Part shown: positions 1-64,000 of the stretch, piece after piece
Layout of the letters: the number at the start of each line of letters is the position of its first letter
How positions within the stretch are numbered: the first letter of the stretch is position 1
Assembly: GCF_026627925.1 (NCBI RefSeq)
Contig: NZ_JAPNLE010000009.1
Coordinates: 2,418,001 to 2,482,000 of the forward strand
Direction of reading: 5' to 3'
DNA length: 64,000 bases
Origin: Cupriavidus sp. D39
GTDB lineage: Bacteria; Pseudomonadota; Gammaproteobacteria; Burkholderiales; Burkholderiaceae
Notes under the pieces: generated by a model
What the model was told of the DNA's origin: nothing
The model's input: only the letters and a program-made list of their open reading frames with translations
The model's database searches: none
Made by a program: the position numbers and the translations under genes

Positions 1-139
1 CGACTTGTAAGACGATGAGCGCATGATGCGGATTGTGGGAGAGAGCTGCCTGGTCCGTTCCCCCGCGGACCGTCTGGCGACGAAGCGCGCCGCTGGCTTG
101 CGCGGCAAGAAGCAGCGGGAGGGCGGCGCACTCTCGTTC

Positions 140-340
140 AGGCCGGTATCCGGGCTGGCGACACCAGTCCGACCGCCTTCCCGAACCTTGCGGTTCAGTG
201 GCTGAGTGGTCGGCCTTGCGATCTTGCGATCGCGGTCGCTTACCGTTGCGGGGGCAGCACAGGTTGGCACGGCCCTGCCCTGGCGGCGACGGCTGGCTCC
301 CTGTTTCCCGTTGAACTGCAACCCTGTAGTGAATAGGATT
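140..340 (-). ncRNA. Cobalamin (B12) riboswitch
   Basis: Read on the minus strand, this stretch has the ordered conserved blocks of the cobalamin riboswitch. From the 5' end these are an ACGGGAA block near 300-315, CCCCGCAACGGTAAGCG near 238-256, GCCACTG at 202-196, GGGAAGGCGGTCGGA at about 184-168, and a B12 box AGCCCGGATACCGGCCT at 156-140. Such elements repress B12 uptake or synthesis genes when adenosylcobalamin is present. The controlled gene must lie to the left, starting near or beyond the window edge. A minus-strand ATG at 24-22 opens a frame that runs out of the window, but too little is visible to name it. The element is antisense to the upstream region of zapB. Confidence 0.9.
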
Positions 341-564
341 ACGAGCACCTGGAACGTGCGCGAGTGTAGGCAGTTTCAAGCCCAGCGTCAATGGCGCGGA
401 AAAAACGCAGGAAAGCGCCTGAAAACAGGCATAAAGCCGGCGCCACGGATGCCGTTAAGCGACGATGCATGCAACTTCGGCGCGCAGGCCCGGTCACACA
501 CGTCTGCGTTCGCCGTCCGCACGATAGCGCTTGGGCTAAAATCCCAAAACCCGAGACCCTAGAT

Positions 565-894
565 ATGACAGGCTCTATGCTCACCGAACTCGAACAACTC
601 GCCGCCAAGATCGGGCGTGTGCTGCACCATGCCGATACCCTGGCGGCGGAGAACCAGCGCCTGCGGGAGGAGATCGAACGCCTGCAGGCCGAGGCCAGCC
701 AGCTGCGCGGCGACCGCGAAGCCATGGCCGCCGACCGCGAGCTGCTCAATATCAAGATCGAGGAAGCGCAGCTGCGCATCCAGTCGATCCTGGACAAGCT
801 GCCCACCGCCAGCGACGCCCGCCAGCTCGACCTGCTGGGCGAAGGCGAGGCCGCCAGCCGCGCCGAACAAAAGGCACCTGGAGAAAACGCATGA
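565..894 (+). CDS. ZapB-like coiled-coil cell-division protein
   Basis: A protein of about 109 residues, almost entirely heptad-rich coiled coil (LEQLAAKIGRVLHHADTLAA, then repeated leucines spaced by charged residues). It resembles the short ZapB/DUF904-type (TIGR02449) proteins encoded immediately before zapA in betaproteobacteria. ZapB-type proteins bridge the FtsZ ring to the nucleoid through ZapA. I chose ATG 565 because the in-frame extension back to 391 is basic, low-complexity and not coiled coil; ATG 577 is an alternative start. Its stop overlaps the zapA start (ATGA at 891-894), so the two are translationally coupled. The family is clear, while the exact role is inferred from the neighbour. 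Confidence 0.8.
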   Translation: MTGSMLTELEQLAAKIGRVLHHADTLAAENQRLREEIERLQAEASQLRGDREAMAADRELLNIKIEEAQLRIQSILDKLPTASDARQLDLLGEGEAASRAEQKAPGENA

Positions 895-1232
895 GCAATA
901 AGCAAGTCGAAGTGAACATTGCCGGCCAGTCCTACCGGTTCGCCATTGCCCCCGACAACGAGGCCGCGCTGCTGGAAGCCGTGGCACTGGTAGACGACCA
1001 GATGACCCGGCTCAAGGGCGGGGTATCCGCCAAGGGCTTGGAACGCGTTGCCGTGATGGCCGCCATCAGCATCGCCTCGGACCTGCTCTCGCTCAAGCGC
1101 AAGCAGCAGGAGGACGGCGCGATTCCCGTTGATGCCGTGCGTGCACGCATTCGCGAGCTGAACGAACGCGCGGACGAAGCCCTGCGCCAATACGCGCATG
1201 TGGGCACCAATTCGCCCGTACCGCGCAGCTGA
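891..1232 (+). CDS. zapA: Cell division protein ZapA
   Basis: A 113-residue protein matching ZapA throughout: an N-terminal beta-rich part (VEVNIAGQSYRFAIAPDNEA) followed by a long helical dimerisation region with the VAVMAAISIASDLL segment. ZapA binds FtsZ directly and bundles protofilaments at the division septum. The length is normal for the family. It overlaps zapB by four bases and is followed by 6S RNA, the zapA-ssrS order found widely in proteobacteria. Confidence 0.93.
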   Translation: MSNKQVEVNIAGQSYRFAIAPDNEAALLEAVALVDDQMTRLKGGVSAKGLERVAVMAAISIASDLLSLKRKQQEDGAIPVDAVRARIRELNERADEALRQYAHVGTNSPVPRS

Positions 1233-1480
1233 ACGCTTAGCCTCTCGCCGGCGGTGTACCGCACGGCACAGTCGCGCAGCGCCATGGTAGCGATATCGGC
1301 TCGATGTGCCCCACATGCCGCGCGCGTCAGCAAAATGTAACGATACGCAAAGACGGGCTTGGTATGGAAAGCCTCGCGGTGTATAGTGGAGCCAAGCCGC
1401 ACCAAGCCACATAGTTGCGGTACCTTAGGTCGGGTTATCGCGCCTGACCGCCGTTTTCATCCCATCCAAGTTAGAAACGG

Positions 1481-1541
1481 CAAACGTCTGACAGCCTTGC
1501 CAAAGCAGCATGTTTGGCAGTGCAAAAGAGTCAGACGTTTG
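1481..1541 (+). repeat. Large imperfect hairpin between zapA and 6S RNA
   Basis: A perfect 12-base inverted repeat, CAAACGTCTGAC (1481-1492) and GTCAGACGTTTG (1530-1541), encloses a second inverted pair, GCCAAA and TTTGGC. It lies 249 bases after the zapA stop and 8 bases before the predicted 6S RNA 5' end. It has no T-tract, so it is not a standard terminator. It could be the operator/promoter region of the 6S gene or a processed leader. The rest of 1233-1548 shows nothing else I can name. Confidence 0.6.
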
Positions 1542-1548
1542 ACAGTTT

Positions 1549-1750
1549 CCCTGCCTGGTTCGTCAGGATCATATTCCTTGAACCGATAAGCATTTGTTGG
1601 TGCGGGATTATGCCGTGTGGGCGAGCGCGTCGCTTGATTCATAGTTTCAGTTTGGACTCCCTGAATCAGTGATGTACCCGAAATGCGGCTTCCGCAGCCA
1701 CTCTGAACCTCACTTGGGTTCAGGATGCCGATCCAGCGGCCGAGGCGGGG
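1549..1750 (+). ncRNA. ssrS: 6S RNA
   Basis: Position directly after zapA matches the conserved 6S locus. CCCTGCCT at 1549-1556 pairs perfectly (one G-U) with AGGCGGGG at 1743-1750, giving the terminal closing stem of a 202-nucleotide RNA. The 3' half carries the hairpin CTGAACC (1703-1709)/GGTTCAG (1717-1723) followed by a GCCGATCCAGCGGC-type segment, the arrangement seen next to the central bubble in known 6S RNAs. 6S RNA mimics an open promoter and sequesters sigma-70 RNA polymerase in stationary phase. A strong terminator follows. The ends are set by the stem, not mapped. Confidence 0.82.
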
Positions 1751-1758
1751 ACCCCTCT

Positions 1759-1789
1759 AAAGGCGGTGGTTATTCGACCACCGCCTTTT
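1759..1789 (+). terminator. Rho-independent terminator of 6S RNA
   Basis: Perfect 12-base stem AAAGGCGGTGGT (1759-1770)/ACCACCGCCTTT (1777-1788) with a TATTCG loop and a T-rich 3' flank. It lies directly after the predicted 3' end of 6S RNA. Confidence 0.9.
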
Positions 1790-1936
1790 CCTTTTGTGGC
1801 GCGCATTCGCGCGTCACCTCCGCAGCGCCCCCTTCCGTTTTTCCTCCACGGCCCACATCCGTCAGACGGTTTTCTTTTGGCCGTGCTTGCTGCACCATAT
1901 CGCTGTCGCCAACGTCACGCCCGCCCCTGCCCGCCC

Positions 1937-2431
1937 ATGAGCCGATCCACGCAAGCCAATGCCGCCGCGCGCGCCCGCCAGTACTGGCTGATGAAGTCGG
2001 AACCCGACGAGGCCAGCATCGATATGCTGGCCGAGCGCGGCACCTTGCCATGGACCGGCGTGCGCAACTACCAGGCCCGCAACTTCATGCGCGACGGCAT
2101 GCGCATCGGCGATGGCGTGCTGTTTTATCACTCCTCCTGCCCGCAACCCGGCATTGCCGGCCTGGCCGAGGTCAGCTCGCAGCCCTACCCCGATCCCACC
2201 CAGTTCGACCCCAAGAGCGATTACTACGACGCTGCCGCCAAGCCAGATGCGCCGCGCTGGATGCTGGTTGACGTGCGCTTTGTCGGCAAGGGCCCGCTGA
2301 TCTCGCTGGCCGACCTGCGCGCGCACGAGGAACTGGCCGACATGGTCGTGCTACGCCGCGGCAACCGGCTGTCGATCACGCCGGTGACCCCGGCCGAATG
2401 GCGTTTCATCACCACGCGGCTGATGCGATAG
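1937..2431 (+). CDS. EVE domain-containing protein
   Basis: A 164-residue single-domain EVE (PUA-like) protein. It shows the diagnostic start YWLMKSEPDEASID, then WTGVRNYQARNFMRDGMRIGDGVLFYHSSC, GIAGLAEVSS and YYDAAAKPDAPRWMLVDVRF. EVE domains fold like PUA/YTH domains and bind modified bases; the bacterial single-domain versions lack a settled physiological role. ATG 1937 was chosen because upstream in-frame sequence is untranslated-looking and overlaps the 6S terminator. It sits alone between 6S RNA and a TauE-type permease, a common location in this bacterial group. Confidence 0.9.
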   Translation: MSRSTQANAAARARQYWLMKSEPDEASIDMLAERGTLPWTGVRNYQARNFMRDGMRIGDGVLFYHSSCPQPGIAGLAEVSSQPYPDPTQFDPKSDYYDAAAKPDAPRWMLVDVRFVGKGPLISLADLRAHEELADMVVLRRGNRLSITPVTPAEWRFITTRLMR

Positions 2432-2515
2432 CCAGGCACCGACGGCCACATCAGCGGCATGACACAATGGCTGCCGACTACATAACTACAACACCAACAA
2501 GGTCGATTCCGCTTC

Positions 2516-3328
2516 ATGAGCTTTTCCCTGATTCCCGGGCTGTTGATGCTCGGCGCCTTTACCGGCTTCTGCGCCGGCTTGCTTGGCGTGGGCGGCGGCA
2601 TGCTGATGGTGCCCTTCCTCACGCTGCTGTTCACCGCCCTGGCCTTCCCCCAGGAGGCCATCGTCCATATGGCCATCGCCACCTCCATGGCGACCATCCT
2701 GTTTACTTCGCTGTCGTCGGTACGCGCCCACCACAAGCGCGGCATGGTGCGCTGGAAGCTGGTATTCGCGCTGGCGCCCGGCATCCTGATCGGCGGCATG
2801 ATCGGCGGCGGCAAGGTCTTCGCGGCGCTCAAGACCAGCTGGCTGTCCCTGCTGTTCGCCATATTCGTCGGCTTTTCGGCATGGCAGATGCTGCGTAACC
2901 GCAAGCCCGCCCCGCACCGGCAACTCCCGGGCACGCCGGGCATGCTGGGCGCGGGCGGCGTGATCGGCTTCCTGTCCAGCCTGGTGGGCGCCGGCGGCGG
3001 CTTTGTCTCGGTGCCGTTCATGACCTGGTGCAATGTGCCCATCCACAACGCCGTGGCCACCTCGGCCGCGCTGGGGTTTCCCATCGCGGTAGCGAGCGTG
3101 ATCGGCTATGTATGGAGCGGGCTGGGCCAGACCGGGCTGCCGGCCGGCTCGCTCGGCTACATCTACCTGCCGGCGCTGGCGGTGATCGCGCTGGCCAGCG
3201 TGCTGACCGCGCCGCTGGGCGCGCGCACCGCGCACCGCATGGATGTCGGGCAGTTGAAGAAGGTCTTCGCCTGCCTGCTGTTCAGCCTGTCGGCCTATAT
3301 GCTGTGGAAGGCCTGGCACGCGTTCTGA
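2516..3328 (+). CDS. TauE/SafE family membrane transporter
   Basis: A 270-residue integral membrane protein with about eight hydrophobic segments. The two TauE/SafE repeats are visible as AGLLGVGGGMLMVPFLTLLF (near residues 20-40) and SSLVGAGGGFVSVPFMTW (near 150-170). Family members are proposed exporters of sulfite, sulfoacetate or related organic anions. The substrate cannot be told here: this copy is far from the sulfate assimilation genes, unlike the paralogue at 29,304-30,077. It begins 84 bases after the EVE gene and may be co-transcribed with it. Confidence 0.85.
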   Translation: MSFSLIPGLLMLGAFTGFCAGLLGVGGGMLMVPFLTLLFTALAFPQEAIVHMAIATSMATILFTSLSSVRAHHKRGMVRWKLVFALAPGILIGGMIGGGKVFAALKTSWLSLLFAIFVGFSAWQMLRNRKPAPHRQLPGTPGMLGAGGVIGFLSSLVGAGGGFVSVPFMTWCNVPIHNAVATSAALGFPIAVASVIGYVWSGLGQTGLPAGSLGYIYLPALAVIALASVLTAPLGARTAHRMDVGQLKKVFACLLFSLSAYMLWKAWHAF

Positions 3329-3437
3329 AGGACCACGGCATCCGAAGATACAAGTAGATACAAGGTCGCACGCCACGTAGCGGAACGATCACCTGGGGAG
3401 CGCGTCTGATACCCATCGTCTTGAAAGGGAAAATGCA

Positions 3438-4139
3438 ATGAAACATCTGCTTGCCGCCACGCTGCTCGGTACCACCGCCATGGTTGCCTCCGCCCAGGGC
3501 GGTGGCCCGACCCACGACCCGGCCCCTGCCGGCGTGCTGTCGCTGTCCGCCCAGGCCGCCACCGAAGTGCCGACCGACGTGGTCCACCTGACGCTCGCAG
3601 CCGAGCAGGAAGGCGCGGAACCGGGCGCGATCTCCTCGGCGCTGTCGGCCAAGACGGCAGATGTGATTGCACAGGCCAAGCGTACCAATGGCGTGCAGGC
3701 GCAATCGGGCGGCTTCACCATCTATCCGTCCAACGACAAGAACGGGCGCATCAGCACCTGGCGCGGCCGCGCCGAGGTGATTCTGGAATCGCGCGATTTC
3801 ACGGCCGTGTCCAAGCTCGCGGGCCAGCTCGCCAGCCAGATGCAGGTGCAGAACATCAGCTTCTCGCTCTCGCGCGAAGCCCGCCTGGCCGCCGAGGCCA
3901 AGCTGACCGAACAGGCCGTGGCGTCGTTCCGCGACAAGGCGCAGGCCACCACCAAGCTGTTCGGCTACGGCAGCTACACCATCCGTGAAGTGCAGGTGGG
4001 CGAGGTGGGCGCAGTGCAGCCGATGCCGCGCATGTATGCGGCCAAGGCCATGATGGCCGATTCCGCGCCGGTGCCGGTCGAGGGCGGCAAGGCCCAGGTC
4101 ACCGTGACGGTGAACGGCTCGGTGCAGATGCTCAAGTAA
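3438..4139 (+). CDS. SIMPL domain (DUF541) periplasmic protein
   Basis: A 233-residue protein with a Sec signal peptide (MKHLLAATLLGTTAMVASAQ) followed by one SIMPL/DUF541 domain, recognisable from LSLSAQAATEVPTDVVHLTL, the GVQAQSGGFTIYP segment and SWRGRAEVILES-type strands. SIMPL proteins are periplasmic or outer-membrane-associated; E. coli YggE is linked to oxidative-stress tolerance, but no catalytic function is established. GAAAGGGAA upstream of ATG 3438 is a plausible ribosome-binding site. A strong terminator follows, so the gene is probably monocistronic. Confidence 0.85.
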   Translation: MKHLLAATLLGTTAMVASAQGGGPTHDPAPAGVLSLSAQAATEVPTDVVHLTLAAEQEGAEPGAISSALSAKTADVIAQAKRTNGVQAQSGGFTIYPSNDKNGRISTWRGRAEVILESRDFTAVSKLAGQLASQMQVQNISFSLSREARLAAEAKLTEQAVASFRDKAQATTKLFGYGSYTIREVQVGEVGAVQPMPRMYAAKAMMADSAPVPVEGGKAQVTVTVNGSVQMLK

Positions 4140-4187
4140 GCGCTGTCCAAAGCCACAGGCATAAAGACACCAGGCACAAGGCACAGA

Positions 4188-4223
4188 ACAAGGCCCCTGT
4201 CGCGCAAGCGGCAGGGGCCTTGT
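4188..4223. terminator. Terminator between SIMPL gene and matB
   Basis: ACAAGGCCCCTG (4188-4199) pairs with CAGGGGCCTTGT (4212-4223), with a CGC/GCG inner stem and GCAA loop, followed by CTTTG. It separates convergent genes and probably works for the plus-strand SIMPL gene and possibly for matB. Confidence 0.8.
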
Positions 4224-4257
4224 CTTTGATGCATAAGCCATCGAGGAGCGGCGGTGC

Positions 4258-5811
4258 TTACAGCTCCCCGAACTGCTGGCGCAGCACGTTCTTCTGCACC
4301 TTGCCCATGGTGTTGCGCGGCAGCTCATCGACCAGGTGCACGCGCTTGGGCACCTTGAAATTGGCGATGCGGCCCTTGAGCCCGCCGATCAGGCCCAGCG
4401 CGTCGAGCGAGGCGCCGGGCTTGCCGACCACCACCGCCACCACGGCCTCGCCGAAATCGGCATGCGGCACGCCGATCACGGCGCTTTCCGCCACGCCCGG
4501 CATCTCGTCGATAAAGCTCTCGATCTCCTTCGGGTAGACGTTGTAGCCACCGGAGATGATCAGGTCCTTGCTGCGGCCAACGATGGTCAGGTAGTCGTCG
4601 GGCACCTTGCGCTCGCCGGCCTGGCTGACGATGGCGCCGCCAAAGCGGCCTACGTCGCCGGTCTTGAACCAGCCGTCGGCGGTGAACTCCTCCTGCGTCT
4701 TCTCCGGCATGCGCCAGTAACCCTTGAACACGTTCGGGCCGCGCACTTTCACATTGCCGATCTCGCCGGCCGCGCAAGGCTTGCCGTCGCCATCCACCAC
4801 GCGCACCGACACACCCGGCAGCGCCTTGCCGACGGTGCCGCCGATACGCTCGCCGTCCTGCGCTTCGTACGGGTTGGAGACCAGCATCACGGTCTCGCTC
4901 ATGCCGTAGCGCTCCAGGATGGTGTGCCCGGTGCGCTCGCGGAACGCATCGAAGGTTTCCATTAGCAGCGGCGCGGAGCCGGACACGAACAGGCGCATGC
5001 GGCGGCAGGTGTCGTCATCAAAGCGCGGCTCCTGCACCATGCGCACGTAATACGTGGGCACGCCCATCATCACGGTGCAACGCGGCAGGAATTTCAGGAT
5101 CTGCGCCATGTCGAGCTTGGGCGCCCAGATCATCTTGGCGCCGGCCAGCAGCGCCCCGTGCGACGCCACGAACAAGCCATGCACGTGGAAGATCGGCAGC
5201 ATGTGCAGCAGCACGTCATCGCTGCGCCAGCCCCAGTATGCATGCAGCGTCTTGGCGTTGGACGCCAGGTTGCCGTGCGTGAGCATGGCGCCCTTGCTGC
5301 GCCCCGTGGTGCCCGAGGTGTAGAGGATGGCGGCAAGCTCGTCGGCGCCGCGCGCCACCGTGGTGAAGGCGTCGGGCTGCGCGGCAGCGCGGGACAACAG
5401 CGAGCCGGAGCGGTCGTCGTCCAGCGTGAAGACGTGCTTGGTGCCGTGGCGGAACGCTACCTTGGAGACCCAGCCGAAGTTGGCGCTGCTGCACACCACC
5501 ACCGCCGGCTCCGCGTTGCCCACGAAGTAGTCGATCTCGGCTTCCTGGTAGGCGGTATTGAGCGGCAGGTAGATGTAGCCGGCACGCAGCGTGGCGAGGT
5601 ACAGGAACAGCGCCTCGGGCGATTTTTCCACCTGCACCGCCACGCGCGCGCTTTCGGGCAGCTTGAGCGCGGCCAGCAGGTTGGCCATCTTGGCGGTGGC
5701 GCGGTCGAGGTCGTCCCAACTGTAGTAGAGGCCGTCGTGGGTTTCAATGCAGCAGGCACTGCGGTCCGCCGGGAAGCGGGATTCGAAGAGGGCGAACAGG
5801 TTGGCGTTCAT
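4258..5811 (-). CDS. matB: Malonyl-CoA synthetase MatB
   Basis: A 517-residue member of the ANL (acyl-CoA synthetase) superfamily. It shows the AMP-binding loop YTSGTTGRSKGAMLTHGN, the LERYGMSET motif, TGDVG and the C-terminal catalytic lysine region PRNTMGKVQK. The opening MNANLFALFESRF is typical of MatB, which makes malonyl-CoA from malonate, CoA and ATP in the cytoplasm. ATG 5811 is preferred over the longer frame from 5853. It is the last gene of a minus-strand cluster encoding malonyl-CoA decarboxylase, a solute receptor and an enoyl-CoA hydratase, which supports malonate as substrate. Confidence 0.92.
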   Translation of the reverse strand: MNANLFALFESRFPADRSACCIETHDGLYYSWDDLDRATAKMANLLAALKLPESARVAVQVEKSPEALFLYLATLRAGYIYLPLNTAYQEAEIDYFVGNAEPAVVVCSSANFGWVSKVAFRHGTKHVFTLDDDRSGSLLSRAAAQPDAFTTVARGADELAAILYTSGTTGRSKGAMLTHGNLASNAKTLHAYWGWRSDDVLLHMLPIFHVHGLFVASHGALLAGAKMIWAPKLDMAQILKFLPRCTVMMGVPTYYVRMVQEPRFDDDTCRRMRLFVSGSAPLLMETFDAFRERTGHTILERYGMSETVMLVSNPYEAQDGERIGGTVGKALPGVSVRVVDGDGKPCAAGEIGNVKVRGPNVFKGYWRMPEKTQEEFTADGWFKTGDVGRFGGAIVSQAGERKVPDDYLTIVGRSKDLIISGGYNVYPKEIESFIDEMPGVAESAVIGVPHADFGEAVVAVVVGKPGASLDALGLIGGLKGRIANFKVPKRVHLVDELPRNTMGKVQKNVLRQQFGEL

Positions 5812-5909
5812 ATTGCGGAAGATAAAAAACGGAATCGGCAATAGCATGGGCAATCCGCATGGGCAATCCGATCGACAGCCGGCAATGATACCTAAAGCTA
5901 CTGCCCGTG

Positions 5910-6691
5910 CTATTGCCCAGTAAAGCGCGGCGGCCGGCGGGCCAGGAATGCGGCCACGCCTTCGGCATGGTCGGCGCTGTCGCCATAGCGGAAGTGCGCG
6001 TCGAGCTCCGCCGCTGTGAGCGGCGCTGGCGCGCTCGCCAGGCGGCGGATGCTCTCCTTGTTGATGCGGGCGGCCAGCGGCGCGCCGGCCACGATGCGCT
6101 TCACGGCCGCGGCGACTTCGTCACCAAGTGGCGCGGCCGGCACCACGCGCGTCAACAGCCCCTTCTCGCGCGCCTCGGCGGCGTCGAACACCCGGCCCTC
6201 CAGCAGGATCTCCAGCGTCACCGCGCGGCCCGCCAGGGCCAGCAGCCCGGTCAGCTCGCCAGGCGCCATGGGAAAGCCGAGCCGGTTGATCGGCACGCCA
6301 AAGCGGCTATCGTCGGCGGCGATGCGCAGGTCGCAATGGCAGGCGATCTCCAGCCCGCCGCCTACGCAAACCCCTTCGATCATGGCCAGCGTGGGATGCA
6401 GGCAGCCCGCGATGGCGGCCAGCGCGGGCGCAATCACCGCTTCGTGGTAACGGCGCAGCGCGGCGGCGTCGCCCCGTTGCTCGGGAAACTCGGCAATGTC
6501 GGCGCCCGCGGCAAGTTGCCATCGGCGCCGCGCAGCACCACGCAGCGCAGCGAGGGATCGTCGGACAGGTCCGCAAAACCCCGCGCCAGCGCGCGCCACA
6601 TCGCCACCGAGATGGCATTGAGCTTGCCCGCGTTGGACAGCGTGACCGTGGCCACGTCACCCTCACGCGCGAACGCCACCGTGCCGCTCAT
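5910..6691 (-). CDS. Enoyl-CoA hydratase/isomerase family protein (frameshifted)
   Basis: A crotonase-fold protein of about 260 residues after correction. The N-terminal part (AREGDVATVTLSNAGKLNAIS, CVVLRGADGN) and the remainder (AAGADIAEF, IEGVCVGGGLEIACHCDLRIA, GVPINRLGFPMAPGE) lie in different frames. One base appears to be missing near 6517. AGADI and GGGLE supply the oxyanion-hole residues of the family. It sits 98 bases before matB and 52 bases after the solute receptor gene. The substrate is not deducible; a role in malonate or short-chain acyl-CoA metabolism is inferred from the operon. Confidence 0.82.
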
Positions 6692-6743
6692 GCCTGCGCT
6701 CCACGCTGATGGGAAACTTCGGGAATCATGTGGCTATCCTCCA

Positions 6744-7729
6744 TCAGTCGATCTTGGCGCCGGACTGCTGCACCACCGTAGCCCAGCGCTTGATCTCGGC
6801 GCGCTGGAACTGTGCGAACTGCTCTTGTGTGAAGGCCGGCGTGTCGGAGCCGTTGGCAATCCAGATCTGTTTCATCTCCGGCGTGTTGAGTGCTTTCTCC
6901 ACCTCGGTGTAAAGCCTGTCGACGATGTCCTTGGGCGTGTTCTTCGGCACCCACATCGCGTACCAGGTGGAAACCTCGTAGTTGGGCACCCCGGCCTCGG
7001 CGGCGGTGGGCACGTTCGGGAACGCAGCCGAGCGCTTGGTCGATGCCACCGCCAGCGCCTTGATGCGGCCGGCGCGGATGTGCTGGGCAGAAGAGCCGAG
7101 CCCATCGAAATCCATGTCCACCTGGCCCGCGATCAGGTCGGACAGCGCAGGGCCCGCCCCTTGTACGGGATATGCGTGATGAAGGTCTTGGTCTGCAGCT
7201 TGAACAGCTCGCCCGCCAGATGGTGGGAGGAGCCGTTGCCGGCCGAGGCGTAGTTCAGCTTGCCGGGATTCTTCTTGGCGTAGTCGATCAGCTCGCCCAG
7301 CGTGTTGGCGGTGACCTTGGCCGGGTTCACCACGATCACCTGCGGCGGCTGCGCGATCACCGTGATGGGGATGAAATCCTTCTCGATGTCGTAGTCGAGC
7401 TTCTTGTAGAACGACGGTGCGATGGCGTGGTGCGCGCCGCCGATGAACACGGTATAGCCGTCCGGCGCGGCCTTGGACGCGATGCTGGCGCCCACGGTGC
7501 CGCCGGCGCCGCCGCGGTTATCGATCACGAACTGCTTGCCGATCTGCTTGGAAAGCTGCGCGGTCAGCGGGCGGGCGAAGGCATCGGTGCCACCGCCGGC
7601 CGGGAACGGCACGATCACGGTGATCGGCTTGGACGGCCAGGTGTCGGCCTGCGCCACGGGGGCTACCGCGCCCAAACCCGCGCCCAGCGCGCAAGCCAGC
7701 CCTGCCAGTTGAAACTGACGACGATTCAT
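6744..7729 (-). CDS. Bug-type tripartite tricarboxylate transporter substrate-binding protein (frameshifted)
   Basis: After correction, a protein of about 328 residues with signal peptide MNRRQFQLAGLACALGAGLG and the Bug/TctC hallmarks WPSKPITVIVPFPAGGGTDA and VIDNRGGAGGTVGA, then GQVDMDFDGLGSSAQHIRAG, PNVPTAAEAGVPNYEVSTWY. Bug proteins are periplasmic receptors for carboxylates. The frame breaks near 7155 in a GGGGCGGG run; one added base restores YKG-AGPALSDLIAGQVD. No TctA/TctB membrane partner is encoded in the window, so this is an orphan receptor. Its place between matA and matB suggests it binds malonate or a related acid. Confidence 0.88.
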
Positions 7730-7835
7730 GACTCTGTCTCCTCTCTCTCTGTTCTGCTGCGGAAAGTCAAAATGAAGAACGGCTGGCATGGCCCGGAGAA
7801 CGCGGCCCGCGGCCTTGTCTTTTACCTGACCAGGG

Positions 7836-9301
7836 TTACAACAGCTTGCTCACCGCGCGGCTCATGCGCGGGGATCCGTTGCCAAGGCGCACCAGATTGT
7901 CATCGAGCGCTTCGGGCACGTAAAGATAATTCACCATCATGCCGCACGACTGCGCGCGCCCTTGCGCGACAGATCGGCGGCCCAGTTCAGCCGCTCCACG
8001 CAGGCGCCATTGCCCAGGTGAAAGCGCGCCACCGGATCGGCCGGCAGCGCCTGCTGGCGCTCGCGCACCAGATAATGCGCGGCCAGCGCCAGCGCGGTGT
8101 CGCGCACCATCGCGTCCCCGGAATCGGCAGGCAGCGCGGCCAGCCAGCCGGCGCCGTCGGCGGGCGGCGTGCCGTGGCGCTCGCGCCAGCGCGCCAGGCG
8201 CTTGTCGCCCAGCACCTTGGCCACCGACTCGCCATCGCGCTTGCGCAGCCAGTCGGCAAACCCGGGAATGGGCGAGAGCGTGGCGAACTGCTTGAGCTTG
8301 GGAAACTCGCGCTGCAATTCCCCGATCACGCGCTTGAGCAGGAAGTTGCCGAAGCTCACGCCGCGCAGGCCTGCCTGCGTATTGGAGATGGAATAGAAGA
8401 TCGCCCACTTCACGCGGCGCAGGTCTTCCAGCGGCGCGGCTTCGTCCAGCAGCGCGTGGACGTTGGCGGCCATCTCGGGCACGAAGGCCACCTCGACAAA
8501 GATCAGCGGCTCGCGCGGCATGCGCGGGTGGAAGAACGCATAGCAGCGGCGATCGGAATCGAGCCGGTTGCGCAGATCCGCCCAGGACGCGATCTCGTGC
8601 ACGGCCTCGTAGCGGATCAGCTTTTCCAGCAGCGAGGCGGGCGAGTCCCAGGTGATGGGCTGCAATTCCAGCAGGCCCACGTCGAACCAGTTGGAGAACA
8701 ACGCCTCCAGATCGTCGTCGAGCGGGCGCAGGCCCGGCACGCGCTTGTGCCAGCGCAGCATGTCCGCACGCAGGCCGATCAGGAAATGCAAGCCGCAGAC
8801 GCTCGCGCCCTGCTGCCCGTGTAGGGCAGCCAGCCGCTTGAAAAAACGGATGCGCGCGTTGGACATGGCCTGTGGCAGGCCGGACGCGGATCTGGCCGCC
8901 TTTCCGTCCATGCCATCCTTGCCGTCCTTGCCCTGGTCATCCGCTTGCACGCTGCCGCTGGCCGCGACTTCGGCCAGCACGCCGAGCATGGCCTGGCGCG
9001 CGTCATCGCCCGCGGCTTCGTACTCGGCCCGCCAGGTTTGCGCGGCGGTATTGGCGGCGCTGTCGGTCAGGCGCGCGTCGAAGCACTGGCGCAGCTGCTC
9101 GCGCTGCCGGCGCAGCACGCGAGCCGGGAGCGCCACGGCCTTGGCGTGCGCCTTGGCATCCGCAGTCGCATTCGGCTTGGCCTTGCCATCGCCCTTACGG
9201 CCCCACCACCGGCCGAAGCGCGACAACAGGGTGTCCGCCAACGGCTCATGGCCGCTAAGGGGAGCGCTGACTTTCTGTTCGGTGTTGCTGAGGGAATCCA
9301 T
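7836..9301 (-). CDS. matA: Malonyl-CoA decarboxylase MatA (frameshifted near C-terminus)
   Basis: A malonyl-CoA decarboxylase of about 488 residues, converting malonyl-CoA to acetyl-CoA and CO2. Family segments include RFFKRLAALHGQQGASVCGL, FLIGLRADML, ITWDSPASLLEKLIRYEAVH, RCYAFFHPRMPREPLIFVEV and FYSISNTQAGLRGVSFGNFL. The frame stops at 7937, but the true C-terminus (GMMVNYLYVPEALDDN to MSRAVSKLL, ending 7836) continues in another frame. One missing base in the GCGCGC run near 7955 explains this. The start is ATG 9301. Immediately upstream is the GntR-type regulator, whose frame appears fused to this one only because of another missing base. Confidence 0.92.
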
Positions 9302-9313
9302 GGGCGTACCTGC

Positions 9314-9387
9314 TCTTGGCTGTCTTCTTGGCTGTCTGTTAGCTGCTATCGGTCCATCGGTCCATCGGACTATCGGACTATCGGTTA
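9314..9387. repeat. Short tandem repeats between gntR and matA
   Basis: Two adjacent microrepeats. TCTTGGCTGTCT occurs twice in tandem (9314-9325, 9326-9337). Then come five 8-base units with core ATCGG at 9348, 9356, 9364, 9372 and 9380 (ATCGGTCC twice, ATCGGACT twice, ATCGGTTA once). The corrected gntR stop codon (9380-9378) falls inside this array. Such repeats are prone to slippage. Confidence 0.9.
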
Positions 9388-10123
9388 GTGGATGATTTGC
9401 CTGCCAGGTGCAGGCGGGCCTGCTGTGTGCCGGGGGCGGATCGCCGCCATCGACAACGTCGCCGGCCTCGGCCATCTCCGCGGCGTCCAGCGCCCTGAGC
9501 GCGCCGCGCTGGCGTAGCAAGTGCGTCTTCATCAGGGTTTCGGCGCCCTCCGGGTCATGCGCCTTGAGCGCGGAGAACACCGACAGATGCTCGGCGCAGG
9601 ATTCGCGGATGCGGCCTGGCAGCTTCAGGCTCTTGTGGCGCGACAGCCGCAGCACCTTGCGCAGGTCGCTGATCAGGCCGGACAGCCAGCGATTGCCGGC
9701 GAGCCGCTGGATGGCTTCGTGGATCTGGTAGTTGGTCTCGTAGTAGGCGTCGATATTGCCGGCTTGCGCATACTGCGTCAGGTCGGCGTGCAGGCTTTCG
9801 AGCGCGTCCAGGTCCTCGGCGGTGGCGTTGCGCGCGGCCTCATAGGCGCAGCGCCCTTCCAGCAGCGCCATCAGCGGGAAGATCTCGTCGAGGTCCTGCT
9901 CGGACAGCGCGTTGACGAAGCAGCCGCGGCGCGGCTCCAGCCGCACCAGGCCTTCGGCGGCCAGCACCTTGAGCGCCTCGCGCATCGGCGTGCGCGAGAT
10001 CCCCATCGACTCGGCCACCGCGGCTTCGTCGATCCAGGCGCCGGGCATCAGCGCGTGCTCGTCGATCATGGTGCGCAGGCGCTCCGCGACTTCAAGGTAC
10101 AGGGCCTGCTGGATGATGCGCAT
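9378..10123 (-). CDS. GntR/FCD family regulator of the malonate cluster (frame disturbed)
   Basis: An FCD-subfamily GntR regulator of about 248 residues. The winged helix is near residues 10-75 (WIDEAAVAESMGISRTPMRE, LVRLEPRRGCFVNALS) and is followed by an all-helical FCD ligand domain (YYETNYQIHEAIQRLAGN, SCAEHLSVFSALKAHD). As written, the frame runs on into matA. Adding one base to the C-run opposite 9432-9436 gives a C-terminus ending QQARLHLAGKSSTNR and a stop at 9380-9378. Regulators here usually sense malonate or malonyl-CoA and repress the operon. A palindromic candidate operator lies 82 bases upstream of the ATG. Confidence 0.85.
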
Positions 10124-10204
10124 GGTGCCTCCGGACGGAAATGCAATGGCAATGGCATCGGGGTGGCGGATGAAGCGATGGAATGTGTCTTGCCAGGCCC
10201 AATA

Positions 10205-10220
10205 ATTCATAATTATGAAT
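10205..10220. promoter_or_regulatory. Candidate GntR operator
   Basis: Perfect 16-base palindrome ATTCATAATTATGAAT in otherwise GC-rich DNA, upstream of the gntR-matA operon. FCD regulators bind short palindromes of this kind. The rest of the 10,124-10,490 gap shows no gene that I can support. Confidence 0.55.
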
Positions 10221-10490
10221 AACGGCGACGCGAAGACAAGACAATTCGATGTTGCGCAGCCGCATGCGCTGCATGCACCAGGAAGGTAAAATTGGGCCGC
10301 GACGCCCCTGGACAGTGACGGTTAAGTACCCTGACTAGCCCGCCTCGCCAGCGCCGGCGCGGCTCCGGCACAGGCTGTGCAGCCGCCGTACCAGCCAGCG
10401 CTCGCCCTGGCACTCTCGCTGACGCGCCGCAGCACGCAGCCTCGGGCGTGAATTGCCACGGTGGCCACGCCAGTCTCGAACGCCATTGCG

Positions 10491-12298
10491 CTAGCGCGCT
10501 GAAAAAACCACCTGCAAATCCGTCGGCATCATCGTAAAGACAAAGGCCTCCCCACTGGCCCCGATCCCGGCGCATGCCTGACATCAAAGTTCTGGCAGAC
10601 CATCGAAATCGCCGCCTTGGCCTCCAGCAACGCGAGATTGCGTCCCGGACACAAGCGCGGTCCCGAGCCGAACGGCACGAAGCCGCTGCGATGCTGGGCC
10701 GCCGCCGCGCCCTGCAGCCAGCGCTCCGGCCGGAACTCCCGGGCAGCGGGGAAGTTGCGCTCCTGCAGCGCGTTGGGCCGGTTCAACAGCACGACCAGCG
10801 TCCCGCGCGGCACCCGCACGCCGCCGACAGCCACATCGACGTTGGGTTCGAGGAAGAGGAGCGGCGCGACCGGCTTGAGCCGCAGCGATTCATGCGCGAC
10901 CGCCTCCACATACACGAGCCTGGCGGCATCCCGTATGTCCTGCAAGACCTCTGCCTGCCCCAGCACCGCCCCAACTTCCTCCTGCATCCTGTGCTGCACC
11001 TCCGGGTGGCTGCACATGAAATGCATCATCCAGGCGATGGTGTTGGCGGTCGTATCCTCGCCCGCTACCAGCATGGTGAAGATGTTTGCGAACAGCTCCT
11101 CATCGTCCAGCGACGCCTGGCCCGCGGCCTGGGCAACCAGCATCGCCTCCAGGAAGTTGGTCGGATGCGCGGCGAGCTCCGGGCTCTGCGCCAGCCGCTG
11201 GCGTGCCGCGGCGATGAACTCGCCGATGGTTTGGCGGATCGCCACCATGGCACGGTCGAACGAGCGGTCCGCCGGCAGCCTGAGGTAGTGCCAGTACGGA
11301 AATGGCGCATTGATGCGCCGGTTCACCATCGGCAAGATCTGTTCTAGATGCTTTTGGATAGCCTCGCCTTCGCGCTCCAGCGTATTCATGTCGTAGCCGA
11401 AGGCCAGGGCGGTCGTCACGTCAACGGTGTACCGCATCAGGTCATGCTGCACATCCACATGCCGTCTTTGCGCGGCCGCCTTTTGCCATCGCCGCTTCAG
11501 CCTCAGTGTGACGCTGGACAGCATTGGAAAGAAATCGCGCAGCCGGTGCGCGTCGAGCGCCTGCGCGACCGGCCGGCGCTGCCTGCGCCACACCTCGCCC
11601 TCGGCGGCGAACACGCCGAGCGCGCCCAACTCCAGCGCCACCGCCTCGAGCGCGCCGATACGGCGATAGGTCTCGGGCCGGTCATGGAGGATCTTGTCGA
11701 TCAACTCCCCTTGCGCGACCACCAGGGCCAGCCGGTTCATCAGGCGGATGCTGTACAGGGGACCGAACGCCTCGCACCATTGCTCGAAGACCAGGTGCAT
11801 CCGCCGCTGCTCCCATTGCAACTGCAACGCGCTGCCTAGCAAGGGCAGCCCCTTCGGCCCGGGAAGCTCCGCGAGCGAGCGCAGGCCAGGGCTCGGCGGC
11901 GACGCTGGCGACGCCGCATCCCGCTCTGCCTGCAGGCGCTGCCACGCGAGCACGTCATCGCGCTCCACCCTGACCTCGCCGTCTTCGACGAAGGCGGTGA
12001 ACCGCTTCAGGCAGACCTCGGGCCGCTCGGCCGCGCTTCCGGAACCGCAGTCGAAGCGCCAGCCGTGCCCACGGCATGTCAGCGTGCCGTTTTCGATGGC
12101 GCCTTCCGCCAGCAGCGTGCCCCGGTGGGGGCAGTGCCCCTGGTAGACCACGGCGCCGCCGCCATGTCCGATCACGACGAGATCCACCCCGTCCACACTG
12201 GCCGGCAGCGCAACGTCGTCGCGCAGGTCCGCCGTGGCAGCGACGCGTACCCGCTTCGGGGAAGCCTCGGCTCCAGCCGCCTCACGTGCCATTTCCAC
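10491..12298 (-). CDS. Rieske ferredoxin-cytochrome P450 fusion protein (frameshifted near C-terminus)
   Basis: One frame joins an N-terminal Rieske [2Fe-2S] domain (residues about 15-115; ligands C56, H58, C75, H78 in CPHRG and CRGHGWRF) to a complete P450 domain from about residue 146 (PGPKGLPLLG). The P450 has the I-helix AGEDTT (412-417), the ExxR motif ESLR (470-473) and the heme loop FGSGPRLCPGR with C550. The frame stops at 10529. Adding one base to the CCCC run near 10550 restores GEAFVFTMMPTDLQVVFSAR and a stop at 10491. The start is GTG 12298 or ATG 12292. The Rieske domain probably delivers electrons to the heme. Substrate and reductase are unknown, and no reductase gene is adjacent. 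Confidence 0.88.
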
Positions 12299-12518
12299 CG
12301 CTGTCGTTCATGGGCAGCCCCTCTTGGCGAATAGGGGCGGGATGTGTCAAACGGCCCGCCTGACGGGAAGAATACACACCGCCAGCGGTCCTGCCCAAGC
12401 GCCGTTGATGCCCATGCCGAAGCCGCCATGCCGATACCGCGCGGCCATCACATACCAGCCATCCACACCACCGTGCCCGACCTCTCGCGAGGAATATCGG
12501 CAGGCTGTGCCCCAGGCG

Positions 12519-13202
12519 CTATGGCTCCAGCCCCGCTGGGCCTGTGCGGCCGAACCAACGCGGAATGTACGGGATCGCCTCATGCAGCGTGCCCAGTACC
12601 CGGAAACTGAATCCGGTCACGGCCGGCGAAGGCGGCTTGATATCGGGCACCACGACCACCTGTGCGCCCGAGCGGTTCGCGGCCGTTGCGCCGTTCTCGC
12701 TGTCCTCAAACGCCAGGCACGCCTGCGGCGCCACGCCGAGGCGCTCGGCGGCCAGCTGGTAGAGCGCCGGGTCGGGCTTGCCGCGGCGCACCTCATCGCC
12801 ACCCGAGACGCAAGTAAAGAAATCCAGCACACCCACGCGCCCGAGCCGGTCCTTGATCTCCTCGACGCGGGACGACGATGCCACCGCGCAGGGAATGCCG
12901 GCATGGCGCAGCGCCATCAGCAGTTCCTTGGCGCCGGGCTTCAGCGGAAACCTCGGCCCCGTGACCGGCGCATGCAATTGCGCGCCCGCCATCGCCTGCA
13001 CCTGGCGAAAGGCACGCTCATCGCCAAGCAGGGAAACCAGCAGCGCGTTGGACTCCGGCGCGGCCTTGCCGATGACCTGCACATAATCGCTGGCCGCCAG
13101 CGCAATGCCGAGCGCGCGCGCGGCGCCGATCCACGCTTGCATGATGGCGCGCTCGGAGTCGATCAGCAGGCCATCCATATCGAAGATGGCGGCGGTGAAC
13201 AT
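12519..13202 (-). CDS. HAD-superfamily hydrolase, beta-phosphoglucomutase-like
   Basis: A 227-residue HAD phosphatase of the beta-phosphoglucomutase/phosphoglycolate phosphatase type. It has the nucleophile motif FDMDGLLIDSE, motif II ASSS, lysine motif GKPDPALY and motif III EDSENG. It probably dephosphorylates or isomerises small sugar phosphates in the cytoplasm; the substrate cannot be assigned. ATG 13202 is chosen (MFTAAIFDMDG), although ATG 13208 is also possible. Its start lies 17 bases after the lgt stop, so the pair may be co-transcribed. Confidence 0.85.
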   Translation of the reverse strand: MFTAAIFDMDGLLIDSERAIMQAWIGAARALGIALAASDYVQVIGKAAPESNALLVSLLGDERAFRQVQAMAGAQLHAPVTGPRFPLKPGAKELLMALRHAGIPCAVASSSRVEEIKDRLGRVGVLDFFTCVSGGDEVRRGKPDPALYQLAAERLGVAPQACLAFEDSENGATAANRSGAQVVVVPDIKPPSPAVTGFSFRVLGTLHEAIPYIPRWFGRTGPAGLEP

Positions 13203-13219
13203 CGTCATCTGCGCCAGCT

Positions 13220-14032
13220 TTAACGAACCGGTGCCTGCGCCGTCTGTCCGTGACGGTACGCCCAGACCACCATGGCGATGCCGGCCAGGATCATCGGCAG
13301 GCTCAGCCACTGGCCCATGGAGAAGTTCAGCGCCAGCAGGCCCAGGAAGTTATCCGGCTCGCGCGCGAACTCGGCAAGGAAACGGAAGCCGCCGTAGCCG
13401 ATCAGGAACACGCCCGAGACAGCGCCCATGGGGCGCGGCTTCCTGGCGAACAGCCACAGGATGATGAACAGCGCCACGCCTTCGCCGGCAAATTGATAGA
13501 GCTGGGAAGGATGGCGGGGAATGTTGTCGCCGGCCTGCGGGAAGATCATGCCCCACGGCAGGTCGGTGGGCCGGCCCCACAGCTCGCCGTTGATGAAGTT
13601 GCCGATGCGCCCGGCCGCCAGCCCGCAGGGGATCATCGGCGCGATGAAGTCGGTGACCTCCATCCAGTGCCGCCCGCGCAGCTTGCCGAACAGCCACATC
13701 GCCACGATCACGCCCAAGAAGCCACCGTGGAAGGCCATGCCGCCCTCCCACACCTTGAAGATCTCGAGCGGATGGCTCAGGTAGTAATCGGCCTTGTAGA
13801 ACAACACATAGCCCAGCCGCCCGCCCAGGATCACGCCCAGCACGCCGAAGAACAGCATGTCGTCCAGGTCCTTGACCGTCCAGCCCTGGGCCGCGATGTG
13901 CGGCTGGCGGATGCGCAGGCGCCCGAACCACAGGAACATGATGAACCCGGCGAGGTACATCAGCCCGTACCAGCGGATGGCGAGCGGGCCGAGATGAATC
14001 GCAACCGGATCGAATTGGGGATGAATCAGCAT
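13220..14032 (-). CDS. lgt: Prolipoprotein diacylglyceryl transferase
   Basis: A 270-residue inner-membrane enzyme with about seven transmembrane helices. It transfers diacylglycerol to the lipobox cysteine of prolipoproteins. The family signature [14 protein letters not shown] is intact and AFHGGFLGV carries the conserved histidine region. The start [26 protein letters not shown] is typical of Lgt, supporting ATG 14032. This enzyme would process the several lipoproteins encoded elsewhere in the window. Confidence 0.96.
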
Positions 14033-14106
14033 GTTTGCCGTGGTTTGGGTTGTAAGAAGAATTGCACGCGCCAGCTTGGCGTCCGGTGCGGCATCAGGGT
14101 CAGGAT

Positions 14107-15104
14107 TCAGGCTGCGTCCGTCAGGTGCCTCGCCGCAGCGGCCGCGCCCGGCGCCGTGGCCAGTTTTATGCCAGCCTTTTGCGTCAGCGTCATGGCAGCG
14201 GCCAGCGCGCCGGCGATCTCGATGAACGATCTCAGCACGGGGCTCACGCTGTCGGCACCGGCCTCCCGCCACACCAGCCCGGTCTCGATATCGGGCCCGG
14301 CGTCGCGCAGCGGCAGGTAGGACACACCGGTACGGCGAAGGTTGCAAAGCGAGGCCGGTACCAGCGCCACGCCCATGCCGGCGGACACCAGGCTGACGAT
14401 GGTCTGCATCTGGATGGCCTCCTGGGCGATCACCGGCGTGAGGCCTTCGCGCGCATAACAGCCCGTAATGATGTCATAAAACGCCGGCGCGCTTCGCCGG
14501 GGAAGATGATAAGCGGCTCGTGCGCCGCATCCTTTAGCGAAACGCCCTCCTCCCCCGCCTTCGCGCCGCCCGGGCACCAGCCTTCCGGCACGGCCAGCAC
14601 CAGCGGCTCGCGCACCAGCGGCAGGTAGGCCACGCCATGCGGCATGGCCGGTAGTTGCGGGCGGATCACCAGCCCGGCGTCGATGCCGCCGTCCATCAGG
14701 GCCTCCAGCTGGATATCGCTGGTGGCCTCGCGCAGTTGCAGTTGCACATTGGGATGGCGTGCCCGGAAGCTGCGCAGCAGGTCGGGCAGGATGCCGTAGT
14801 CGGCCGTGCTGACGAAGGCCAGCGACAGCGTGCCGGCCTCCCCGCGCGCCAGCCGCTGGGCCAGGCCCGGCAGTGCTGCGGCGTCGGCCAGCACGCGGCG
14901 CACCTCGGGCAACCATTGCTGGCCAGCCGGAGTGAGCGCCACCGAACGCCGCGTGCGGGCGAACAGTTGCACGCCGATCTCCTCCTCCAGCGCCTGGATC
15001 TGCTGGGACAGCGGCGGCTGCGTCATGGTGAGACGCTGCGCGGCGCGGCCAAAATGTAACTCCTCCGCCACGGTAACGAAGTAGCGCAACTGGCGCAGGT
15101 CCAC
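14107..15104 (-). CDS. LysR-type regulator divergent from ilvD (frameshifted)
   Basis: A LysR regulator of about 332 residues. Its helix-turn-helix opens [25 protein letters not shown], from a GTG start at 15104. The effector domain follows in two frames, broken near 14489 where one added base in GCGCGCCGG restores [14 protein letters not shown]. The C-terminal half contains [11 protein letters not shown], typical of the family. It is transcribed divergently from ilvD with 165 bases between the starts, so it may regulate ilvD, although the sequence does not show an effector. Confidence 0.85.
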
Positions 15105-15269
15105 AGGCGCTCCTGATATGTTTTTCGACTCAATAGAGGTTGAATAATATATTTGACACGATAAAAGGCAAGCGGCATGCTCTCGTCCACAACATGGCAA
15201 GAGCCTGCCCGGTCCTCGGAACCCCTGAGGCGCCCCGCGCAGGCCGGCACACTTCCCCCGGAGATTCCC

Positions 15270-16943
15270 ATGGCATACAACAAACGCTCGCAGCACATCA
15301 CGCAAGGCGTGGCGCGCTCCCCCAACCGCTCGATGTACTACGCGCTGGGCTACAAGAAGGAAGACTTCGACAAGCCGATGGTGGGCATCGCCAACGGCCA
15401 CTCCACCATCACGCCGTGCAACTCCGGCCTGCAACGCCTGGCCGACGCCGCGGTTGCCGCCATCAAGGCCTCCGACGCCAACCCGCAGATCTTCGGCACC
15501 CCGACCATCTCGGACGGCATGTCGATGGGCACGGAAGGCATGAAGTACTCGCTGATCTCCCGCGAAGTCATTGCCGACTGCATCGAGACCGCGGCCCAGG
15601 GCCAGTGGATGGACGGCGTGGTCGTGATCGGCGGCTGCGACAAGAACATGCCGGGCGGCATGATCGCGCTGGCGCGCACCAACGTGCCGGGCATCTATGT
15701 GTACGGCGGCACCATCAAGCCGGGCAACTGGAAGGGCAAGGACCTGACCATCGTGTCGTCGTTCGAGGCCGTGGGCGAATTCACCGCTGGCCGCATGAGC
15801 CAGGAAGACTTCGAAGGCGTCGAGAAGAACGCCTGCCCGTCGTCGGGCTCGTGCGGTGGCATGTACACCGCCAACACCATGAGCTCCTCGTTCGAGGCGC
15901 TGGGCATGTCGCTGCTGTACTCGTCGACCATGGCCAACCCGGACCAGGAAAAGGTCGACAGCGCCGCCGAATCGGCACGCGTGCTGGTCGAGGCCATCAA
16001 GAAGGACATCAAGCCGCGCGACATCATCACGCGCAAGTCCATCGAGAACGCGGTTGCGCTGATCATGGCCACCGGCGGCTCCACCAACGCCGTGCTGCAC
16101 TACCTGGCGATCGCCCACTCGGCCGAAGTCGAATGGTCCATCGACGACTTCGAGCGCATCCGCCGCAAGGTGCCGGTGATCTGCAACCTGAAGCCGTCGG
16201 GCCAGTACGTGGCGACCGACCTGCACCGCGCGGGCGGCATTCCCCAGGTCATGAAGATCCTGCTCAAGGCCGGCCTGATGCACGGCGATTGCCTGACCAT
16301 CACCGGCCGCACCCTGGCCGAGGAACTGGAAAACGTGCCCGACACCCCGCGCGCCGACCAGGACGTGATCATGCCGATCGAAAAGGCACTCTACAAGGAA
16401 GGCCACCTGGCCATCCTGAAGGGCAACCTGGCACCGGAAGGCGCCGTCGCCAAGATCACCGGCCTGAAGAACCCGGTCATCACCGGCCCAGCCCGCGTGT
16501 TCGAGGACGAGCAAAGCGCCATGGACGCCATCCTGGCCGACAAGATCAATGCCGGCGACATCCTGGTGCTGCGCTACCTGGGCCCCAAGGGCGGCCCCGG
16601 CATGCCTGAAATGCTCGCCCCCACCTCTGCCATCATCGGCAAGGGCCTGGGCGAATCGGTCGGCTTCATCACCGACGGCCGCTTCTCCGGCGGCACCTGG
16701 GGCATGGTGGTCGGCCACGTCGCGCCGGAAGCGCATGTGGGCGGCAACATCGCGCTGGTGCAGGAAGGCGACTCCGTCACCATCGACGCGCACAAGCTGC
16801 TGCTGGAACTCAACGTGAGCGAAGAAGAGCTGGCCAAGCGCCGCGCCGCCTGGAAGCAGCCGGCACCGCGCTACACCCGTGGCGTGCTGGCGAAGTTCGC
16901 CAAGCTGGCTTCGACCGCCAGCAAGGGCGCTGTGACGGACTGA
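15270..16943 (+). CDS. ilvD: Dihydroxy-acid dehydratase
   Basis: A 557-residue dehydratase catalysing the last common step of valine and isoleucine synthesis (dihydroxy acid to 2-keto acid). Conserved features are [10 protein letters not shown] and [18 protein letters not shown], with the iron-sulfur cysteines, and [17 protein letters not shown] near the C-terminus. ATG 15270 ([20 protein letters not shown]) matches the family start and follows a CCGGAGA ribosome-binding site. A strong terminator follows. Confidence 0.96.
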
Positions 16944-16967
16944 GGCCTGGCTTTAGTGCCGGAATGA

Positions 16968-16997
16968 AAAAGCCCGCGAGCGATCGCGGGCTTTTTC
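16968..16997 (+). terminator. ilvD terminator
   Basis: Perfect 13-base stem AAAAAGCCCGCGA/TCGCGGGCTTTTT with a GCGA loop, 25 bases after the ilvD stop. Confidence 0.92.
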
Positions 16998-17033
16998 TAT
17001 GGTGCGGGGGAGGTTCAATCTCCCGCCGGTTTG

Positions 17034-17185
17034 CTCCCCTCTCCCGCCTGCGGGAGAGGGGTTGGGGGAGAGGGCGGGCGCTCGTTACTGCGTCGCGCCG
17101 TCAAAAACCACGGGCTCCGCTTCCGGTGGCTCCTAGCTAAGCCCCCTCTCCCCGGCCCTCTCCCCCTGAGGGGAGAGGGAGTGAA
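17034..17185. repeat. Paired GAGAGGGG-type extragenic palindromes
   Basis: Two palindromic copies in opposite orientation: CCCCTCTCCCGCCTGCGG with its mate near 17036-17063, and CCTCTCCCCCTGAGGGGAGA near 17155-17174, flanked by GGGGAGAGGGC-type tracts. Related copies occur at 22,853-22,882 and 32,632-32,676. Sequence beyond the palindrome is also shared: GTGAAAGCCTTCGTCATGGC after the second copy here resembles the complement of 22,825-22,855. This is a dispersed intergenic repeat family, not coding. Confidence 0.8.
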
Positions 17186-17246
17186 AGCCTTCGTCATGGC
17201 ACGCGGCTTTGGCCTGTTCTTCGGCTTCGTTCGGTGCCTCGGGTCT

Positions 17247-17834
17247 TTACATCCCGCCCGGATCCCGCTCGATTTCTTCGAGCGTGGCGTCCAGCCATTC
17301 CACCAGCCTTGCCTCCATCGCCTGCGTCAGTTCCGCCGCCAGTTGCGCGGTCAGCGGGGCCAGGCGCGATTGCAGCGTGGCTTCGGTATGGGCCTCCACC
17401 ACCTGCGGCCATTCGGTGCGAAACCGCATCATCACGCGGGTCAGCAGCTCGCTGCGCATGGCGCGCAACTCGTCCGCGCTGGGCGGCGGGCTGGCGTGGT
17501 GCGTGGCGTGCGAGACCGAGTAGGCGCCATCCTGGGTGGACGGGGTTGGCTGGTGCAGCGCGGGGATCTCGGGCGCGGGAATGCCGTCGCCGGTCTCACG
17601 GGGCATGACGACATGGGTGACCGGGCCGGGCCAGGCCATGTCATGCGCGGGCTGGGCATGGCCTGGGCCGCCAGCGCCGGAATCCGACCACCCCGCGGCT
17701 TGCGTCGCCCCCGGCGCATCCGGCGCCGGTTGCTTGGCGCCGTCGGTGGGCAGGTCGATCACCTCCGTCAGCAGCGGAATGCTGTCGTTGGGCCCGATGC
17801 GCGGGATCACGCGCGAGGTGGTGCGTTCGGTCAT
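17247..17834 (-). CDS. DUF2486-like protein
   Basis: A 195-residue protein with a proline- and glycine-rich, probably disordered first half and a helical C-terminal half (LRAMRSELLTRVMMRFRTEW, LAAELTQAMEARLVEWLD). It resembles the DUF2486 family found next to holC in Burkholderiaceae. Its ATG overlaps the corrected holC stop (ATGA at 17834-17831), indicating translational coupling. No signal peptide, membrane segment or catalytic motif is visible. Function is unknown; the context hints at a replication-linked role. Confidence 0.65.
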   Translation of the reverse strand: MTERTTSRVIPRIGPNDSIPLLTEVIDLPTDGAKQPAPDAPGATQAAGWSDSGAGGPGHAQPAHDMAWPGPVTHVVMPRETGDGIPAPEIPALHQPTPSTQDGAYSVSHATHHASPPPSADELRAMRSELLTRVMMRFRTEWPQVVEAHTEATLQSRLAPLTAQLAAELTQAMEARLVEWLDATLEEIERDPGGM

Positions 17835-18291
17835 GCGGCGTCCCCTTGCCCTGGGTTGACTGGCCTGCCTGGCCGGCCTGGGCGATATCGTGGTGCGCCA
17901 GCGGATAGCCGCGCTCGCGGTACAGGCGAAAGCGCTCGCGCCCGGCGGCGCGATCGTCGGCGTCGCTGCCGACCACCTCGATCATGCGCTCGAAGCTGGC
18001 GAACTGCGCCGGCGGCTCGGCGCTGAGGTTGATCAGCAGCTGATGGTGCGGGGCCTGGTCCAGCGTGGCCGCCAGCACGATCGGCGTCACCTCGGCGTTC
18101 GGGCTGTCCACGCCGCAATGCGGCAGGAAATCCAGCGCGGAGAACGTCCACAAGCGCGCATCGAGCTGCGCCAGCTGTTCCGGCGCGCCATGCACCACCA
18201 GTTTCTGGCCGGCGCCATACGCCTTGCGGATCAGCCTGCAAGCGTAGCCGAGCTTGTCGGGCACGTTGCTGTGGAAATCGATACGCGTCAT
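17831..18291 (-). CDS. holC: DNA polymerase III chi subunit (frame disturbed at 3' end)
   Basis: A protein of about 153 residues with HolC features: MTRIDFHSNVPDKLGYACRL, KLVVHGAPEQLAQLDARLWT, SALDFLPHC, HHQLLINLSAEPPAQFASFE and RFRLYRERGYPLAHHDI. Chi belongs to the clamp-loader complex and contacts single-strand binding protein. As written the frame reads past the natural end. Adding one base to the GGGG run near 17840 gives KGDAA and a TGA at 17833-17831 that overlaps the next start. It lies downstream of pepA, the common pepA-holC order. Confidence 0.88.
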
Positions 18292-18324
18292 GGTTGAAAG
18301 CAATCCTGTGAGAATGAAGCTAAA

Positions 18325-18366
18325 CAGGGACGGACCCGCGCAGATGCCGGCGCCGGCCCGTCCCTG
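18325..18366 (-). terminator. Hairpin after pepA
   Basis: CAGGGACGG (18325-18333) pairs with CCGTCCCTG (18358-18366), with further GCCGGC pairing inside. It lies between the pepA stop and the holC start. There is no T-tract, so it may attenuate or stabilise rather than fully terminate. Confidence 0.5.
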
Positions 18367-18396
18367 CGGTCAAGCATCAAGCTTAACCATCAAGCT

Positions 18397-19959
18397 TCAG
18401 CCAGCGCGGTCCATCAGGAACTGCGCCAAGAGGGGCACCGGGCGGCCGGTAGCGCCCTTGGCGGCGCCGCTCTTCCAGGCGGTGCCGGCGATGTCCAGGT
18501 GAGCCCAGTCGTACTTCTCGGCATAGCGCGCCAGGAAACAAGCGGCGGTCACGCTGCCGGCCGGGCGGCCACCGATATTGGCCATATCGGCAAAGCTGGA
18601 CTTGAGCTGATCCTGGTAGTCATCGTCCAGCGGCATGCGCCAGGCGGTGTCCATGGCCTTGCGGCCGGCTTGCAGCAGCTGGTCCGCGAGGCCGTCGTTG
18701 CGCGCGTACAGGCCGCTGTTGACGTGGCCCAGCGCGATGATGCAGGCGCCGGTCAGGGTTGCCACGTCCACCACGGCGGCCGGCTTGAAGCGCTCGACAT
18801 AGGTCAGCGCGTCGCACAGGACCAGGCGGCCTTCGGCGTCGGTGTTGAGGATCTCGATGGTCTGGCCGGACATGCTGGTGACCACGTCGCCCGGCTTGGT
18901 GGCGTTGCCGCTGGGCATGTTCTCGCAGGTGGGGACCACCGCGATCACGTTGAGCTTGAGGCCCATCTCGGCCACGGCCTGCAGCGTGCCCAGCACCGAG
19001 GCGGCGCCGCACATGTCGTACTTCATCTCGTCCATGCCCTCGCCGGGCTTGAGCGAGATGCCGCCGGTATCGAAGGTGATGCCCTTGCCCACCAGCACCA
19101 CCGGCGCCTGCTTGGCCGAGGCGCCGTCGTAGCGCAGCACGATGAACTGGGGCGGCTCGATCGCGCCCTTGGTGACCGCCAGGAAGGCGCCCATCTTGAG
19201 GGCCTCGATCTGCTTGCGGCCCAGCACTTCCACCTTGAGCTTGTGGCGCTTGGCGATGCCACGCGCGGCATTGGCCAGGTAGGTCGGCGTGCAGATGTTG
19301 GACGGCAGGTTGCCCAGGTCCTTGGTGAGCTCCATGCCGTTGGCGATGGCCGCGCCGCGGACCACGGCCTGGGCAGCAGCCTTGGCGTCGGCCGCGTCGA
19401 CGGTGAGCACCACCTTGCGCAGGCCGGCGGGCTTGTCGGCGCTGTTGCTGTTGCCGTTGCCCTTGGCATTGGCGCGCTTGAGGCCCGGATGGCGCTCCTG
19501 CAGGCGGTAGCCGGCTTCGCGGATCAGGGTGACGGTGGTGATCAGGCGCCAGGCCAGGTCGCGAGCGTTGCCGGCCTGCTGGGGCGCCTGCTGCTGGGCG
19601 AGGCACCACAGCACATTGGCGGCGCGCGTGCCGGACAAGGCACGCAGCGCGGTGCGCACGGCCTCGGCGAACGCCTTGTCGCCGAACTCGGCTTCCTTGC
19701 CGAAGCCCACCAGCAGCACCCGGGCGGCGCCCACGCCGGCCACTTCGTGCAGCATCAGCTGGGTACCGCGCTTGCCTTCGAAATCACCCAGCTTGACGAG
19801 CCGGGATACCAAACCCTTGGTTGCTACGTCGAGTGCCTTGGCCACACCGGCCAGGCTCTGTCCTTCAAACAGGCCCACCACCAGACAATCGGTCTTGGTT
19901 GCCAGGAAACCATTTTGGCCCGCTTTGCTCCAATCCAAGGCTTTTGTGCTAAATTCCAT
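18397..19959 (-). CDS. pepA: Leucyl aminopeptidase (M17)
   Basis: A 520-residue cytosolic metallopeptidase that releases N-terminal residues from peptides. The M17 signature [16 protein letters not shown] is intact, as are the metal-binding [20 protein letters not shown] and the preceding [12 protein letters not shown] 19959 ([14 protein letters not shown]) fits the family better than the upstream in-frame start. It is divergent from lptF with about 140 bases between starts, and it heads the pepA-holC-DUF2486 unit. In some bacteria PepA also acts as a DNA-binding protein. Confidence 0.95.
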
Positions 19960-20099
19960 CGCGCTTCCTTCCAGGGGCTTGTCCACCACGAAAGCTCCTA
20001 TTATCCGCGATTTGCTGCCGCCGGTCCGCTATGCTGCTAGCAAAGCCTCTCCGGCGCCGACATCGCCCGCGCCGGCCGGCAGCCCGGAACCGACTCCGC

Positions 20100-21224
20100 A
20101 TGATCTTTCAACAAGCCTTGCGTCGCGAGCTCGCATACACCGCCGGCGCGGTGTTCCTGGTCATGCTGACCTTCATGCTGACCTCGCTCGTAATCCGTAT
20201 TCTCGGCATGGCCGCCAATGGCCAGGCCAGCCCCAATGACGTCCTGATGCTGATCGGCCTGGCCACCATCGGCTACCTGTCGATCCTGCTGTCCGCCACC
20301 CTGTTCATTTCCACCCTGATCGTGCTCACGCGCTGGTACAAGGACTCGGAGATGGTGGTGTGGTTCTCGGCCGGCATCTCGCTGCGCGACCTGGTCAAGC
20401 CGGTGCTGCAGTTCGCCACGCCCTTCATCATCATGTCGCTGCTGCTGGGCATGTTCGCCTGGCCGTGGGCCAACCAGCAAAGCGCCCTGTTCCGCGACCG
20501 CTTCGAGCAGCGCGGCGTGCTGTCCATGATCGCCGCCGGCCGCTTCATCGAGCCGGCCAAGGGCAACTACGTGCTCTTCATCGAAGGCATCGACGCCGAC
20601 ATGAAGCACGCGCGCAATGTCTTTGTGGCCAACGCCGAAGCCGACAAGATCGGCGTGGCGCTGGCCCACCAGGGCCAGTTCCAGACCATGCCCAACGGCG
20701 ACCGCATGGTGGTGATGGAAAACGGCCGCCGCTATGCCGGCACGCCCGGCAAGATCGACTACCGCATCATCGAGTTCGACCAGTACGCGGTCAAGGTGGA
20801 CAACAAACCACCCGAGACGGAAGCCAACCTGCCGACCAAGAGCCGCGACACCATCGACCTGCTGCGCAGCCCCACCAACGAGAACCTGGGCGAGTTGCTG
20901 TGGCGCCTGTCGCTGCCGCTGCTGGCCTTCAACTTTGTGCTGATCGCCATCCCGCTTGCCTACGTCAACCCGCGCCTGGGCCGCTACACGCCCCTGGTCT
21001 TCGCGGTGCTGATCTACCTGACCTACAGTAACGTGATCAACCTTTCGCAGGCCTGGGTGCGCTCCGGCTCCATCCCGTTCTCGATGGCCTGGTGGCCGTT
21101 CCACCTGATTGCCCTGCTGGGCGCGGTGCTGCTGTTCCGCTACCGCCAGAACCGCAGCCTGGGTGGCTGGCGCGCGGTCTTCGGCCTGCCCCGCAAGGGC
21201 GGCAACCGGGGGAGCCAGGCATGA
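20100..21224 (+). CDS. lptF: LPS export permease LptF
   Basis: A 374-residue inner-membrane permease with three N-terminal and three C-terminal transmembrane helices around a periplasmic beta-jellyroll domain. The start MIFQQALRRELAYTAGAVFL and segment WYKDSEMVVWFSAGIS are typical of YjgP/YjgQ proteins. LptF, LptG and the LptB ATPase extract lipopolysaccharide from the inner membrane. Its stop overlaps the lptG start (ATGA at 21221-21224). Confidence 0.95.
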   Translation: MIFQQALRRELAYTAGAVFLVMLTFMLTSLVIRILGMAANGQASPNDVLMLIGLATIGYLSILLSATLFISTLIVLTRWYKDSEMVVWFSAGISLRDLVKPVLQFATPFIIMSLLLGMFAWPWANQQSALFRDRFEQRGVLSMIAAGRFIEPAKGNYVLFIEGIDADMKHARNVFVANAEADKIGVALAHQGQFQTMPNGDRMVVMENGRRYAGTPGKIDYRIIEFDQYAVKVDNKPPETEANLPTKSRDTIDLLRSPTNENLGELLWRLSLPLLAFNFVLIAIPLAYVNPRLGRYTPLVFAVLIYLTYSNVINLSQAWVRSGSIPFSMAWWPFHLIALLGAVLLFRYRQNRSLGGWRAVFGLPRKGGNRGSQA

Positions 21225-22375
21225 CCGTTTTGCGTGTCTACGAGCGTTATTTCGGGCGGCTGATCTACGGCGTCTTCGCCTTCATCCTGTTTGCGGTGCT
21301 GGCGCTGTTCGTGTTCTTCGACATGCTCAGCGAGCTGGAGAGCGTGGCCGGCCGCTACACCTCGCTGGTGGCGTTCTTCCACGTCATCCTGCAGGCGCCC
21401 ACCCGCATCTATGAGGTGCTGCCGATCGCCGTGCTGATCAGCGCCATCTATGTGTTCTCGCAACTGGCCAGCCAGTCCGAGTACACCATTTTCCGGGTGG
21501 CCGGCCTGAATACGCGCCAGGCGCTGTTCTCGCTGTTCAAGCTGGCGATTCCGCTGGCCATCGCCACGTTTATCTTCGGCGAGTTCATCGGCCCCAAGGC
21601 CGAGCAGTACGCGCAGAAGGTCAAGCTCGAAGCGCTGGGCGCCACGGTTTCCGCAGGCTTTCGCTCCGGCGTGTGGGTCAAGGACCGCGACCGCGATGCC
21701 TCCAAGGGCCATGAGGTCACGCGCTTCGTCAACGTGGCCGGCCTGCGGCCCGACCAGAGCATCATCGGCGTCACCATTTATGAGTTCGACGACCAATATC
21801 GCCTGAGCGTGATCCGCGTGGCCAAGGAAGGCCGCTACCAGGGCAGCCAGTCCTGGCAGCTCACCGGCGTGACCGAAACCCACTTCCTGGAGCTGCCAAG
21901 GGGCGAACCCGGCAAGGCGGACGCCCTGGCGCCATCCTTCCGCGGCGAACAGCAAAGCGTGCCCGCCATGACCATGCGCTCCGAGCTGACGCCGCAGATC
22001 CTGTCGGTGCTGCTGGTGGAGCCTGAGCGCATGTCCACGCTGGACCTGTTCCGCTATATCCGCCACCTGCGCGACAACAAGCAAGATACCCAGCGCTACG
22101 AGATCGCCTTCTGGAAGAAAGTGATCTACCCGCTGACCCTGTTCGTGATGGTGGCGCTGGCCCTGCCCTTCGCCTACCTGCACGCGCGGGCCGGCGCGGT
22201 GGGCGTGAAGGTGTTCGGCGGCATCATGCTGGGGCTGTCCTTCCACTTGTCGAACACGCTGTTCTCCCATGTGGGGCTGCTGCATACCTGGCCGCCGATC
22301 GTCTCGGCGCTGATCCCCGGCACGCTGTACCTGCTGGTAGCGCTTGGCGCGTTGCGCTGGGTGGACCGGCATTAA
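21221..22375 (+). CDS. lptG: LPS export permease LptG
   Basis: A 384-residue partner of LptF with the same topology: MTVLRVYERYFGRLIYGVFA, the conserved EYTIFRVAGLNTRQALFSL segment, a periplasmic domain, and C-terminal helices around FGGIMLGLSFHLSNTLFSHV. It forms the transmembrane channel of the LptB2FG exporter. It is co-translated with lptF through a four-base overlap. Confidence 0.95.
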   Translation: MTVLRVYERYFGRLIYGVFAFILFAVLALFVFFDMLSELESVAGRYTSLVAFFHVILQAPTRIYEVLPIAVLISAIYVFSQLASQSEYTIFRVAGLNTRQALFSLFKLAIPLAIATFIFGEFIGPKAEQYAQKVKLEALGATVSAGFRSGVWVKDRDRDASKGHEVTRFVNVAGLRPDQSIIGVTIYEFDDQYRLSVIRVAKEGRYQGSQSWQLTGVTETHFLELPRGEPGKADALAPSFRGEQQSVPAMTMRSELTPQILSVLLVEPERMSTLDLFRYIRHLRDNKQDTQRYEIAFWKKVIYPLTLFVMVALALPFAYLHARAGAVGVKVFGGIMLGLSFHLSNTLFSHVGLLHTWPPIVSALIPGTLYLLVALGALRWVDRH

Positions 22376-22420
22376 GCGCTAAGGTTCGAGGATGAACACC
22401 TCTCCCCTCCCCGCCAGGCC

Positions 22421-22795
22421 ATGGTGCTGTTCGGCCATGGCGCGCGCGACGCGCGCTGGCGCGAGCCGTTCGACCGGCTGCACGCCAGGCTGACGGCCGC
22501 CCTGCCGGATTGCGCGGTGCGCATGGCCTTCCTGGAACTGATGACGCCTTCGCTGCCGGATACGCTGGCCGAGCTGGCCGCGGCTGGCGTTGGGGACATC
22601 AATGTGGTACCGGCTTTCTTCGGCCAGGGCGGGCATCTGCGGCGGGATCTGCCGGCGTTGCTGGATGATTGCCGGGCCAAGCTTCCCAGTGTGACGATCC
22701 GCTGCGCGGCGGCTGTGGGCGAGGATGACAGCGTGCTGGATGCGATTGCAGCTTATTGCGTGGGGACGCTCGGCAGCGCGGAACAGCGCTCCTGA
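22421..22795 (+). CDS. cbiX: Sirohydrochlorin chelatase CbiX (short form)
   Basis: A single-domain class II chelatase of about 124 residues. It has the N-terminal metal-binding histidine in MVLFGHGARD and INVVPAFFGQGGHLRRDLP with the second histidine. It inserts cobalt or ferrous iron into sirohydrochlorin, supplying siroheme for sulfite reductase or early B12 intermediates. The frame begins abruptly at the first strand. An ATG at 22392 would add about ten residues if one base is missing in the C-runs between 22,400 and 22,420. The next gene is cobA, and sulfite reductase is nearby, favouring a siroheme role. Confidence 0.82.
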   Translation: MVLFGHGARDARWREPFDRLHARLTAALPDCAVRMAFLELMTPSLPDTLAELAAAGVGDINVVPAFFGQGGHLRRDLPALLDDCRAKLPSVTIRCAAAVGEDDSVLDAIAAYCVGTLGSAEQRS

Positions 22796-22852
22796 GACAT
22801 CGAACGAAGCCGACGGGATGCGCCAAAACCGCGCGCCATGACGCCGGCTTTC

Positions 22853-22882
22853 ACCCCTCTCCCACTGCGTGGGAGAGGGAGC
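22853..22882. repeat. GAGAGGGG-type extragenic palindrome
   Basis: CCCCTCTCCCACTGCGTGGG and its continuation form an imperfect palindrome of the same family as the copies at 17,034 and 32,632. The preceding bases (22,825-22,852) match the flank of the second 17 kb copy in reverse. Confidence 0.75.
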
Positions 22883-22913
22883 AAACCAGCGCCGCACGAA
22901 CGCAAGTAGCACC

Positions 22914-22960
22914 CCAAAGAAAAAGCCGGGCAACGCAACGTTGCCCGGCTTTTTCTTTGG
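22914..22960. terminator. Bidirectional terminator between cbiX and cobA
   Basis: A 47-base perfect palindrome: CCAAAGAAAAAGCCGGGC opens a 22-base arm ending CAACG, a CAA loop follows, then the complementary arm. A-rich and T-rich edges let it terminate both convergent genes. Confidence 0.93.
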
Positions 22961-22976
22961 CGCCTTAGCCTTGACT

Positions 22977-23746
22977 TCAGGCCGCCCGGGTTACCCCAAA
23001 CGCATCCTCACCATCCACATCCTTCGGCACCATCTCGCTAGCCCGCGAGGCGAGCGCGTCGCCGATCATCAGCAAGCTGGGATGCACCGGATTGATCCAG
23101 GCCGCCGCCTCGCCCGCCGCCATCTGCCGCAGCGTGAACTGGCGGCTGCGCTGGTGCGCCGAAGTAGCGGCCTCGACCACCCAGGCGGGTGTAGAGGCCG
23201 GCTTGCCGTGCGCGATCAGTTGCGCTGCGATGGATGCCGCCTGGTCGCGGCCCATGTAATACACCACCGTATCGGCCTTCACATTGGCCTCCACGTCGAT
23301 CGTGTCAGCCGCTTTGGATTGCGTCGCAAAGGCCACGCTGCGCGACACGCCGCGCTTGGTGAGCGGCTTGCGGATAGCGGAGGCCGCCGCTAGCGCGGCG
23401 GTGATGCCCGGCACGATCTCGTACTCGATGCCAGCTTCTTCCAGCGCCTGCAGTTCCTCGTCGGCGCGGCCGAACAGCATCGGATCCCCACCCTTCAAGC
23501 GCACCACGCGCTCGAACTTGCTGGCCTGGTCGACGATCTGGCGGTTGATGAACAGCTGCGCGGTAGAGCGCTGGCCACAGCGCTTGCCCACCTCGATCAA
23601 TTGCGCCTGCGGGCACCATGCCAGCATCTCGGGCGAGACCAGCGCGTCGTGCAGCACCACCTGGGCTTCGCCCAAAGCCGTGCGCCGCGCACCGTAATGA
23701 GGTCCGCGGCACCGGGACCTGCCCCGATCAGGTAGACCTTGCCCAT
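22977..23746 (-). CDS. cobA: Uroporphyrinogen-III C-methyltransferase (frameshifted)
   Basis: A SUMT of about 256 residues after correction. It begins MGKVYLIGAGPGAADLITVRG and continues in another frame with QVVLHDALVSPEMLAW, VVRLKGGDPMLFGRADEELQ and the GITAALAAAS segment. One base is missing near 23677. The enzyme methylates uroporphyrinogen III at C2 and C7 to precorrin-2, the branch point to siroheme and B12. No CysG-type dehydrogenase/chelatase domain is fused; the CbiX encoded opposite may supply chelation. It lies 47 bases after cysN and probably belongs to the sulfate assimilation operon. Confidence 0.9.
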
Positions 23747-23793
23747 GCCATGCTCCTTCGCGTTCGCTTGATCGACTTGTCTATGCACTCGCC

Positions 23794-25098
23794 TTAGGCG
23801 AACGCACGGATCATGCCAGCGGCCACGGTGTGGTTGGTAGCTTCATCGATCAGCACAAAAGCGCCGGTCGCCGGGTTGTCGCCATAGTTATCGCAGACGA
23901 TGGGCTTTTGCAGCGAGATCTGCACCGAGCCGATATCGTTCAGGCCGATTTCGTGGCGGTCCGTCTCATGCAACAGCGTATGCACGTCCAGCACGCGATC
24001 CACCGACGACACGCGCGCGAACACGCTGGCCGTGGTGTGCTTGAGCACATATTTGCGGGCCGGATTGAGCGATTCGTCATCGAACCAGCACAGGTCGGCG
24101 GTCAGCTTCTTGGCCGAAACGCTGTCCGCGGCGGCAGCCACGAACATATCACCGCGTGACACATCCACGTCTTCCGACAAACGCACCGTCACGGTCTCGC
24201 CCACGCTGGCCGATTCGGCCACGCCGTTGGGGGTCAGCACTTCCGCCACCAGCGCATCGCGGTTGGCCGGCAGCACGCGCAGCTTCTGGCCCACGCGCAC
24301 GGTGCCTGCCTCGACCCGGCCGGCATAGCCGCGGAAATCGTCAGCCTGGGCGCCGTCCTGGCGGATCACCAGCTGCACCGGGAAACGCAGCGCGGCGTCG
24401 CCTTCGGGAGCGGGTTCTTCCACCGGCAGGGCTTCCAGCAGCGGCAGCAGGGGCTCGCCCTGGTACCACGGCATGGCCTGGCTGGCGTTGACGATATTGT
24501 CGCCACGCAGCGCCGACACCGGCACGTAGCGCACGTCCTTCAGGCCCAGCTGGCTGGCCAGCTCGGTGTAGGCGGCGCGGATCTGGTTGAAGCGCTCTTC
24601 GCTGAACTCGACCAGGTCCATCTTGTTGATGGCCACGATCACGTGTTGCAGTTCCAGCAGCTTCAGGATGGCGGAGTGGCGCTTGGTCTGCGCCAGCAGC
24701 TCGGCACGGCCGTCGGTCACGGTCACGCGGGTGGCGTCGACCAGCACGATGGCGGCATGCGCGGTGGACGCGCCCGTCACCATGTTGCGGGTGTACTGCT
24801 CATGCCCCGGCGTGTCCGCGATGATGAACTTGCGGCGCGCAGTGGAGAAGTAGCGATAAGCCACGTCGATGGTGATGCCCTGCTCGCGCTCGGCTTCCAG
24901 GCCATCGGTCAGCAGCGAGAAATCGATCTGCTCGCCGGCGGTACGCTTGTTCTTGGCGTTGGTCAGCGCGGTCAGCTGATCGGACAGCACAGCCTTGCTG
25001 TCATACAGCAGGCGGCCAATCAGCGTGCTCTTGCCATCGTCGACCGAACCCGCAGTGATGAAACGCAGCAGGCCTTGGTGTGATGCTTGTTTGGTCAT
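23794..25098 (-). CDS. cysN: Sulfate adenylyltransferase subunit 1 (GTPase)
   Basis: A 434-residue EF-Tu-like GTPase subunit of ATP sulfurylase. The GTPase motifs GSVDDGKSTLIGRLLYD, DTPGHEQYTRNM and NKMDLVEFSE are intact, followed by the two beta-barrel domains. GTP hydrolysis drives synthesis of adenosine 5'-phosphosulfate by CysD. No C-terminal APS kinase domain is present, which fits the APS-reductase route. ATG 25098 follows an AAAGGATTTG site. A 139-base structured gap separates it from cysD. Confidence 0.95.
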   Translation of the reverse strand: MTKQASHQGLLRFITAGSVDDGKSTLIGRLLYDSKAVLSDQLTALTNAKNKRTAGEQIDFSLLTDGLEAEREQGITIDVAYRYFSTARRKFIIADTPGHEQYTRNMVTGASTAHAAIVLVDATRVTVTDGRAELLAQTKRHSAILKLLELQHVIVAINKMDLVEFSEERFNQIRAAYTELASQLGLKDVRYVPVSALRGDNIVNASQAMPWYQGEPLLPLLEALPVEEPAPEGDAALRFPVQLVIRQDGAQADDFRGYAGRVEAGTVRVGQKLRVLPANRDALVAEVLTPNGVAESASVGETVTVRLSEDVDVSRGDMFVAAAADSVSAKKLTADLCWFDDESLNPARKYVLKHTTASVFARVSSVDRVLDVHTLLHETDRHEIGLNDIGSVQISLQKPIVCDNYGDNPATGAFVLIDEATNHTVAAGMIRAFA

Positions 25099-25135
25099 TT
25101 CAAATCCTTTCTTCATCCATCTCGCAGCGCTCGCT

Positions 25136-25237
25136 CCGGCGCATAGGCGGGAGGCAGCGCTAGGCGCGTGAGGGCGACGTGTACATTGGTACACGAGCAC
25201 TCTCGCAACGACGCGATGTGCCCGCCTATGCGTCCGG
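25136..25237 (-). repeat. Structured intercistronic element between cysD and cysN
   Basis: CCGG-(1)-GCATAGGCGGG (25136-25151) pairs with CCCGCCTATGC-(2)-CCGG (25221-25237), enclosing about 70 bases that include a second hairpin GTGTAC/GTACAC with an ATTG loop (25180-25195). The element starts directly after the cysD stop on the transcribed strand. It could be an RNA processing or stabilising structure, or a small mobile palindromic repeat. Confidence 0.7.
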
Positions 25238-26191
25238 TTAGAAGTAGCCTTCTTTCTTGCGGCGTTCCATGGACGCTTCGCTGGTCTGGTCGTCCATCCG
25301 CGTAGCACCGCGCTCGGTGATCTCGGTCACGGCCGTCTCGGCAATGATCTCGATCGGCGAGGCCGCCGTGCTGGCCACCGGGCAGGTGCAGCTGATGTCG
25401 CCAACGGTACGGAAGCGCACCGAGATCACTTCGCTGACGTCGCCGTCCTGCTTGGGCGTGATCGGCGTGACCGGCACCAGCAGGCCGTTCTTCTTCACCA
25501 CTTCGCGCTGGTGTGCGAAGTAGATCGGGGGCAGTTCGAGTTCTTCACGGGCGATGTACTGCCACACGTCCAGCTCGGTCCAGTTGGAGATCGGGAACAC
25601 GCGCATCTGCTCGCCGGCCGCCATGCGGGCGTTGTACAGGCTCCACAGTTCCGGGCGCTGGGCCTTCGGGTCCCATTGGCCGAACTCGTCGCGGAAGGAG
25701 AAGATGCGTTCCTTGGCACGCGCCTTTTCTTCGTCGCGGCGGGCGCCGCCCATCAGCGCGTCGTACTTGTTGGCTTCGATGGTTTCCAGCAGGGTCACGG
25801 CTTGCGCGGCGTTGCGCGAGTCGGTTTCCTTGCGCAGGCGCACGGTGCCGCGCTTGATGGAATCTTCCACATGGCCCACCACCAGGCGCGCGCCAAGCTC
25901 GGCCACGCGCTGGTCACGGAAGCTGATCACTTCCGGGTAATTGTGGCCGGTGTCGATATGCACCAGCGGGAACGGCAGTTCGGTCTTGCGCTCGCCCAGG
26001 CGGAAGGCCTTGAGCGCCAGGTGCAGCATGACGATGGAGTCCTTGCCGCCCGAGAACAGCAGGGCCGGGTTGCGGCACTCCGCCACCACCTCGCGGATGA
26101 TGTAGATCGATTCCGCCTCGAGCTTGTCGAGGTGATCGTTTTGCACTTGCAGCAGGTGCGCCACTTCCGGCGCGCCAGTCAGTTCGTTCAT
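25238..26191 (-). CDS. cysD: Sulfate adenylyltransferase subunit 2
   Basis: A 317-residue PP-loop ATP pyrophosphatase. The PP-loop LLFSGGKDSIVMLHLALKAF is intact, as are the conserved FPLVHIDTGHNYPEVISFRD and GARRDEEKARAKERIFSFRD. It forms APS from sulfate and ATP with CysN. ATG 26191 (MNELTGAPEVAHLLQVQNDH) or ATG 26200 (MGIMNELT) could start it. It follows cysH by about 20 bases in the same operon. Confidence 0.95.
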   Translation of the reverse strand: MNELTGAPEVAHLLQVQNDHLDKLEAESIYIIREVVAECRNPALLFSGGKDSIVMLHLALKAFRLGERKTELPFPLVHIDTGHNYPEVISFRDQRVAELGARLVVGHVEDSIKRGTVRLRKETDSRNAAQAVTLLETIEANKYDALMGGARRDEEKARAKERIFSFRDEFGQWDPKAQRPELWSLYNARMAAGEQMRVFPISNWTELDVWQYIAREELELPPIYFAHQREVVKKNGLLVPVTPITPKQDGDVSEVISVRFRTVGDISCTCPVASTAASPIEIIAETAVTEITERGATRMDDQTSEASMERRKKEGYF

Positions 26192-26211
26192 GATGCCCAT
26201 TTCGTCTGGCC

Positions 26212-27000
26212 TCAATGCTTGATGTTCTGTTCGTGAAGCCCGCACTCTTTCGAGTCCTTGCTCTCCCACCACCACCGTCCGGCGCGCACATCCTCGCCCG
26301 CGCGCACGGCACGCGTACAAGGCTCGCAGCCGATGCTGGGGTAGCCCTTGGCATGCAGCGCGTTAACCGGCACGTTATGTCGCTTCAAATAAGCCCAGAC
26401 CTCAGCCTCCGACCAGTCGGCGAGCGGGTTGAACTTGGGAATGCCGCGCGCTTCGTCGATTTCCTCGAACGGCAGCTCCGAGCGCGTCACCGCCTGCTCG
26501 CGGCGCTGGCCGCTCAGCCAGGCGTCGGCGTGGGACAGCGCGCGGTTCAGCGGCTCCACCTTGCGGATGCCGCAGCAGCTCTTGCGCAGGTCCACGCTGT
26601 CGTAGAACGCGTTCAGCCCATGGTTCTTCAGGTAGTTCTCGACGGCCTCGGGGTCCGGCGTGAAGCGCTCGATGTCATAGCCGTAATGCGCCTTGACTTC
26701 ATCCAGCACTGCCAGCGTTTCCGCATGCAGGCGGCCGGTTTGCAACGTGAACACGCGGATGCCGGCGCGCACCTGCTCGGTGCCGCGCAGGATGGCGTCC
26801 GTCACCACCATGTCTTCCGCCGCCAGGCTGGAAGCAAAGCGGGCCCGGAAGAAGCGGCCGGCGATTGTCGCCAGGCGCTGGCCCAGCTCACGCTCCTTGG
26901 CCTCCAGATCCGCCACGCTGCCGGTGTACTCCGGCGCGGTCCACAGCGCCGGGGGACGCAGTGACGAGACCGGAGCCTCGATGATTGCAATCTCGCTCAT
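26212..27000 (-). CDS. cysH: Assimilatory APS reductase
   Basis: A 262-residue PAPS/APS reductase family protein that reduces adenylylsulfate to sulfite. KSCCGIRKVEPL and GCEPCTR hold the four cysteines of a [4Fe-4S] cluster, which marks the APS-specific type, and the C-terminal catalytic cysteine is in ECGLH. FSPADW-equivalent NPLADWSEAEVWAYLKRHNV is conserved. The ATG at 27000 overlaps the stop of the DUF934 gene by four bases, so the two are coupled. Confidence 0.95.
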   Translation of the reverse strand: MSEIAIIEAPVSSLRPPALWTAPEYTGSVADLEAKERELGQRLATIAGRFFRARFASSLAAEDMVVTDAILRGTEQVRAGIRVFTLQTGRLHAETLAVLDEVKAHYGYDIERFTPDPEAVENYLKNHGLNAFYDSVDLRKSCCGIRKVEPLNRALSHADAWLSGQRREQAVTRSELPFEEIDEARGIPKFNPLADWSEAEVWAYLKRHNVPVNALHAKGYPSIGCEPCTRAVRAGEDVRAGRWWWESKDSKECGLHEQNIKH

Positions 27001-27578
27001 GCCGTTTCCTTGCCCAGCGCTTCGGCGCGGTTGCGGCGGAACAGCGGCAGCGGCTCATCCACCGATGCCTGGTAGGCCACGGTGAACTCGGTGAAGCCCT
27101 TGATGGCGTCCTCGATGTTCTTGTCCGCGCGCACCGCGAAGGTGTCGAAGCCGCAGCGCTTCATGAAGTTCAGCTGGTCGCGCAGCACGTCGCCGATGGC
27201 GCGCAGCTGGCCGGACCAGTTGTAGCGGGTGCGCAGCAGGTAGGCGGTGGAGAAGCCACGGCCATCGCGGAACACGGGGAAATCCACCGCGACCACGGCC
27301 ACGCTGGCAAACGCGGCCTGCGCGTCGGCCGGCTCGTCTTCCGGCGCCAGCCAGATGCCGGTGATGTCGGCAGCGCGGCCGGCCAAAACGCCGTCCTTGT
27401 GCGCCAGCCAGGCGGTCAGCGGGAACAGCACCGCATCCTTGCCTTGTGCGGCGGCGACGATTTGTTCGTCGGTCAGGGCCGCGCCCTCGGCACCGCGCAG
27501 CACCGTCCATGCATCGTCGATGATGACCGGAACCGGGTTGGCGCCTTCGCCGCGTTGCAGTTGAATAATCTTTGCCAT
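26997..27578 (-). CDS. DUF934 protein of the sulfate assimilation operon
   Basis: A 193-residue soluble protein of the DUF934 family, with conserved features GRGFSTAYLLRTRYNWSGQL, RAIGDVLRDQLNFMKRCGFD and a C-terminal YQASVDEPLPLFRR. It is encoded between sulfite reductase and APS reductase in many proteobacteria. The biochemical role is unproven; a helper role for sulfite reductase is commonly inferred from this position. It overlaps cysH by four bases and starts 17 bases after the sulfite reductase stop. Confidence 0.9.
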   Translation of the reverse strand: MAKIIQLQRGEGANPVPVIIDDAWTVLRGAEGAALTDEQIVAAAQGKDAVLFPLTAWLAHKDGVLAGRAADITGIWLAPEDEPADAQAAFASVAVVAVDFPVFRDGRGFSTAYLLRTRYNWSGQLRAIGDVLRDQLNFMKRCGFDTFAVRADKNIEDAIKGFTEFTVAYQASVDEPLPLFRRNRAEALGKETA

Positions 27579-27595
27579 GTCGTTATCTCCGGTGC

Positions 27596-29274
27596 TCAGG
27601 CTTCGGCGCGTTCGCGCTGCTTGTCGGCGTAGACGCGTTCCTTGAACGGGGCAATGCCGATACGGCCCAGCACGTCGATGAAGCGTTCGTCGTCATGGCG
27701 GTTAGCCACATAGGTGTCGATGATGCGCGACACCACGTCCGGCATTTCGTCCGCCTTGAACGACGGGCCGATCACCTTGCCGATGGCGCTCTTGTTGCCT
27801 TGCGCGCCGCCCAGCGTGACCTGGTACCACTCCTCGCCGTCCTTATCCACGCCCAGCACGCCGATGTTGCCAACGTGGTGGTGGCCGCAAGCGTTGATGC
27901 AGCCCGAGATGTTCAGCGAGATCTCGCCCAGGTCGTGCACGTAGTCCAGGTTGTCGAAACGCTCCTGGATGGCCTGCGCGATGGGGATCGACTTGGCATT
28001 GGCCAGCGAGCAGAAATCGCCGCCCGGGCAGGCGATGATGTCGGTCAGCAGGCCGATGTTGGCGGTAGCCAGGCCGCCCTTCTTGGCCTCTTGCCACAGC
28101 GCGTACAGGTCGCGCTTCTTCACGTCCGGCAGCACCAGGTTCTGCTCGTGCGCCACGCGCAGCTCGCCGTAGCCGTAGCGGTCGGCCAGGTCGGCGACCA
28201 GGTCGATCTGTGCATCGGTAGCGTCGCCCGGGGGCGAGGCAATGCCCGGCTTGGTCGACAGCGTGATCGCGGCGTAGCCCGGCACCTTGTGCGCATGCAC
28301 GCTGCGGCTCACCCAGCGGGCGAAGGCCTTGTCTTCCAGCAGGTGCTTTTCATACGAGGCGTCGGTGTCCGGCAGCTTGTCATAGGCGGGGGCGCGAAGT
28401 ATTGCGCCACGCGGTCGAACTCAGCCTGCGTGATGGTGGCGGGACCATCCTTGCTGTGCTGCCACTCTTCCTCGACTTCCTGCGCGAACTTCTCCGCGCC
28501 GATGGCCTTCACCAGGATCTTGATGCGGGCCTTGTACTTGTTGTCGCGACGGCCATAGCGGTTGTACACGCGAATGGCCGACTCCACGTACGACAGCAGG
28601 TGCTGCCACGGCAGGTCTTCCTTGATCACCGAACCCAGGATCGGGGTGCGGCCCAGGCCGCCGCCGGCCAGGATGCGCAGGCGCGTTTCGCCCTCGGCGT
28701 TGCGGTACGCGTAGATGCCGATATCGTGCATCTGCACCACGGCGCGGTCATCGGCCGAAGCCGAGATGGCGATCTTGAACTTGCGCGGCAGGAACGCGAA
28801 TTCCGGCTGGAACGTGCTCCACTGGCGCAGCAGCTCAGCCAGCACGCGCGGGTCCACGGACTCATCGGGCGTGACGCCGGCGAAGTGGTCGGTGGTGATG
28901 TTGCGCACGCAGTTGCCGGACGTCTGGATGCCGTGCATCTCGACGCTGGCCAGGTCGGCCAGCACGTCGGGCACGCGCTCCAGCTCCATCCAGTTGTACT
29001 GGATGTTCTGGCGGGTGGAGAAGTGGCCATAGCCGCGGTCATACTCGCGCGCGATATGGGCCAGCATGCGCATTTGCTTGGACGACAGCAGGCCGTACGG
29101 AATCGCCACGCGCAGCATGTAGGCATGGCGCTGCATGTACAGGCCGTTCTGCAAGCGCAGCGGCAGGAATTCTTCCTCGGACAGCTCGTCGGACAGGCGG
29201 CGGCGCACCTGGTCACGGAACTGGGCTACGCGTTCGTTGACGATGCGCTGGTCGTATTGGTCGTACTGATACAT
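27596..29274 (-). CDS. cysI: Sulfite reductase, siroheme [4Fe-4S] hemoprotein (frameshifted)
   Basis: A nitrite/sulfite reductase of about 560 residues. The first part contains YGHFSTRQNIQYNWMELERV and TSGNCVRNITTDHFAG. The second, in another frame, carries the cluster ligands CPGGDFC and CINACGHHHVGNIG. One C is missing in the CCCCC run near 28,393; adding it gives FAPPAYDKLPD. It reduces sulfite to sulfide using siroheme made by the adjacent CobA/CbiX route. It lies 29 bases after the TauE gene. Confidence 0.93.
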
Positions 29275-29303
29275 GGTGTGGGTCCGTTCAGTATTCGTTA
29301 AAT

Positions 29304-30077
29304 TCAGGAGACGAGCTTGATGGCTACCAGCGTCAGCGTGGTAGCCAGCGCGGCACGCACCAGCCGCTCGGGCAGCGCCCGCGACAGTTGCGCGCCCAGC
29401 CAGATGCCGGGGATCGAGCCCACCAGCAAGGCCAGCAAGAGGGTCCAGTTCACCGTGCCGAGCCACACATGGCCCAGGCCGGCAAGCGCCGTCAGCGGGA
29501 CGGCGTAGGCGATATCGGTGCCCGCCACTTCGGCAGGCTTCATGCGGGGATACAGCAGCAGGATCAGGGTGGCGCCAACCGCACCGGCGCCGATCGACGA
29601 CACCGTCACCAGCACGCCGATCACGGCGCCCACCACGATGGTGGCAATGGTCTGGGCGCGGCCTTCCAGCTGGAACTGGGGATTGCGGGACAGCCAGGCC
29701 AGCAGCTGCCTGCGGAACAGCAGCGACAATACCGTCAGGATCACCGACACGCCGATGGTCATGCGGATGGCATGCAGCCACTGCGCGTTAAGCTCACCGG
29801 CGCTCTTGAGCACCAGGATGGCCACCACCGCGGCCGGCAGGCTGCCGATGCACAGGCGGCGCACCACCTGCCACTGCACATGGCCGTGGGCGCGGTGCGC
29901 CAGCGTGCCAAAGCCCTTGGTGATAGCGGCGAAAGCGAGGTCGGTGCCAACCGCCGTGGCCGGCGAAAAGCCGAACAGCAAGGTCAGCAGCGGCGTCATG
30001 AGCGAACCCCCGCCTACCCCGGTCAGACCGACGAGGACGCCTACTAGCAGACCGGAAACGGTATAGGCAAGAGACAT
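29304..30077 (-). CDS. TauE/SafE family transporter of the cys operon
   Basis: A 257-residue membrane protein with two TauE/SafE repeats (LVGVLVGLTGVGGGSLMTPL and SSIGAGAVGATLILLLYPRM) and about eight transmembrane segments. It is the first gene of the minus-strand sulfate assimilation operon, divergent from cysB. This suggests transport of a sulfur oxyanion, either sulfite export to limit toxicity or import of a sulfur source. Direction and substrate are inferred, not shown. Confidence 0.85.
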   Translation of the reverse strand: MSLAYTVSGLLVGVLVGLTGVGGGSLMTPLLTLLFGFSPATAVGTDLAFAAITKGFGTLAHRAHGHVQWQVVRRLCIGSLPAAVVAILVLKSAGELNAQWLHAIRMTIGVSVILTVLSLLFRRQLLAWLSRNPQFQLEGRAQTIATIVVGAVIGVLVTVSSIGAGAVGATLILLLYPRMKPAEVAGTDIAYAVPLTALAGLGHVWLGTVNWTLLLALLVGSIPGIWLGAQLSRALPERLVRAALATTLTLVAIKLVS

Positions 30078-30233
30078 TGGGGTTCACCAGGCCGTTAAGC
30101 GCCCGTTGCTGCCTAAAAGTGAGGCAAGCACACGGAGGTTCCGACCGTTCATTAACAAAGTTCGAGAATCGTAATAAACTGCCCTCATATCTCAAACTAA
30201 TAAGAAGTTGTTTGTTTATACGAACCTAGGTAT
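30078..30233. promoter_or_regulatory. Divergent cys operon/cysB control region
   Basis: This 156-base gap between the divergent TauE-cys operon and cysB is markedly AT-richer than its surroundings. It includes TTCATTAACAAAG (30149-30161) and AATAAGAAGTTGTTTGTTTA (30199-30218). CysB-type regulators bind loosely conserved AT-rich sites in such regions, so it is the likely control point for both units. Confidence 0.5.
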
Positions 30234-31175
30234 ATGAACCTGCATCAGTTCCGCTTTGTGCGCGAAGCAGTACGTCAGAACTACAACCTGACCGAAGCCG
30301 CTAAAGCGCTCTACACATCACAACCCGGTGTCTCCAAGGCAATCATCGAGCTGGAAGAAGAGCTCGGCGTGGACATCTTTACCCGCCACGGCAAGCGCAT
30401 CCGCAGCCTGACGGAGCCCGGCCGCCGCATCCTGGAGTCGGTGGAGAAGATCCTGCAAGAAGTGGAAAGCCTGAAACGCGTGGGCAAGGACTACGCCGCC
30501 CAGGACCAGGGCAACTTCACCATCGCCACCACCCACACGCAGGCGCGCTACGCCCTGCCCCGGGTGATTGCGGAGTTTACCAAGCGCTACCCCAAGGTGC
30601 GCCTCTCCATACAACAGGGCAATCCCACCCAGATCGCCGACATGGTACTGCACGACCACGCCGACATCGGGATCGCCACGGAAGGCATCTCGGCCGACAA
30701 GAATTTGATCTCCCTGCCCGGCTACCAATGGCAGCATGTGATCGTCATGCCGCCCGACCACCCCCTGCTGGAAAAGAAGCACCTGGCGCTGGAAGACCTG
30801 ATGGGTTACCCACTCATCACTTATGATCCCAACTTCGCCGGCCGCCCCAAGATCGACAAAGCCTTCGAGCTGCGCCACCTCAAGCCCGACATCATCCTGG
30901 AAGCCATCGACGCCGACGTCATCAAGACCTACGTAGAGATCGGCCTGGGCGTGGGCATCGTCGCCGGCGTAGCCTTTGACGCCGAGCGCGACCGCAACCT
31001 GCGCGGCATACCAGCCGGCCACCTGTTCGGCACCAATGTGACGCACCTGGCCGTGAAGCAAGGCGCCTACCTGCGCAGCTTTGTGTATACCTTTATTGAG
31101 CTGTTCTCGCCGACGCTGAACCGCAAGCTGGTAGAACAAGCCATGTCGGGCGACCACGAAGCCTACGAACTCTGA
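30234..31175 (+). CDS. cysB: LysR-type regulator CysB
   Basis: A 313-residue LysR protein with the CysB-specific start MNLHQFRFVREAVRQNYNLT and helix-turn-helix AAKALYTSQPGVSKAIIELE. Effector-domain markers TTHTQARYALP, QGNPTQIADMV and GLGVGIVAGVAFD match CysB/Cbl. CysB activates sulfate assimilation genes when sulfur is limiting, with N-acetylserine or O-acetylserine as inducer and sulfide or thiosulfate as antagonist. It is divergent from the operon it most likely controls. Confidence 0.93.
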   Translation: MNLHQFRFVREAVRQNYNLTEAAKALYTSQPGVSKAIIELEEELGVDIFTRHGKRIRSLTEPGRRILESVEKILQEVESLKRVGKDYAAQDQGNFTIATTHTQARYALPRVIAEFTKRYPKVRLSIQQGNPTQIADMVLHDHADIGIATEGISADKNLISLPGYQWQHVIVMPPDHPLLEKKHLALEDLMGYPLITYDPNFAGRPKIDKAFELRHLKPDIILEAIDADVIKTYVEIGLGVGIVAGVAFDAERDRNLRGIPAGHLFGTNVTHLAVKQGAYLRSFVYTFIELFSPTLNRKLVEQAMSGDHEAYEL

Positions 31176-31383
31176 CGCACTACCCCTACCCAATCCTGCG
31201 CGGCTGACCAATATAGAGACAGACAGCCACCTGCCGCGCCATGCCAGCCCCGCCACGGCGCCCCGGATGCAACCGGCGCGCGGCAGGGACGGATCACCTT
31301 GAATGGCCAACTCCGGTTGACCAGACTTATCAGCACAACCCAGCACCACCTCATTGGCTGCCCCAGGCAGCCAGAAAGACCAT

Positions 31384-32534
31384 ATGACCGAGCAAGCCAC
31401 CATCCACTGGACCGAAGACGGCGAAGAACGCAGCGCAAACTGGCACTCAGAAGCCGGCGCGCCCCGCCCAAGCGCGTCGTCATCGCTGACGACACCACCA
31501 CCGGCGACACCGCCTACCGCCTCGCCTGCGAAGGCACCGCCATGCTCTGGCGCGGCGACTTCCAGAACGCCCGCCAGCTGCTGCAAGCCCTGGCCCGCCG
31601 CGCCGACAAGCCCAAGAAGGCCGCCAAAGCCTCCAAGGTGCCCAAGGCCAAGCCCACCCCCACGGAAGCCTTCCACCTGCACCGCCAGGCCCAGTCCCAG
31701 CGCGCCCGCACGCTCTCCATGCTGCTGCTGCCCTTCGACGCCGACCACCTCGTCCCCCTGCGCCGCTCGCCCGACGTGCGCGAAGCCTGCTTCGAAGCCT
31801 ACGGCGAAGTCGACGCCCCCTACGTGGCCTCCATGCGCGAACTCCTCGGCCTGATCGGCGCCCACGAGTGGCGTAAAAAAGGCGTGGAAATCCCCGCCCT
31901 GGCCGAGCGCATCCACCCCTACTACGGCGTGTTCTCCCCCGTGCGCGGCGAATACATCGACCTGGTCGCCAAGGCCCAGCTACCCGCCGGCGCCCTCAAC
32001 CTGGCATTCGACATCGGCACCGGCACCGGCGTGCTCGCCGCCCTGCTCGCCCAGCGCGGCGTCAAGCGCGTCATCGCCACCGACATGGACCCGCGCGCGC
32101 TCGCCTGCGCCAGCGACAACATCCACCGCCTGAAGGCCGCCGCCCAGGTGGAAGTGGTAGAAGCCGACCTCTTCCCCGAAGGCCGCGCCCCGCTGGTGGT
32201 GTGCAACCCGCCGTGGGTACCGGCACGCCCGAACTCGCCGATTGAACGTGCGGTGTATGACCCGGACTGCCAGATGCTCAAGAGCTTTATCGCCGGGCTG
32301 GCGGATCACCTGGAGCCCAAGGGCGAAGGCTGGCTGCTGCTGTCTGATCTGGCTGAACACCTGGGCCTGCGTACGCGGGATCAGTTGCTGGGCTGGATTG
32401 ATGAGGCTGGGCTGAAGGTGCTGGGGCGGTTGGAGGTGAAGCCGAACCATCCGAAGGCTACGGATATGACTGACCCGCTGCATGCTGCGCGCGCGGCTGA
32501 GGTGACTTCGTTGTGGCGGTTGGGCATCAAGTAA
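31384..32534 (+). CDS. Class I SAM-dependent methyltransferase (frameshifted)
   Basis: A protein of about 383 residues after correction. A short N-terminal part (MTEQATIHWTEDGEERSANW) is in one frame. From about 31,465 another frame encodes the rest; one C is missing in the CGCCCCGCC run. A lysine- and alanine-rich linker (residues 80-100) precedes a Rossmann methyltransferase domain with motif I DIGTGTGVLAALLA, the acidic motif VIATDMDPRAL and motif IV VCNPPWVP. The NPPW motif is typical of enzymes that methylate amide or ring nitrogens, as in the PrmC-like group. The substrate is not deducible. Confidence 0.82.
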
Positions 32535-32631
32535 GCTGGCGTTGATCGCTAGCTATAGGTAAGTAGCAAGACCAGGCGGCACTCGCCGCCTGGTCTGAAG
32601 ACAACCAGAGCCTCTAACGTTGCGCTCTGTT

Positions 32632-32676
32632 GTCTCCCCTCTCCCGCCTGCGGGAGAGGGGCGGGGAGAGGGCGGG
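32632..32676. repeat. GAGAGGGG-type extragenic palindrome
   Basis: CCCCTCTCCCGCCTGCGG and its mate GAGAGGGGCGGGGAGAGGGC are nearly identical to the first copy at 17,034. It lies between convergent genes. Confidence 0.8.
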
Positions 32677-32731
32677 AGCTAGCAAGAGCGACGCCTCTCA
32701 CCCTTCCAAAAGCCCCCTCCTCCCCCAAACC

Positions 32732-33100
32732 TCAAAGCAACCCCTGCACCCGATTCAAAGCCGCATCCAACTGCTGCTTCAACGGTGTCAGCAAGCAATG
32801 CAACCCGTGGTTGTCTTCCACATCCTCACTGTCGTAATCCAGTAGTCTTAGAACGGCGCCTAGGCCAGCGCTTACCCGTAGCAGGTCGGCGCAGCTTTCC
32901 TGCGCGATGCCTTGGGCGTCGTTGCGCAGGGCGTCTAGTTGGTAGGCTAGTTCCTGGACGCTTAGTTTTGTGGGGGTGTCGGCTGGGAAGGTGATGCGGA
33001 TGAGGTCGGCTAGTAGGTCGGACTGCCGGGAGAGTGTGAGCGTGCGCTCGAGATACTGCGAGGGGATGGACGGGGCGGTGTGAGCGGAGGAGTTGGACAT
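32732..33100 (-). CDS. Small helical protein, DUF1484-like
   Basis: A 122-residue, mostly helical soluble protein (LLADLIRITFPADTP, LSVQELAYQLDALRNDAQGI, LLRVSAGLGAVLRLLDYDSE). It resembles the DUF1484 family of Burkholderiaceae, though I hold this loosely. No signal peptide, membrane segment or catalytic motif is visible. The region upstream (33,101-33,264) contains inverted repeats and then the IS256-type element, so its promoter may have been affected by the insertion. Confidence 0.55.
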   Translation of the reverse strand: MSNSSAHTAPSIPSQYLERTLTLSRQSDLLADLIRITFPADTPTKLSVQELAYQLDALRNDAQGIAQESCADLLRVSAGLGAVLRLLDYDSEDVEDNHGLHCLLTPLKQQLDAALNRVQGLL

Positions 33101-33167
33101 AGCGGTTCCATAGAAGATTTAGCCGCGTGCGGCGGCTGGTGGCCTATGTTTTCGCAGGTTTCCACTC

Positions 33168-33194
33168 CTGGTCACCTTTGTTTGAGGTGACTGG
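33168..33194. repeat. Inverted repeat upstream of the DUF1484-like gene
   Basis: GTCACCT (33171-33177) and AGGTGAC (33185-33191), extended by wobble pairs, flank a TTGTTTG spacer. This is 68 bases upstream of the minus-strand gene start and could be an operator or a 5' UTR hairpin. Confidence 0.45.
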
Positions 33195-33264
33195 AGGATT
33201 GTCGAGGAGGTTTGGGGCGATGTCAATCAGCGGGGACTACGCAGTGGAGTGCGTCAGCAGGGGG

Positions 33265-34640
33265 TGTCAGGATTTTTGTGTGCAAGGCTAAAAACCTGCC
33301 TGCCGGGCAGGCTGCCCGGCAGGCAGGCCTTTGATCCTATCTCAGCGATGGGGTTGTGTGAAGCGATCCTCGTAGAGGATCGCGAACTGGTTCATGGCGG
33401 CTTTCCAGTCGTGCGTGGCGCTGCCCCACTTGCCGGTGATGTTGCGCAAGGCTAGCCACAGCAGTTTGGTGGCCGCTTCATCGCTCGGGAAGTGCCCGCG
33501 GGTCTTGATAATCTTACGCAGTTGCGCGTTGATGCTCTCGATGGCATTCGTGGTGTAGATGATCTTGCGGATGGCCGGCGGGAACGCAAAGAATGGAATC
33601 ACCCGGTCCCAGGCGCGATGCCAGGAGGCTGCAATCGGTGGGTAGCGCTTGCCCCAGTCGCTTTGCTCGAAGGCCAACAGCGCCGCCTCGGCGGCCTCAA
33701 CCGTGGCAGCCGTGTAGACAGGCTTGAGCGCGGCCGCCACCACACGGCGGTCCTTCCAGCTCGCGTAGTCCAGGCTGCCGCGTATCAGATGCACGACACA
33801 AGTCTGCAGTGTCGTGCTCGGGAACACCGCGTTCAGGGCCTGCTCCATGCCCTTCAAGCCGTCGGTCACCGCGATCAGGATGTCTTGGGTGCCTCGCGTC
33901 TTCAGGTCGTTGAACACCTTCATCCAGAACTTTGCCCCTTCGGTGGTCTCGATCCACAGGCCCAGGATGTCACGCGTGCCATCGGGCAGCACGCCCAGCG
34001 CCAGATAGACCGCCTTGCTGCGCACGACGCCATCCTCGCGCATCTTGACCCGCAGCGCGTCGAAGAACACGACCGGGTACATGACCTCCAATGGACGGGC
34101 CTGCCAGGCGGTGACTTCCTCCATGACCGCATCCGTTACCGAGCTGATGAACGCGGGCGACACCTCAGTGCCATACTGCTCGACCAGGAACGCCTGGATC
34201 TCGCGTACCGTCATGCCGCGCGCATACATGGCGATGATCTTGTCGTCAAAGCCAGTAAAACGCCGGTCGTGCTTGGGAATCAGGATGGGCGCGAAGCTGC
34301 CGTCGCGGTCGCGCGGGATCGCCAGCCGCAAGGGTCCCGTGTCCGTAAGCACGGTCTTGGCGCTGGAGCCATTGCGCTGGTTGGTTGCATCCTCGGGCGC
34401 TCGGCACCCGCCGGGTAGCCCAGGTGATGGCCCAGCTCCGCGCCCATCGCCCGCTCGATCAGGGCCTTCTTGAACGCCATGGCGGCGTCTTGCACCGCCT
34501 CAGCAGTCATCGGACCTTTAACGAACTGATCGATCAGCTCCTTAGGGATGGTCGGAAGGTCCCTGGGTATGGCCTTTGGTTTGCGTGGCATTACATGCTC
34601 CTTGTCGACATGTTATGCCCTGCACACAAAATCCCGTACA
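33265..34640 (-). mobile_element. IS256-family insertion sequence
   Basis: The element is bounded by imperfect inverted repeats: TGTCAGGATTTTTGTGTGCA at 33265-33284 and, read from the right end inward, TGTACGGGATTTTGTGTGCA at 34640-34621 (16 of 20 match). It carries one transposase gene. I see no 8-base target duplication at these borders. A 15-base hairpin (33295-33309/33313-33327) lies just inside the left end, after the transposase stop, and may act as a terminator. Confidence 0.85.
33342..34591 (-). CDS. IS256-family (mutator type) transposase (frameshifted)
   Basis: A mutator-type DDE transposase of about 417 residues after correction. The N-terminal part (MTAEAVQDAAMAFKKALIER, MGAELGHHLGYPAG) is in one frame. 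The rest, from about 34,396, is in another; one added base restores ERPEDATNQRNGSSAKTVLT. Visible family features are the catalytic-domain aspartates in VVFFDALRVKMREDG and LIAVTDGLKGMEQALNAVFP, the CVVHLIRGSLDY motif and the C-terminal TTNAIESINAQLRK. If the missing base is a sequencing error, the element may be active. Confidence 0.9.
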
Positions 34641-34975
34641 GGCCCCGTCAGCACCAGCGTTGGCTACAAGGGCATCCACTGGCGGGCCCGACGGAGTTCG
34701 AATCGATCGCTCGCCGGACCCACGACGATGGCTTCCATGAACAGATTTAGAACGAAACGCTGACGTCCGAGTTCGGCCAGAAGCGGTCCATCGGTCGTGG
34801 GCGTAGGACAGCGGACGTTAGGTGCTGCTCTCGTCTTGCAGTTGACTACCCGGTAATCTATAAATTGATGTTGATGCGTGGCGCAGCACAACGTGGCGGT
34901 CATGCATCAGACTTGGGACCTGTGCGGAGACAAGACCCCGATTGGTCACCGTGCGAGCTGCGTCGGGAGATTGTG
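34641..34975. other. Gap right of the insertion sequence
   Basis: These 335 bases lie between the insertion sequence and the hydrolase. A short minus-strand frame (34,664-34,903) has no recognisable family and may be a remnant of a gene cut by the insertion. TTGACTACC and TATAAATTG near 34,846-34,866 could belong to the hydrolase promoter. Nothing else is supported. Confidence 0.4.
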
Positions 34976-35923
34976 ATGAGCCGTCGAGAAATTTTCGGGC
35001 GCGCCCTGGCGATTCTGGCCTTGGGCGTCGCCAGTCACCTATCCCTGGCGCAGGTGCCGCCCGATCTTGACGAAAAGCTCAAGGCGCTGGAACGAGTCGT
35101 TGACCCGTCGAGCACCGCCGCCCTATATGTGCCGCTGTTGAAGGCACAGTCTTATTCGGGAGTGCGTGTCTCGCGGGATCTGAACTACGGGCCGGCAGAC
35201 AGCCAGAGGCTGGACCTGTTCGTACCCGCGACTGCGCTCCAGTCGCCGCGTGCCGTGCTGATCTTCGTGCATGGCGGCGGCTTCGTGCGCGGTGACAAAC
35301 ATGCGTCCGACAGCCCCTTCTACGACAACGTGATGCTATGGGCCGCGAGCCGCGGACTGATCGGCGTCAATCTCAATCACCGGATGGCACCGCAGAACTC
35401 TTGGCCAGCGGGCACCGAAGATCTGGGTCTGGCAGTGCGCTGGGTTCAGGAGAACATCGCCGCGCAGGGCGGCGACCCGAAGCGGGTCTTTCTCGTGGGT
35501 CACTCGTCCGGCGCGGTGCTCGTGGCCTCCTATGTCGCCCACCCACAGTTCTATGGACCGGTTGGCGTAGGACTGGCTGGCGCGGCGTTTCTCTCGGCGA
35601 CCATCTTCGACCCCGCTACCGCCGAGATTAGCCCGGCGCTCAAGGCATATTTCGGCGACGACGTCAGCCGGTACGCGGAACGCTCGTCAGTGCCCGGACT
35701 TCAGCAGACACCGTTGCCACTCATGGTGGCAACCGCGGAACTCGATCCCGTCGCCGTGGAGCTCCAGGCGCTGCAGCTCCAGGACGCGCTCTGCAAAGCC
35801 AACCGCTGTCCAGCATTCACACGCTTCCCGGGACAGAACCACTTCTCTGAGGTTTTTTCGATCAACAGCCCCGACGATACAGTGGGCACGGGAATACTTG
35901 CGTTCATTCGCGGCGTTCGATAG
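34976..35923 (+). CDS. Secreted alpha/beta hydrolase, esterase/lipase-like
   Basis: A 315-residue alpha/beta hydrolase of the BD-FAE/hormone-sensitive-lipase type, with an N-terminal signal peptide (MSRREIFGRALAILALGVAS). It shows the oxyanion-hole motif VHGGGFVRGD, nucleophile elbow GHSSGAV and a late histidine in PGQNHFSEVF. ATG 34976 follows a GGGAGA ribosome-binding site. It probably hydrolyses a small ester in the periplasm; the substrate is unknown. It stands alone next to the insertion sequence. Confidence 0.82.
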   Translation: MSRREIFGRALAILALGVASHLSLAQVPPDLDEKLKALERVVDPSSTAALYVPLLKAQSYSGVRVSRDLNYGPADSQRLDLFVPATALQSPRAVLIFVHGGGFVRGDKHASDSPFYDNVMLWAASRGLIGVNLNHRMAPQNSWPAGTEDLGLAVRWVQENIAAQGGDPKRVFLVGHSSGAVLVASYVAHPQFYGPVGVGLAGAAFLSATIFDPATAEISPALKAYFGDDVSRYAERSSVPGLQQTPLPLMVATAELDPVAVELQALQLQDALCKANRCPAFTRFPGQNHFSEVFSINSPDDTVGTGILAFIRGVR

Positions 35924-36208
35924 CGCATGCCCCGGATGGCGATGCAGCCCACTCAGTTGGCGAAGGAAGACCCTGATTGAATCCTGTCACGATTGGCTAT
36001 TCGTGACCGGTACGCAACGGGCAATGTCCAGGATGCGTTTGCCACGCCGCGTCGAACGTCAGCTTTCCGAGAGTCCATATGGCCGCAATGGGTCGATAAC
36101 GGCCGTCCGCTCGCCTCAATGCAAACGTCATCCCATCGGCCAAGGCACCCCTCCCAAGATCAGCGTGACTTCCCGACAACACAGCGATTGTGGAAATGGG
36201 CGGATCGA

Positions 36209-36772
36209 TCAGTAGAAGCCAAATAGCCATTCACCACTCGGCTGGCGAACAGCAATGTATCGTTGACGCGCGCTTTCTTCGCTTTGCGGGGATACGTAGT
36301 CGGCGAAGAATTCAAGTGCATTCGCCGATTTCCGTTTCCATCCGGCTATCCGCAGTGGAGTCAGGCACCCTGACTTGTGATATCGCATCGAATCGGCAGG
36401 CTTCATGTAGTAACTAAACGAAGAATCCGGATCTATATAGCGATTCATTCGGTTCCGGTCTGCACCGCAAGCCGCCAGTGCCACGACATTCTCGATTGCA
36501 GGCCTGGCATCGGCAATCATCCGATTGATTTCCTGCGCTTGAGCGGCAGTCATTGCGCCGGAGGTTCGTTGCCGAGTTTCCTCTGGAACGTACACCATGG
36601 TGCCTGCGGATTGACTTGCATAGCCGCCGGTAGGTCTTGCGCCCAGAGTCGCGTTAATTGTGCCGAGAGCCTGATTTACCGCCGCCAGTCCATTCATGTC
36701 TTGGCAGCCGGCTAGAAGGAGTGTCAGGGAGAGCCCAAGAACTCCCGCGATCGCTTGCTTCCTCGCGTCCAT
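36209..36772 (-). CDS. Putative lipoprotein
   Basis: A 187-residue protein with a type II signal peptide: hydrophobic segment AGVLGLSLTLLLAGC, with the lipobox cysteine at residue 23. The mature part is not one I recognise. It has a polar central region (MTAAQAQEINRMIADARPAI) and a C-terminal tyrosine/phenylalanine-rich part (ALEFFADYVSPQ, WLFGFY). It should be anchored in the outer or inner membrane by Lgt processing. The gene and its neighbour are less GC-rich than the chromosome around them, which hints at acquisition. It starts two bases from the stop of the upstream small membrane protein gene. Confidence 0.7.
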   Translation of the reverse strand: MDARKQAIAGVLGLSLTLLLAGCQDMNGLAAVNQALGTINATLGARPTGGYASQSAGTMVYVPEETRQRTSGAMTAAQAQEINRMIADARPAIENVVALAACGADRNRMNRYIDPDSSFSYYMKPADSMRYHKSGCLTPLRIAGWKRKSANALEFFADYVSPQSEESARQRYIAVRQPSGEWLFGFY

Positions 36773-36774
36773 GC

Positions 36775-36966
36775 TTACCTCCTGCCGAGAGCCTTAGAGA
36801 TTTTTTGATCGGTCTTATATTGGCTCAACGCATAGGCTGACCAGATTGCGGCTGGAATCCAGCCGATCAGCGTGAGTTGGAGAAGCAAGCAGATGATGCC
36901 AGCGAACGGGCGGCCGATCGTGAAGAATTGAAACCAGGGTAGGAAGATCGCAAGGAAGAGGCGCAA
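36775..36966 (-). CDS. Pmp3/YqaE-like small membrane protein
   Basis: A 63-residue protein with two hydrophobic helices: MRLFLAIFLPWFQFFTIGRP and the IICLLLQLTLIGWIPAAIW segment, ending in a charged tail. The pattern resembles the YqaE/Pmp3 family of small membrane peptides linked to membrane potential and stress, although the GRP turn and tail differ from the classic PXXG forms. It is directly upstream of the lipoprotein gene, probably in one transcript. Function is not established. Confidence 0.6.
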   Translation of the reverse strand: MRLFLAIFLPWFQFFTIGRPFAGIICLLLQLTLIGWIPAAIWSAYALSQYKTDQKISKALGRR

Positions 36967-37355
36967 CTTTTATATCCGATGGCAGGTTTAGGGATCCGCG
37001 CGCCTGTTTGGCACGACACGGCAATTCGTTGTATCGGCAGAAGCATGCGGTCCTGAACCCCCAAGAAGTTGGGGGTGGGCTTCAATGCACGCCTGCGAAT
37101 CCCGAGCATCACTGGCCCGCAGGCGGAGAAAAATAAAAACCCCTGCCTCCCCTCCGATGAGGGGTTCAGCGTACACAGCCATCGTCCGTTAAAGCCGCGA
37201 AAGCCAAGCATCCGAAGCCGACCCGGGCGGAGCTCACGCTGACCAGCTTCGACATCGCGCGGGTTGTAGCCATCTCCCCTGCTGAGTAATGAACGAAAGC
37301 ACCACATCAGCCAGGGGGAATTGCGCCCGGAGATACCAATAACCAAGGGAATGGA
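36967..37355. other. Intergenic region with hairpin
   Basis: These 389 bases lie between divergent genes and contain no frame I can support. ACCCCCAA (37057-37064) and TTGGGGGT (37069-37076) form a tight hairpin with a GAAG loop. CCCCTGCC and CCGATGAGGGG near 37,141-37,167 could form another. The promoter of the zinc-ribbon gene should lie in the right part. Confidence 0.5.
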
Positions 37356-38423
37356 ATGACAAGCTGTACAAACTGCGGCACCAGCACCCCAGCCGGCGCG
37401 CGCTTCTGCAAAACATGCGGAACGCCAGTCAAAGCCCAAGCATCGGCGGGAGCCGCTGCAGGCTGCAGCGGCTGCGGCGCTGAACTGATAGCCGGCGCAA
37501 AATTCTGCAGGAAATGCGGGACACGGCCGACGACTGTGGAAATAGGACTTGCAGACGATGCTTCGCAACATTCGATTACGCTAGTACCAGAGGCCGTGGC
37601 ACCCGCCGAGGTGGTGGCCGAGCCTGCGCAGGTGGAGGCGCCACTAGTCCGCGATATAACACCAGATGCAGACCAGTTGCCTGTAGTAGAACCGGCCGAA
37701 ACCATCGTCGCCCAGGAGGTCGAGCCTGAGCACATTCCTCAACCCATCGCTCCCAAGCCTGGCAACATCGAAACACCAGCCCAGGTATCGCGTCCAACAG
37801 TGGGGCAAGGTACCAACACCTCGACATCCCAAAGCGCGACAGCGCCCGCACCACGACAATCGTCGAAAGTATTGATCGCCGCCGGCATCGCCGCCGTAGT
37901 TGCTGTCGCCGGAGGAGGCCTGTTCTGGTGGTACAGCGGCAAGCAACCCACCCCGCCGGTCGACCAAGCGACGCAGGTGCAAGCCTCCCAGCCAGCATCG
38001 CCGCCTGAAACCACGATGGCAACCCAGCCGAGCGAACCCGCCCAGCCCGTCCAGCCCCCGGAACCCCCGACGCAGCCAGCACAGCCCGAGCCAAGCGCAC
38101 CCGTGGCGGCCACCCTGCCCCCCGCCCCCGCGCCCGCACCGGAACCGCCCTCGCTCGCCACCACGGCGCCGGCCCTCCCCACGCCTATGCCACCGGCCAA
38201 ACCCGCCAAGCCAGTAGCCCAAATCGATCCCATGGAAGCCAAGGTCGACGAGCTGCTGCGCAAGGCCAAGGGCCACATCGCCAAAGGCCAATACGATAAA
38301 GCCATCGCCACAGCCGAAAGCGTCCTGGCCATCGACGCCGGCAACCGCGCAGCCAAGACCTTGATCAGCAACGCCAAATCCAGGCAGATGGAAGCGCTGC
38401 GCTCCAACACCTCTCTCGAATAA
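37356..38423 (+). CDS. Membrane protein with tandem zinc ribbons and proline-rich linker
   Basis: A 355-residue protein. Two N-terminal zinc ribbons are built from CxxC pairs (C4/C7 with C18/C21, and C37/C40 with C51/C54). An acidic linker and a single transmembrane helix (KVLIAAGIAAVVAVAGGGLF, about 171-193) follow. Then comes a proline- and glutamine-rich stretch (about 196-285) and a helical tail (VDELLRKAKGHIAKGQYDKA, about 292-345) resembling one TPR unit. The zinc ribbons are predicted cytoplasmic and the proline-rich part and tail periplasmic. Function is unknown. It is 13 bases from the next gene, a lipoprotein, and near a multi-pass membrane protein that also ends in a zinc ribbon. 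Confidence 0.85.
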   Translation: MTSCTNCGTSTPAGARFCKTCGTPVKAQASAGAAAGCSGCGAELIAGAKFCRKCGTRPTTVEIGLADDASQHSITLVPEAVAPAEVVAEPAQVEAPLVRDITPDADQLPVVEPAETIVAQEVEPEHIPQPIAPKPGNIETPAQVSRPTVGQGTNTSTSQSATAPAPRQSSKVLIAAGIAAVVAVAGGGLFWWYSGKQPTPPVDQATQVQASQPASPPETTMATQPSEPAQPVQPPEPPTQPAQPEPSAPVAATLPPAPAPAPEPPSLATTAPALPTPMPPAKPAKPVAQIDPMEAKVDELLRKAKGHIAKGQYDKAIATAESVLAIDAGNRAAKTLISNAKSRQMEALRSNTSLE

Positions 38424-38436
38424 CTACCTGCAAATC

Positions 38437-39108
38437 ATGAAACTCCAGAAGACGATTCTAGTGGCGGCCCTTGGCGCGCTGCTAGCCAGCGGCTGCGCCA
38501 CCCAGGGCGGCCAGAGCGCCATCAGCAGTGAGACGGTCCTGCGCTGCGCGGCGCTTGGCGCGGGCGGTGCCATCGTCGGCGGGCTGCTCGGCGGCACCAA
38601 GGGCGCCGTGGGTGGCGCGGCCGCAGGCCTGGCTGCATGCGCGGTGATCGAGGTTGCCACGCGGCAGACCAAGACCGCGGCGGAGGTAGACCGCGAGTAC
38701 ATGGTGAGCAACCGCAATCGCCTGCCGCGCACGGCCGAGGTGAATGCGTACAACACCGTTGTGACGCCCAGTGGTGCGGTGAAGGCTGGCGAGGCAATCA
38801 AGCTGCAGTCGACGATCCGCGCCGTGTCTGGCACCAATGAGCAGGTTCAGGAGGTAAAGGAGATCCTGACCGTTTATGCGCCGTCCGGGGAGGAGTTCAA
38901 GCGTGGCGAGAAGATCGTCAGCTCGGCGCCGGGCAGTGGCGAGTTTGACAACAGCTTCACGCTGAAGCTGCCGGCCGGCGCGCCGCAGGGCACGTATCGC
39001 CTGAAGAGCCAGGTGGTGCTGAATGGCAAGCCTGGCATCACCCGGGAAAACCAGCTGCAGCTGGCGCAGGTGGGCGACACGCTCACCGTTGCCATGCTGG
39101 ATCACTGA
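38437..39108 (+). CDS. Glycine-zipper lipoprotein
   Basis: A 223-residue lipoprotein with signal MKLQKTILVAALGALLASGC (lipobox cysteine 20). A glycine-zipper segment follows (GAGGAIVGGLLGGTKGAVGG, about residues 41-60), which could insert into a membrane, then a C-terminal beta-rich domain (VKAGEAIKLQSTIRAVSG, TYRLKSQVVLNG) resembling an Ig-like fold. Function is unknown. It is the middle gene of the zinc-ribbon cluster and is probably co-transcribed with it. Confidence 0.8.
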   Translation: MKLQKTILVAALGALLASGCATQGGQSAISSETVLRCAALGAGGAIVGGLLGGTKGAVGGAAAGLAACAVIEVATRQTKTAAEVDREYMVSNRNRLPRTAEVNAYNTVVTPSGAVKAGEAIKLQSTIRAVSGTNEQVQEVKEILTVYAPSGEEFKRGEKIVSSAPGSGEFDNSFTLKLPAGAPQGTYRLKSQVVLNGKPGITRENQLQLAQVGDTLTVAMLDH

Positions 39109-39164
39109 GTCGATCACTGCGTTGATTAATCAGGCAACCGCAGAACCAATAACAATACGGATAA

Positions 39165-40355
39165 ATGAAGTTCATGACGACAAACGAAAAAGCTGCAGCG
39201 CCTTCCTACGCGCTGCTTCGGGCGGCCGAGGCGATTACCAACTGGCGCGCATTGGCAATGTGCGGCATGGCGGGCGTGGCAACGCTGATCGCGGGCATGC
39301 TCACCACTTATACGATCGCGCATAGCTTCTTCCTGGGGCTGTTGCTTGGCCTGGTCACGCTGGGGGTGATGCTGGTGGGGTACTCCGCCGTGGGCATCAC
39401 GCTGATGCGGCAGGCGCAGGGGCACACCATCGGCTTTGTGGATGCGGTGCTGCAGGCGGTGTTCACCGCGCACCGGTTCCTTGGCGTTGGCATCTTGCTG
39501 CTGCTGGGCTACCTGGCGGTGCTGCTGGGTGCGCTGCTGATCTTCCTGCTGTGCAAGATCCCGGGCCTGGGGCCGCTGTTGTACGCGTTTGCGTTTCCGC
39601 TGGTGGCGGTGGTCATCGGCGCGACGTTCGCGGGCCTGGGGTACGTGGGCTACCCGCTGGCCGCGCCTGCTATCTGGGAGGGCAATACGGCGGTGCAGAC
39701 GGTGGCGCGGCTGATGCAGATCAGCCGTCACCGGCTGCTGCAGGTGATCGTGAACATGTTCCTGCTGCTGGTGCTGGTGGCGGTGCTGTCGTTCGTGGTC
39801 TTTGGCATCCTGGGTTATGGCGCCGTGATGTCGGCGTCGCTGTCTAGCGCGGTGGGTGCCAGCCCCATGAGCTCGCTGTTGGCGATGTTCCCTGACTTCA
39901 ATCCGTTCGGTCGCGGCTACGGTGGCGGCGGATTTGGCGGCGGCTATAACCGCGGTGACATGGCTGCCTTGCAGGATGGCATGGCCTACGCCAAGTCATT
40001 TGGCTTTGGTGCAGGCTTGCTGCTGACGATTGCCTTGGTGATCCCGTTCCTGACCTTTATCAACGGCACCTGCCTGATCTATCTGCAGACCGTCAACGGC
40101 ATGGACTTCTCGGATTCGGAGGCGATGCTGAAGGAGCGCATGGCGCAGGCAAAGCGCCAGGCCGAGCAGGCGCGAGACCGTGCCGCGGAGCGCATGCGCG
40201 AGGCCAAGGCATCGCCGCAGGCCAAGCCTGCGGTGCCGGCGCTTGCGCAGGTTGCAGCGCCCGCAGCGGTGGCATCGGCCTGCGGCAGCTGCCATGCGCC
40301 CATGGCGGCGGATGACCTGTTCTGCGGCGAGTGCGGGGCAAAGCGGCCGGCTTGA
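39165..40355 (+). CDS. Multi-pass membrane protein with C-terminal zinc ribbon
   Basis: A 396-residue protein with about six or seven transmembrane segments (MCGMAGVATLIAGMLTTYTI, FFLGLLLGLVTLGVMLVGYS, VGILLLLGYLAVLLGALLIF and others). A glycine-rich loop (RGYGGGGFGGGYNRGD) precedes the last segment, and a charged coiled-coil-like stretch (MLKERMAQAKRQAEQARDRA) follows it. It ends in one zinc ribbon (CGSCHAPMAADDLFCGECG). No transporter or enzyme family is recognised. The shared zinc ribbon with the first gene of the cluster suggests a common cytoplasmic partner or assembly. Confidence 0.82.
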   Translation: MKFMTTNEKAAAPSYALLRAAEAITNWRALAMCGMAGVATLIAGMLTTYTIAHSFFLGLLLGLVTLGVMLVGYSAVGITLMRQAQGHTIGFVDAVLQAVFTAHRFLGVGILLLLGYLAVLLGALLIFLLCKIPGLGPLLYAFAFPLVAVVIGATFAGLGYVGYPLAAPAIWEGNTAVQTVARLMQISRHRLLQVIVNMFLLLVLVAVLSFVVFGILGYGAVMSASLSSAVGASPMSSLLAMFPDFNPFGRGYGGGGFGGGYNRGDMAALQDGMAYAKSFGFGAGLLLTIALVIPFLTFINGTCLIYLQTVNGMDFSDSEAMLKERMAQAKRQAEQARDRAAERMREAKASPQAKPAVPALAQVAAPAAVASACGSCHAPMAADDLFCGECGAKRPA

Positions 40356-40452
40356 TGGCACGGCGGCGTTAGGACGGCATTAGGGCGAGCAGGTGAGGAG
40401 GCGGACGCAATGTCCACCTCCTCACCTACGACACCGTCCAATAAAATCCCAA

Positions 40453-41190
40453 TCAAATCTGCGCTACCCCACCGTCCACGTAAAGCTCGATACCCGAGAT
40501 AAAGGCACTGTCGTCCGAGGCGAGGAATACCGCGGCCTTGGCGAGGTCGTCTCCCGTGGCCAGGCGGCCCGCCGGTGTAGCGTCAATCATCGCGGCCTTG
40601 TGCTCCGGCGTCACCAGGGTGTCCAGGCCGGGAGTCTGGGTGTGGCCCGGGGCGAGTGAGTTCACGCGGATATGGCGTGGCTTCAGATCGTTTGTCCAGC
40701 TGCGGGCGAACGAGCGTATTGCAGCCTTGGTGGCGTTGTAGACCGAGAAATCGGCGTAGCCCTTGAACGAGGCAATGGATCCGGTCAGGATGACCGAGCC
40801 GCCGTCTACCAGCAGCGGTAGCGCCTTTTGCACTGTGAACAGCGTGCCGCGTACATTCACGTCGAAGGTCTTGTCGAAGTGCTGCTCCGTGATCTCCCCG
40901 AACGTACCGAATTCATAGACGCCTGCGTTGGCAAACAGCACGTCCAGGCGCCCTGCTTCTTCCTTGATCTGCGCGTAGATGCGGTCGAGGTCGTCCAGAT
41001 TTGCCACGTCGCCGCGAATCGCGACTGCGCCGTGCCCGATTTCGCTGACGGCCTGATCGAGTTCGACCTGACGGCGCCCGGTGATGAAGACGCGCGCGCC
41101 TTCCGATGCGAACCGCTTGGCGGTGGCCAGGCCGATGCCTGCGCTGGCTCCGGTGATCAACGCGACTTTGCCTTCGAGCTTGTTAGCCAT
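40453..41190 (-). CDS. Short-chain dehydrogenase/reductase
   Basis: A 245-residue classical SDR: NAD(P)-binding GASAGIGLATAKRF, NAG motif FANAGVYEFG, catalytic serine in ILTGSIASFK and YNATK (Tyr/Lys). A C-terminal SGIELYVDGGVAQI is typical of the glucose-1-dehydrogenase-like group. GRRQVE after the second strand favours NADPH. The substrate is unknown. Its start faces the NTF2-like gene across a 305-base gap. Confidence 0.88.
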   Translation of the reverse strand: MANKLEGKVALITGASAGIGLATAKRFASEGARVFITGRRQVELDQAVSEIGHGAVAIRGDVANLDDLDRIYAQIKEEAGRLDVLFANAGVYEFGTFGEITEQHFDKTFDVNVRGTLFTVQKALPLLVDGGSVILTGSIASFKGYADFSVYNATKAAIRSFARSWTNDLKPRHIRVNSLAPGHTQTPGLDTLVTPEHKAAMIDATPAGRLATGDDLAKAAVFLASDDSAFISGIELYVDGGVAQI

Positions 41191-41495
41191 GATGGTTCTC
41201 CAGATCGAGTCCCTCGGGCTTTGGTGGTGCTGGCCGGAGGGGCTTCGTTAAGTGGTGCCGGTATTGGTTGCCACGGATAGAGCGTAATAACGAGGCCTGC
41301 CTGCCGGTAGCCATCTGGCGGGACTAACAGCTATTCCAGATTCGAATTGATGGTGCTCAGGGCGATATGGGGCCGTACCGCGTGCGTCGGTCTGCCGCGC
41401 TCTGCCAGCTAGAATGGGCAAGTGCGCGCGCTGCGTCCCGGACGGGCGCAGGGCGCGCACTTGCCCTGGCTTGACCCTTACAGGAGCTATCGGGA
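41191..41495. other. Divergent intergenic region
   Basis: Between the divergent SDR and NTF2-like genes. The only clear structure is the long hairpin at 41,416-41,466, listed separately. Promoters for both genes are expected here but are not distinct. Confidence 0.4.
41416..41466 (+). promoter_or_regulatory. Long hairpin in the leader of the NTF2-like gene
   Basis: Perfect 14-base arms GGGCAAGTGCGCGC (41416-41429) and GCGCGCACTTGCCC (41453-41466) enclose a further CTGCG/CGCAG pair (41431-41435/41447-41451) and CCCG/CGGG. The 51-base structure ends 29 bases before ATG 41496 and has no T-tract. It may be a leader RNA structure or a large operator. Confidence 0.65.
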
Positions 41496-41897
41496 ATGAC
41501 CCCAGACGAACGTGCCATCCGCGACGTAGTCGACACCTGGTTCGCCGCCAGCAAGGCCGGCGATATCGCCACCGTCCTGGACCTGATGACGGACGACGTG
41601 ATCTTCATGGTCGCCGGCCAGCCGCCCTTCGGCAAGAAGGCGTTCGCGGCGGCGTCGGAAGGCATGAAGAACGTCAAGATCGAGGGCGCCTACGACATCC
41701 AGGAAATCCAGGTCCTCGGCGACTGGGCTTATCTGCGCAACCATATCCGGATGACCATCACGCCGCCTGGCGGTAGCCCCGCCGTGCGCCGCTCCGGCTA
41801 TACGTTGACGATCCTGCGCAAGGACGCCGACGGGCGTTGGCGGCTTGCGCGGGATGCGAATCTGCTGGCGGCGGAAACTGCAGCGACGCCGTCATGA
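41496..41897 (+). CDS. NTF2-like/SnoaL-fold protein
   Basis: A 133-residue NTF2-fold protein of the SgcJ/EcaC type: IRDVVDTWFAASKAGDIATV, LMTDDVIFMVAGQPPFGKKA, and a C-terminal DGRWRLARDANLL strand. Members are cone-shaped small-molecule binders or lyases/isomerases; nothing here fixes the reaction. CAGGAG at 41,481-41,486 is the likely ribosome-binding site for ATG 41496. It is preceded by a strong hairpin. Confidence 0.8.
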   Translation: MTPDERAIRDVVDTWFAASKAGDIATVLDLMTDDVIFMVAGQPPFGKKAFAAASEGMKNVKIEGAYDIQEIQVLGDWAYLRNHIRMTITPPGGSPAVRRSGYTLTILRKDADGRWRLARDANLLAAETAATPS

Positions 41898-42034
41898 TGG
41901 CGTCGCCGGGTGAACTGCAGGGACAAGACAGTCGTTGTGCAGTGCACCAGGCAAGCCACGCTGCTACCGCGCATGGCGTTCCCGCCCTATATCGCCAATA
42001 ATGGTCTAACTGCCATTGCCGGACGAGGGCGACC

Positions 42035-44082
42035 ATGCTTTACAGTCCCGATGCCATTCGTACAGTCGCCCTGCTGGGGCACGCGGGGTGCGGCAAGACC
42101 TCGCTGGTCGAGGCGTTGCTGCACAAGGGAGGCGCGCTGCACATGCCCGGCAGCGTCGAGCGCGGCACCACGGTGTGCGATTTCGATCCCTTGGAGCGCA
42201 AATATCGCCACTCGCTCGCCACGGCGGCTGCCCACCTCCACTATCACGACACCCGTATCTACCTGCTCGACACGCCCGGCTATCCGGATTTCGCCGGCCT
42301 GTCGATAAGCGCCCTGGCGGCGGTGGAGACGGCCGCCATCGTCATCAACGCGCAGGCCGGCATCGAGATGACAACTCGGCGCATGATGGCCTGGGCGCAG
42401 GCGCGCAAGCTGTGCCGGATGATCGTGGTCAACGGCATCGACAAGGAAAAGGTGGATCTGCCCAAGCTGGTGGCGGACCTCCAGGAGGCGTTCGGCAAGG
42501 AGTGCTTGCCGATCAACCTGCCGGCGGGGCGGGCTGGCGAGGTTGTCGATTGCTTTTTCAACCCGGCGGGCGAGGCGGATTTCCTGTCGGTGGCTTCGGC
42601 GCACGAGGCGCTGGTCGATCAGGTGGTGGAGATCGATCCCAAGCTGATGGAGCTTTATCTTGAGCAGGGCGAGCAGATTGCGCCGGAGCAATTGCACGCG
42701 CCGTTCGAGCGGGCGCTGCGCGAGGGGCACCTGGTGCCGATCTGCTTCACATCGGCGACCAGCGGCACGGGCGTTCCGGAACTGCTCGACGTGATCGTGC
42801 GGTTGCTGCCTAACCCGGCCGAGGGCAATCCGCCGCTGTTCTACCGTGAAGCGGGCGAGCGCCAGGAAACGGTTCGCGCCGAGCCGGTGCCCGACAAGCA
42901 TGTGCTGGCCCATGTCTTCAAGATCACGATGGACCCGTATCTGGGGAGGATGGCGGTGTTCCGCATCCACCAGGGCACGGTCACGCGTGACAGCCAGCTT
43001 TTTATCGGCAACGCCCGCCAGCCCTTCAAGGTCGCGCATCTGCTGATGCTGCAGGGCAAGGAGCGCGTTGAAGTGCCGCAGGCCGGACCCGGCGACATCT
43101 GCGCCGTGGCGAAGATCGACGAGATCGCCTTCGATGCCGTGCTGCATGATGCCAGCGAGGATGCTCACATCCACCTGGCCCCGCTCGACTTTCCCACGCC
43201 GATCTATGGCCTGGCGATCGAACCATCGCGCCGCGGCCACGAGCAGCGCCTGGCTGAGGTGCTGCAGAAGCTGAGCGCGGAAGACCCCTGCCTGCGCATC
43301 GAGCATCCGGCCGGCACCAATGAGACCGTTGTGCTTGGCCTGGGCGAGCTGCAGCTGCGCTGCGCGCTGGAGCGCCTGACGGAGCAGTACAAGCTGGAGG
43401 TGGTGACGCGGCCGCCGAAGATTGCTTATCGCGAGACCATTGGCGGCAAGGCCGAGGGGCATCATCGCCACAAGAAGCAGACGGGGGTGCCGGCCAGTTC
43501 GGCGAGGTGCAGCTGCGCGTTGAGCCGCTGCCACGCGGCACCGGCTTTGAGTTTGTCGATGCGGTCAAGGGCGGCGCGATTCCGGGCCAGTTCATTCCCG
43601 CTGTGGAAAAGGGTATCCGCCAGGTCCTGGAGAGTGGGCCGCTGGCGGGCTTTCCGATGCAGGACGTGCGCGTCACCGTGTACGACGGCAAGAGCCATTC
43701 GGTCGATTCGAAGGAAGTGGCGTTCGCGGCCGCGGGGCGCAAGGCCTTTATCGAGGCCGTGCTCAAGGCGCGGCCGAGCGTGCTGGAGCCGATCGTGGAT
43801 ATCGAGGTGACGATGCCCGAAGCGGCAATGGGCGACATCATCAGCGACCTCTCCGCCAAGCGCGGCCAAGTGCGTGGCACGCGTACCGCGGCAGGCAACA
43901 GCGTTCTCGTGACAGGACAGGTGCCGCTGTCGGAGCTCAACGACTATCAGTCGCGCCTGAACAGCATCACTGGCGGTCATGGCAACTACACGATCCAGCT
44001 CAGTCACTACGAAGCCGTGCCGCCCGCACAACAGCAGCAGATGGCGTCGCAGCACAAGGCGCATGGGGACAGCGCGGACTGA
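42035..44082 (+). CDS. Elongation factor G-like GTPase (EF-G paralogue, frameshifted)
   Basis: About 682 residues after correction, with EF-G domains I to V. G1 is GHAGCGKTSLVEALL. Switch II reads LLDTPGYPDF instead of the usual DTPGHVDF. The G4 position reads VVNGIDKEKVDLP, lacking the canonical NKxD. Domain IV/V segments RVEPLPRGTGFEFVDAVKGG and MPEAAMGDIISDLSAKRGQV are present. The frame breaks at a GGGGG run near 43,488; adding one G gives TGGAGQFGEVQ. The altered motifs and distance from ribosomal genes mark it as an EF-G-like paralogue rather than the translational FusA. Confidence 0.9.
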
Positions 44083-44116
44083 TGGGATGCCTGGATGCGG
44101 GGGTGCCGGGTTGCGA

Positions 44117-44914
44117 ATGGCGATGAAGACCGCTGGACTTGTGCTATGGCTCGGCGCTCTTCTGCCTTCCCCTGCCCTTGCGGCTCTGCAGGATCAGTTT
44201 CTGTATTTCCCTGTCAAGGCGGAGTTGCCAGAGCTGGTTGCTGGCGGGCTAAGGGCCTGGCCGTCTTCGCAAGACTTCAAGGGGTTGGTTGCCGAGCCCG
44301 CCGGGCCGGTGCGTGCCACTGCGATTGTTTTCCATGGCAATGCCGGACATGCCGGCAACCGTAAGGCTTACGCCGCAGCGCTGGCGCCCTTGGGCCTGCG
44401 CGTGATTCTCGCCGAGTACCCCGGCTACGGACCGCGCCCGGGACCGTTGGGCGAAGCCAGCCTTGTGGCGGATGCAGAGCAGATCATCGCGCAGGCCTAT
44501 TGCCAATATGGCGCGCCGCTGCTCGTGATCGGCGAATCGCTGGGGGCCGGCGTTGCGGCCGCGGCCGGAGCGCGCCAGCGGGACAAGACAGCAGGCCTGA
44601 TGCTGATCACGCCATGGGACACGCTGCAGCATGTTGCCGGCTACCACTATCCCTGGCTGCCGGTGTCGTGGCTGCTGCGGGACCGCTACGACAGCGCGGC
44701 CCACCTGGCGTTGTTCGACCGGCCCGTGGTCGTGGTAGTTGCCGAGCGCGACAGCATCGTCCCGGCGCGCTTTGGCGTGGCATTGCATAAGGGGCTGGTA
44801 GCGCCTCGGCAATTGCGCGTAGTGCCTGGTGCCGAGCACAACGATTGGTTCGAGCGAGTGGACGATGGCTGGTGGCGCGATGCCCTTCGCTTCTTGCTCA
44901 AGGGTTCGGATTGA
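44117..44914 (+). CDS. Alpha/beta hydrolase with signal peptide
   Basis: A 265-residue protein with an N-terminal signal (MAMKTAGLVLWLGALLPSPA) and an alpha/beta hydrolase domain of the FrsA/BEM46-like type. Visible are VFHGNAGHAGNRKAYAAALA, the YPGYGPRPG turn, the nucleophile elbow GESLGAG, and GAEHNDWFE with the likely catalytic histidine. The reaction and substrate are unknown. ATG 44117 is chosen, with 44123 possible. It follows the EF-G-like gene by 34 bases and may be co-transcribed. Confidence 0.8.
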   Translation: MAMKTAGLVLWLGALLPSPALAALQDQFLYFPVKAELPELVAGGLRAWPSSQDFKGLVAEPAGPVRATAIVFHGNAGHAGNRKAYAAALAPLGLRVILAEYPGYGPRPGPLGEASLVADAEQIIAQAYCQYGAPLLVIGESLGAGVAAAAGARQRDKTAGLMLITPWDTLQHVAGYHYPWLPVSWLLRDRYDSAAHLALFDRPVVVVVAERDSIVPARFGVALHKGLVAPRQLRVVPGAEHNDWFERVDDGWWRDALRFLLKGSD

Positions 44915-45222
44915 GTCGCGGCCGCCCCGACTTCCAATGCATGTCGACCGCAACAACTTGTGATCGACACGATGCCTGGCAACAAGACCCTTCGCGCATG
45001 GGCAAGCACCACCTCCCCCACCAGAAGCATGGCGCGCGCGGAGCCGAATTCCGTCATGCGCTGAAGCTTGCATTCGAACCCACACCGGGTTCGGTTCATA
45101 TTTCCTCGTGCGCGGATCCATGTGGCTGCAGCGCCTTGCCCCCGACGGCGAAACTTCTGTCCCATCTTCGTGTCGTTTACTTGCACAACGCGCAACCCGC
45201 AATGACATAGGACGATCGACCG
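44915..45222. other. Intergenic region
   Basis: These 308 bases contain no supportable frame. CGAACCC (45075-45081) and GGGTTCG (45087-45093) form a small hairpin without a T-tract. The MscS promoter is probably in the right half. Confidence 0.4.
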
Positions 45223-46298
45223 ATGACTATTGCAATCCTCATCGCCCACCCCTGGTTCGGCACATGGGTGGCGGCCCTGATCGCCGTCGTCGTCGCGCTG
45301 CTGGCGCATCGCCTCGGCGGGCTGCTGCTGATGCGTATTACCCGGCCCGCCCCAGTGCTGCATGTGATGGTGAGGAAAGCGCGCGCCCCGGCTGAGGTGG
45401 TCTTGCCCTGCTGGCGCTGCAGACAGTCTGGCAGGCAGCGCCAGACAATCTACCCTGGATCGACAGCGTGCGCCATCTCAACGGCCTGTTAATCATTGCC
45501 GCAACCACCTGGCTTGTGGTGCGCATCATTGCCGGCTTTGCGCAGGGTATATTGGATCGGCACCCCGTGGACGTGGAAGACAACATGAATGCGCGGCGCA
45601 TCCACACGCAAACACGCGTTCTCTCGCGCACTGCGATGACGCTAGCCGTGGTGATGGGTGCGGCGATGCTGCTCATGACCTTTCCGGGGGCGCGACAAGT
45701 CGGCGCCAGCCTGTTGGCCTCGGCAGGCGTGGTTGGCCTGATCGCTGGCTTGGCAGCCAAGCCCGTGTTCAGCAACCTGATCGCCGGGCTGCAACTCGCC
45801 CTGACGCAGCCTATCCGGCTCGATGACGTACTCATCGTCGAAGGTGAGTGGGGTCGCGTGGAAGAGATTACCGGCACGTACGTCGTGCTCCGGATATGGG
45901 ACGAGCGTCGTCTCATCATCCCGCTGCAGTACTTCATCGAGAAGCCCTTCCAGAACTGGACCCGCAACAATGCCCAGATCATGGGGTCCGTGTTCTTCCA
46001 CGTCGACTACGGTATGCCGCTGGCTGCGCTGCGCACGGAACTAGAGCGCATCGTGCGCGCAGCGCCACAGTGGGACCAGCGCTTCTTCAATCTGGTGGTC
46101 ACCGAAGCCACGGAGCGGACGATGCAGATACGCGTACTGTGCACCGCGGCCTCGTCTGGCCAGGCATGGGACCTGCGCTGCATCGTGCGCGAAGGGCTGA
46201 TCGACTTCATGCAGCGCGAATTCCCGCAGTTCCTGCCACGGCTGCGCATTGACGACGACGGTGGCGCGCCGCCGGGAAACACGCCGTCGCCCGCCTGA
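45223..46298 (+). CDS. MscS-family mechanosensitive channel (frameshifted)
   Basis: About 358 residues after correction. The N-terminal helix (MTIAILIAHPWFGTWVAALI) is in one frame. After a break near 45,408, fixed by one added base to read LALLALQTVWQAAPDNLPW, the second frame carries two more helices. It then shows the MscS pore region (GASLLASAGVVGLIAGLAAK) and the beta domain (LDDVLIVEGEWGRVEEITGT, RRLIIPLQYFIEKPFQNWTR). MscS channels open under membrane tension to relieve osmotic downshock. The length is in the normal MscS range. Confidence 0.88.
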
Positions 46299-46465
46299 GC
46301 CGCCGAAGCGCTCCCACTTCCAGCATGAGCAGATCCTTGCCGGCCTGCTGCGCCTGACCTATACATGTAGCAAATTCGGCCTCACCTTCCCTCACTAGCT
46401 GTGACCACAGCACCGCAATCGTGCGCAAGTGCTCATGTTCGGCCGCTGGTCAAGGAGCGCGCGTC

Positions 46466-48121
46466 ATGAATGCAGCCCATCTATTTGCCAGCCTTGCCCT
46501 CTTCGGCATGACGATTGTGGCGCCCCTCAACGCACACGCAGAGGGCGTTCCCATTGCGCCTGGCGCCCAAAGTGCCGGACAATTCGGTACGGTGCGCTTT
46601 CCGACCTCTTGCACGCCGGCAGCGCAAGGCCGGTTCGAGCGTGCGGTGGCAATCCTGCACTCCTTCGATTACTCGAGGACGGTCCCTGCGTTCAAGGCCG
46701 TGTTGGAAGCCGATCCTCAATGTGCCATCGCTTACTGGGGAATCGCCATCGCCCAGCGGCCCAACCCGCTGGTCGGTCCCTACGATGAAGCAACCCTGAA
46801 ACGCGGATTGGAAGCGGTGCGGCAAGGGCTCGCCCTTGGTCCTAAAACTGAGCGTGAGAGTGATTGGTTGCGGGCCATTGAGTGGTTTTACAAGGACTAC
46901 GACAAGGTCAGCCAGCCGGACAGGACACTTGCCTACGAACAGGCGATGGGCCGACTGTCAGCGAAGTACCCGCAGGACACCGAAGCCGCTATCTTCTACG
47001 CACTGGCGCTGAATGAAGCGGCGTTGCACAGCGACAAGACCTACGCCAAGCAACGCAAGGCGGGCGCGATTCTCGAGCGGATTTACAGTAGTCAGCCGAA
47101 TCACCCGGGCATTGCTCACTATTTGATTCACAGCTATGACTGCACCGCGCTGGCGCAGCGTGGGCTGCCATTTGCGCAAAAATATGCGGCTATCGCGCCG
47201 GACGCACCGCACGCCCTGCATATGCCCTCACATACGTACTCGATGCTTGGCATGTGGGCCGAGTCGGTCCAATCGAACGAGCGTGCGCTCGATGTCATGG
47301 TCCAGGTCGCTGCGAAGGCATGGCCGGGGGCGACGCATCCTGGTGCGCCGCACTCATGGGACTTCATGGAATACGCATATCTGCAGATGGGCCAGGACAA
47401 GCATGCGGTCGAAGTACGAGACCAGGCGGGGGTCGTGCGTAAGTTTCCCATCGACCCGCTAACAGTACAAACCGCCCTTGCCGCCATACCGGCGCGATAT
47501 GCGCTCGAGCGCGGTGCCTGGAAAGAAGCAGCGGCACTTGAGCCCAGAGGTAGCCGCTTCCCGCAGGCGGAGGCAATCACCTATTTTGCCCGCGCACTTG
47601 GGTCCGCACGCAGCGGCGATGCTGCGGGCGCCCAGGCAAACATCGACAAGCTGAGGGAATTGCGCTCCTTGCTCGAAAAGGCCAATCAACCTTATTGGGT
47701 GGCCCAGACCGAGGCGCAGATCCTGGCCACGTCCGCGTGGGCAGCCCTTGCCGAAGGGAAAGATCAGGAGGCCCTCTCCCTCATGGGCAAGGCAGCCAAT
47801 CTCGAGGACGCGAGTGAGAAGGACGTTGCCATGGAGAATCGTCTCTATCCGATGCGGGAATTGCTGGGCGAGTTGCTCATCGAATTGAAGCAACCGAAGG
47901 CTGCCTCCAGGGAGTTCGAAGCGTCCCTGCGATCTGCCCCGAATAGATTGCGCAGCCTATACGGTGCTGCGAAAGCGGCGCACATGGCCAAGGACGATGT
48001 CACTGCCGCCCGGTACTTCGATAAGCTTGTCATCCTGACGGCGGACGCGGACACGGAACGGCCTGAAATCCAGGAAGCACGACACTACAGAGAGAAGGCG
48101 AAATCGGCAAGCATCAACTAG
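46466..48121 (+). CDS. Secreted TPR-repeat protein
   Basis: A 551-residue protein with a signal peptide (MNAAHLFASLALFGMTIVAP to residue about 25) and helical TPR-like repeats throughout (FKAVLEADPQCAIAYWGIAI, AGAILERIYSSQPNHPGIAH, AASREFEASLRSAPNRLRSL). Conserved-looking features are HYLIHSYDCTALAQRGL, HMPSHTYSMLGMW and PHSWDFMEYAYLQMG. The spacing of histidines and aspartates could bind a metal, but I do not recognise a catalytic family. AAGGAG at 46,452-46,457 fits ATG 46466. It probably acts in the periplasm; the partner is unknown. Confidence 0.75.
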   Translation: MNAAHLFASLALFGMTIVAPLNAHAEGVPIAPGAQSAGQFGTVRFPTSCTPAAQGRFERAVAILHSFDYSRTVPAFKAVLEADPQCAIAYWGIAIAQRPNPLVGPYDEATLKRGLEAVRQGLALGPKTERESDWLRAIEWFYKDYDKVSQPDRTLAYEQAMGRLSAKYPQDTEAAIFYALALNEAALHSDKTYAKQRKAGAILERIYSSQPNHPGIAHYLIHSYDCTALAQRGLPFAQKYAAIAPDAPHALHMPSHTYSMLGMWAESVQSNERALDVMVQVAAKAWPGATHPGAPHSWDFMEYAYLQMGQDKHAVEVRDQAGVVRKFPIDPLTVQTALAAIPARYALERGAWKEAAALEPRGSRFPQAEAITYFARALGSARSGDAAGAQANIDKLRELRSLLEKANQPYWVAQTEAQILATSAWAALAEGKDQEALSLMGKAANLEDASEKDVAMENRLYPMRELLGELLIELKQPKAASREFEASLRSAPNRLRSLYGAAKAAHMAKDDVTAARYFDKLVILTADADTERPEIQEARHYREKAKSASIN

Positions 48122-48281
48122 AACAAGACGACGCCCTGAGATGGCGAGACAGACGGAATCCCAGCCAGTCCCGGCCGGCCGGCGGTCGCATCCAGATACT
48201 GGTAACCGCCGGATGCCTCCCCCGGGCGAGGCCTCAAGGCGCTGCAAGCCGGCTACCCCCGGACGCGGCTTGATTCCGCCA

Positions 48282-51230
48282 CTAAAGCGTGGCGCAAGCC
48301 TGACTGCCAGGCCTATCCTCGATATTCGGCCACACCAATGCCTCGAATTGATCAGGCGGAACCGGCTCGGAATACAAGAATCCCTGGGCAAAATCACAAC
48401 CCACCTTGATGAGAAAATCGCGTTGCTCTGTCGTCTCCACCCCCTCGGCAATGACTTTGATTCCCAGTTTGTGAGCTAGCATGACCATTGCCTCGCAAAG
48501 CGCCTGATTGTCGCCGTCAAAGCCGAGGTTCTGTACGAATGAACGGTCGATCTTGAGGTAGTCGATGTCAAAGCGCTTGAGATAGGCCAGGGACGAGTAA
48601 CCGGTGCCGAAGTCGTCGATCGAGATCCGAATCCCCGCATCACGGAAGGTCAGCAGTTTCTCGTTCAGTTCGGCGTCCAGTAACAGCCCCTCGGTGATTT
48701 CAATCGCAACGCTCTGCCCCGGCATCCCTTCCCGAATGAGATATTCGGACCATTGAATACAAACCAGGCTTTCCTGGCGAATCTGCATCGGTGACATGTT
48801 GACACTGATCTGGAAGCACGGATGGAATCGGCCGCGCCATTGACGGGCCTGGTGCACGGCCTCTTTGAACACCCAATCCCCTATCGGAACGATGAGCCCG
48901 GTGTCTTCGGTCAACGGAATGAAATCCAGCGGGCTGATCGTGCCGCGTTCGGGGTGCTGCCAGCGGATCAGTGCCTCGGCCTTGTAGATTTCCCCAGTCG
49001 CCAGGTCGACGATGGGCTGGTAGTAGACCCGGAACTGTCCGCCAGGCAAGGCGGCACGTAGATCGCTGGTGAGACGCAGGCGCTTTTCCGCCGCCACCCG
49101 CAAGTCGGGCGTGAAGTGGCTGAAGCGGTTGCGCCCGGCGTTCTTGGCCGCATACATGGCCTGGTCGGCATTCTTGAAAAGGACATCAAGCTCGCTGGCG
49201 TCGTCGGGGAAAAGCGTGACGCCGACGCTGGCGGAAATGAAGGCCTCATCCGCACCGAGCTTGAAAGGTTCGGCCAGCTTGTGAATGATGGTCTTGGCGA
49301 TCCGTTCAATGCTTTCGGTGTCGTCCAGGTTAGGCAGGATGACGGTGAACTCGTCGCCGCCAAGACGAGCGACAATGTCCGATTCGCGCACGCACGAAAT
49401 GATTCGCCTGGCGGCCTCGATCAGCAGGATGTCGCCTGTGTCGTGTCCCAAGGAGTCATTGACCTCTTTGAACCGATCCAGGTCAATCAGCATCAAGGCC
49501 ATGCGCTGCCGTGAGCGATGCGATATCCTGGCTTCATGCTCGAGACGGCTATGAAACATCTGGCGATTCGGAAGATGGGTCAGCGCATCGAAATTGGCCT
49601 GTTTCCAGATCGTCGCCTCGAATGCCATCCGATCCGATAAATCACGACCGACAGCCAGCACCGAGTTCACGCTGCCAGACTGGTCAATCTCTGGCGTCAG
49701 GCGGATATGGGTGCAATGTTCCTGTCCGTCCCTGCTGACCCATCTCAACTCAAGTTGCGCACTTCTTCCACTTGAAATGGTTTCGGCTATTTTCTTCTCG
49801 TAGATCAGCGCGTTGGCGCCGCCGAGGATCTCTGAGGGCCGCTTGCCCAGCGATTCGTCGAGGCTGCACCCCGCCGAGGCACAGAAAGCGGGATTGGCGT
49901 ATGTGCGGCGGAGGTCCCGGCCGTAGCGGGTGATCGTGTCCGGAGAGTTCTCAATCAACGTTCGCGACTCCTGCTCCCTGGTGACGAGTTCCGCTGTTCG
50001 CTCGATGACAGTCTGCTCAAGGGAGGCGTTGATCTCGTTGATCTTCTGGATCTTCTGCTTGATCGCCGCACTCATTCGTTCAAAACGCTGCGCGAGCCTG
50101 CCTAGTTCATCCTTGCCGCCTGCACCGGTGTGCTCTTGCGCAAGCGCCTCTTCCTCGGCTCCTGCATCGTTGCCAGTATCGTGCATCTTTCGCACCAGTT
50201 CCTTGAGCGGTGCCGAAATGCTGTGGGATATGAAGTAGGCCAGGAAGATCGAAAGCAGGAACCCCGAGATGCCAACCAGAACGATCTCGTTGCGCGCGGA
50301 CTGAGCCTCTGCGGTCAGCTTCTTCTCCGGGATTGTGCTGACCACGACCCATGTCGTGCCGGGAATCCTTGTGTACGCGGCAAGGTAGCGCCCTCCGCGC
50401 TTGCCCTCGAAGTCGACGAAACCACCCTGCGCCTCATTTGGTGCGTTGTTAGCGATCTTGTTGATCAGGCCAGGTTCGGCCGTCCCGCCTGTGTTCGTGG
50501 AGGTGCCGTCGGCACGGACTATCACCTTGGTGTTGCTGGCATCGAGCACGTAGATTTCCGTTCCACTCCCCAAGGCGACGTCATTGAGAATCGTCGAGAA
50601 GTGCTCGGGGCGAATTTCCAGAACCAGATTGCCGATCTGCAGATTGTTGCTCTTGCCGATGATGGCACGCACCATCCCGAGGTTTTGTTGTCCAACGCCG
50701 TTGTCGTAACTGCCCCAGTAAGGGCGGCCATTATGATCGGGAGCCTGCTTGACCAGGCGCATGACACCCCGAGTCAGTTGCGCGAACGCCTGGGTGTCCA
50801 TGATCCGGTTGTGCTTGTCGAGCAGATATTTCTGGTTGATGAAGTCAGCCGATCCGTAGTGCTGCAGGAGCAGCCGGGTCATCTCCTGGCGCGCCTCGCT
50901 CTGCTCCTTTGCACTGCCGTTTGCGACGCTTGTCAGCGCGCCCTGGACTCGGTCAGAGAGTACAAGGAGGCTGCTTTCCGTCTCGATCTGCTCCATCCGC
51001 AACAAGATGTTCTTGGATACCTGCTTGACCACCTCTTTCGAGAATATCTCCGCTTTCTCCTTGATCGCTGCGGTCGACTCCACATACGATATGTAGCCCG
51101 AAACAAGTATCGGTATCAGAGAAAGCAGGATGAACGCGGTCATCAGCCGGTAACGAATTTCGACACGGCGCAGCAGGTCCAGCGAGAGGTATGCGAAAGC
51201 GCTTCGCAGCGAGCCTATGATGGATCTCAT
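48282..51230 (-). CDS. Sensor diguanylate cyclase/phosphodiesterase (Cache-HAMP-PAS-GGDEF-EAL)
   Basis: A 982-residue membrane sensor. TM1 is about 31-50, a periplasmic Cache-like domain about 51-310, TM2 about 317-337, HAMP-like linker and coiled coil about 338-415, PAS about 424-540, GGDEF about 545-710 and EAL about 722-975. The cyclase motif RLGGDEF is intact (GGDEF 624-628), with an inhibitory RxxD site (R615-D618). The phosphodiesterase has EALIRW (752-757), DDFGTGYSSL and AEGVET. It therefore could make and break c-di-GMP. Its ATG overlaps the stop of an upstream solute-binding lipoprotein gene (ATGA, 51230-51227), implying joint function. Confidence 0.92.
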   Translation of the reverse strand: MRSIIGSLRSAFAYLSLDLLRRVEIRYRLMTAFILLSLIPILVSGYISYVESTAAIKEKAEIFSKEVVKQVSKNILLRMEQIETESSLLVLSDRVQGALTSVANGSAKEQSEARQEMTRLLLQHYGSADFINQKYLLDKHNRIMDTQAFAQLTRGVMRLVKQAPDHNGRPYWGSYDNGVGQQNLGMVRAIIGKSNNLQIGNLVLEIRPEHFSTILNDVALGSGTEIYVLDASNTKVIVRADGTSTNTGGTAEPGLINKIANNAPNEAQGGFVDFEGKRGGRYLAAYTRIPGTTWVVVSTIPEKKLTAEAQSARNEIVLVGISGFLLSIFLAYFISHSISAPLKELVRKMHDTGNDAGAEEEALAQEHTGAGGKDELGRLAQRFERMSAAIKQKIQKINEINASLEQTVIERTAELVTREQESRTLIENSPDTITRYGRDLRRTYANPAFCASAGCSLDESLGKRPSEILGGANALIYEKKIAETISSGRSAQLELRWVSRDGQEHCTHIRLTPEIDQSGSVNSVLAVGRDLSDRMAFEATIWKQANFDALTHLPNRQMFHSRLEHEARISHRSRQRMALMLIDLDRFKEVNDSLGHDTGDILLIEAARRIISCVRESDIVARLGGDEFTVILPNLDDTESIERIAKTIIHKLAEPFKLGADEAFISASVGVTLFPDDASELDVLFKNADQAMYAAKNAGRNRFSHFTPDLRVAAEKRLRLTSDLRAALPGGQFRVYYQPIVDLATGEIYKAEALIRWQHPERGTISPLDFIPLTEDTGLIVPIGDWVFKEAVHQARQWRGRFHPCFQISVNMSPMQIRQESLVCIQWSEYLIREGMPGQSVAIEITEGLLLDAELNEKLLTFRDAGIRISIDDFGTGYSSLAYLKRFDIDYLKIDRSFVQNLGFDGDNQALCEAMVMLAHKLGIKVIAEGVETTEQRDFLIKVGCDFAQGFLYSEPVPPDQFEALVWPNIEDRPGSQACATL

Positions 51231-52534
51231 TTGTAATGCATCTTGGCTTCATTCTTGACGGACTCGTCGAGGAGTCTTGCGGCCTGTCTGGGCGTGATTT
51301 TCCTGATCAGCACATCCTGCATCAATCGATGAAGCCGCTCGATTGAGTTGGAGGGTAGAACCGAATAGTACGGGCTGGCGGTCACGGGATAGCGACTGAC
51401 CAGGTTGGTGTAGTCCACAATCTTCTGATCGCTCACAAGCGTTCCCGCGACCTGCTTGAATTGGGGGATGTTCTGGCGTTTTCTTTGGATAATGGAGAAT
51501 CCCTCCCCGGTGATGAATTCGAGAAAACGCATTGCTGCGGCCTTGTTGGGCGTCTCACCCACCGCAAACCCGGTTTCGCTGCCGATCACAGGCACCACCC
51601 GTTTGCCGGGCGCATTCCAGGGCGGAATAAACACGCCAACCTCGAAGGGGTTGCCGTGCAGCAAAAGGCCGGCTGCCCAGCTGCCGTGAAAGGCCATCGC
51701 GACCTTGCCCTCCTTGAACAGCCGTATGCCTTCATCGTAGTCCGTGGCCATGAATGCTTCTTGTACGAAACCACGTTGCGCCATCAGCAAAATCCTGACA
51801 AAGATATCGGCTACCTGGGGCGTGTTCAAATCCAGCGTGCCATCGCCGATTTTCTGCTTCCAGGCTGGCTCGCGAGCCACCACATTGTTGGCAAAGCCAA
51901 AGCTGAAGGGACCGTTGCCAAGCATGTTCGGGAAGCCGCCGTTCCACATGATGGGTGTAAAGGCCGCAAGCTTGAGTTGCTCGCAAACCATCAGGAATTC
52001 GTGGAAATTGGCCGGCAGTTCCTTGATCCCGGCCTTCGCGAACATGTCCTTGTTGTAGTAGATCAGCGTCGTGGCCACTCCGCCGGATATGCCAAAACGC
52101 CTGGATTGCCGGCTGGTCCAGTCCGCCTTGAGCGGGGCGAGCATGTTGTTCCATGCCGATGTGGCGCCCACGTCTGCCAGGATGCCTTGATCGGCCAATT
52201 CCGCCGCATAGGCGTTCGGGTTGACGCTCACCAGATCCGGCAAGTTGCCAGAGGCGATCCGGGGCTTGATATTTTCTTCGACCGAATTGCCAATCATGAA
52301 CTGCACATTCACGCGTATGTCCGGATTGCGCTTGCTGAATTCGGCAGCAATCTGGAGCATCTCCTCCGGCCAGTCTGGAGCCCATATCAACGCTGTAATG
52401 GAGGTCTTTGCCGGTACGGTCGCGCTCGAAGAAGCGTTGTCTTGTTGTTGACAGCCACACAAAGACAAAAGAATGAGGCTGACGAGGCCAGCTAGCAGGG
52501 AGGCAAAGTTGATTCGTCGCGCCTGGAGATTCAC
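51227..52534 (-). CDS. Extracellular solute-binding lipoprotein (family 1)
   Basis: About 435 residues from a GTG start at 52534. A lipoprotein signal (FASLLAGLVSLILLSLCGC) precedes a family 1 periplasmic binding domain, usually for sugars or oligosaccharides (ITALIWAPDWPEEMLQIAAE, GVATTLIYYNKDMFAKAGIK, RLFKEGKVAMAFHGSWAAGL, VVPVIGSETGFAVGETPNKA). No ABC permease or ATPase gene lies beside it. Instead its stop overlaps the start of the GGDEF-EAL sensor, so it probably senses rather than imports its ligand. Translation from an ATG further upstream is not supported. Confidence 0.85.
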   Translation of the reverse strand: MNLQARRINFASLLAGLVSLILLSLCGCQQQDNASSSATVPAKTSITALIWAPDWPEEMLQIAAEFSKRNPDIRVNVQFMIGNSVEENIKPRIASGNLPDLVSVNPNAYAAELADQGILADVGATSAWNNMLAPLKADWTSRQSRRFGISGGVATTLIYYNKDMFAKAGIKELPANFHEFLMVCEQLKLAAFTPIMWNGGFPNMLGNGPFSFGFANNVVAREPAWKQKIGDGTLDLNTPQVADIFVRILLMAQRGFVQEAFMATDYDEGIRLFKEGKVAMAFHGSWAAGLLLHGNPFEVGVFIPPWNAPGKRVVPVIGSETGFAVGETPNKAAAMRFLEFITGEGFSIIQRKRQNIPQFKQVAGTLVSDQKIVDYTNLVSRYPVTASPYYSVLPSNSIERLHRLMQDVLIRKITPRQAARLLDESVKNEAKMHYK

Positions 52535-53185
52535 TTTTCGGTTCCGGGATGGATTGGCCGTGCTTAGCAGGCACTTTTGACGCGCCAGGAATCGAACCGT
52601 TGGAACTTGAACTGACTGCCAAACACAACATAGGTGCGCAGCCAACCCACATCGGGAAACGCTGACGACGGCTGGGGCGCATGTGTTTGGCCATGACGGC
52701 GGATTAGGCGAATTGAACGGGGCGGTGCCTACACAGCATATCGACAACAATCGCAAATACTTTACCGGGCAAACGTGAATTTCCTCGCCATGACGAGGGG
52801 TTGCCGACATCAATGTGTGTCCCGGGCCCGTTGTAGATCTCTCCATGCGGCGACCATGCACTGGATGGCGACGCGCCGACGACACGTGATGGCAAGTCGC
52901 GGTTTATACGTCAGAGCAGCAAAGCATGGATTGGAGTTGAGCCAAGGCATCGTCGCCCGGGCCGGCAATGAGACGGTCGCTGCAGGGCGCACCGACCGGC
53001 AGCGGGCAAGCGCCCGGCCTGTTCTCCGCCTGAGGGAAATCAGGTGGCCCGTCCTAAGAAGGCGATGCCATATTCGGATGACCGAAACGCCGCCTGGCGG
53101 CAACCGTCATAGCGGCACCGCCCGGTGGCCGCGCCGGCCCGCATTGCACGGGCCGGGCGCCAGCCCGGGGAGCGGCCTCTTTGCG
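52535..53185. other. Intergenic region without a supported gene
   Basis: These 651 bases lie between the aldo/keto reductase and the solute-binding protein gene, both minus strand. The promoter of the binding-protein/sensor operon should lie in the left part. A GC-rich hairpin, CCGGCCCG (53134-53141)/CGGGCCGG (53149-53156), lies 29 bases after the aldo/keto reductase stop and may help end its transcript. Long frames here look like GC shadows. Confidence 0.5.
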
Positions 53186-54268
53186 TCAATACCGAACGCG
53201 ACTTGCGCTGACCAGAGGCAACGCTTGCGTCGCCTGTCCGTCGACCGTGGCGCCGGCGAAGATAAAACTCGGCGAAAGATTGGTGTTGATGTCCGCGGGG
53301 AAGTTGAGCGCGGGCTTCGACACCGCGTCGAGCGTCGCGATCTGCGCGGCGGTGAGCTTGATGTCCAGCGCACTCAAGTTGGCCCGCAGTTGATCGATAC
53401 GCCGGGCGCCGACGAGCGTCGAGGCCACGCCGCGCCGGTTGTGAACCCATGCTAGGGCGACCGCGGCGGGGCTCACCTGAAGTTCGGCCGCGACCGCTCC
53501 CAGCACGTCGATCACCGGAAACTCCTCGTCGCCCGGCATGCCGACAAGCGCCGCACGGTCGGACGTCACGGCTTTTATGTTTTCCCGTGTGTATTTGCCC
53601 GACAACCATCCGTTCTTCAGCGGACTCCACGGCATGACACCGATGCCGAATTCTTCGGCCATCGGTATCAGATCGCCTTCGGCCGTTCGCTCCAGCAGCG
53701 AATACTCCACTTGCATCGCAATGATCCGGTTCCAGCCGCGAAACTGCGCCACGGTCTGCGCTTGCGCGACCTTCCAGGCCGGTGTGTCGGAGATCCCGAT
53801 GTAGCGGATCTTGCCGGAGGCGACCAGGTCGTCGAGCGCGCGCATCGTCTCGTCGATCGGCGTGTTCCTATCCCAGTTGTGAATCCAGTAAAGGTCTAGG
53901 TAATCAGTCTGCAGGCGGCGTAGCGACGCTTCACATTGCTCGACCATCGCCTTGCGTCCGGCACCTCCGCCATTCGGATCGCCAACATGCAGGTTGCCGA
54001 CAAACTTCGTCGCAATGACGCTGCGATGGCGGCGGTCCTTGCGCGCCGCAAAGAAGTCCCCGATGATTTTTTCCGAGTGCCCTAGCGTATAGATGTTGGC
54101 CGTATCAATGAAATTTCCGCCGCGCTCCAGGTACTCTGAAAGCATGGCCTCGGATTCGGCGGGGCTCGCGCCCCAACCCCAGTCTTCGCCGAAGGTCATC
54201 GTCCCGAGACAGAAAGGGCTAACGCGCAGACCAGAGGATCCGAGTGTGACGTATGCATCAAGCGACAT
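53186..54268 (-). CDS. Aldo/keto reductase
   Basis: A 360-residue NADPH-dependent aldo/keto reductase. The catalytic tetrad regions are visible as GGNFIDTANIY (Asp and Tyr), VIATKFVG (Lys) and DLYWIHNWD (His). The C-terminal cofactor region is ASTLVGARRIDQLRANLSAL. It resembles the YajO/Tas-like group, and the substrate is unknown. It is divergent from an AraC-type regulator with 165 bases between starts, a common AKR-regulator arrangement. Confidence 0.9.
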   Translation of the reverse strand: MSLDAYVTLGSSGLRVSPFCLGTMTFGEDWGWGASPAESEAMLSEYLERGGNFIDTANIYTLGHSEKIIGDFFAARKDRRHRSVIATKFVGNLHVGDPNGGGAGRKAMVEQCEASLRRLQTDYLDLYWIHNWDRNTPIDETMRALDDLVASGKIRYIGISDTPAWKVAQAQTVAQFRGWNRIIAMQVEYSLLERTAEGDLIPMAEEFGIGVMPWSPLKNGWLSGKYTRENIKAVTSDRAALVGMPGDEEFPVIDVLGAVAAELQVSPAAVALAWVHNRRGVASTLVGARRIDQLRANLSALDIKLTAAQIATLDAVSKPALNFPADINTNLSPSFIFAGATVDGQATQALPLVSASRVRY

Positions 54269-54433
54269 AAGGTTTCTCCTGGAAAATGAGCCGGTTGGCT
54301 AGCTTCAATGAGACCATCGCGCGAGTGCGGCGCGGTAGACCGAAACTTGCAGGCTCTTGCACAATCCTGTCAGATTGGGTAGGTTCGGGCAGACCCGCTT
54401 GCCTTTCATGGGCGGCCAGGATACGTTTGAGCC

Positions 54434-55342
54434 ATGGATTCGCTCGCTGAACTTCGCACCCTGATTGGCCGCTATGCCGTCGACGACCTGACGGCAACGG
54501 GCCTGCCCGGGGTCCTCCTGTCGGTGTCGAACACGCGGACGCAGTCGACGCATCGCGTCTACGAGCCGGTATTCGCCCTGGTCGTCCAGGGAGCAAAGCG
54601 CGCGTCCCTCGGCGACAGGCTCCTCGAATATCACGCCGGACAATGCCTGGTCGTGACCGTCGATCTCCCGATGTGCGGACACGTGATCAAAGCGAGCGCG
54701 AAAGAGCCGTTTCTGGCAGTGGGCCTGACGTTGAAGCCCGCGGCCATCGCTTCGTTGTTGCTGGACACCGCTTCGGAAGCGCCAGCCATGGCAAACCCGT
54801 TCGGCGCGGCTGTCAGCGATGCGACGCCCGAACTGCTTGACTCGTTTGCGCGACTGCTGCGGCTGTTGGAGCATCCGGAAGACGCGCCCGTCCTCGCGCC
54901 GATGATCGAGCGCGAGATCTTGTGGCGGATACTCACGGGAAGCCAGGGCGCGCTACTGCGCCAGATCGGTCTTGCCGACAGCCGTCTGTCGCACGTCGGA
55001 CGCGCGATTCGCTGGATCCGTATGCATTATGCAGAGATGCTGCGCACGGAAGAGCTCGCGGAACTGGCTGCGATGAGCGTGTCCTCGTTCCATCGACACT
55101 TTCGCGCCGTCACCGCCATGAGCCCGCTGCAGTATCAGAAGCAGATCAGGCTCCAGGAAGCCCGCTCACAACTGCTGACCACGTCAAAGGACGTCGCCAG
55201 CGTGGGACTTAGCGTTGGCTATGACAGCGCCTCGCAATTCAGTCGTGAGTACAGCCGGCTATTTGGCAGGCCGCCGGGGCGGGATGCGCAGAGGCTGCGA
55301 GCATCGGCCATGCAGGAATGCGGCGCAACTGCGCGATCGTGA
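54434..55342 (+). CDS. AraC-family regulator
   Basis: A 302-residue regulator. An N-terminal cupin-like ligand domain of the AraC_N type comes first (YEPVFALVVQGAKRASLGDR, YHAGQCLVVTVDLP). The C-terminal double helix-turn-helix follows (LRTEELAELAAMSVSSFHRH, the VTAMSPLQYQKQIRLQEAR segment, VASVGLSVGYDSASQFSREY). It resembles regulators such as YqhC that control adjacent aldehyde reductases. Its divergence from the aldo/keto reductase supports that gene as a target. Confidence 0.9.
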   Translation: MDSLAELRTLIGRYAVDDLTATGLPGVLLSVSNTRTQSTHRVYEPVFALVVQGAKRASLGDRLLEYHAGQCLVVTVDLPMCGHVIKASAKEPFLAVGLTLKPAAIASLLLDTASEAPAMANPFGAAVSDATPELLDSFARLLRLLEHPEDAPVLAPMIEREILWRILTGSQGALLRQIGLADSRLSHVGRAIRWIRMHYAEMLRTEELAELAAMSVSSFHRHFRAVTAMSPLQYQKQIRLQEARSQLLTTSKDVASVGLSVGYDSASQFSREYSRLFGRPPGRDAQRLRASAMQECGATARS

Positions 55343-55422
55343 GCGACTTCAGCTTCACGATGCTGGTGTCCAGTACTCGCGCTTCAATTGGCGCAATATG
55401 GCACGCCCCCGCTTTCACGTTG

Positions 55423-56001
55423 TCATGCTTTCGCATCGCAGGAGAGGCCCGTCACTAGCGTCTTTACCATCGCGCTCAAGCGGACTCGGTACGGCTGCGC
55501 TGCAGTGTCGCCCGTGTGAAGCGTTCCGATTCCTGCTGCTACGAGCATATCAGCGGCCCCGTCCTGCCCAATCCCCGCCTCCTTGAGAAGCGTAGCGAGC
55601 ACTGCTCGGATTTGCCGGTCAAGGGTCTCGAACGCTTGCGTCGCCAGCGCCTCCTTCGACGCGGTCAATTCGGCGATATGCGGCGACTGCGAGACAAGCC
55701 GATGCGTTTGGCCGATATAGCAGTCGAGCACCTCTACGATCCGCTCGGTTGGTGGCGTGACGTCGCTTGCGATTTGTTCGGCGTTTGAAAGCGTGCTCGC
55801 ACAAAGCCGGTCAGCGATCGCAGCGAAAAGCGCGGCCTTTGAATCGAAAGAAAGATAAACCGTGCCTTTGGCGATACCGGCCTGCCGTGCGATATCGTCA
55901 ATGGAGGTTCGCTTGACGCCATAGCGCAGGAACAGAATCAACGCCGAGTCGAGGATCCGGTCACGTTTGTCGCCGCCGGTAACGGTCGTGTCAGGCTGCA
56001 T
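55423..56001 (-). CDS. TetR-family regulator
   Basis: A 192-residue TetR protein with helix-turn-helix RILDSALILFLRYGVKRTSI and IARQAGIAKGTVYLSF near residues 14-57, then a ligand-binding region ending in LVTGLSCDAKA. Its start ATG 56001 lies inside the end of the upstream SDR gene (11-base overlap), so both are in one transcript and the regulator probably controls its own operon. The inducer is unknown. Confidence 0.88.
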   Translation of the reverse strand: MQPDTTVTGGDKRDRILDSALILFLRYGVKRTSIDDIARQAGIAKGTVYLSFDSKAALFAAIADRLCASTLSNAEQIASDVTPPTERIVEVLDCYIGQTHRLVSQSPHIAELTASKEALATQAFETLDRQIRAVLATLLKEAGIGQDGAADMLVAAGIGTLHTGDTAAQPYRVRLSAMVKTLVTGLSCDAKA

Positions 56002-56809
56002 TTGGGAAGGACTTGCGCGGACCGACGAGGATTTCGGAGACACTGAGATCATGAGGCTGGGTGACGGCGTATAGCACAGCGCCGGCAATGTCATCGGGTG
56101 ACGCGAAGATTGCCGAAGCATGGGATTGAAGTGCCTCCAGCATTGTGTCCGAGAGTACATCACCCTTCTTGAACTCGGTTGAGATGCCGACCGATTTGAA
56201 CATGCCATTGACGAATTCAGGCGGAAAGTGCCGCCCGAAGTTGGTTGCCACCGCACCTGGCATGATGGTCACCGTGCGTATCGGTTCGTCCGCGAGTTCC
56301 TGGCGTAACGCCCGGCAGACGGAATTGGCCGCCGCCTTCGTCGCTCCATAGACGTGATAGGCGTTGCCTTCACCCGCGTACGAGGAAATGGTCACGATAT
56401 GCCCCTTGCTTGCGGTCTCACGCATCGCGCGGATCGCGGCCTGGCTGCCGACGAGCATGGCGATCACGTTCGTCTCGAACATCGCCTGCCAGGCCGACGT
56501 CCTGCCGTCCGCAATGGTGCCGGGATGGTGGACGCCTGCCGCATTGACCATGATGTCGAGGCGCCCGGTCCGCCTGGCCGCCTCAGCGACGAAAGCTTGC
56601 AGCGCGCCGTGATCGTTCAGATCGAAGGCACCGATGCTTGCTTTGCCGCCGGCGTCCTCGATCGTCCGGGCGACCTCCTGCAGACGCTCTACACCGCGCC
56701 CGGCGATGAAGACGTGGCTACCCTCGCCTGCGAGGCGACGCGCGATCGCTTTACCAATGCCGGATGACGCACCTGTAATCACCGCGGTCTTGCCCAGAAG
56801 GGAGTTCAT
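55991..56809 (-). CDS. Short-chain dehydrogenase/reductase
   Basis: A 272-residue classical SDR: TGASSGIGKAIARRLAGEG, NAAGVHHPG, catalytic serine in IVTISSYAGEG and YGATKAAANS. Residues ISEILVGPRKSF near the C-terminus resemble the YdfG/serine-3-dehydrogenase-like group. ATG 56809 (MNSLLGKTAVITGAS) is chosen over the longer start at 56839. It overlaps the following TetR gene by 11 bases. The substrate is unknown. Confidence 0.88.
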   Translation of the reverse strand: MNSLLGKTAVITGASSGIGKAIARRLAGEGSHVFIAGRGVERLQEVARTIEDAGGKASIGAFDLNDHGALQAFVAEAARRTGRLDIMVNAAGVHHPGTIADGRTSAWQAMFETNVIAMLVGSQAAIRAMRETASKGHIVTISSYAGEGNAYHVYGATKAAANSVCRALRQELADEPIRTVTIMPGAVATNFGRHFPPEFVNGMFKSVGISTEFKKGDVLSDTMLEALQSHASAIFASPDDIAGAVLYAVTQPHDLSVSEILVGPRKSFPNAA

Positions 56810-56958
56810 CGGATGCTCCACGTTGTCCGAAATGAACATTATTCCAATCTGGTCATTTGGTCAAACCGATTTCGCAGCACCCGTCGCGGAGCGGTTGGCG
56901 CGGATGCACGGAGCACCCGCGCCGACCAGCCGTCTGCCCTTTGGTCCGCTGCTAGCGC

Positions 56959-57927
56959 TCAGGCGGCGTACGACCCGAACTCGATATTGTGCAGGATGTC
57001 CTTGCGGGTTGGCGACCAGCCCAGCAGACGGCGTGTCTTATCTGATGACATGCGCTTGTTCAACGAGAGGCTCACGCCGACCGGGCCGCCGGCAGCGTAC
57101 ATCTCCTCGAACCGGAGACTCGCTGTGCGATCGCCGGCGCCGATCATGCGGCTGACGGCCGCGGCGAGCTCCCGCTGGCTGACTTCACCTGCTACGCCGT
57201 GCAGCACTGCGCCAGCGGGCGCGCCCTCGACCGCGAGACAATACAGTTCGGCTAGATCATCCACATGAACATATCCCTGCAGCGTGCCGCCTGCCCCGAG
57301 GTGGGGCGCGACGCCTTGAGCGCGTGCCATGCGGATGAGGGCGGGCAGGTCGTAGCTGCCGCCGTTTCCATAAACGAGGCCCGGACGCATCACGATGCCC
57401 CGGATCCCCGAGGCGTTTGCCACTTCCTTCTCCGTCTCGACGCGCGCGCCCATGGCTGCGCCGAGCATTTCGACCAGCAGTGGCGGCACATTTGCCGATG
57501 CAGGCGCGAAGACCGCGGGCGGCAACGGCAGGCGCACATCTTCATCGAATACGTCGCGCGTCGCCTCGCCGCCATTGACGATGCCAAGGACCGCCGAGCC
57601 GCTGGTGAAGATCAGGGTCTTGCCCGATCCCTCGACAACGCCAAGCATGGCGCGAATCGCGTCCCGATCCTGCGCGAACGTTTCGGCGCTGCCCGCCAGT
57701 GAGCCGATGCTTGCCGTACTGACGATGGTATCGACTCCGCTGGCCGCTCTGATCAGGCTCGCGTTGTCGGTGAAGTCGCCGGCAACAGGGGTGATTCCGG
57801 CGAGGCGAAGCCGCCCGGCGGATTCTTCCGATCGCGCGAGGCCGAAGACCTCGTGTCTACGTTTGACGAGCGCCTTGGCGGCGGCACCACCGATATAGCC
57901 GGTCGCTCCGGTCACGAGAATCTTCAT
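56959..57927 (-). CDS. NAD-dependent epimerase/dehydratase family protein
   Basis: A 322-residue extended SDR/NmrA-like protein: NAD(P) motif MKILVTGATGYIGGAAAKAL, GDFTDNASLIRAASGVDTIV, active-site region RPGLVYGNGG, and GYVHVDDLAELYCLAVEGAP. The usual YxxxK appears altered, with VYGNGG following the strand, so catalysis is uncertain. It could be a redox sensor or a nucleotide-sugar-like epimerase. It lies in a row of accessory oxidoreductases with separate promoters. Confidence 0.82.
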   Translation of the reverse strand: MKILVTGATGYIGGAAAKALVKRRHEVFGLARSEESAGRLRLAGITPVAGDFTDNASLIRAASGVDTIVSTASIGSLAGSAETFAQDRDAIRAMLGVVEGSGKTLIFTSGSAVLGIVNGGEATRDVFDEDVRLPLPPAVFAPASANVPPLLVEMLGAAMGARVETEKEVANASGIRGIVMRPGLVYGNGGSYDLPALIRMARAQGVAPHLGAGGTLQGYVHVDDLAELYCLAVEGAPAGAVLHGVAGEVSQRELAAAVSRMIGAGDRTASLRFEEMYAAGGPVGVSLSLNKRMSSDKTRRLLGWSPTRKDILHNIEFGSYAA

Positions 57928-58177
57928 TGCGTTTCTCCTTGACGAGTCGGCGTTCTTTCCTGATGTTTCATGTTCATATCCAATGAGTCTGAGCGTTAGA
58001 AGCCGCCGTCCGGATCCGGCGAATCGTTGAATTGAGCCCGCTTCGCGCGCAGCTCGAAGTCCCGGTGCCGACCCTATGCACGGCCGCGTCCGATTTTGCG
58101 GGTGCGGATGCCCTGGGTGACCCGTCTCGATGGCGAAGACGCGTGCGGGGACCGGCTGCACACGTCTGCGAGTGCTT

Positions 58178-58972
58178 TCAGCCTTGGAGCCCCATTTTTC
58201 CAGTGGCCATTGCCGCGAGGCGAACCACGAGCGTTCGGGGAACAAAGCGCGACATCCAGGTGGCCGCTCGCACGCTTGTCCGCCCTGGGTAGGCGACCGC
58301 TTTCCTTCGATCGAAGGCCTTGAGTGTTTTTTGGACAACCGATTCCGAGCTGTCCATGTCCTTGGGCGACACCTCGGTCGACACCCCATCAAAGAAGCTC
58401 GTTGCCGTGGGTCCTGGGCAAGCTGCCATCACATGAACGCCCGTGCCGGCAAGCTCATATTGCAGCGCTTCGCTGAAGAAAAGGACGAACGCCTTGGTAG
58501 CGGCGTAGGTGCCCATGTAAGGGAGCGGCTGAAAGCTTGCATTGGACGCAAGATTGATGATGCCGCCCTTGCCCCGCTTTGTCATTGCGCTGCCAAGCTG
58601 GTGGGTAAGCGCGACCAGCGCCTGGACGTTGACCTGGATCTCCGACTGTACCTTCTTGAAATCCTGCGAGAGGAAGCTGCCGGTCAGGCCAAGCCCCGCA
58701 TTGTTGACCAGCAGGTCGACCTGAATGCCGCGGTGCTCAAGTTCCTCACCGATCTGAATGGCGGCGTAGGGATTGGCCAGGTCGGCGCTGAGCGGGACGC
58801 ATTGGACGCTGTACCTGGCGGTAAGGTCTTGCGCCAGGGCGTGCAAAGCGTCACCAGAGCGCGCTACCAGCACCAGGTTCATGCCGCGTGCGGCAAGTGT
58901 CTCGGCGAAGACCTTCCCTAGCCCTTTCGATGCCCCTGTAATCAAAGCGGTCGAGCCACGATAAACAAACAT
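58178..58972 (-). CDS. Short-chain dehydrogenase/reductase (DltE-like)
   Basis: A 264-residue SDR: LITGASKGLGKVFAETLAAR, NNAGLGLTG, serine in IINLASNASFQ and YAATKAF. A C-terminal basic and hydrophobic tail (TWMSRFVPRTLVVRLAAMAT) is like that of SDRs loosely associated with membranes. The substrate is unknown. Beyond its start, across 267 bases, a truncated LysR gene reads in the opposite direction, probably the remains of its original regulator. The 250 bases after its stop hold no recognised gene. Confidence 0.86.
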   Translation of the reverse strand: MFVYRGSTALITGASKGLGKVFAETLAARGMNLVLVARSGDALHALAQDLTARYSVQCVPLSADLANPYAAIQIGEELEHRGIQVDLLVNNAGLGLTGSFLSQDFKKVQSEIQVNVQALVALTHQLGSAMTKRGKGGIINLASNASFQPLPYMGTYAATKAFVLFFSEALQYELAGTGVHVMAACPGPTATSFFDGVSTEVSPKDMDSSESVVQKTLKAFDRRKAVAYPGRTSVRAATWMSRFVPRTLVVRLAAMATGKMGLQG

Positions 58973-59239
58973 TCTTTACCCCTTGTGTAAGGATGAACTT
59001 GCATTAGCCTCGCCGACGCGTTGATCCCGGCCTGGATTGCCGGTCACGTTGCCTGGCTGGCGACGGCGGTCGGCGGCGTTCATGCAAGGCTGACGGCGTC
59101 CCGTGCCCTGTCGGGAACGTTCGCACGCGCTTCATGGGGATTCGATCGCCGATTGCTGATGTGGCACATTGTGCAAGGTCCGGCGCGCTTTGATAATTGG
59201 CCCACCGGTTGAATCATCTTCAAAAAGAACGGAAATATC

Positions 59240-59357
59240 GTGGAGAAACTCGGTGACATCCGGCTTTTTGTTGAAACGGCAAACCCGGGCGGGCTGTCCG
59301 CTGCAGGACGCAAGCTGGGACACTCTCCTGCGGCGGCGAGCGCACGTATTCTCAACC
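59240..59357 (+). pseudogene. Truncated LysR-type regulator remnant
   Basis: MEKLGDIRLFVETANPGGLS and AAGRKLGHSPAAASARIL are the first 39 residues of a LysR helix-turn-helix domain. After that the frame turns to unrelated sequence, and no alternative frame continues the family. The remnant ends about 43 bases before the aldolase stop codon. The break looks like a genomic deletion or junction, not a base error. Confidence 0.75.
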
Positions 59358-59399
59358 CACATCCAACGATCAATCGACTTTGGGCTATGTTCCCAAAGC

Positions 59400-60421
59400 T
59401 CAGCCCGCAGCAGTCTCCAGCGCCGCTTCGTATTGCCCCAGGCAGGCCAGGCCATTCAGCCGTGCGCGCTGCAGCAGCGCCCGTTGCGCTTGCGCCGCGT
59501 TAGCGGCTTCGCCGTGCCAGGCCAGCAGAGGCGGCTCCTGCAAGGCGCGCCCGTAGGAGAAGGCCAGCCGCCAGGGCTGCGGGGCGAGACGGTTCATGGC
59601 ATCGAGATTGGCGGTGGCCTCGGTGGGCGTTTGGCCGCCGGACAGGAAGAAGATGCCCGGCACCGCCGCCGGCACCGTGCGCTTGAGCACCTGGACGGTC
59701 TGCATGGCAACCTCGGCCGGCGCCGCGTGCCCGGCCTCCTTGCCGGGGAGCACCATGCTGGGTTTCAGCAGCATGTGTTCGAGCACCACCGCATGCCGGT
59801 GCAAGGCATGAAAGACTTCGTGCAGCACGGCCTCGGTGACCTCGGCGCAACGCGCCATGGAGTGCGCGCCATCCATAAGCACCTCGGGCTCGACGATGGG
59901 CACCACGCCCGTCTCCTGGCAGATCGCGGCATAGCGTGCCAGCGCCTGCGCATTGGCCTGGATGGCAAGCCGGCCAGGCAGTTGGTCGGACACGTTGTAC
60001 ACCGCGCGCCACTTGGCAAGCGCGCGCCCTGCTGGCGATAGCCGGCAAGCCGCTTGGCCAGCCCGTCGAGGCCTTCGGTGATCTCGTCGCCGGGAGCATG
60101 GGCGAGCGCGAGCTTGCCCTTGTCCACCTTGATGCCGGGCACGATGCCATGGCGCGCAGCCAGTTCTGGCAGCGGCGTGCCATCGTCGGCGCGCTGGCCC
60201 AGCGTTTCCTCGTACAGGATCACGCCGCTGATGAATTCACCAAGACCTGGTGTCGACAGGAGCAGGTTGCGCCACGCCCGGCGGCTCTCCTCGCTCGATT
60301 CCACCCCGATGCGCTCGAACCGTTTGGCGATCGTCGGGCCGCTCTCGTCGGCGGCCAGCAGACCTTTTCCCGCTTGAACCAGGGCGTCCACGGTGGCTTG
60401 CAGCTCACTTCGTGTGTCCAT
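59400..60421 (-). CDS. Class I fructose-bisphosphate aldolase (frameshifted)
   Basis: About 340 residues after correction. MDTRSELQATVDALVQAGKG, LLAADESGPTIAKRF and GVILYEETLGQ open the protein. After a break near 60,028 (one added base restores GARLAKWRAVYNV) come IVEPEVLMDGAHSM, MLLKPSMVLPGKEA with the Schiff-base lysine region, and GIFFLSGGQTPTEATANLDA. The plant/animal-type class I aldolase interconverts fructose-1,6-bisphosphate with two triose phosphates without metal. It is an isolated gene here, abutting a LysR remnant. Confidence 0.9.
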
Positions 60422-60507
60422 GATGTTGCTCCGCGAAGATGACATGGGAACAAGCATTAGCTCGCACACGCAATCGCGCAAGCGAGCCGGGGGCGCGTGG
60501 CCGGTGC

Positions 60508-60843
60508 TTATGGTGGCCGCCCGAACGCCTCGCGCAGCTTGCCCTTGGCCTGCTCGAGCGTGGCGCGGGGCTCCCTGGGCAGGTTACGGCCGGCGCGATT
60601 GATGTAGAAGTTGAGCATCGACATCGCCGACTGGAAAGCCGTGCCCTTGCGGCGCCGGCTGCTCAGGGCGGACCGCTTGAGCGAGGCGGCGATCTCCTCG
60701 GGGCTGTCCGAGGCGAAGAGATGCGGTTCGAGGTCCAGTGCATTGCTGCGCACGGTCACATCCTGCGACCAGCGCCGCACGGTCCCGGCGCTAGTACCGG
60801 CGCGGCCCTTTGCCGGCCGGCGAGTGGATTTCGTGGCGGCCAT
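60508..60843 (-). CDS. DUF3175 protein
   Basis: A 111-residue basic protein: a lysine/arginine-rich N-terminus (MAATKSTRRPAKGRAG), then a conserved core RRWSQDVTVRSNALDLEPHL, SPEEIAASLKRSALSSRRRK and AMSMLNFYINRAGRNLP. It matches the DUF3175 family of small basic proteins. A TGGGAGGACC ribosome-binding site precedes ATG 60843. Function is unknown; the charge suggests nucleic-acid contact. The 292-base gap to the next gene holds no supported feature. Confidence 0.8.
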   Translation of the reverse strand: MAATKSTRRPAKGRAGTSAGTVRRWSQDVTVRSNALDLEPHLFASDSPEEIAASLKRSALSSRRRKGTAFQSAMSMLNFYINRAGRNLPREPRATLEQAKGKLREAFGRPP

Positions 60844-61135
60844 CTCTGGTCCTCCCACAGTTTCATCGGCATGCATCAAGCCTGGGCAACTTTTCGCCGT
60901 CTTGGCCGCTCCGGGGGCTGCAAGACGCGGTACCGCCAGCGGCATGCCCTATCGGCGAGGCCGCCACGACAAGAGCCGAACCGTGCCGAATGGCGTCGAT
61001 GTGCGTATAAGCTGGCATGAGGGCATAAGGGCACTAGTGCACTGTCGATAACAGCACCACATCGACGTGGCAGTGACCGTGCTGGCGGGTCACCCCGTGC
61101 TAGGATAAAAGCCTTCCAGCAGCCACCCCAGGCCC

Positions 61136-61729
61136 ATGACCACCCTCTACGCGACCCTCGGCGTGCAATCGGATGCCACCCTGGACGAGATCAAGCGCGC
61201 CTACCGCCGCGCCGCGATGAAGTGGCACCCCGACCGCAACCTTGGCCGCGAGGCGGAGGCGCACGGGGCATTCCAGGAAATCCGCGATGCCTACGCCATT
61301 CTTTCCGATGCCGTGCAGCGCCAGATCTACGACGAAGTATTCGAGCGGGAGATGCGGCGCTGCCAGGCCGAGCGCGAGGCGCAGGAAGAACAGGAGCGCG
61401 AGGCCCAGCGCGTCGCGCAGGAACACTACGAGAAGATGGTCGCCATCGCGATGCGCTTTGCCGACGACGGCCACAACCGCGACGTCATCTTCGGCGTGCT
61501 GCTCGGCCGGGACTGCGACGTGGAACTGGCGGCACGCATCGCGGACAGCGCATGGGCCTTTGAGGCGTCGCGGCGGGCAAGCGCGCCGGCCGCAGACGGG
61601 CCTGACACCGAGGCTGCCCCGACGCCCGGCGGGGCTGCGGCGTCAAACCCCGACGAGGCGACGCGGCCCAGGCGTCACCCCGGCGCCTTCGATTCGTTCT
61701 GGCACGGCTTGTTCGGCATCCGCTCGTAG
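61136..61729 (+). CDS. DnaJ-domain protein
   Basis: A 197-residue protein with an N-terminal J domain (LYATLGVQSDATLDEIKRAY, catalytic HPD in KWHPDRN, AYAILSDAVQRQIYDE; residues about 4-66). A charged coiled-coil (MRRCQAEREAQEEQEREAQR) and a short C-terminal region (VIFGVLLGRDCDVELAARIA) follow. It lacks the Gly/Phe-rich and zinc-finger regions of DnaJ, so it is a type III J protein that would stimulate a DnaK partner on specific clients. The tail WHGLFGIRS is unassigned. Confidence 0.85.
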   Translation: MTTLYATLGVQSDATLDEIKRAYRRAAMKWHPDRNLGREAEAHGAFQEIRDAYAILSDAVQRQIYDEVFEREMRRCQAEREAQEEQEREAQRVAQEHYEKMVAIAMRFADDGHNRDVIFGVLLGRDCDVELAARIADSAWAFEASRRASAPAADGPDTEAAPTPGGAAASNPDEATRPRRHPGAFDSFWHGLFGIRS

Positions 61730-61889
61730 CGGAGGGAGGGGGACATGCCGAGGCCGAAGAATCCGAGCCTGTGCCCGGCTGGCGAACGCCAAGGCCAAGA
61801 CCAAGACATTGGCTATGGCACTCGGCGCTATGGGCATCCAAGTCAATCCCCTCTCACTCGGCGGCACTCTGTATCCGGCAGGCAGCGAA

Positions 61890-62645
61890 TCACCCAGCCA
61901 TCATCGCCATCATCTGTGCATTGAAGCCATTGACCATGTCGTGTTCACCGGGACCGGGGTTGCCGCGGAACAGCTTGGCGCCTTCAACCAGAATCTCATC
62001 TGCATCGGTTCCGAGGACAGCGATCGTTTCGTCGATGAACGCTTCAAGCGGCATCGCTTGTTCGGCTTCGCGGCTGTTCATGAGGTCCGTGCGCACCCAA
62101 GGCGGTGCGATCTCGAGTACGCGAACCGTCGTGTCCCGTAGCATGAAGCGCTGCGAGAGGATGTATGAATGAAGCGCCGCCTTGGTCGACGAGTACACGG
62201 CAGTCACAGCCAACGGCACGAAAGCCAGCACCGAGCTGGTATAGGCGACGACAGCATCATTCCGGGTCTTGAGGTGATCGATCAACGCGGACGTCATGCG
62301 GATCGGCCCCATGAGGTTGGTCGTGATGGTGGACACCATCAGCGCGTCATCGATCTGGCCACCCGCCTGGTCCGGCTGCATGACACCGGCGTTATTGATC
62401 AGCACGTTGAGATCGGGATAGTCCGCGATCAACTGCGCCGCTACCCACTCGATGCTGGCGGGATCGGTGATGTCGAGCTCGACCGCGGCGATGCCAGGGT
62501 TCACAGCCACCACCTCGTCCAGGTGGCTACGCCGGCGGCCGCCGACGATGACCTTGTTGCCCCGTTTGTGGAGCGCCTCGGCTAGCCCGCGGCCAATGCC
62601 CGAACCGCCGCCCGTGATGAAGATCGTGTTTCCGGTGAGTTTCAT
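61890..62645 (-). CDS. Short-chain dehydrogenase/reductase (DltE family)
   Basis: A 251-residue SDR: FITGGGSGIGRGLAEALHKR, NNAGVMQPDQ, serine in VAYTSSVLAFVPL and YSSTKAAL. APPWVRTDLMNSREAEQAMP and a methionine-rich C-terminus resemble DltE-like oxidoreductases. The substrate is unknown. It follows an NTF2-like gene by 43 bases on the same strand, and a divergent TetR gene lies beyond, forming a typical TetR-controlled module. Confidence 0.88.
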   Translation of the reverse strand: MKLTGNTIFITGGGSGIGRGLAEALHKRGNKVIVGGRRRSHLDEVVAVNPGIAAVELDITDPASIEWVAAQLIADYPDLNVLINNAGVMQPDQAGGQIDDALMVSTITTNLMGPIRMTSALIDHLKTRNDAVVAYTSSVLAFVPLAVTAVYSSTKAALHSYILSQRFMLRDTTVRVLEIAPPWVRTDLMNSREAEQAMPLEAFIDETIAVLGTDADEILVEGAKLFRGNPGPGEHDMVNGFNAQMMAMMAG

Positions 62646-62688
62646 GATCGTTTCCTTGCTGATGCTTCAGTGATTGACGCTTGCGTGC

Positions 62689-63090
62689 TCAGGCCGGGAA
62701 CCGGTCGCCGAACATCGGCAGGCCGCTCACGGATTGCGCCTGGGTCGCTTCGTCCTGAAGGACGTCCCAGTGCTCGGCGAGTTTGCCGTCTTCAAAACGG
62801 ATGACGTCGACTGCAATCCACGCGGCGGGTCTGCCCATTCCCGAAAAGCGGCCATGCGCGATGACATAGTCACCCTCGGCCAGGATCAGCTGGTTCTCAT
62901 AGCGCAAGGTATCGGGCAGCGTGCGGATCAGATCGAACAGGCCTGCGCGTCCCGGCGCGATATGTGCGCTGTGCTGAATGTAGCGATCGGACCAGAAGTG
63001 CTCTGCTGCAACGTAGTCGCGCTTGTTGAACAGGGTGTCGAATGCTTCCAGCACAAGCGCCTTGTTCTGTTCAGGGGTTGTCTTCGTCAT
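62689..63090 (-). CDS. SnoaL-like NTF2-fold protein
   Basis: A 133-residue SnoaL/NTF2-fold protein: NKALVLEAFDTLFNKRDYVA, FWSDRYIQHSAHIAPGRAGL and FRFEDGKLAEHWDVLQDE-like IRFEDGKLAEHWDVLQDEAT. These small proteins include hydroxylases, cyclases and binders; the activity is not identifiable. ATG 63090 follows a GAGGAAC ribosome-binding site. It is the first gene after the divergent TetR operator region and is probably co-transcribed with the SDR downstream. Confidence 0.82.
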   Translation of the reverse strand: MTKTTPEQNKALVLEAFDTLFNKRDYVAAEHFWSDRYIQHSAHIAPGRAGLFDLIRTLPDTLRYENQLILAEGDYVIAHGRFSGMGRPAAWIAVDVIRFEDGKLAEHWDVLQDEATQAQSVSGLPMFGDRFPA

Positions 63091-63193
63091 GTTGCGTTCC
63101 TCTTTGAAGAGCCGAGCGGCGACGCGGTCAGGCGTCGGGTAGACGTTGTGTCCGTGCTGCGTGGACGTTTGAGTCAAGTGGGTTATACTTAAC

Positions 63194-63266
63194 ACAATGG
63201 TGACTGACATTGTCATGTGATGGATTGTGGTGACTCCCCCGGCAATGTCAATGGTGATCGACATTG
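63194..63266. promoter_or_regulatory. Candidate TetR operators
   Basis: Two inverted repeats with the same half-site: ACAATG (63194-63199)/CATTGT (63208-63213) and CAATGTC (63243-63249)/GACATTG (63260-63266). They lie in the gap between the divergent tetR and the NTF2-SDR operon, next to an AT-rich GGTTATACTTAAC stretch that could hold the minus-strand promoter. Confidence 0.65.
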
Positions 63267-63313
63267 TATTTTCGATGGGGCTTATTGGGCCGTTGGCGGC
63301 CGAAGAGAGGGGA

Positions 63314-63952
63314 ATGGGTGTTTCCAAGCAGCAGGCGATTGAAAACCGGCACGCGATCGTGGCAGCCGCCGAGAAGCTGTTTCGCGAGCGCGGCGTCGAT
63401 GCGGTCGGGCTCGCCGAGCTGATGAAGGCGGCGGGCTTCACGCAGGGCGGTTTCTACAACCACTTCAAATCAAAGGACGCGCTGGTCGCCGCGGTGATGG
63501 ACAAGGCCATGGAGGACGGTGGAGACGCGTTTGCCTCGATAATCGAAGCCGCCAGATCAGCTGACGCCGACCCGATCAAGCAACAGATTCAGTGGTATCT
63601 ATCCCCCGAGCATCGCGCGAGTATCGATGCGGGTTGTCCCTTGTCGGGTTTTGTAGGCGACGCCCGCCGGCTGGGCGAAGCGGCGCGCGACGCTTACGCA
63701 GAAGGTCTCGCGGGGAATCTCGAACGATTCACCAGAGTCATCGAAGAGACGGATGGGATCAAAGAAGGTAGCCGCAGGAAGGCGATCACGCTGTTCAGCC
63801 AAATGGTTGGCACGTTGCTGCTTTCGCGTGCGGTTGCCGACATTGACCCGGCGCTCGCGGATGAAATTCTTGATGAGGGCCGCCAGCATCTCCTCACTAC
63901 CGTGGATGCGCAACCCGCAATCCGATCACGTGGCCACTCGCGCCGAGGGTAG
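63314..63952 (+). CDS. TetR-family regulator
   Basis: A 212-residue TetR regulator: AIVAAAEKLFRERGVDAVGL and LMKAAGFTQGGFYNHFKSKD form the DNA-binding domain (about residues 10-55). The C-terminal region (GCPLSGFVGDARRLGEAARD) is of the TetR_C type common in AcrR/NemR-like repressors, with a cysteine (GCPLS) that could sense electrophiles, although this is inference. ATG 63314 follows GAGAGGGG. It is divergent from the NTF2-SDR pair, with two palindromic candidate operators in between. Confidence 0.9.
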   Translation: MGVSKQQAIENRHAIVAAAEKLFRERGVDAVGLAELMKAAGFTQGGFYNHFKSKDALVAAVMDKAMEDGGDAFASIIEAARSADADPIKQQIQWYLSPEHRASIDAGCPLSGFVGDARRLGEAARDAYAEGLAGNLERFTRVIEETDGIKEGSRRKAITLFSQMVGTLLLSRAVADIDPALADEILDEGRQHLLTTVDAQPAIRSRGHSRRG

Positions 63953-64000
63953 CGCAATGTCCGTTCGGGCTTGGAGAGCGGCCATTGGGTCGCTGCCCAA

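Follow-up and report, generated by a model that had tools for sequence, protein, structure and literature searches.

A Rieske domain joined to the N-terminus of a cytochrome P450: architecture, distribution and a probable route of electrons to the heme

How a cytochrome P450 with a Rieske domain at its N-terminus receives its electrons is the question raised by one open reading frame in the window, the 64,000-nucleotide stretch of Cupriavidus sp. D39 DNA analysed here. The frame lies on the minus strand (10529..12298, 589 aa, read from 12298 to 10529), with a GTG start and a stop at 10529-10531, and inspection located an in-frame ATG two codons after the GTG. The preliminary description names no strand; the plus strand of 10491-12298 contains stops.

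Domains and motifs of the fused chain

Pfam recognised two domains in the chain and no others, both above their family cut-offs: a Rieske [2Fe-2S] domain at residues 17-95 (12014..12250, minus strand; PF00355, E 2e-14) and a cytochrome P450 domain at residues 146-581 (10556..11863, minus strand; PF00067, E 2.1e-84). The preliminary description had placed the two domains in a single uninterrupted frame, and the one minus-strand ORF bears this out; the stop between the domains that it had named as a possible refutation is absent from the linker, and its residue numbers for C56, H58, C75, H78 and the heme ligand C550 were correct, as were its motifs AGEDTT and ESLR. Since none of the 11 NCBIfam models listed for the ORF passed its cut-off, no named NCBIfam family covers the fusion.

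The Rieske-type CxH...CxxH cluster ligands are present as C56-P-H58 (12125..12133, minus strand) and C75-R-G-H78 (12065..12076, minus strand). Two P450 searches gave 167 proteins in their combined best-120 lists, 141 of them longer than 540 aa, and all four ligands were kept in 140 of these 141, a fair count because it was taken without selection for the Rieske motif; standard ligand spacing and the heme loop were additionally found in 139. Across the 45 rows of alignment A1, neither the ligands nor the P450 motifs vary, but for the ligands this is built in, the 44 relatives having been selected for the Rieske motif. The sole exception among the long relatives, P0052, is a fused protein that lacks one Rieske cysteine and has an altered heme loop, and it may be a decayed copy or an error.

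When the Rieske part was searched as a single sequence, its best solved relative was T4moC of toluene-4-monooxygenase (PDB 1sjg; E 2.6e-13). T4moC also ranked top with profile A3 (E 2.3e-23), which was built from 11 fused Rieske domains and two free Rieske ferredoxins, sequences of which the single-sequence result is independent. The second-best profile matches were the Rieske oxygenases SxtT and SxtDIOX at 7-8e-14, covering part of the domain. A search that depends on shared 5-residue words found only two free Rieske ferredoxins near the fused domain, with 32-33% identity. The domain is not a free small electron carrier like the Rieske-type ferredoxins, being fused to a P450 in one ORF. Rieske oxygenases likewise hold a Rieske cluster beside an oxygen-activating centre, but their catalytic domain contains non-heme iron, whereas here it is a heme P450; Pfam placed no mononuclear iron catalytic domain, as in the alpha subunits of these enzymes, after the Rieske domain.

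The P450 domain carries the superfamily signature FxxGxRxCxG as the heme-binding loop FGSGPRLCPG with Cys550 (10643..10672, minus strand; sequence motif, alignment A1). The K-helix ExxR is ESLR at residues 470-473 (10880..10891, minus strand), and neither E470 nor R473 varies across the 45 A1 rows; the acid and threonine of the I-helix lie in AGEDTT at residues 412-417 (11048..11065, minus strand), likewise invariant there. Among 139 long relatives, the I-helix motif was AGEDTT in 136 and AGQDTT in three. The whole-chain predicted model (pLDDT 88, pTM 0.86) was used for a fold search, which returned P450 chains throughout and informs on the P450 part, not on the Rieske part; the nearest folds were CYP97, BM3 and CYP46A1. 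P450s of these kinds usually receive electrons from flavoproteins or a plant-type ferredoxin. In a comparison of 47 fused with 33 stand-alone rows, six positions of the P450 domain distinguish the two groups, each of them weakly. The same genome holds another P450 (G000:C9:3208551-3209918) that is 27% identical and lies in a 1132-aa open frame, CYP102-like by length.

The two domains are connected by a variable linker rich in Ala, Ser and Pro at about residues 123-145 (11864..11932, minus strand). Among relatives its sequence is variable and its length varies somewhat, the last Rieske histidine and the P450 PGP motif being 51-70 residues apart in the 95 of 97 relatives for which the motif was located. 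The mean pLDDT of residues 131-140 is 64. The earlier reading of the linker as a domain hinge holds.

Distribution and shared history of the two domains

A search for relatives scored 8000 candidates and kept 2530, and domain content was taken from the best 120 of these. PF00355 and PF00067 occurred in one chain in 99, and the P450 alone in 21, one of which (P0058) is a fusion cut short. The objection that homologues might always keep the domains as separate genes is answered by these 99 fused proteins. With a distant relative as query, both domains were found in 110 of the 120 best-listed matches. By source name, fused relatives among the best-listed span six phyla, several being metagenome assemblies; they include Cupriavidus, Paraburkholderia, Burkholderia, Methylopila (Alphaproteobacteria), Terriglobia (Acidobacteriota), Anaeromyxobacteraceae and Polyangiaceae (Myxococcota), Anaerolineae and Caldilineaceae (Chloroflexota), Candidatus Uabimicrobium (Planctomycetota) and a Bacteroidota bacterium. 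Databases do show the architecture, since the automatic JGI name of many such proteins combines both domain names. Judged by sequence, it is widespread and not a one-off. Among the best 120, P450-only relatives are up to 67% identical within the P450 part, and their existence indicates that the P450 evidently can do without a fused Rieske domain.

Within genomes, the fusion was found in 9 of 60 members of the genus sample, the own genome counted. With the three best candidates scored per genome, strong matches appeared in 13 of 399 genomes of the order sample and in 4 of 398 of the phylum sample; in these two samples a match covered the Rieske part only in the own genome, and the others started at model position 104 or later. 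Nine of 72,556 plasmid records matched, one across the whole length. A scan of named genomes gave 15 loci, five of which had both motifs in one frame (four on the Cupriavidus side and one in an Anaerolineae assembly); the other ten were P450-only in the available sequence, which in one case ends at a contig end. Around the window gene and seven genus loci, up to four predicted genes per side, or fewer near contig ends, were read by eye from translations; these flanks vary from clade to clade, and no common neighbourhood theme was seen by eye among ten P450-only and eight named loci. The fusion is a sporadic accessory gene with varied neighbourhoods and a patchy distribution.

Fused Rieske domains share a mean mutual identity of 47.5% (minimum 24.8%; 97 proteins). 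Their identities to T4moC (residues 23-105 only) average 31.8% and reach 41.5%, and those to the two free Rieske ferredoxins reach 34.6% at most; the ranges within the fused set and towards free proteins overlap. The identities of the Rieske and P450 parts correlate (r 0.73, 45 proteins; none of 5000 permutations was as high). Such correlated divergence fits a single fusion whose two parts were then inherited or transferred together, though it is no proof of a single event, and it speaks against domain reshuffling. A tree of 86 P450 domains (P0001, the 44 A1 relatives, the 22 best-120 rows that lack the full motif, and 19 of 20 locus rows, L006 yielding none) needs six changes of the fused or stand-alone label when L062_s is dropped and P0058 counted as a fusion, so the fused state changed several times, by gain or by loss. 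It was built by a quick method that leaves 24 of 83 inner branches open and contains long branches (L016, L021, L065); its starred branches alone forced four label changes with L062_s included and P0058 taken as stand-alone.

The C-terminal frame break

Up to residue 583, the ORF differs from its nearest relative, P0001, by one substitution, after which the two diverge. The ORF thereby departs from the conserved C-terminal P450 tail of about 20 residues, which comparison with relatives places in another frame at about 10490..10550 on the minus strand (limits approximate). P0001 has an intact C-terminus, showing that an intact copy exists. Similar disturbances were seen nearby: a gene for TctC, a tripartite tricarboxylate receptor (6744-7789, minus strand), lies in two frames with profile positions 2-142 and 162-273, a LysR regulator gene (14107-15098, minus strand) also lies in two frames, and a GntR/FCD regulator and a malonyl-CoA decarboxylase are merged in a 757-aa frame (7937-10210, minus strand) that may be a real fusion or a lost stop. 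These broken and merged frames favour indel errors of assembly over biological change, and base errors in the assembly are probably the simplest reading of the break. The preliminary description had already suspected a base error confined to the extreme C-terminus, and the position of the break after residue 583, together with the broken genes nearby, agrees with it.

The same disturbances could be taken to mean that the fusion itself is an artefact, two genes thrown into one frame by an indel-ridden assembly. The single-chain layout of 99 of the 120 best-listed relatives, whose contigs reach 9.5 Mb, and the recurrence in the genus sample leave this a negligible chance, and a frame error as the origin of the fusion is ruled out by the fused relatives. 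Another reading, compatible with the preferred explanation for the family, takes the window's copy for a decaying pseudogene of a once-working fusion. The frame break itself and the scattered occurrence among genomes of the genus (9 of 60) point in that direction, while the frame is otherwise intact with every motif, the codon-position bias resembles that of neighbouring genes, the similar breaks in those genes point at sequencing, and P0001, so nearly identical, is unbroken; we consider decay quite unlikely. If the frame break is real, the window's copy may be non-working.

Electron supply to the heme

Self-sufficient P450s such as CYP116B and CYP102 have a flavin reductase in the same chain. 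In the fusion, Pfam detected no reductase domain, and the chains of intact relatives stop after about 600 aa; nor was a reductase recognised by eye among up to four predicted genes on either side of the window's gene or of its relatives at seven genus loci. The fusion is therefore not self-sufficient. Like CYP116B/P450RhF and CYP102/BM3, it combines a P450 with a covalently linked domain of an electron-transfer type. In P450RhF, the redox domains are C-terminal and include a flavin reductase. The same arrangement is described for CYP102/BM3 (PMC9519919), whereas here there is an N-terminal Rieske domain only.

The nearest precedents are the CYP51-ferredoxin fusion and DoxA with a free Rieske ferredoxin. 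The ferredoxin of the CYP51-ferredoxin fusion belongs to another iron-sulfur family. That protein, from Methylococcus capsulatus, likewise joins P450 and ferredoxin in one chain and relies on an outside reductase, and its ferredoxin domain is flexible; it is a sterol 14-demethylase with a C-terminal ferredoxin (PMC9519919), whereas the iron-sulfur domain here is N-terminal and Rieske. In the DoxA system, a free Cys2His2 Rieske ferredoxin (SpFdx4) and a ferredoxin reductase drive the P450 in vitro, with 88% DoxA conversion to DHD with SpFdR3 (PMC12979805). These are three separate proteins rather than one chain, and they are likened to the fusion here by description. The preliminary description had called Rieske an unusual redox partner for a P450; unusual it is, but DoxA shows that it is not unprecedented. 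T4moC, the closest solved relative in sequence, is a free protein of 112 aa that serves a diiron hydroxylase and not a heme (PMC4200526).

We favour, with a probability of roughly 0.7, a P450 monooxygenase that would carry its own N-terminal Rieske ferredoxin, with electrons passing from a separate flavin reductase that uses NAD(P)H through the Rieske cluster to the heme. The reductase would reduce the Rieske cluster, and the Rieske domain, on its tether of about 25 residues, would dock near the heme and might hand over, singly, both electrons that the P450 cycle requires; the reduced P450 would then hydroxylate its substrate. This mechanism is proposed on account of the single chain, the intact ligands and motifs, the layout shared across phyla, the correlated divergence, the likeness to T4moC and the DoxA precedent. 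Candidate reductases may be sought among the three matches to PF14759 (Reductase_C-family ferredoxin reductase) in the own genome, presumably BphA4-type enzymes. Two of them lie about 1.0 kb from small Rieske-matching open frames (114 and 127 aa), beyond which a larger Rieske protein is encoded. Rieske proteins have potentials of +100 to +400 mV (PMC6237146). Such values are too high for a usual P450 and count against the proposed route, as do the P450-only relatives, the likeness of the P450 fold to kinds with other usual donors, and the Rieske oxygenases among the second-best profile matches. Rieske ferredoxins of the dioxygenase type have lower potentials.

Alternatively, the Rieske domain may not be the heme donor at all and may instead act as a redox or oxygen sensor or as a stabiliser, with a flavodoxin or ferredoxin outside the chain supplying the P450, as must be the case for the stand-alone relatives. 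The nesting of P450-only relatives among fused ones over six label changes and a P450 fold of the BM3/CYP97 type would suit such a role, as would the efficient reconstitution of the activity of the CYP51-ferredoxin fusion, or of its P450 domain alone, with flavodoxin and flavodoxin reductase from E. coli (PMC9519919). Retention of the ligands in 140 of 141 long relatives and the nature of the nearest solved relative, T4moC, as a dedicated electron-transfer ferredoxin argue against it, and we regard a non-donor Rieske domain as unlikely. The reading of the Rieske domain as heme donor might be extended, tentatively and with somewhat less than even odds, to a separate and old redox class of P450s that would have arisen by one joining, spread or been inherited across phyla and been lost in the stand-alone branches, with the fused Rieske domain as obligate immediate heme donor and reductases of the dioxygenase-ferredoxin kind.

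Regarding the substrate, a distant relative in Methylorubrum extorquens AM1 (megaplasmid NC_012811, 31061-32884; 43.6% identity over residues 17-581; Rieske and P450 both by Pfam) adjoins genes predicted to encode an AMP-binding enzyme, a thioesterase and a DUF3047 protein (L069, 6016-11818), and is followed by a transposase gene. In the plasmid's table a single feature spans the record, which makes missing annotation there uninformative. The row from AMP-binding enzyme to Rieske-P450 is possibly a small acyl-modifying cluster, and these neighbours, at one locus of a distant relative, give a weak hint of an acyl chain as substrate.

Among the papers listed by full-text searches of the open-access literature we found no description of a Rieske-P450 fusion, and subscription papers or preprints may hold one; the pairing looks like an undescribed route of electrons to P450. 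Redox partners restrict the uses of bacterial P450s, and a natural covalent Rieske-P450 pairing, if true, would be an extra donor type in the P450 toolbox. It would show interchange between the electron chains of P450s and dioxygenases, and it would allow Rieske-driven heme reduction to be studied inside one chain.
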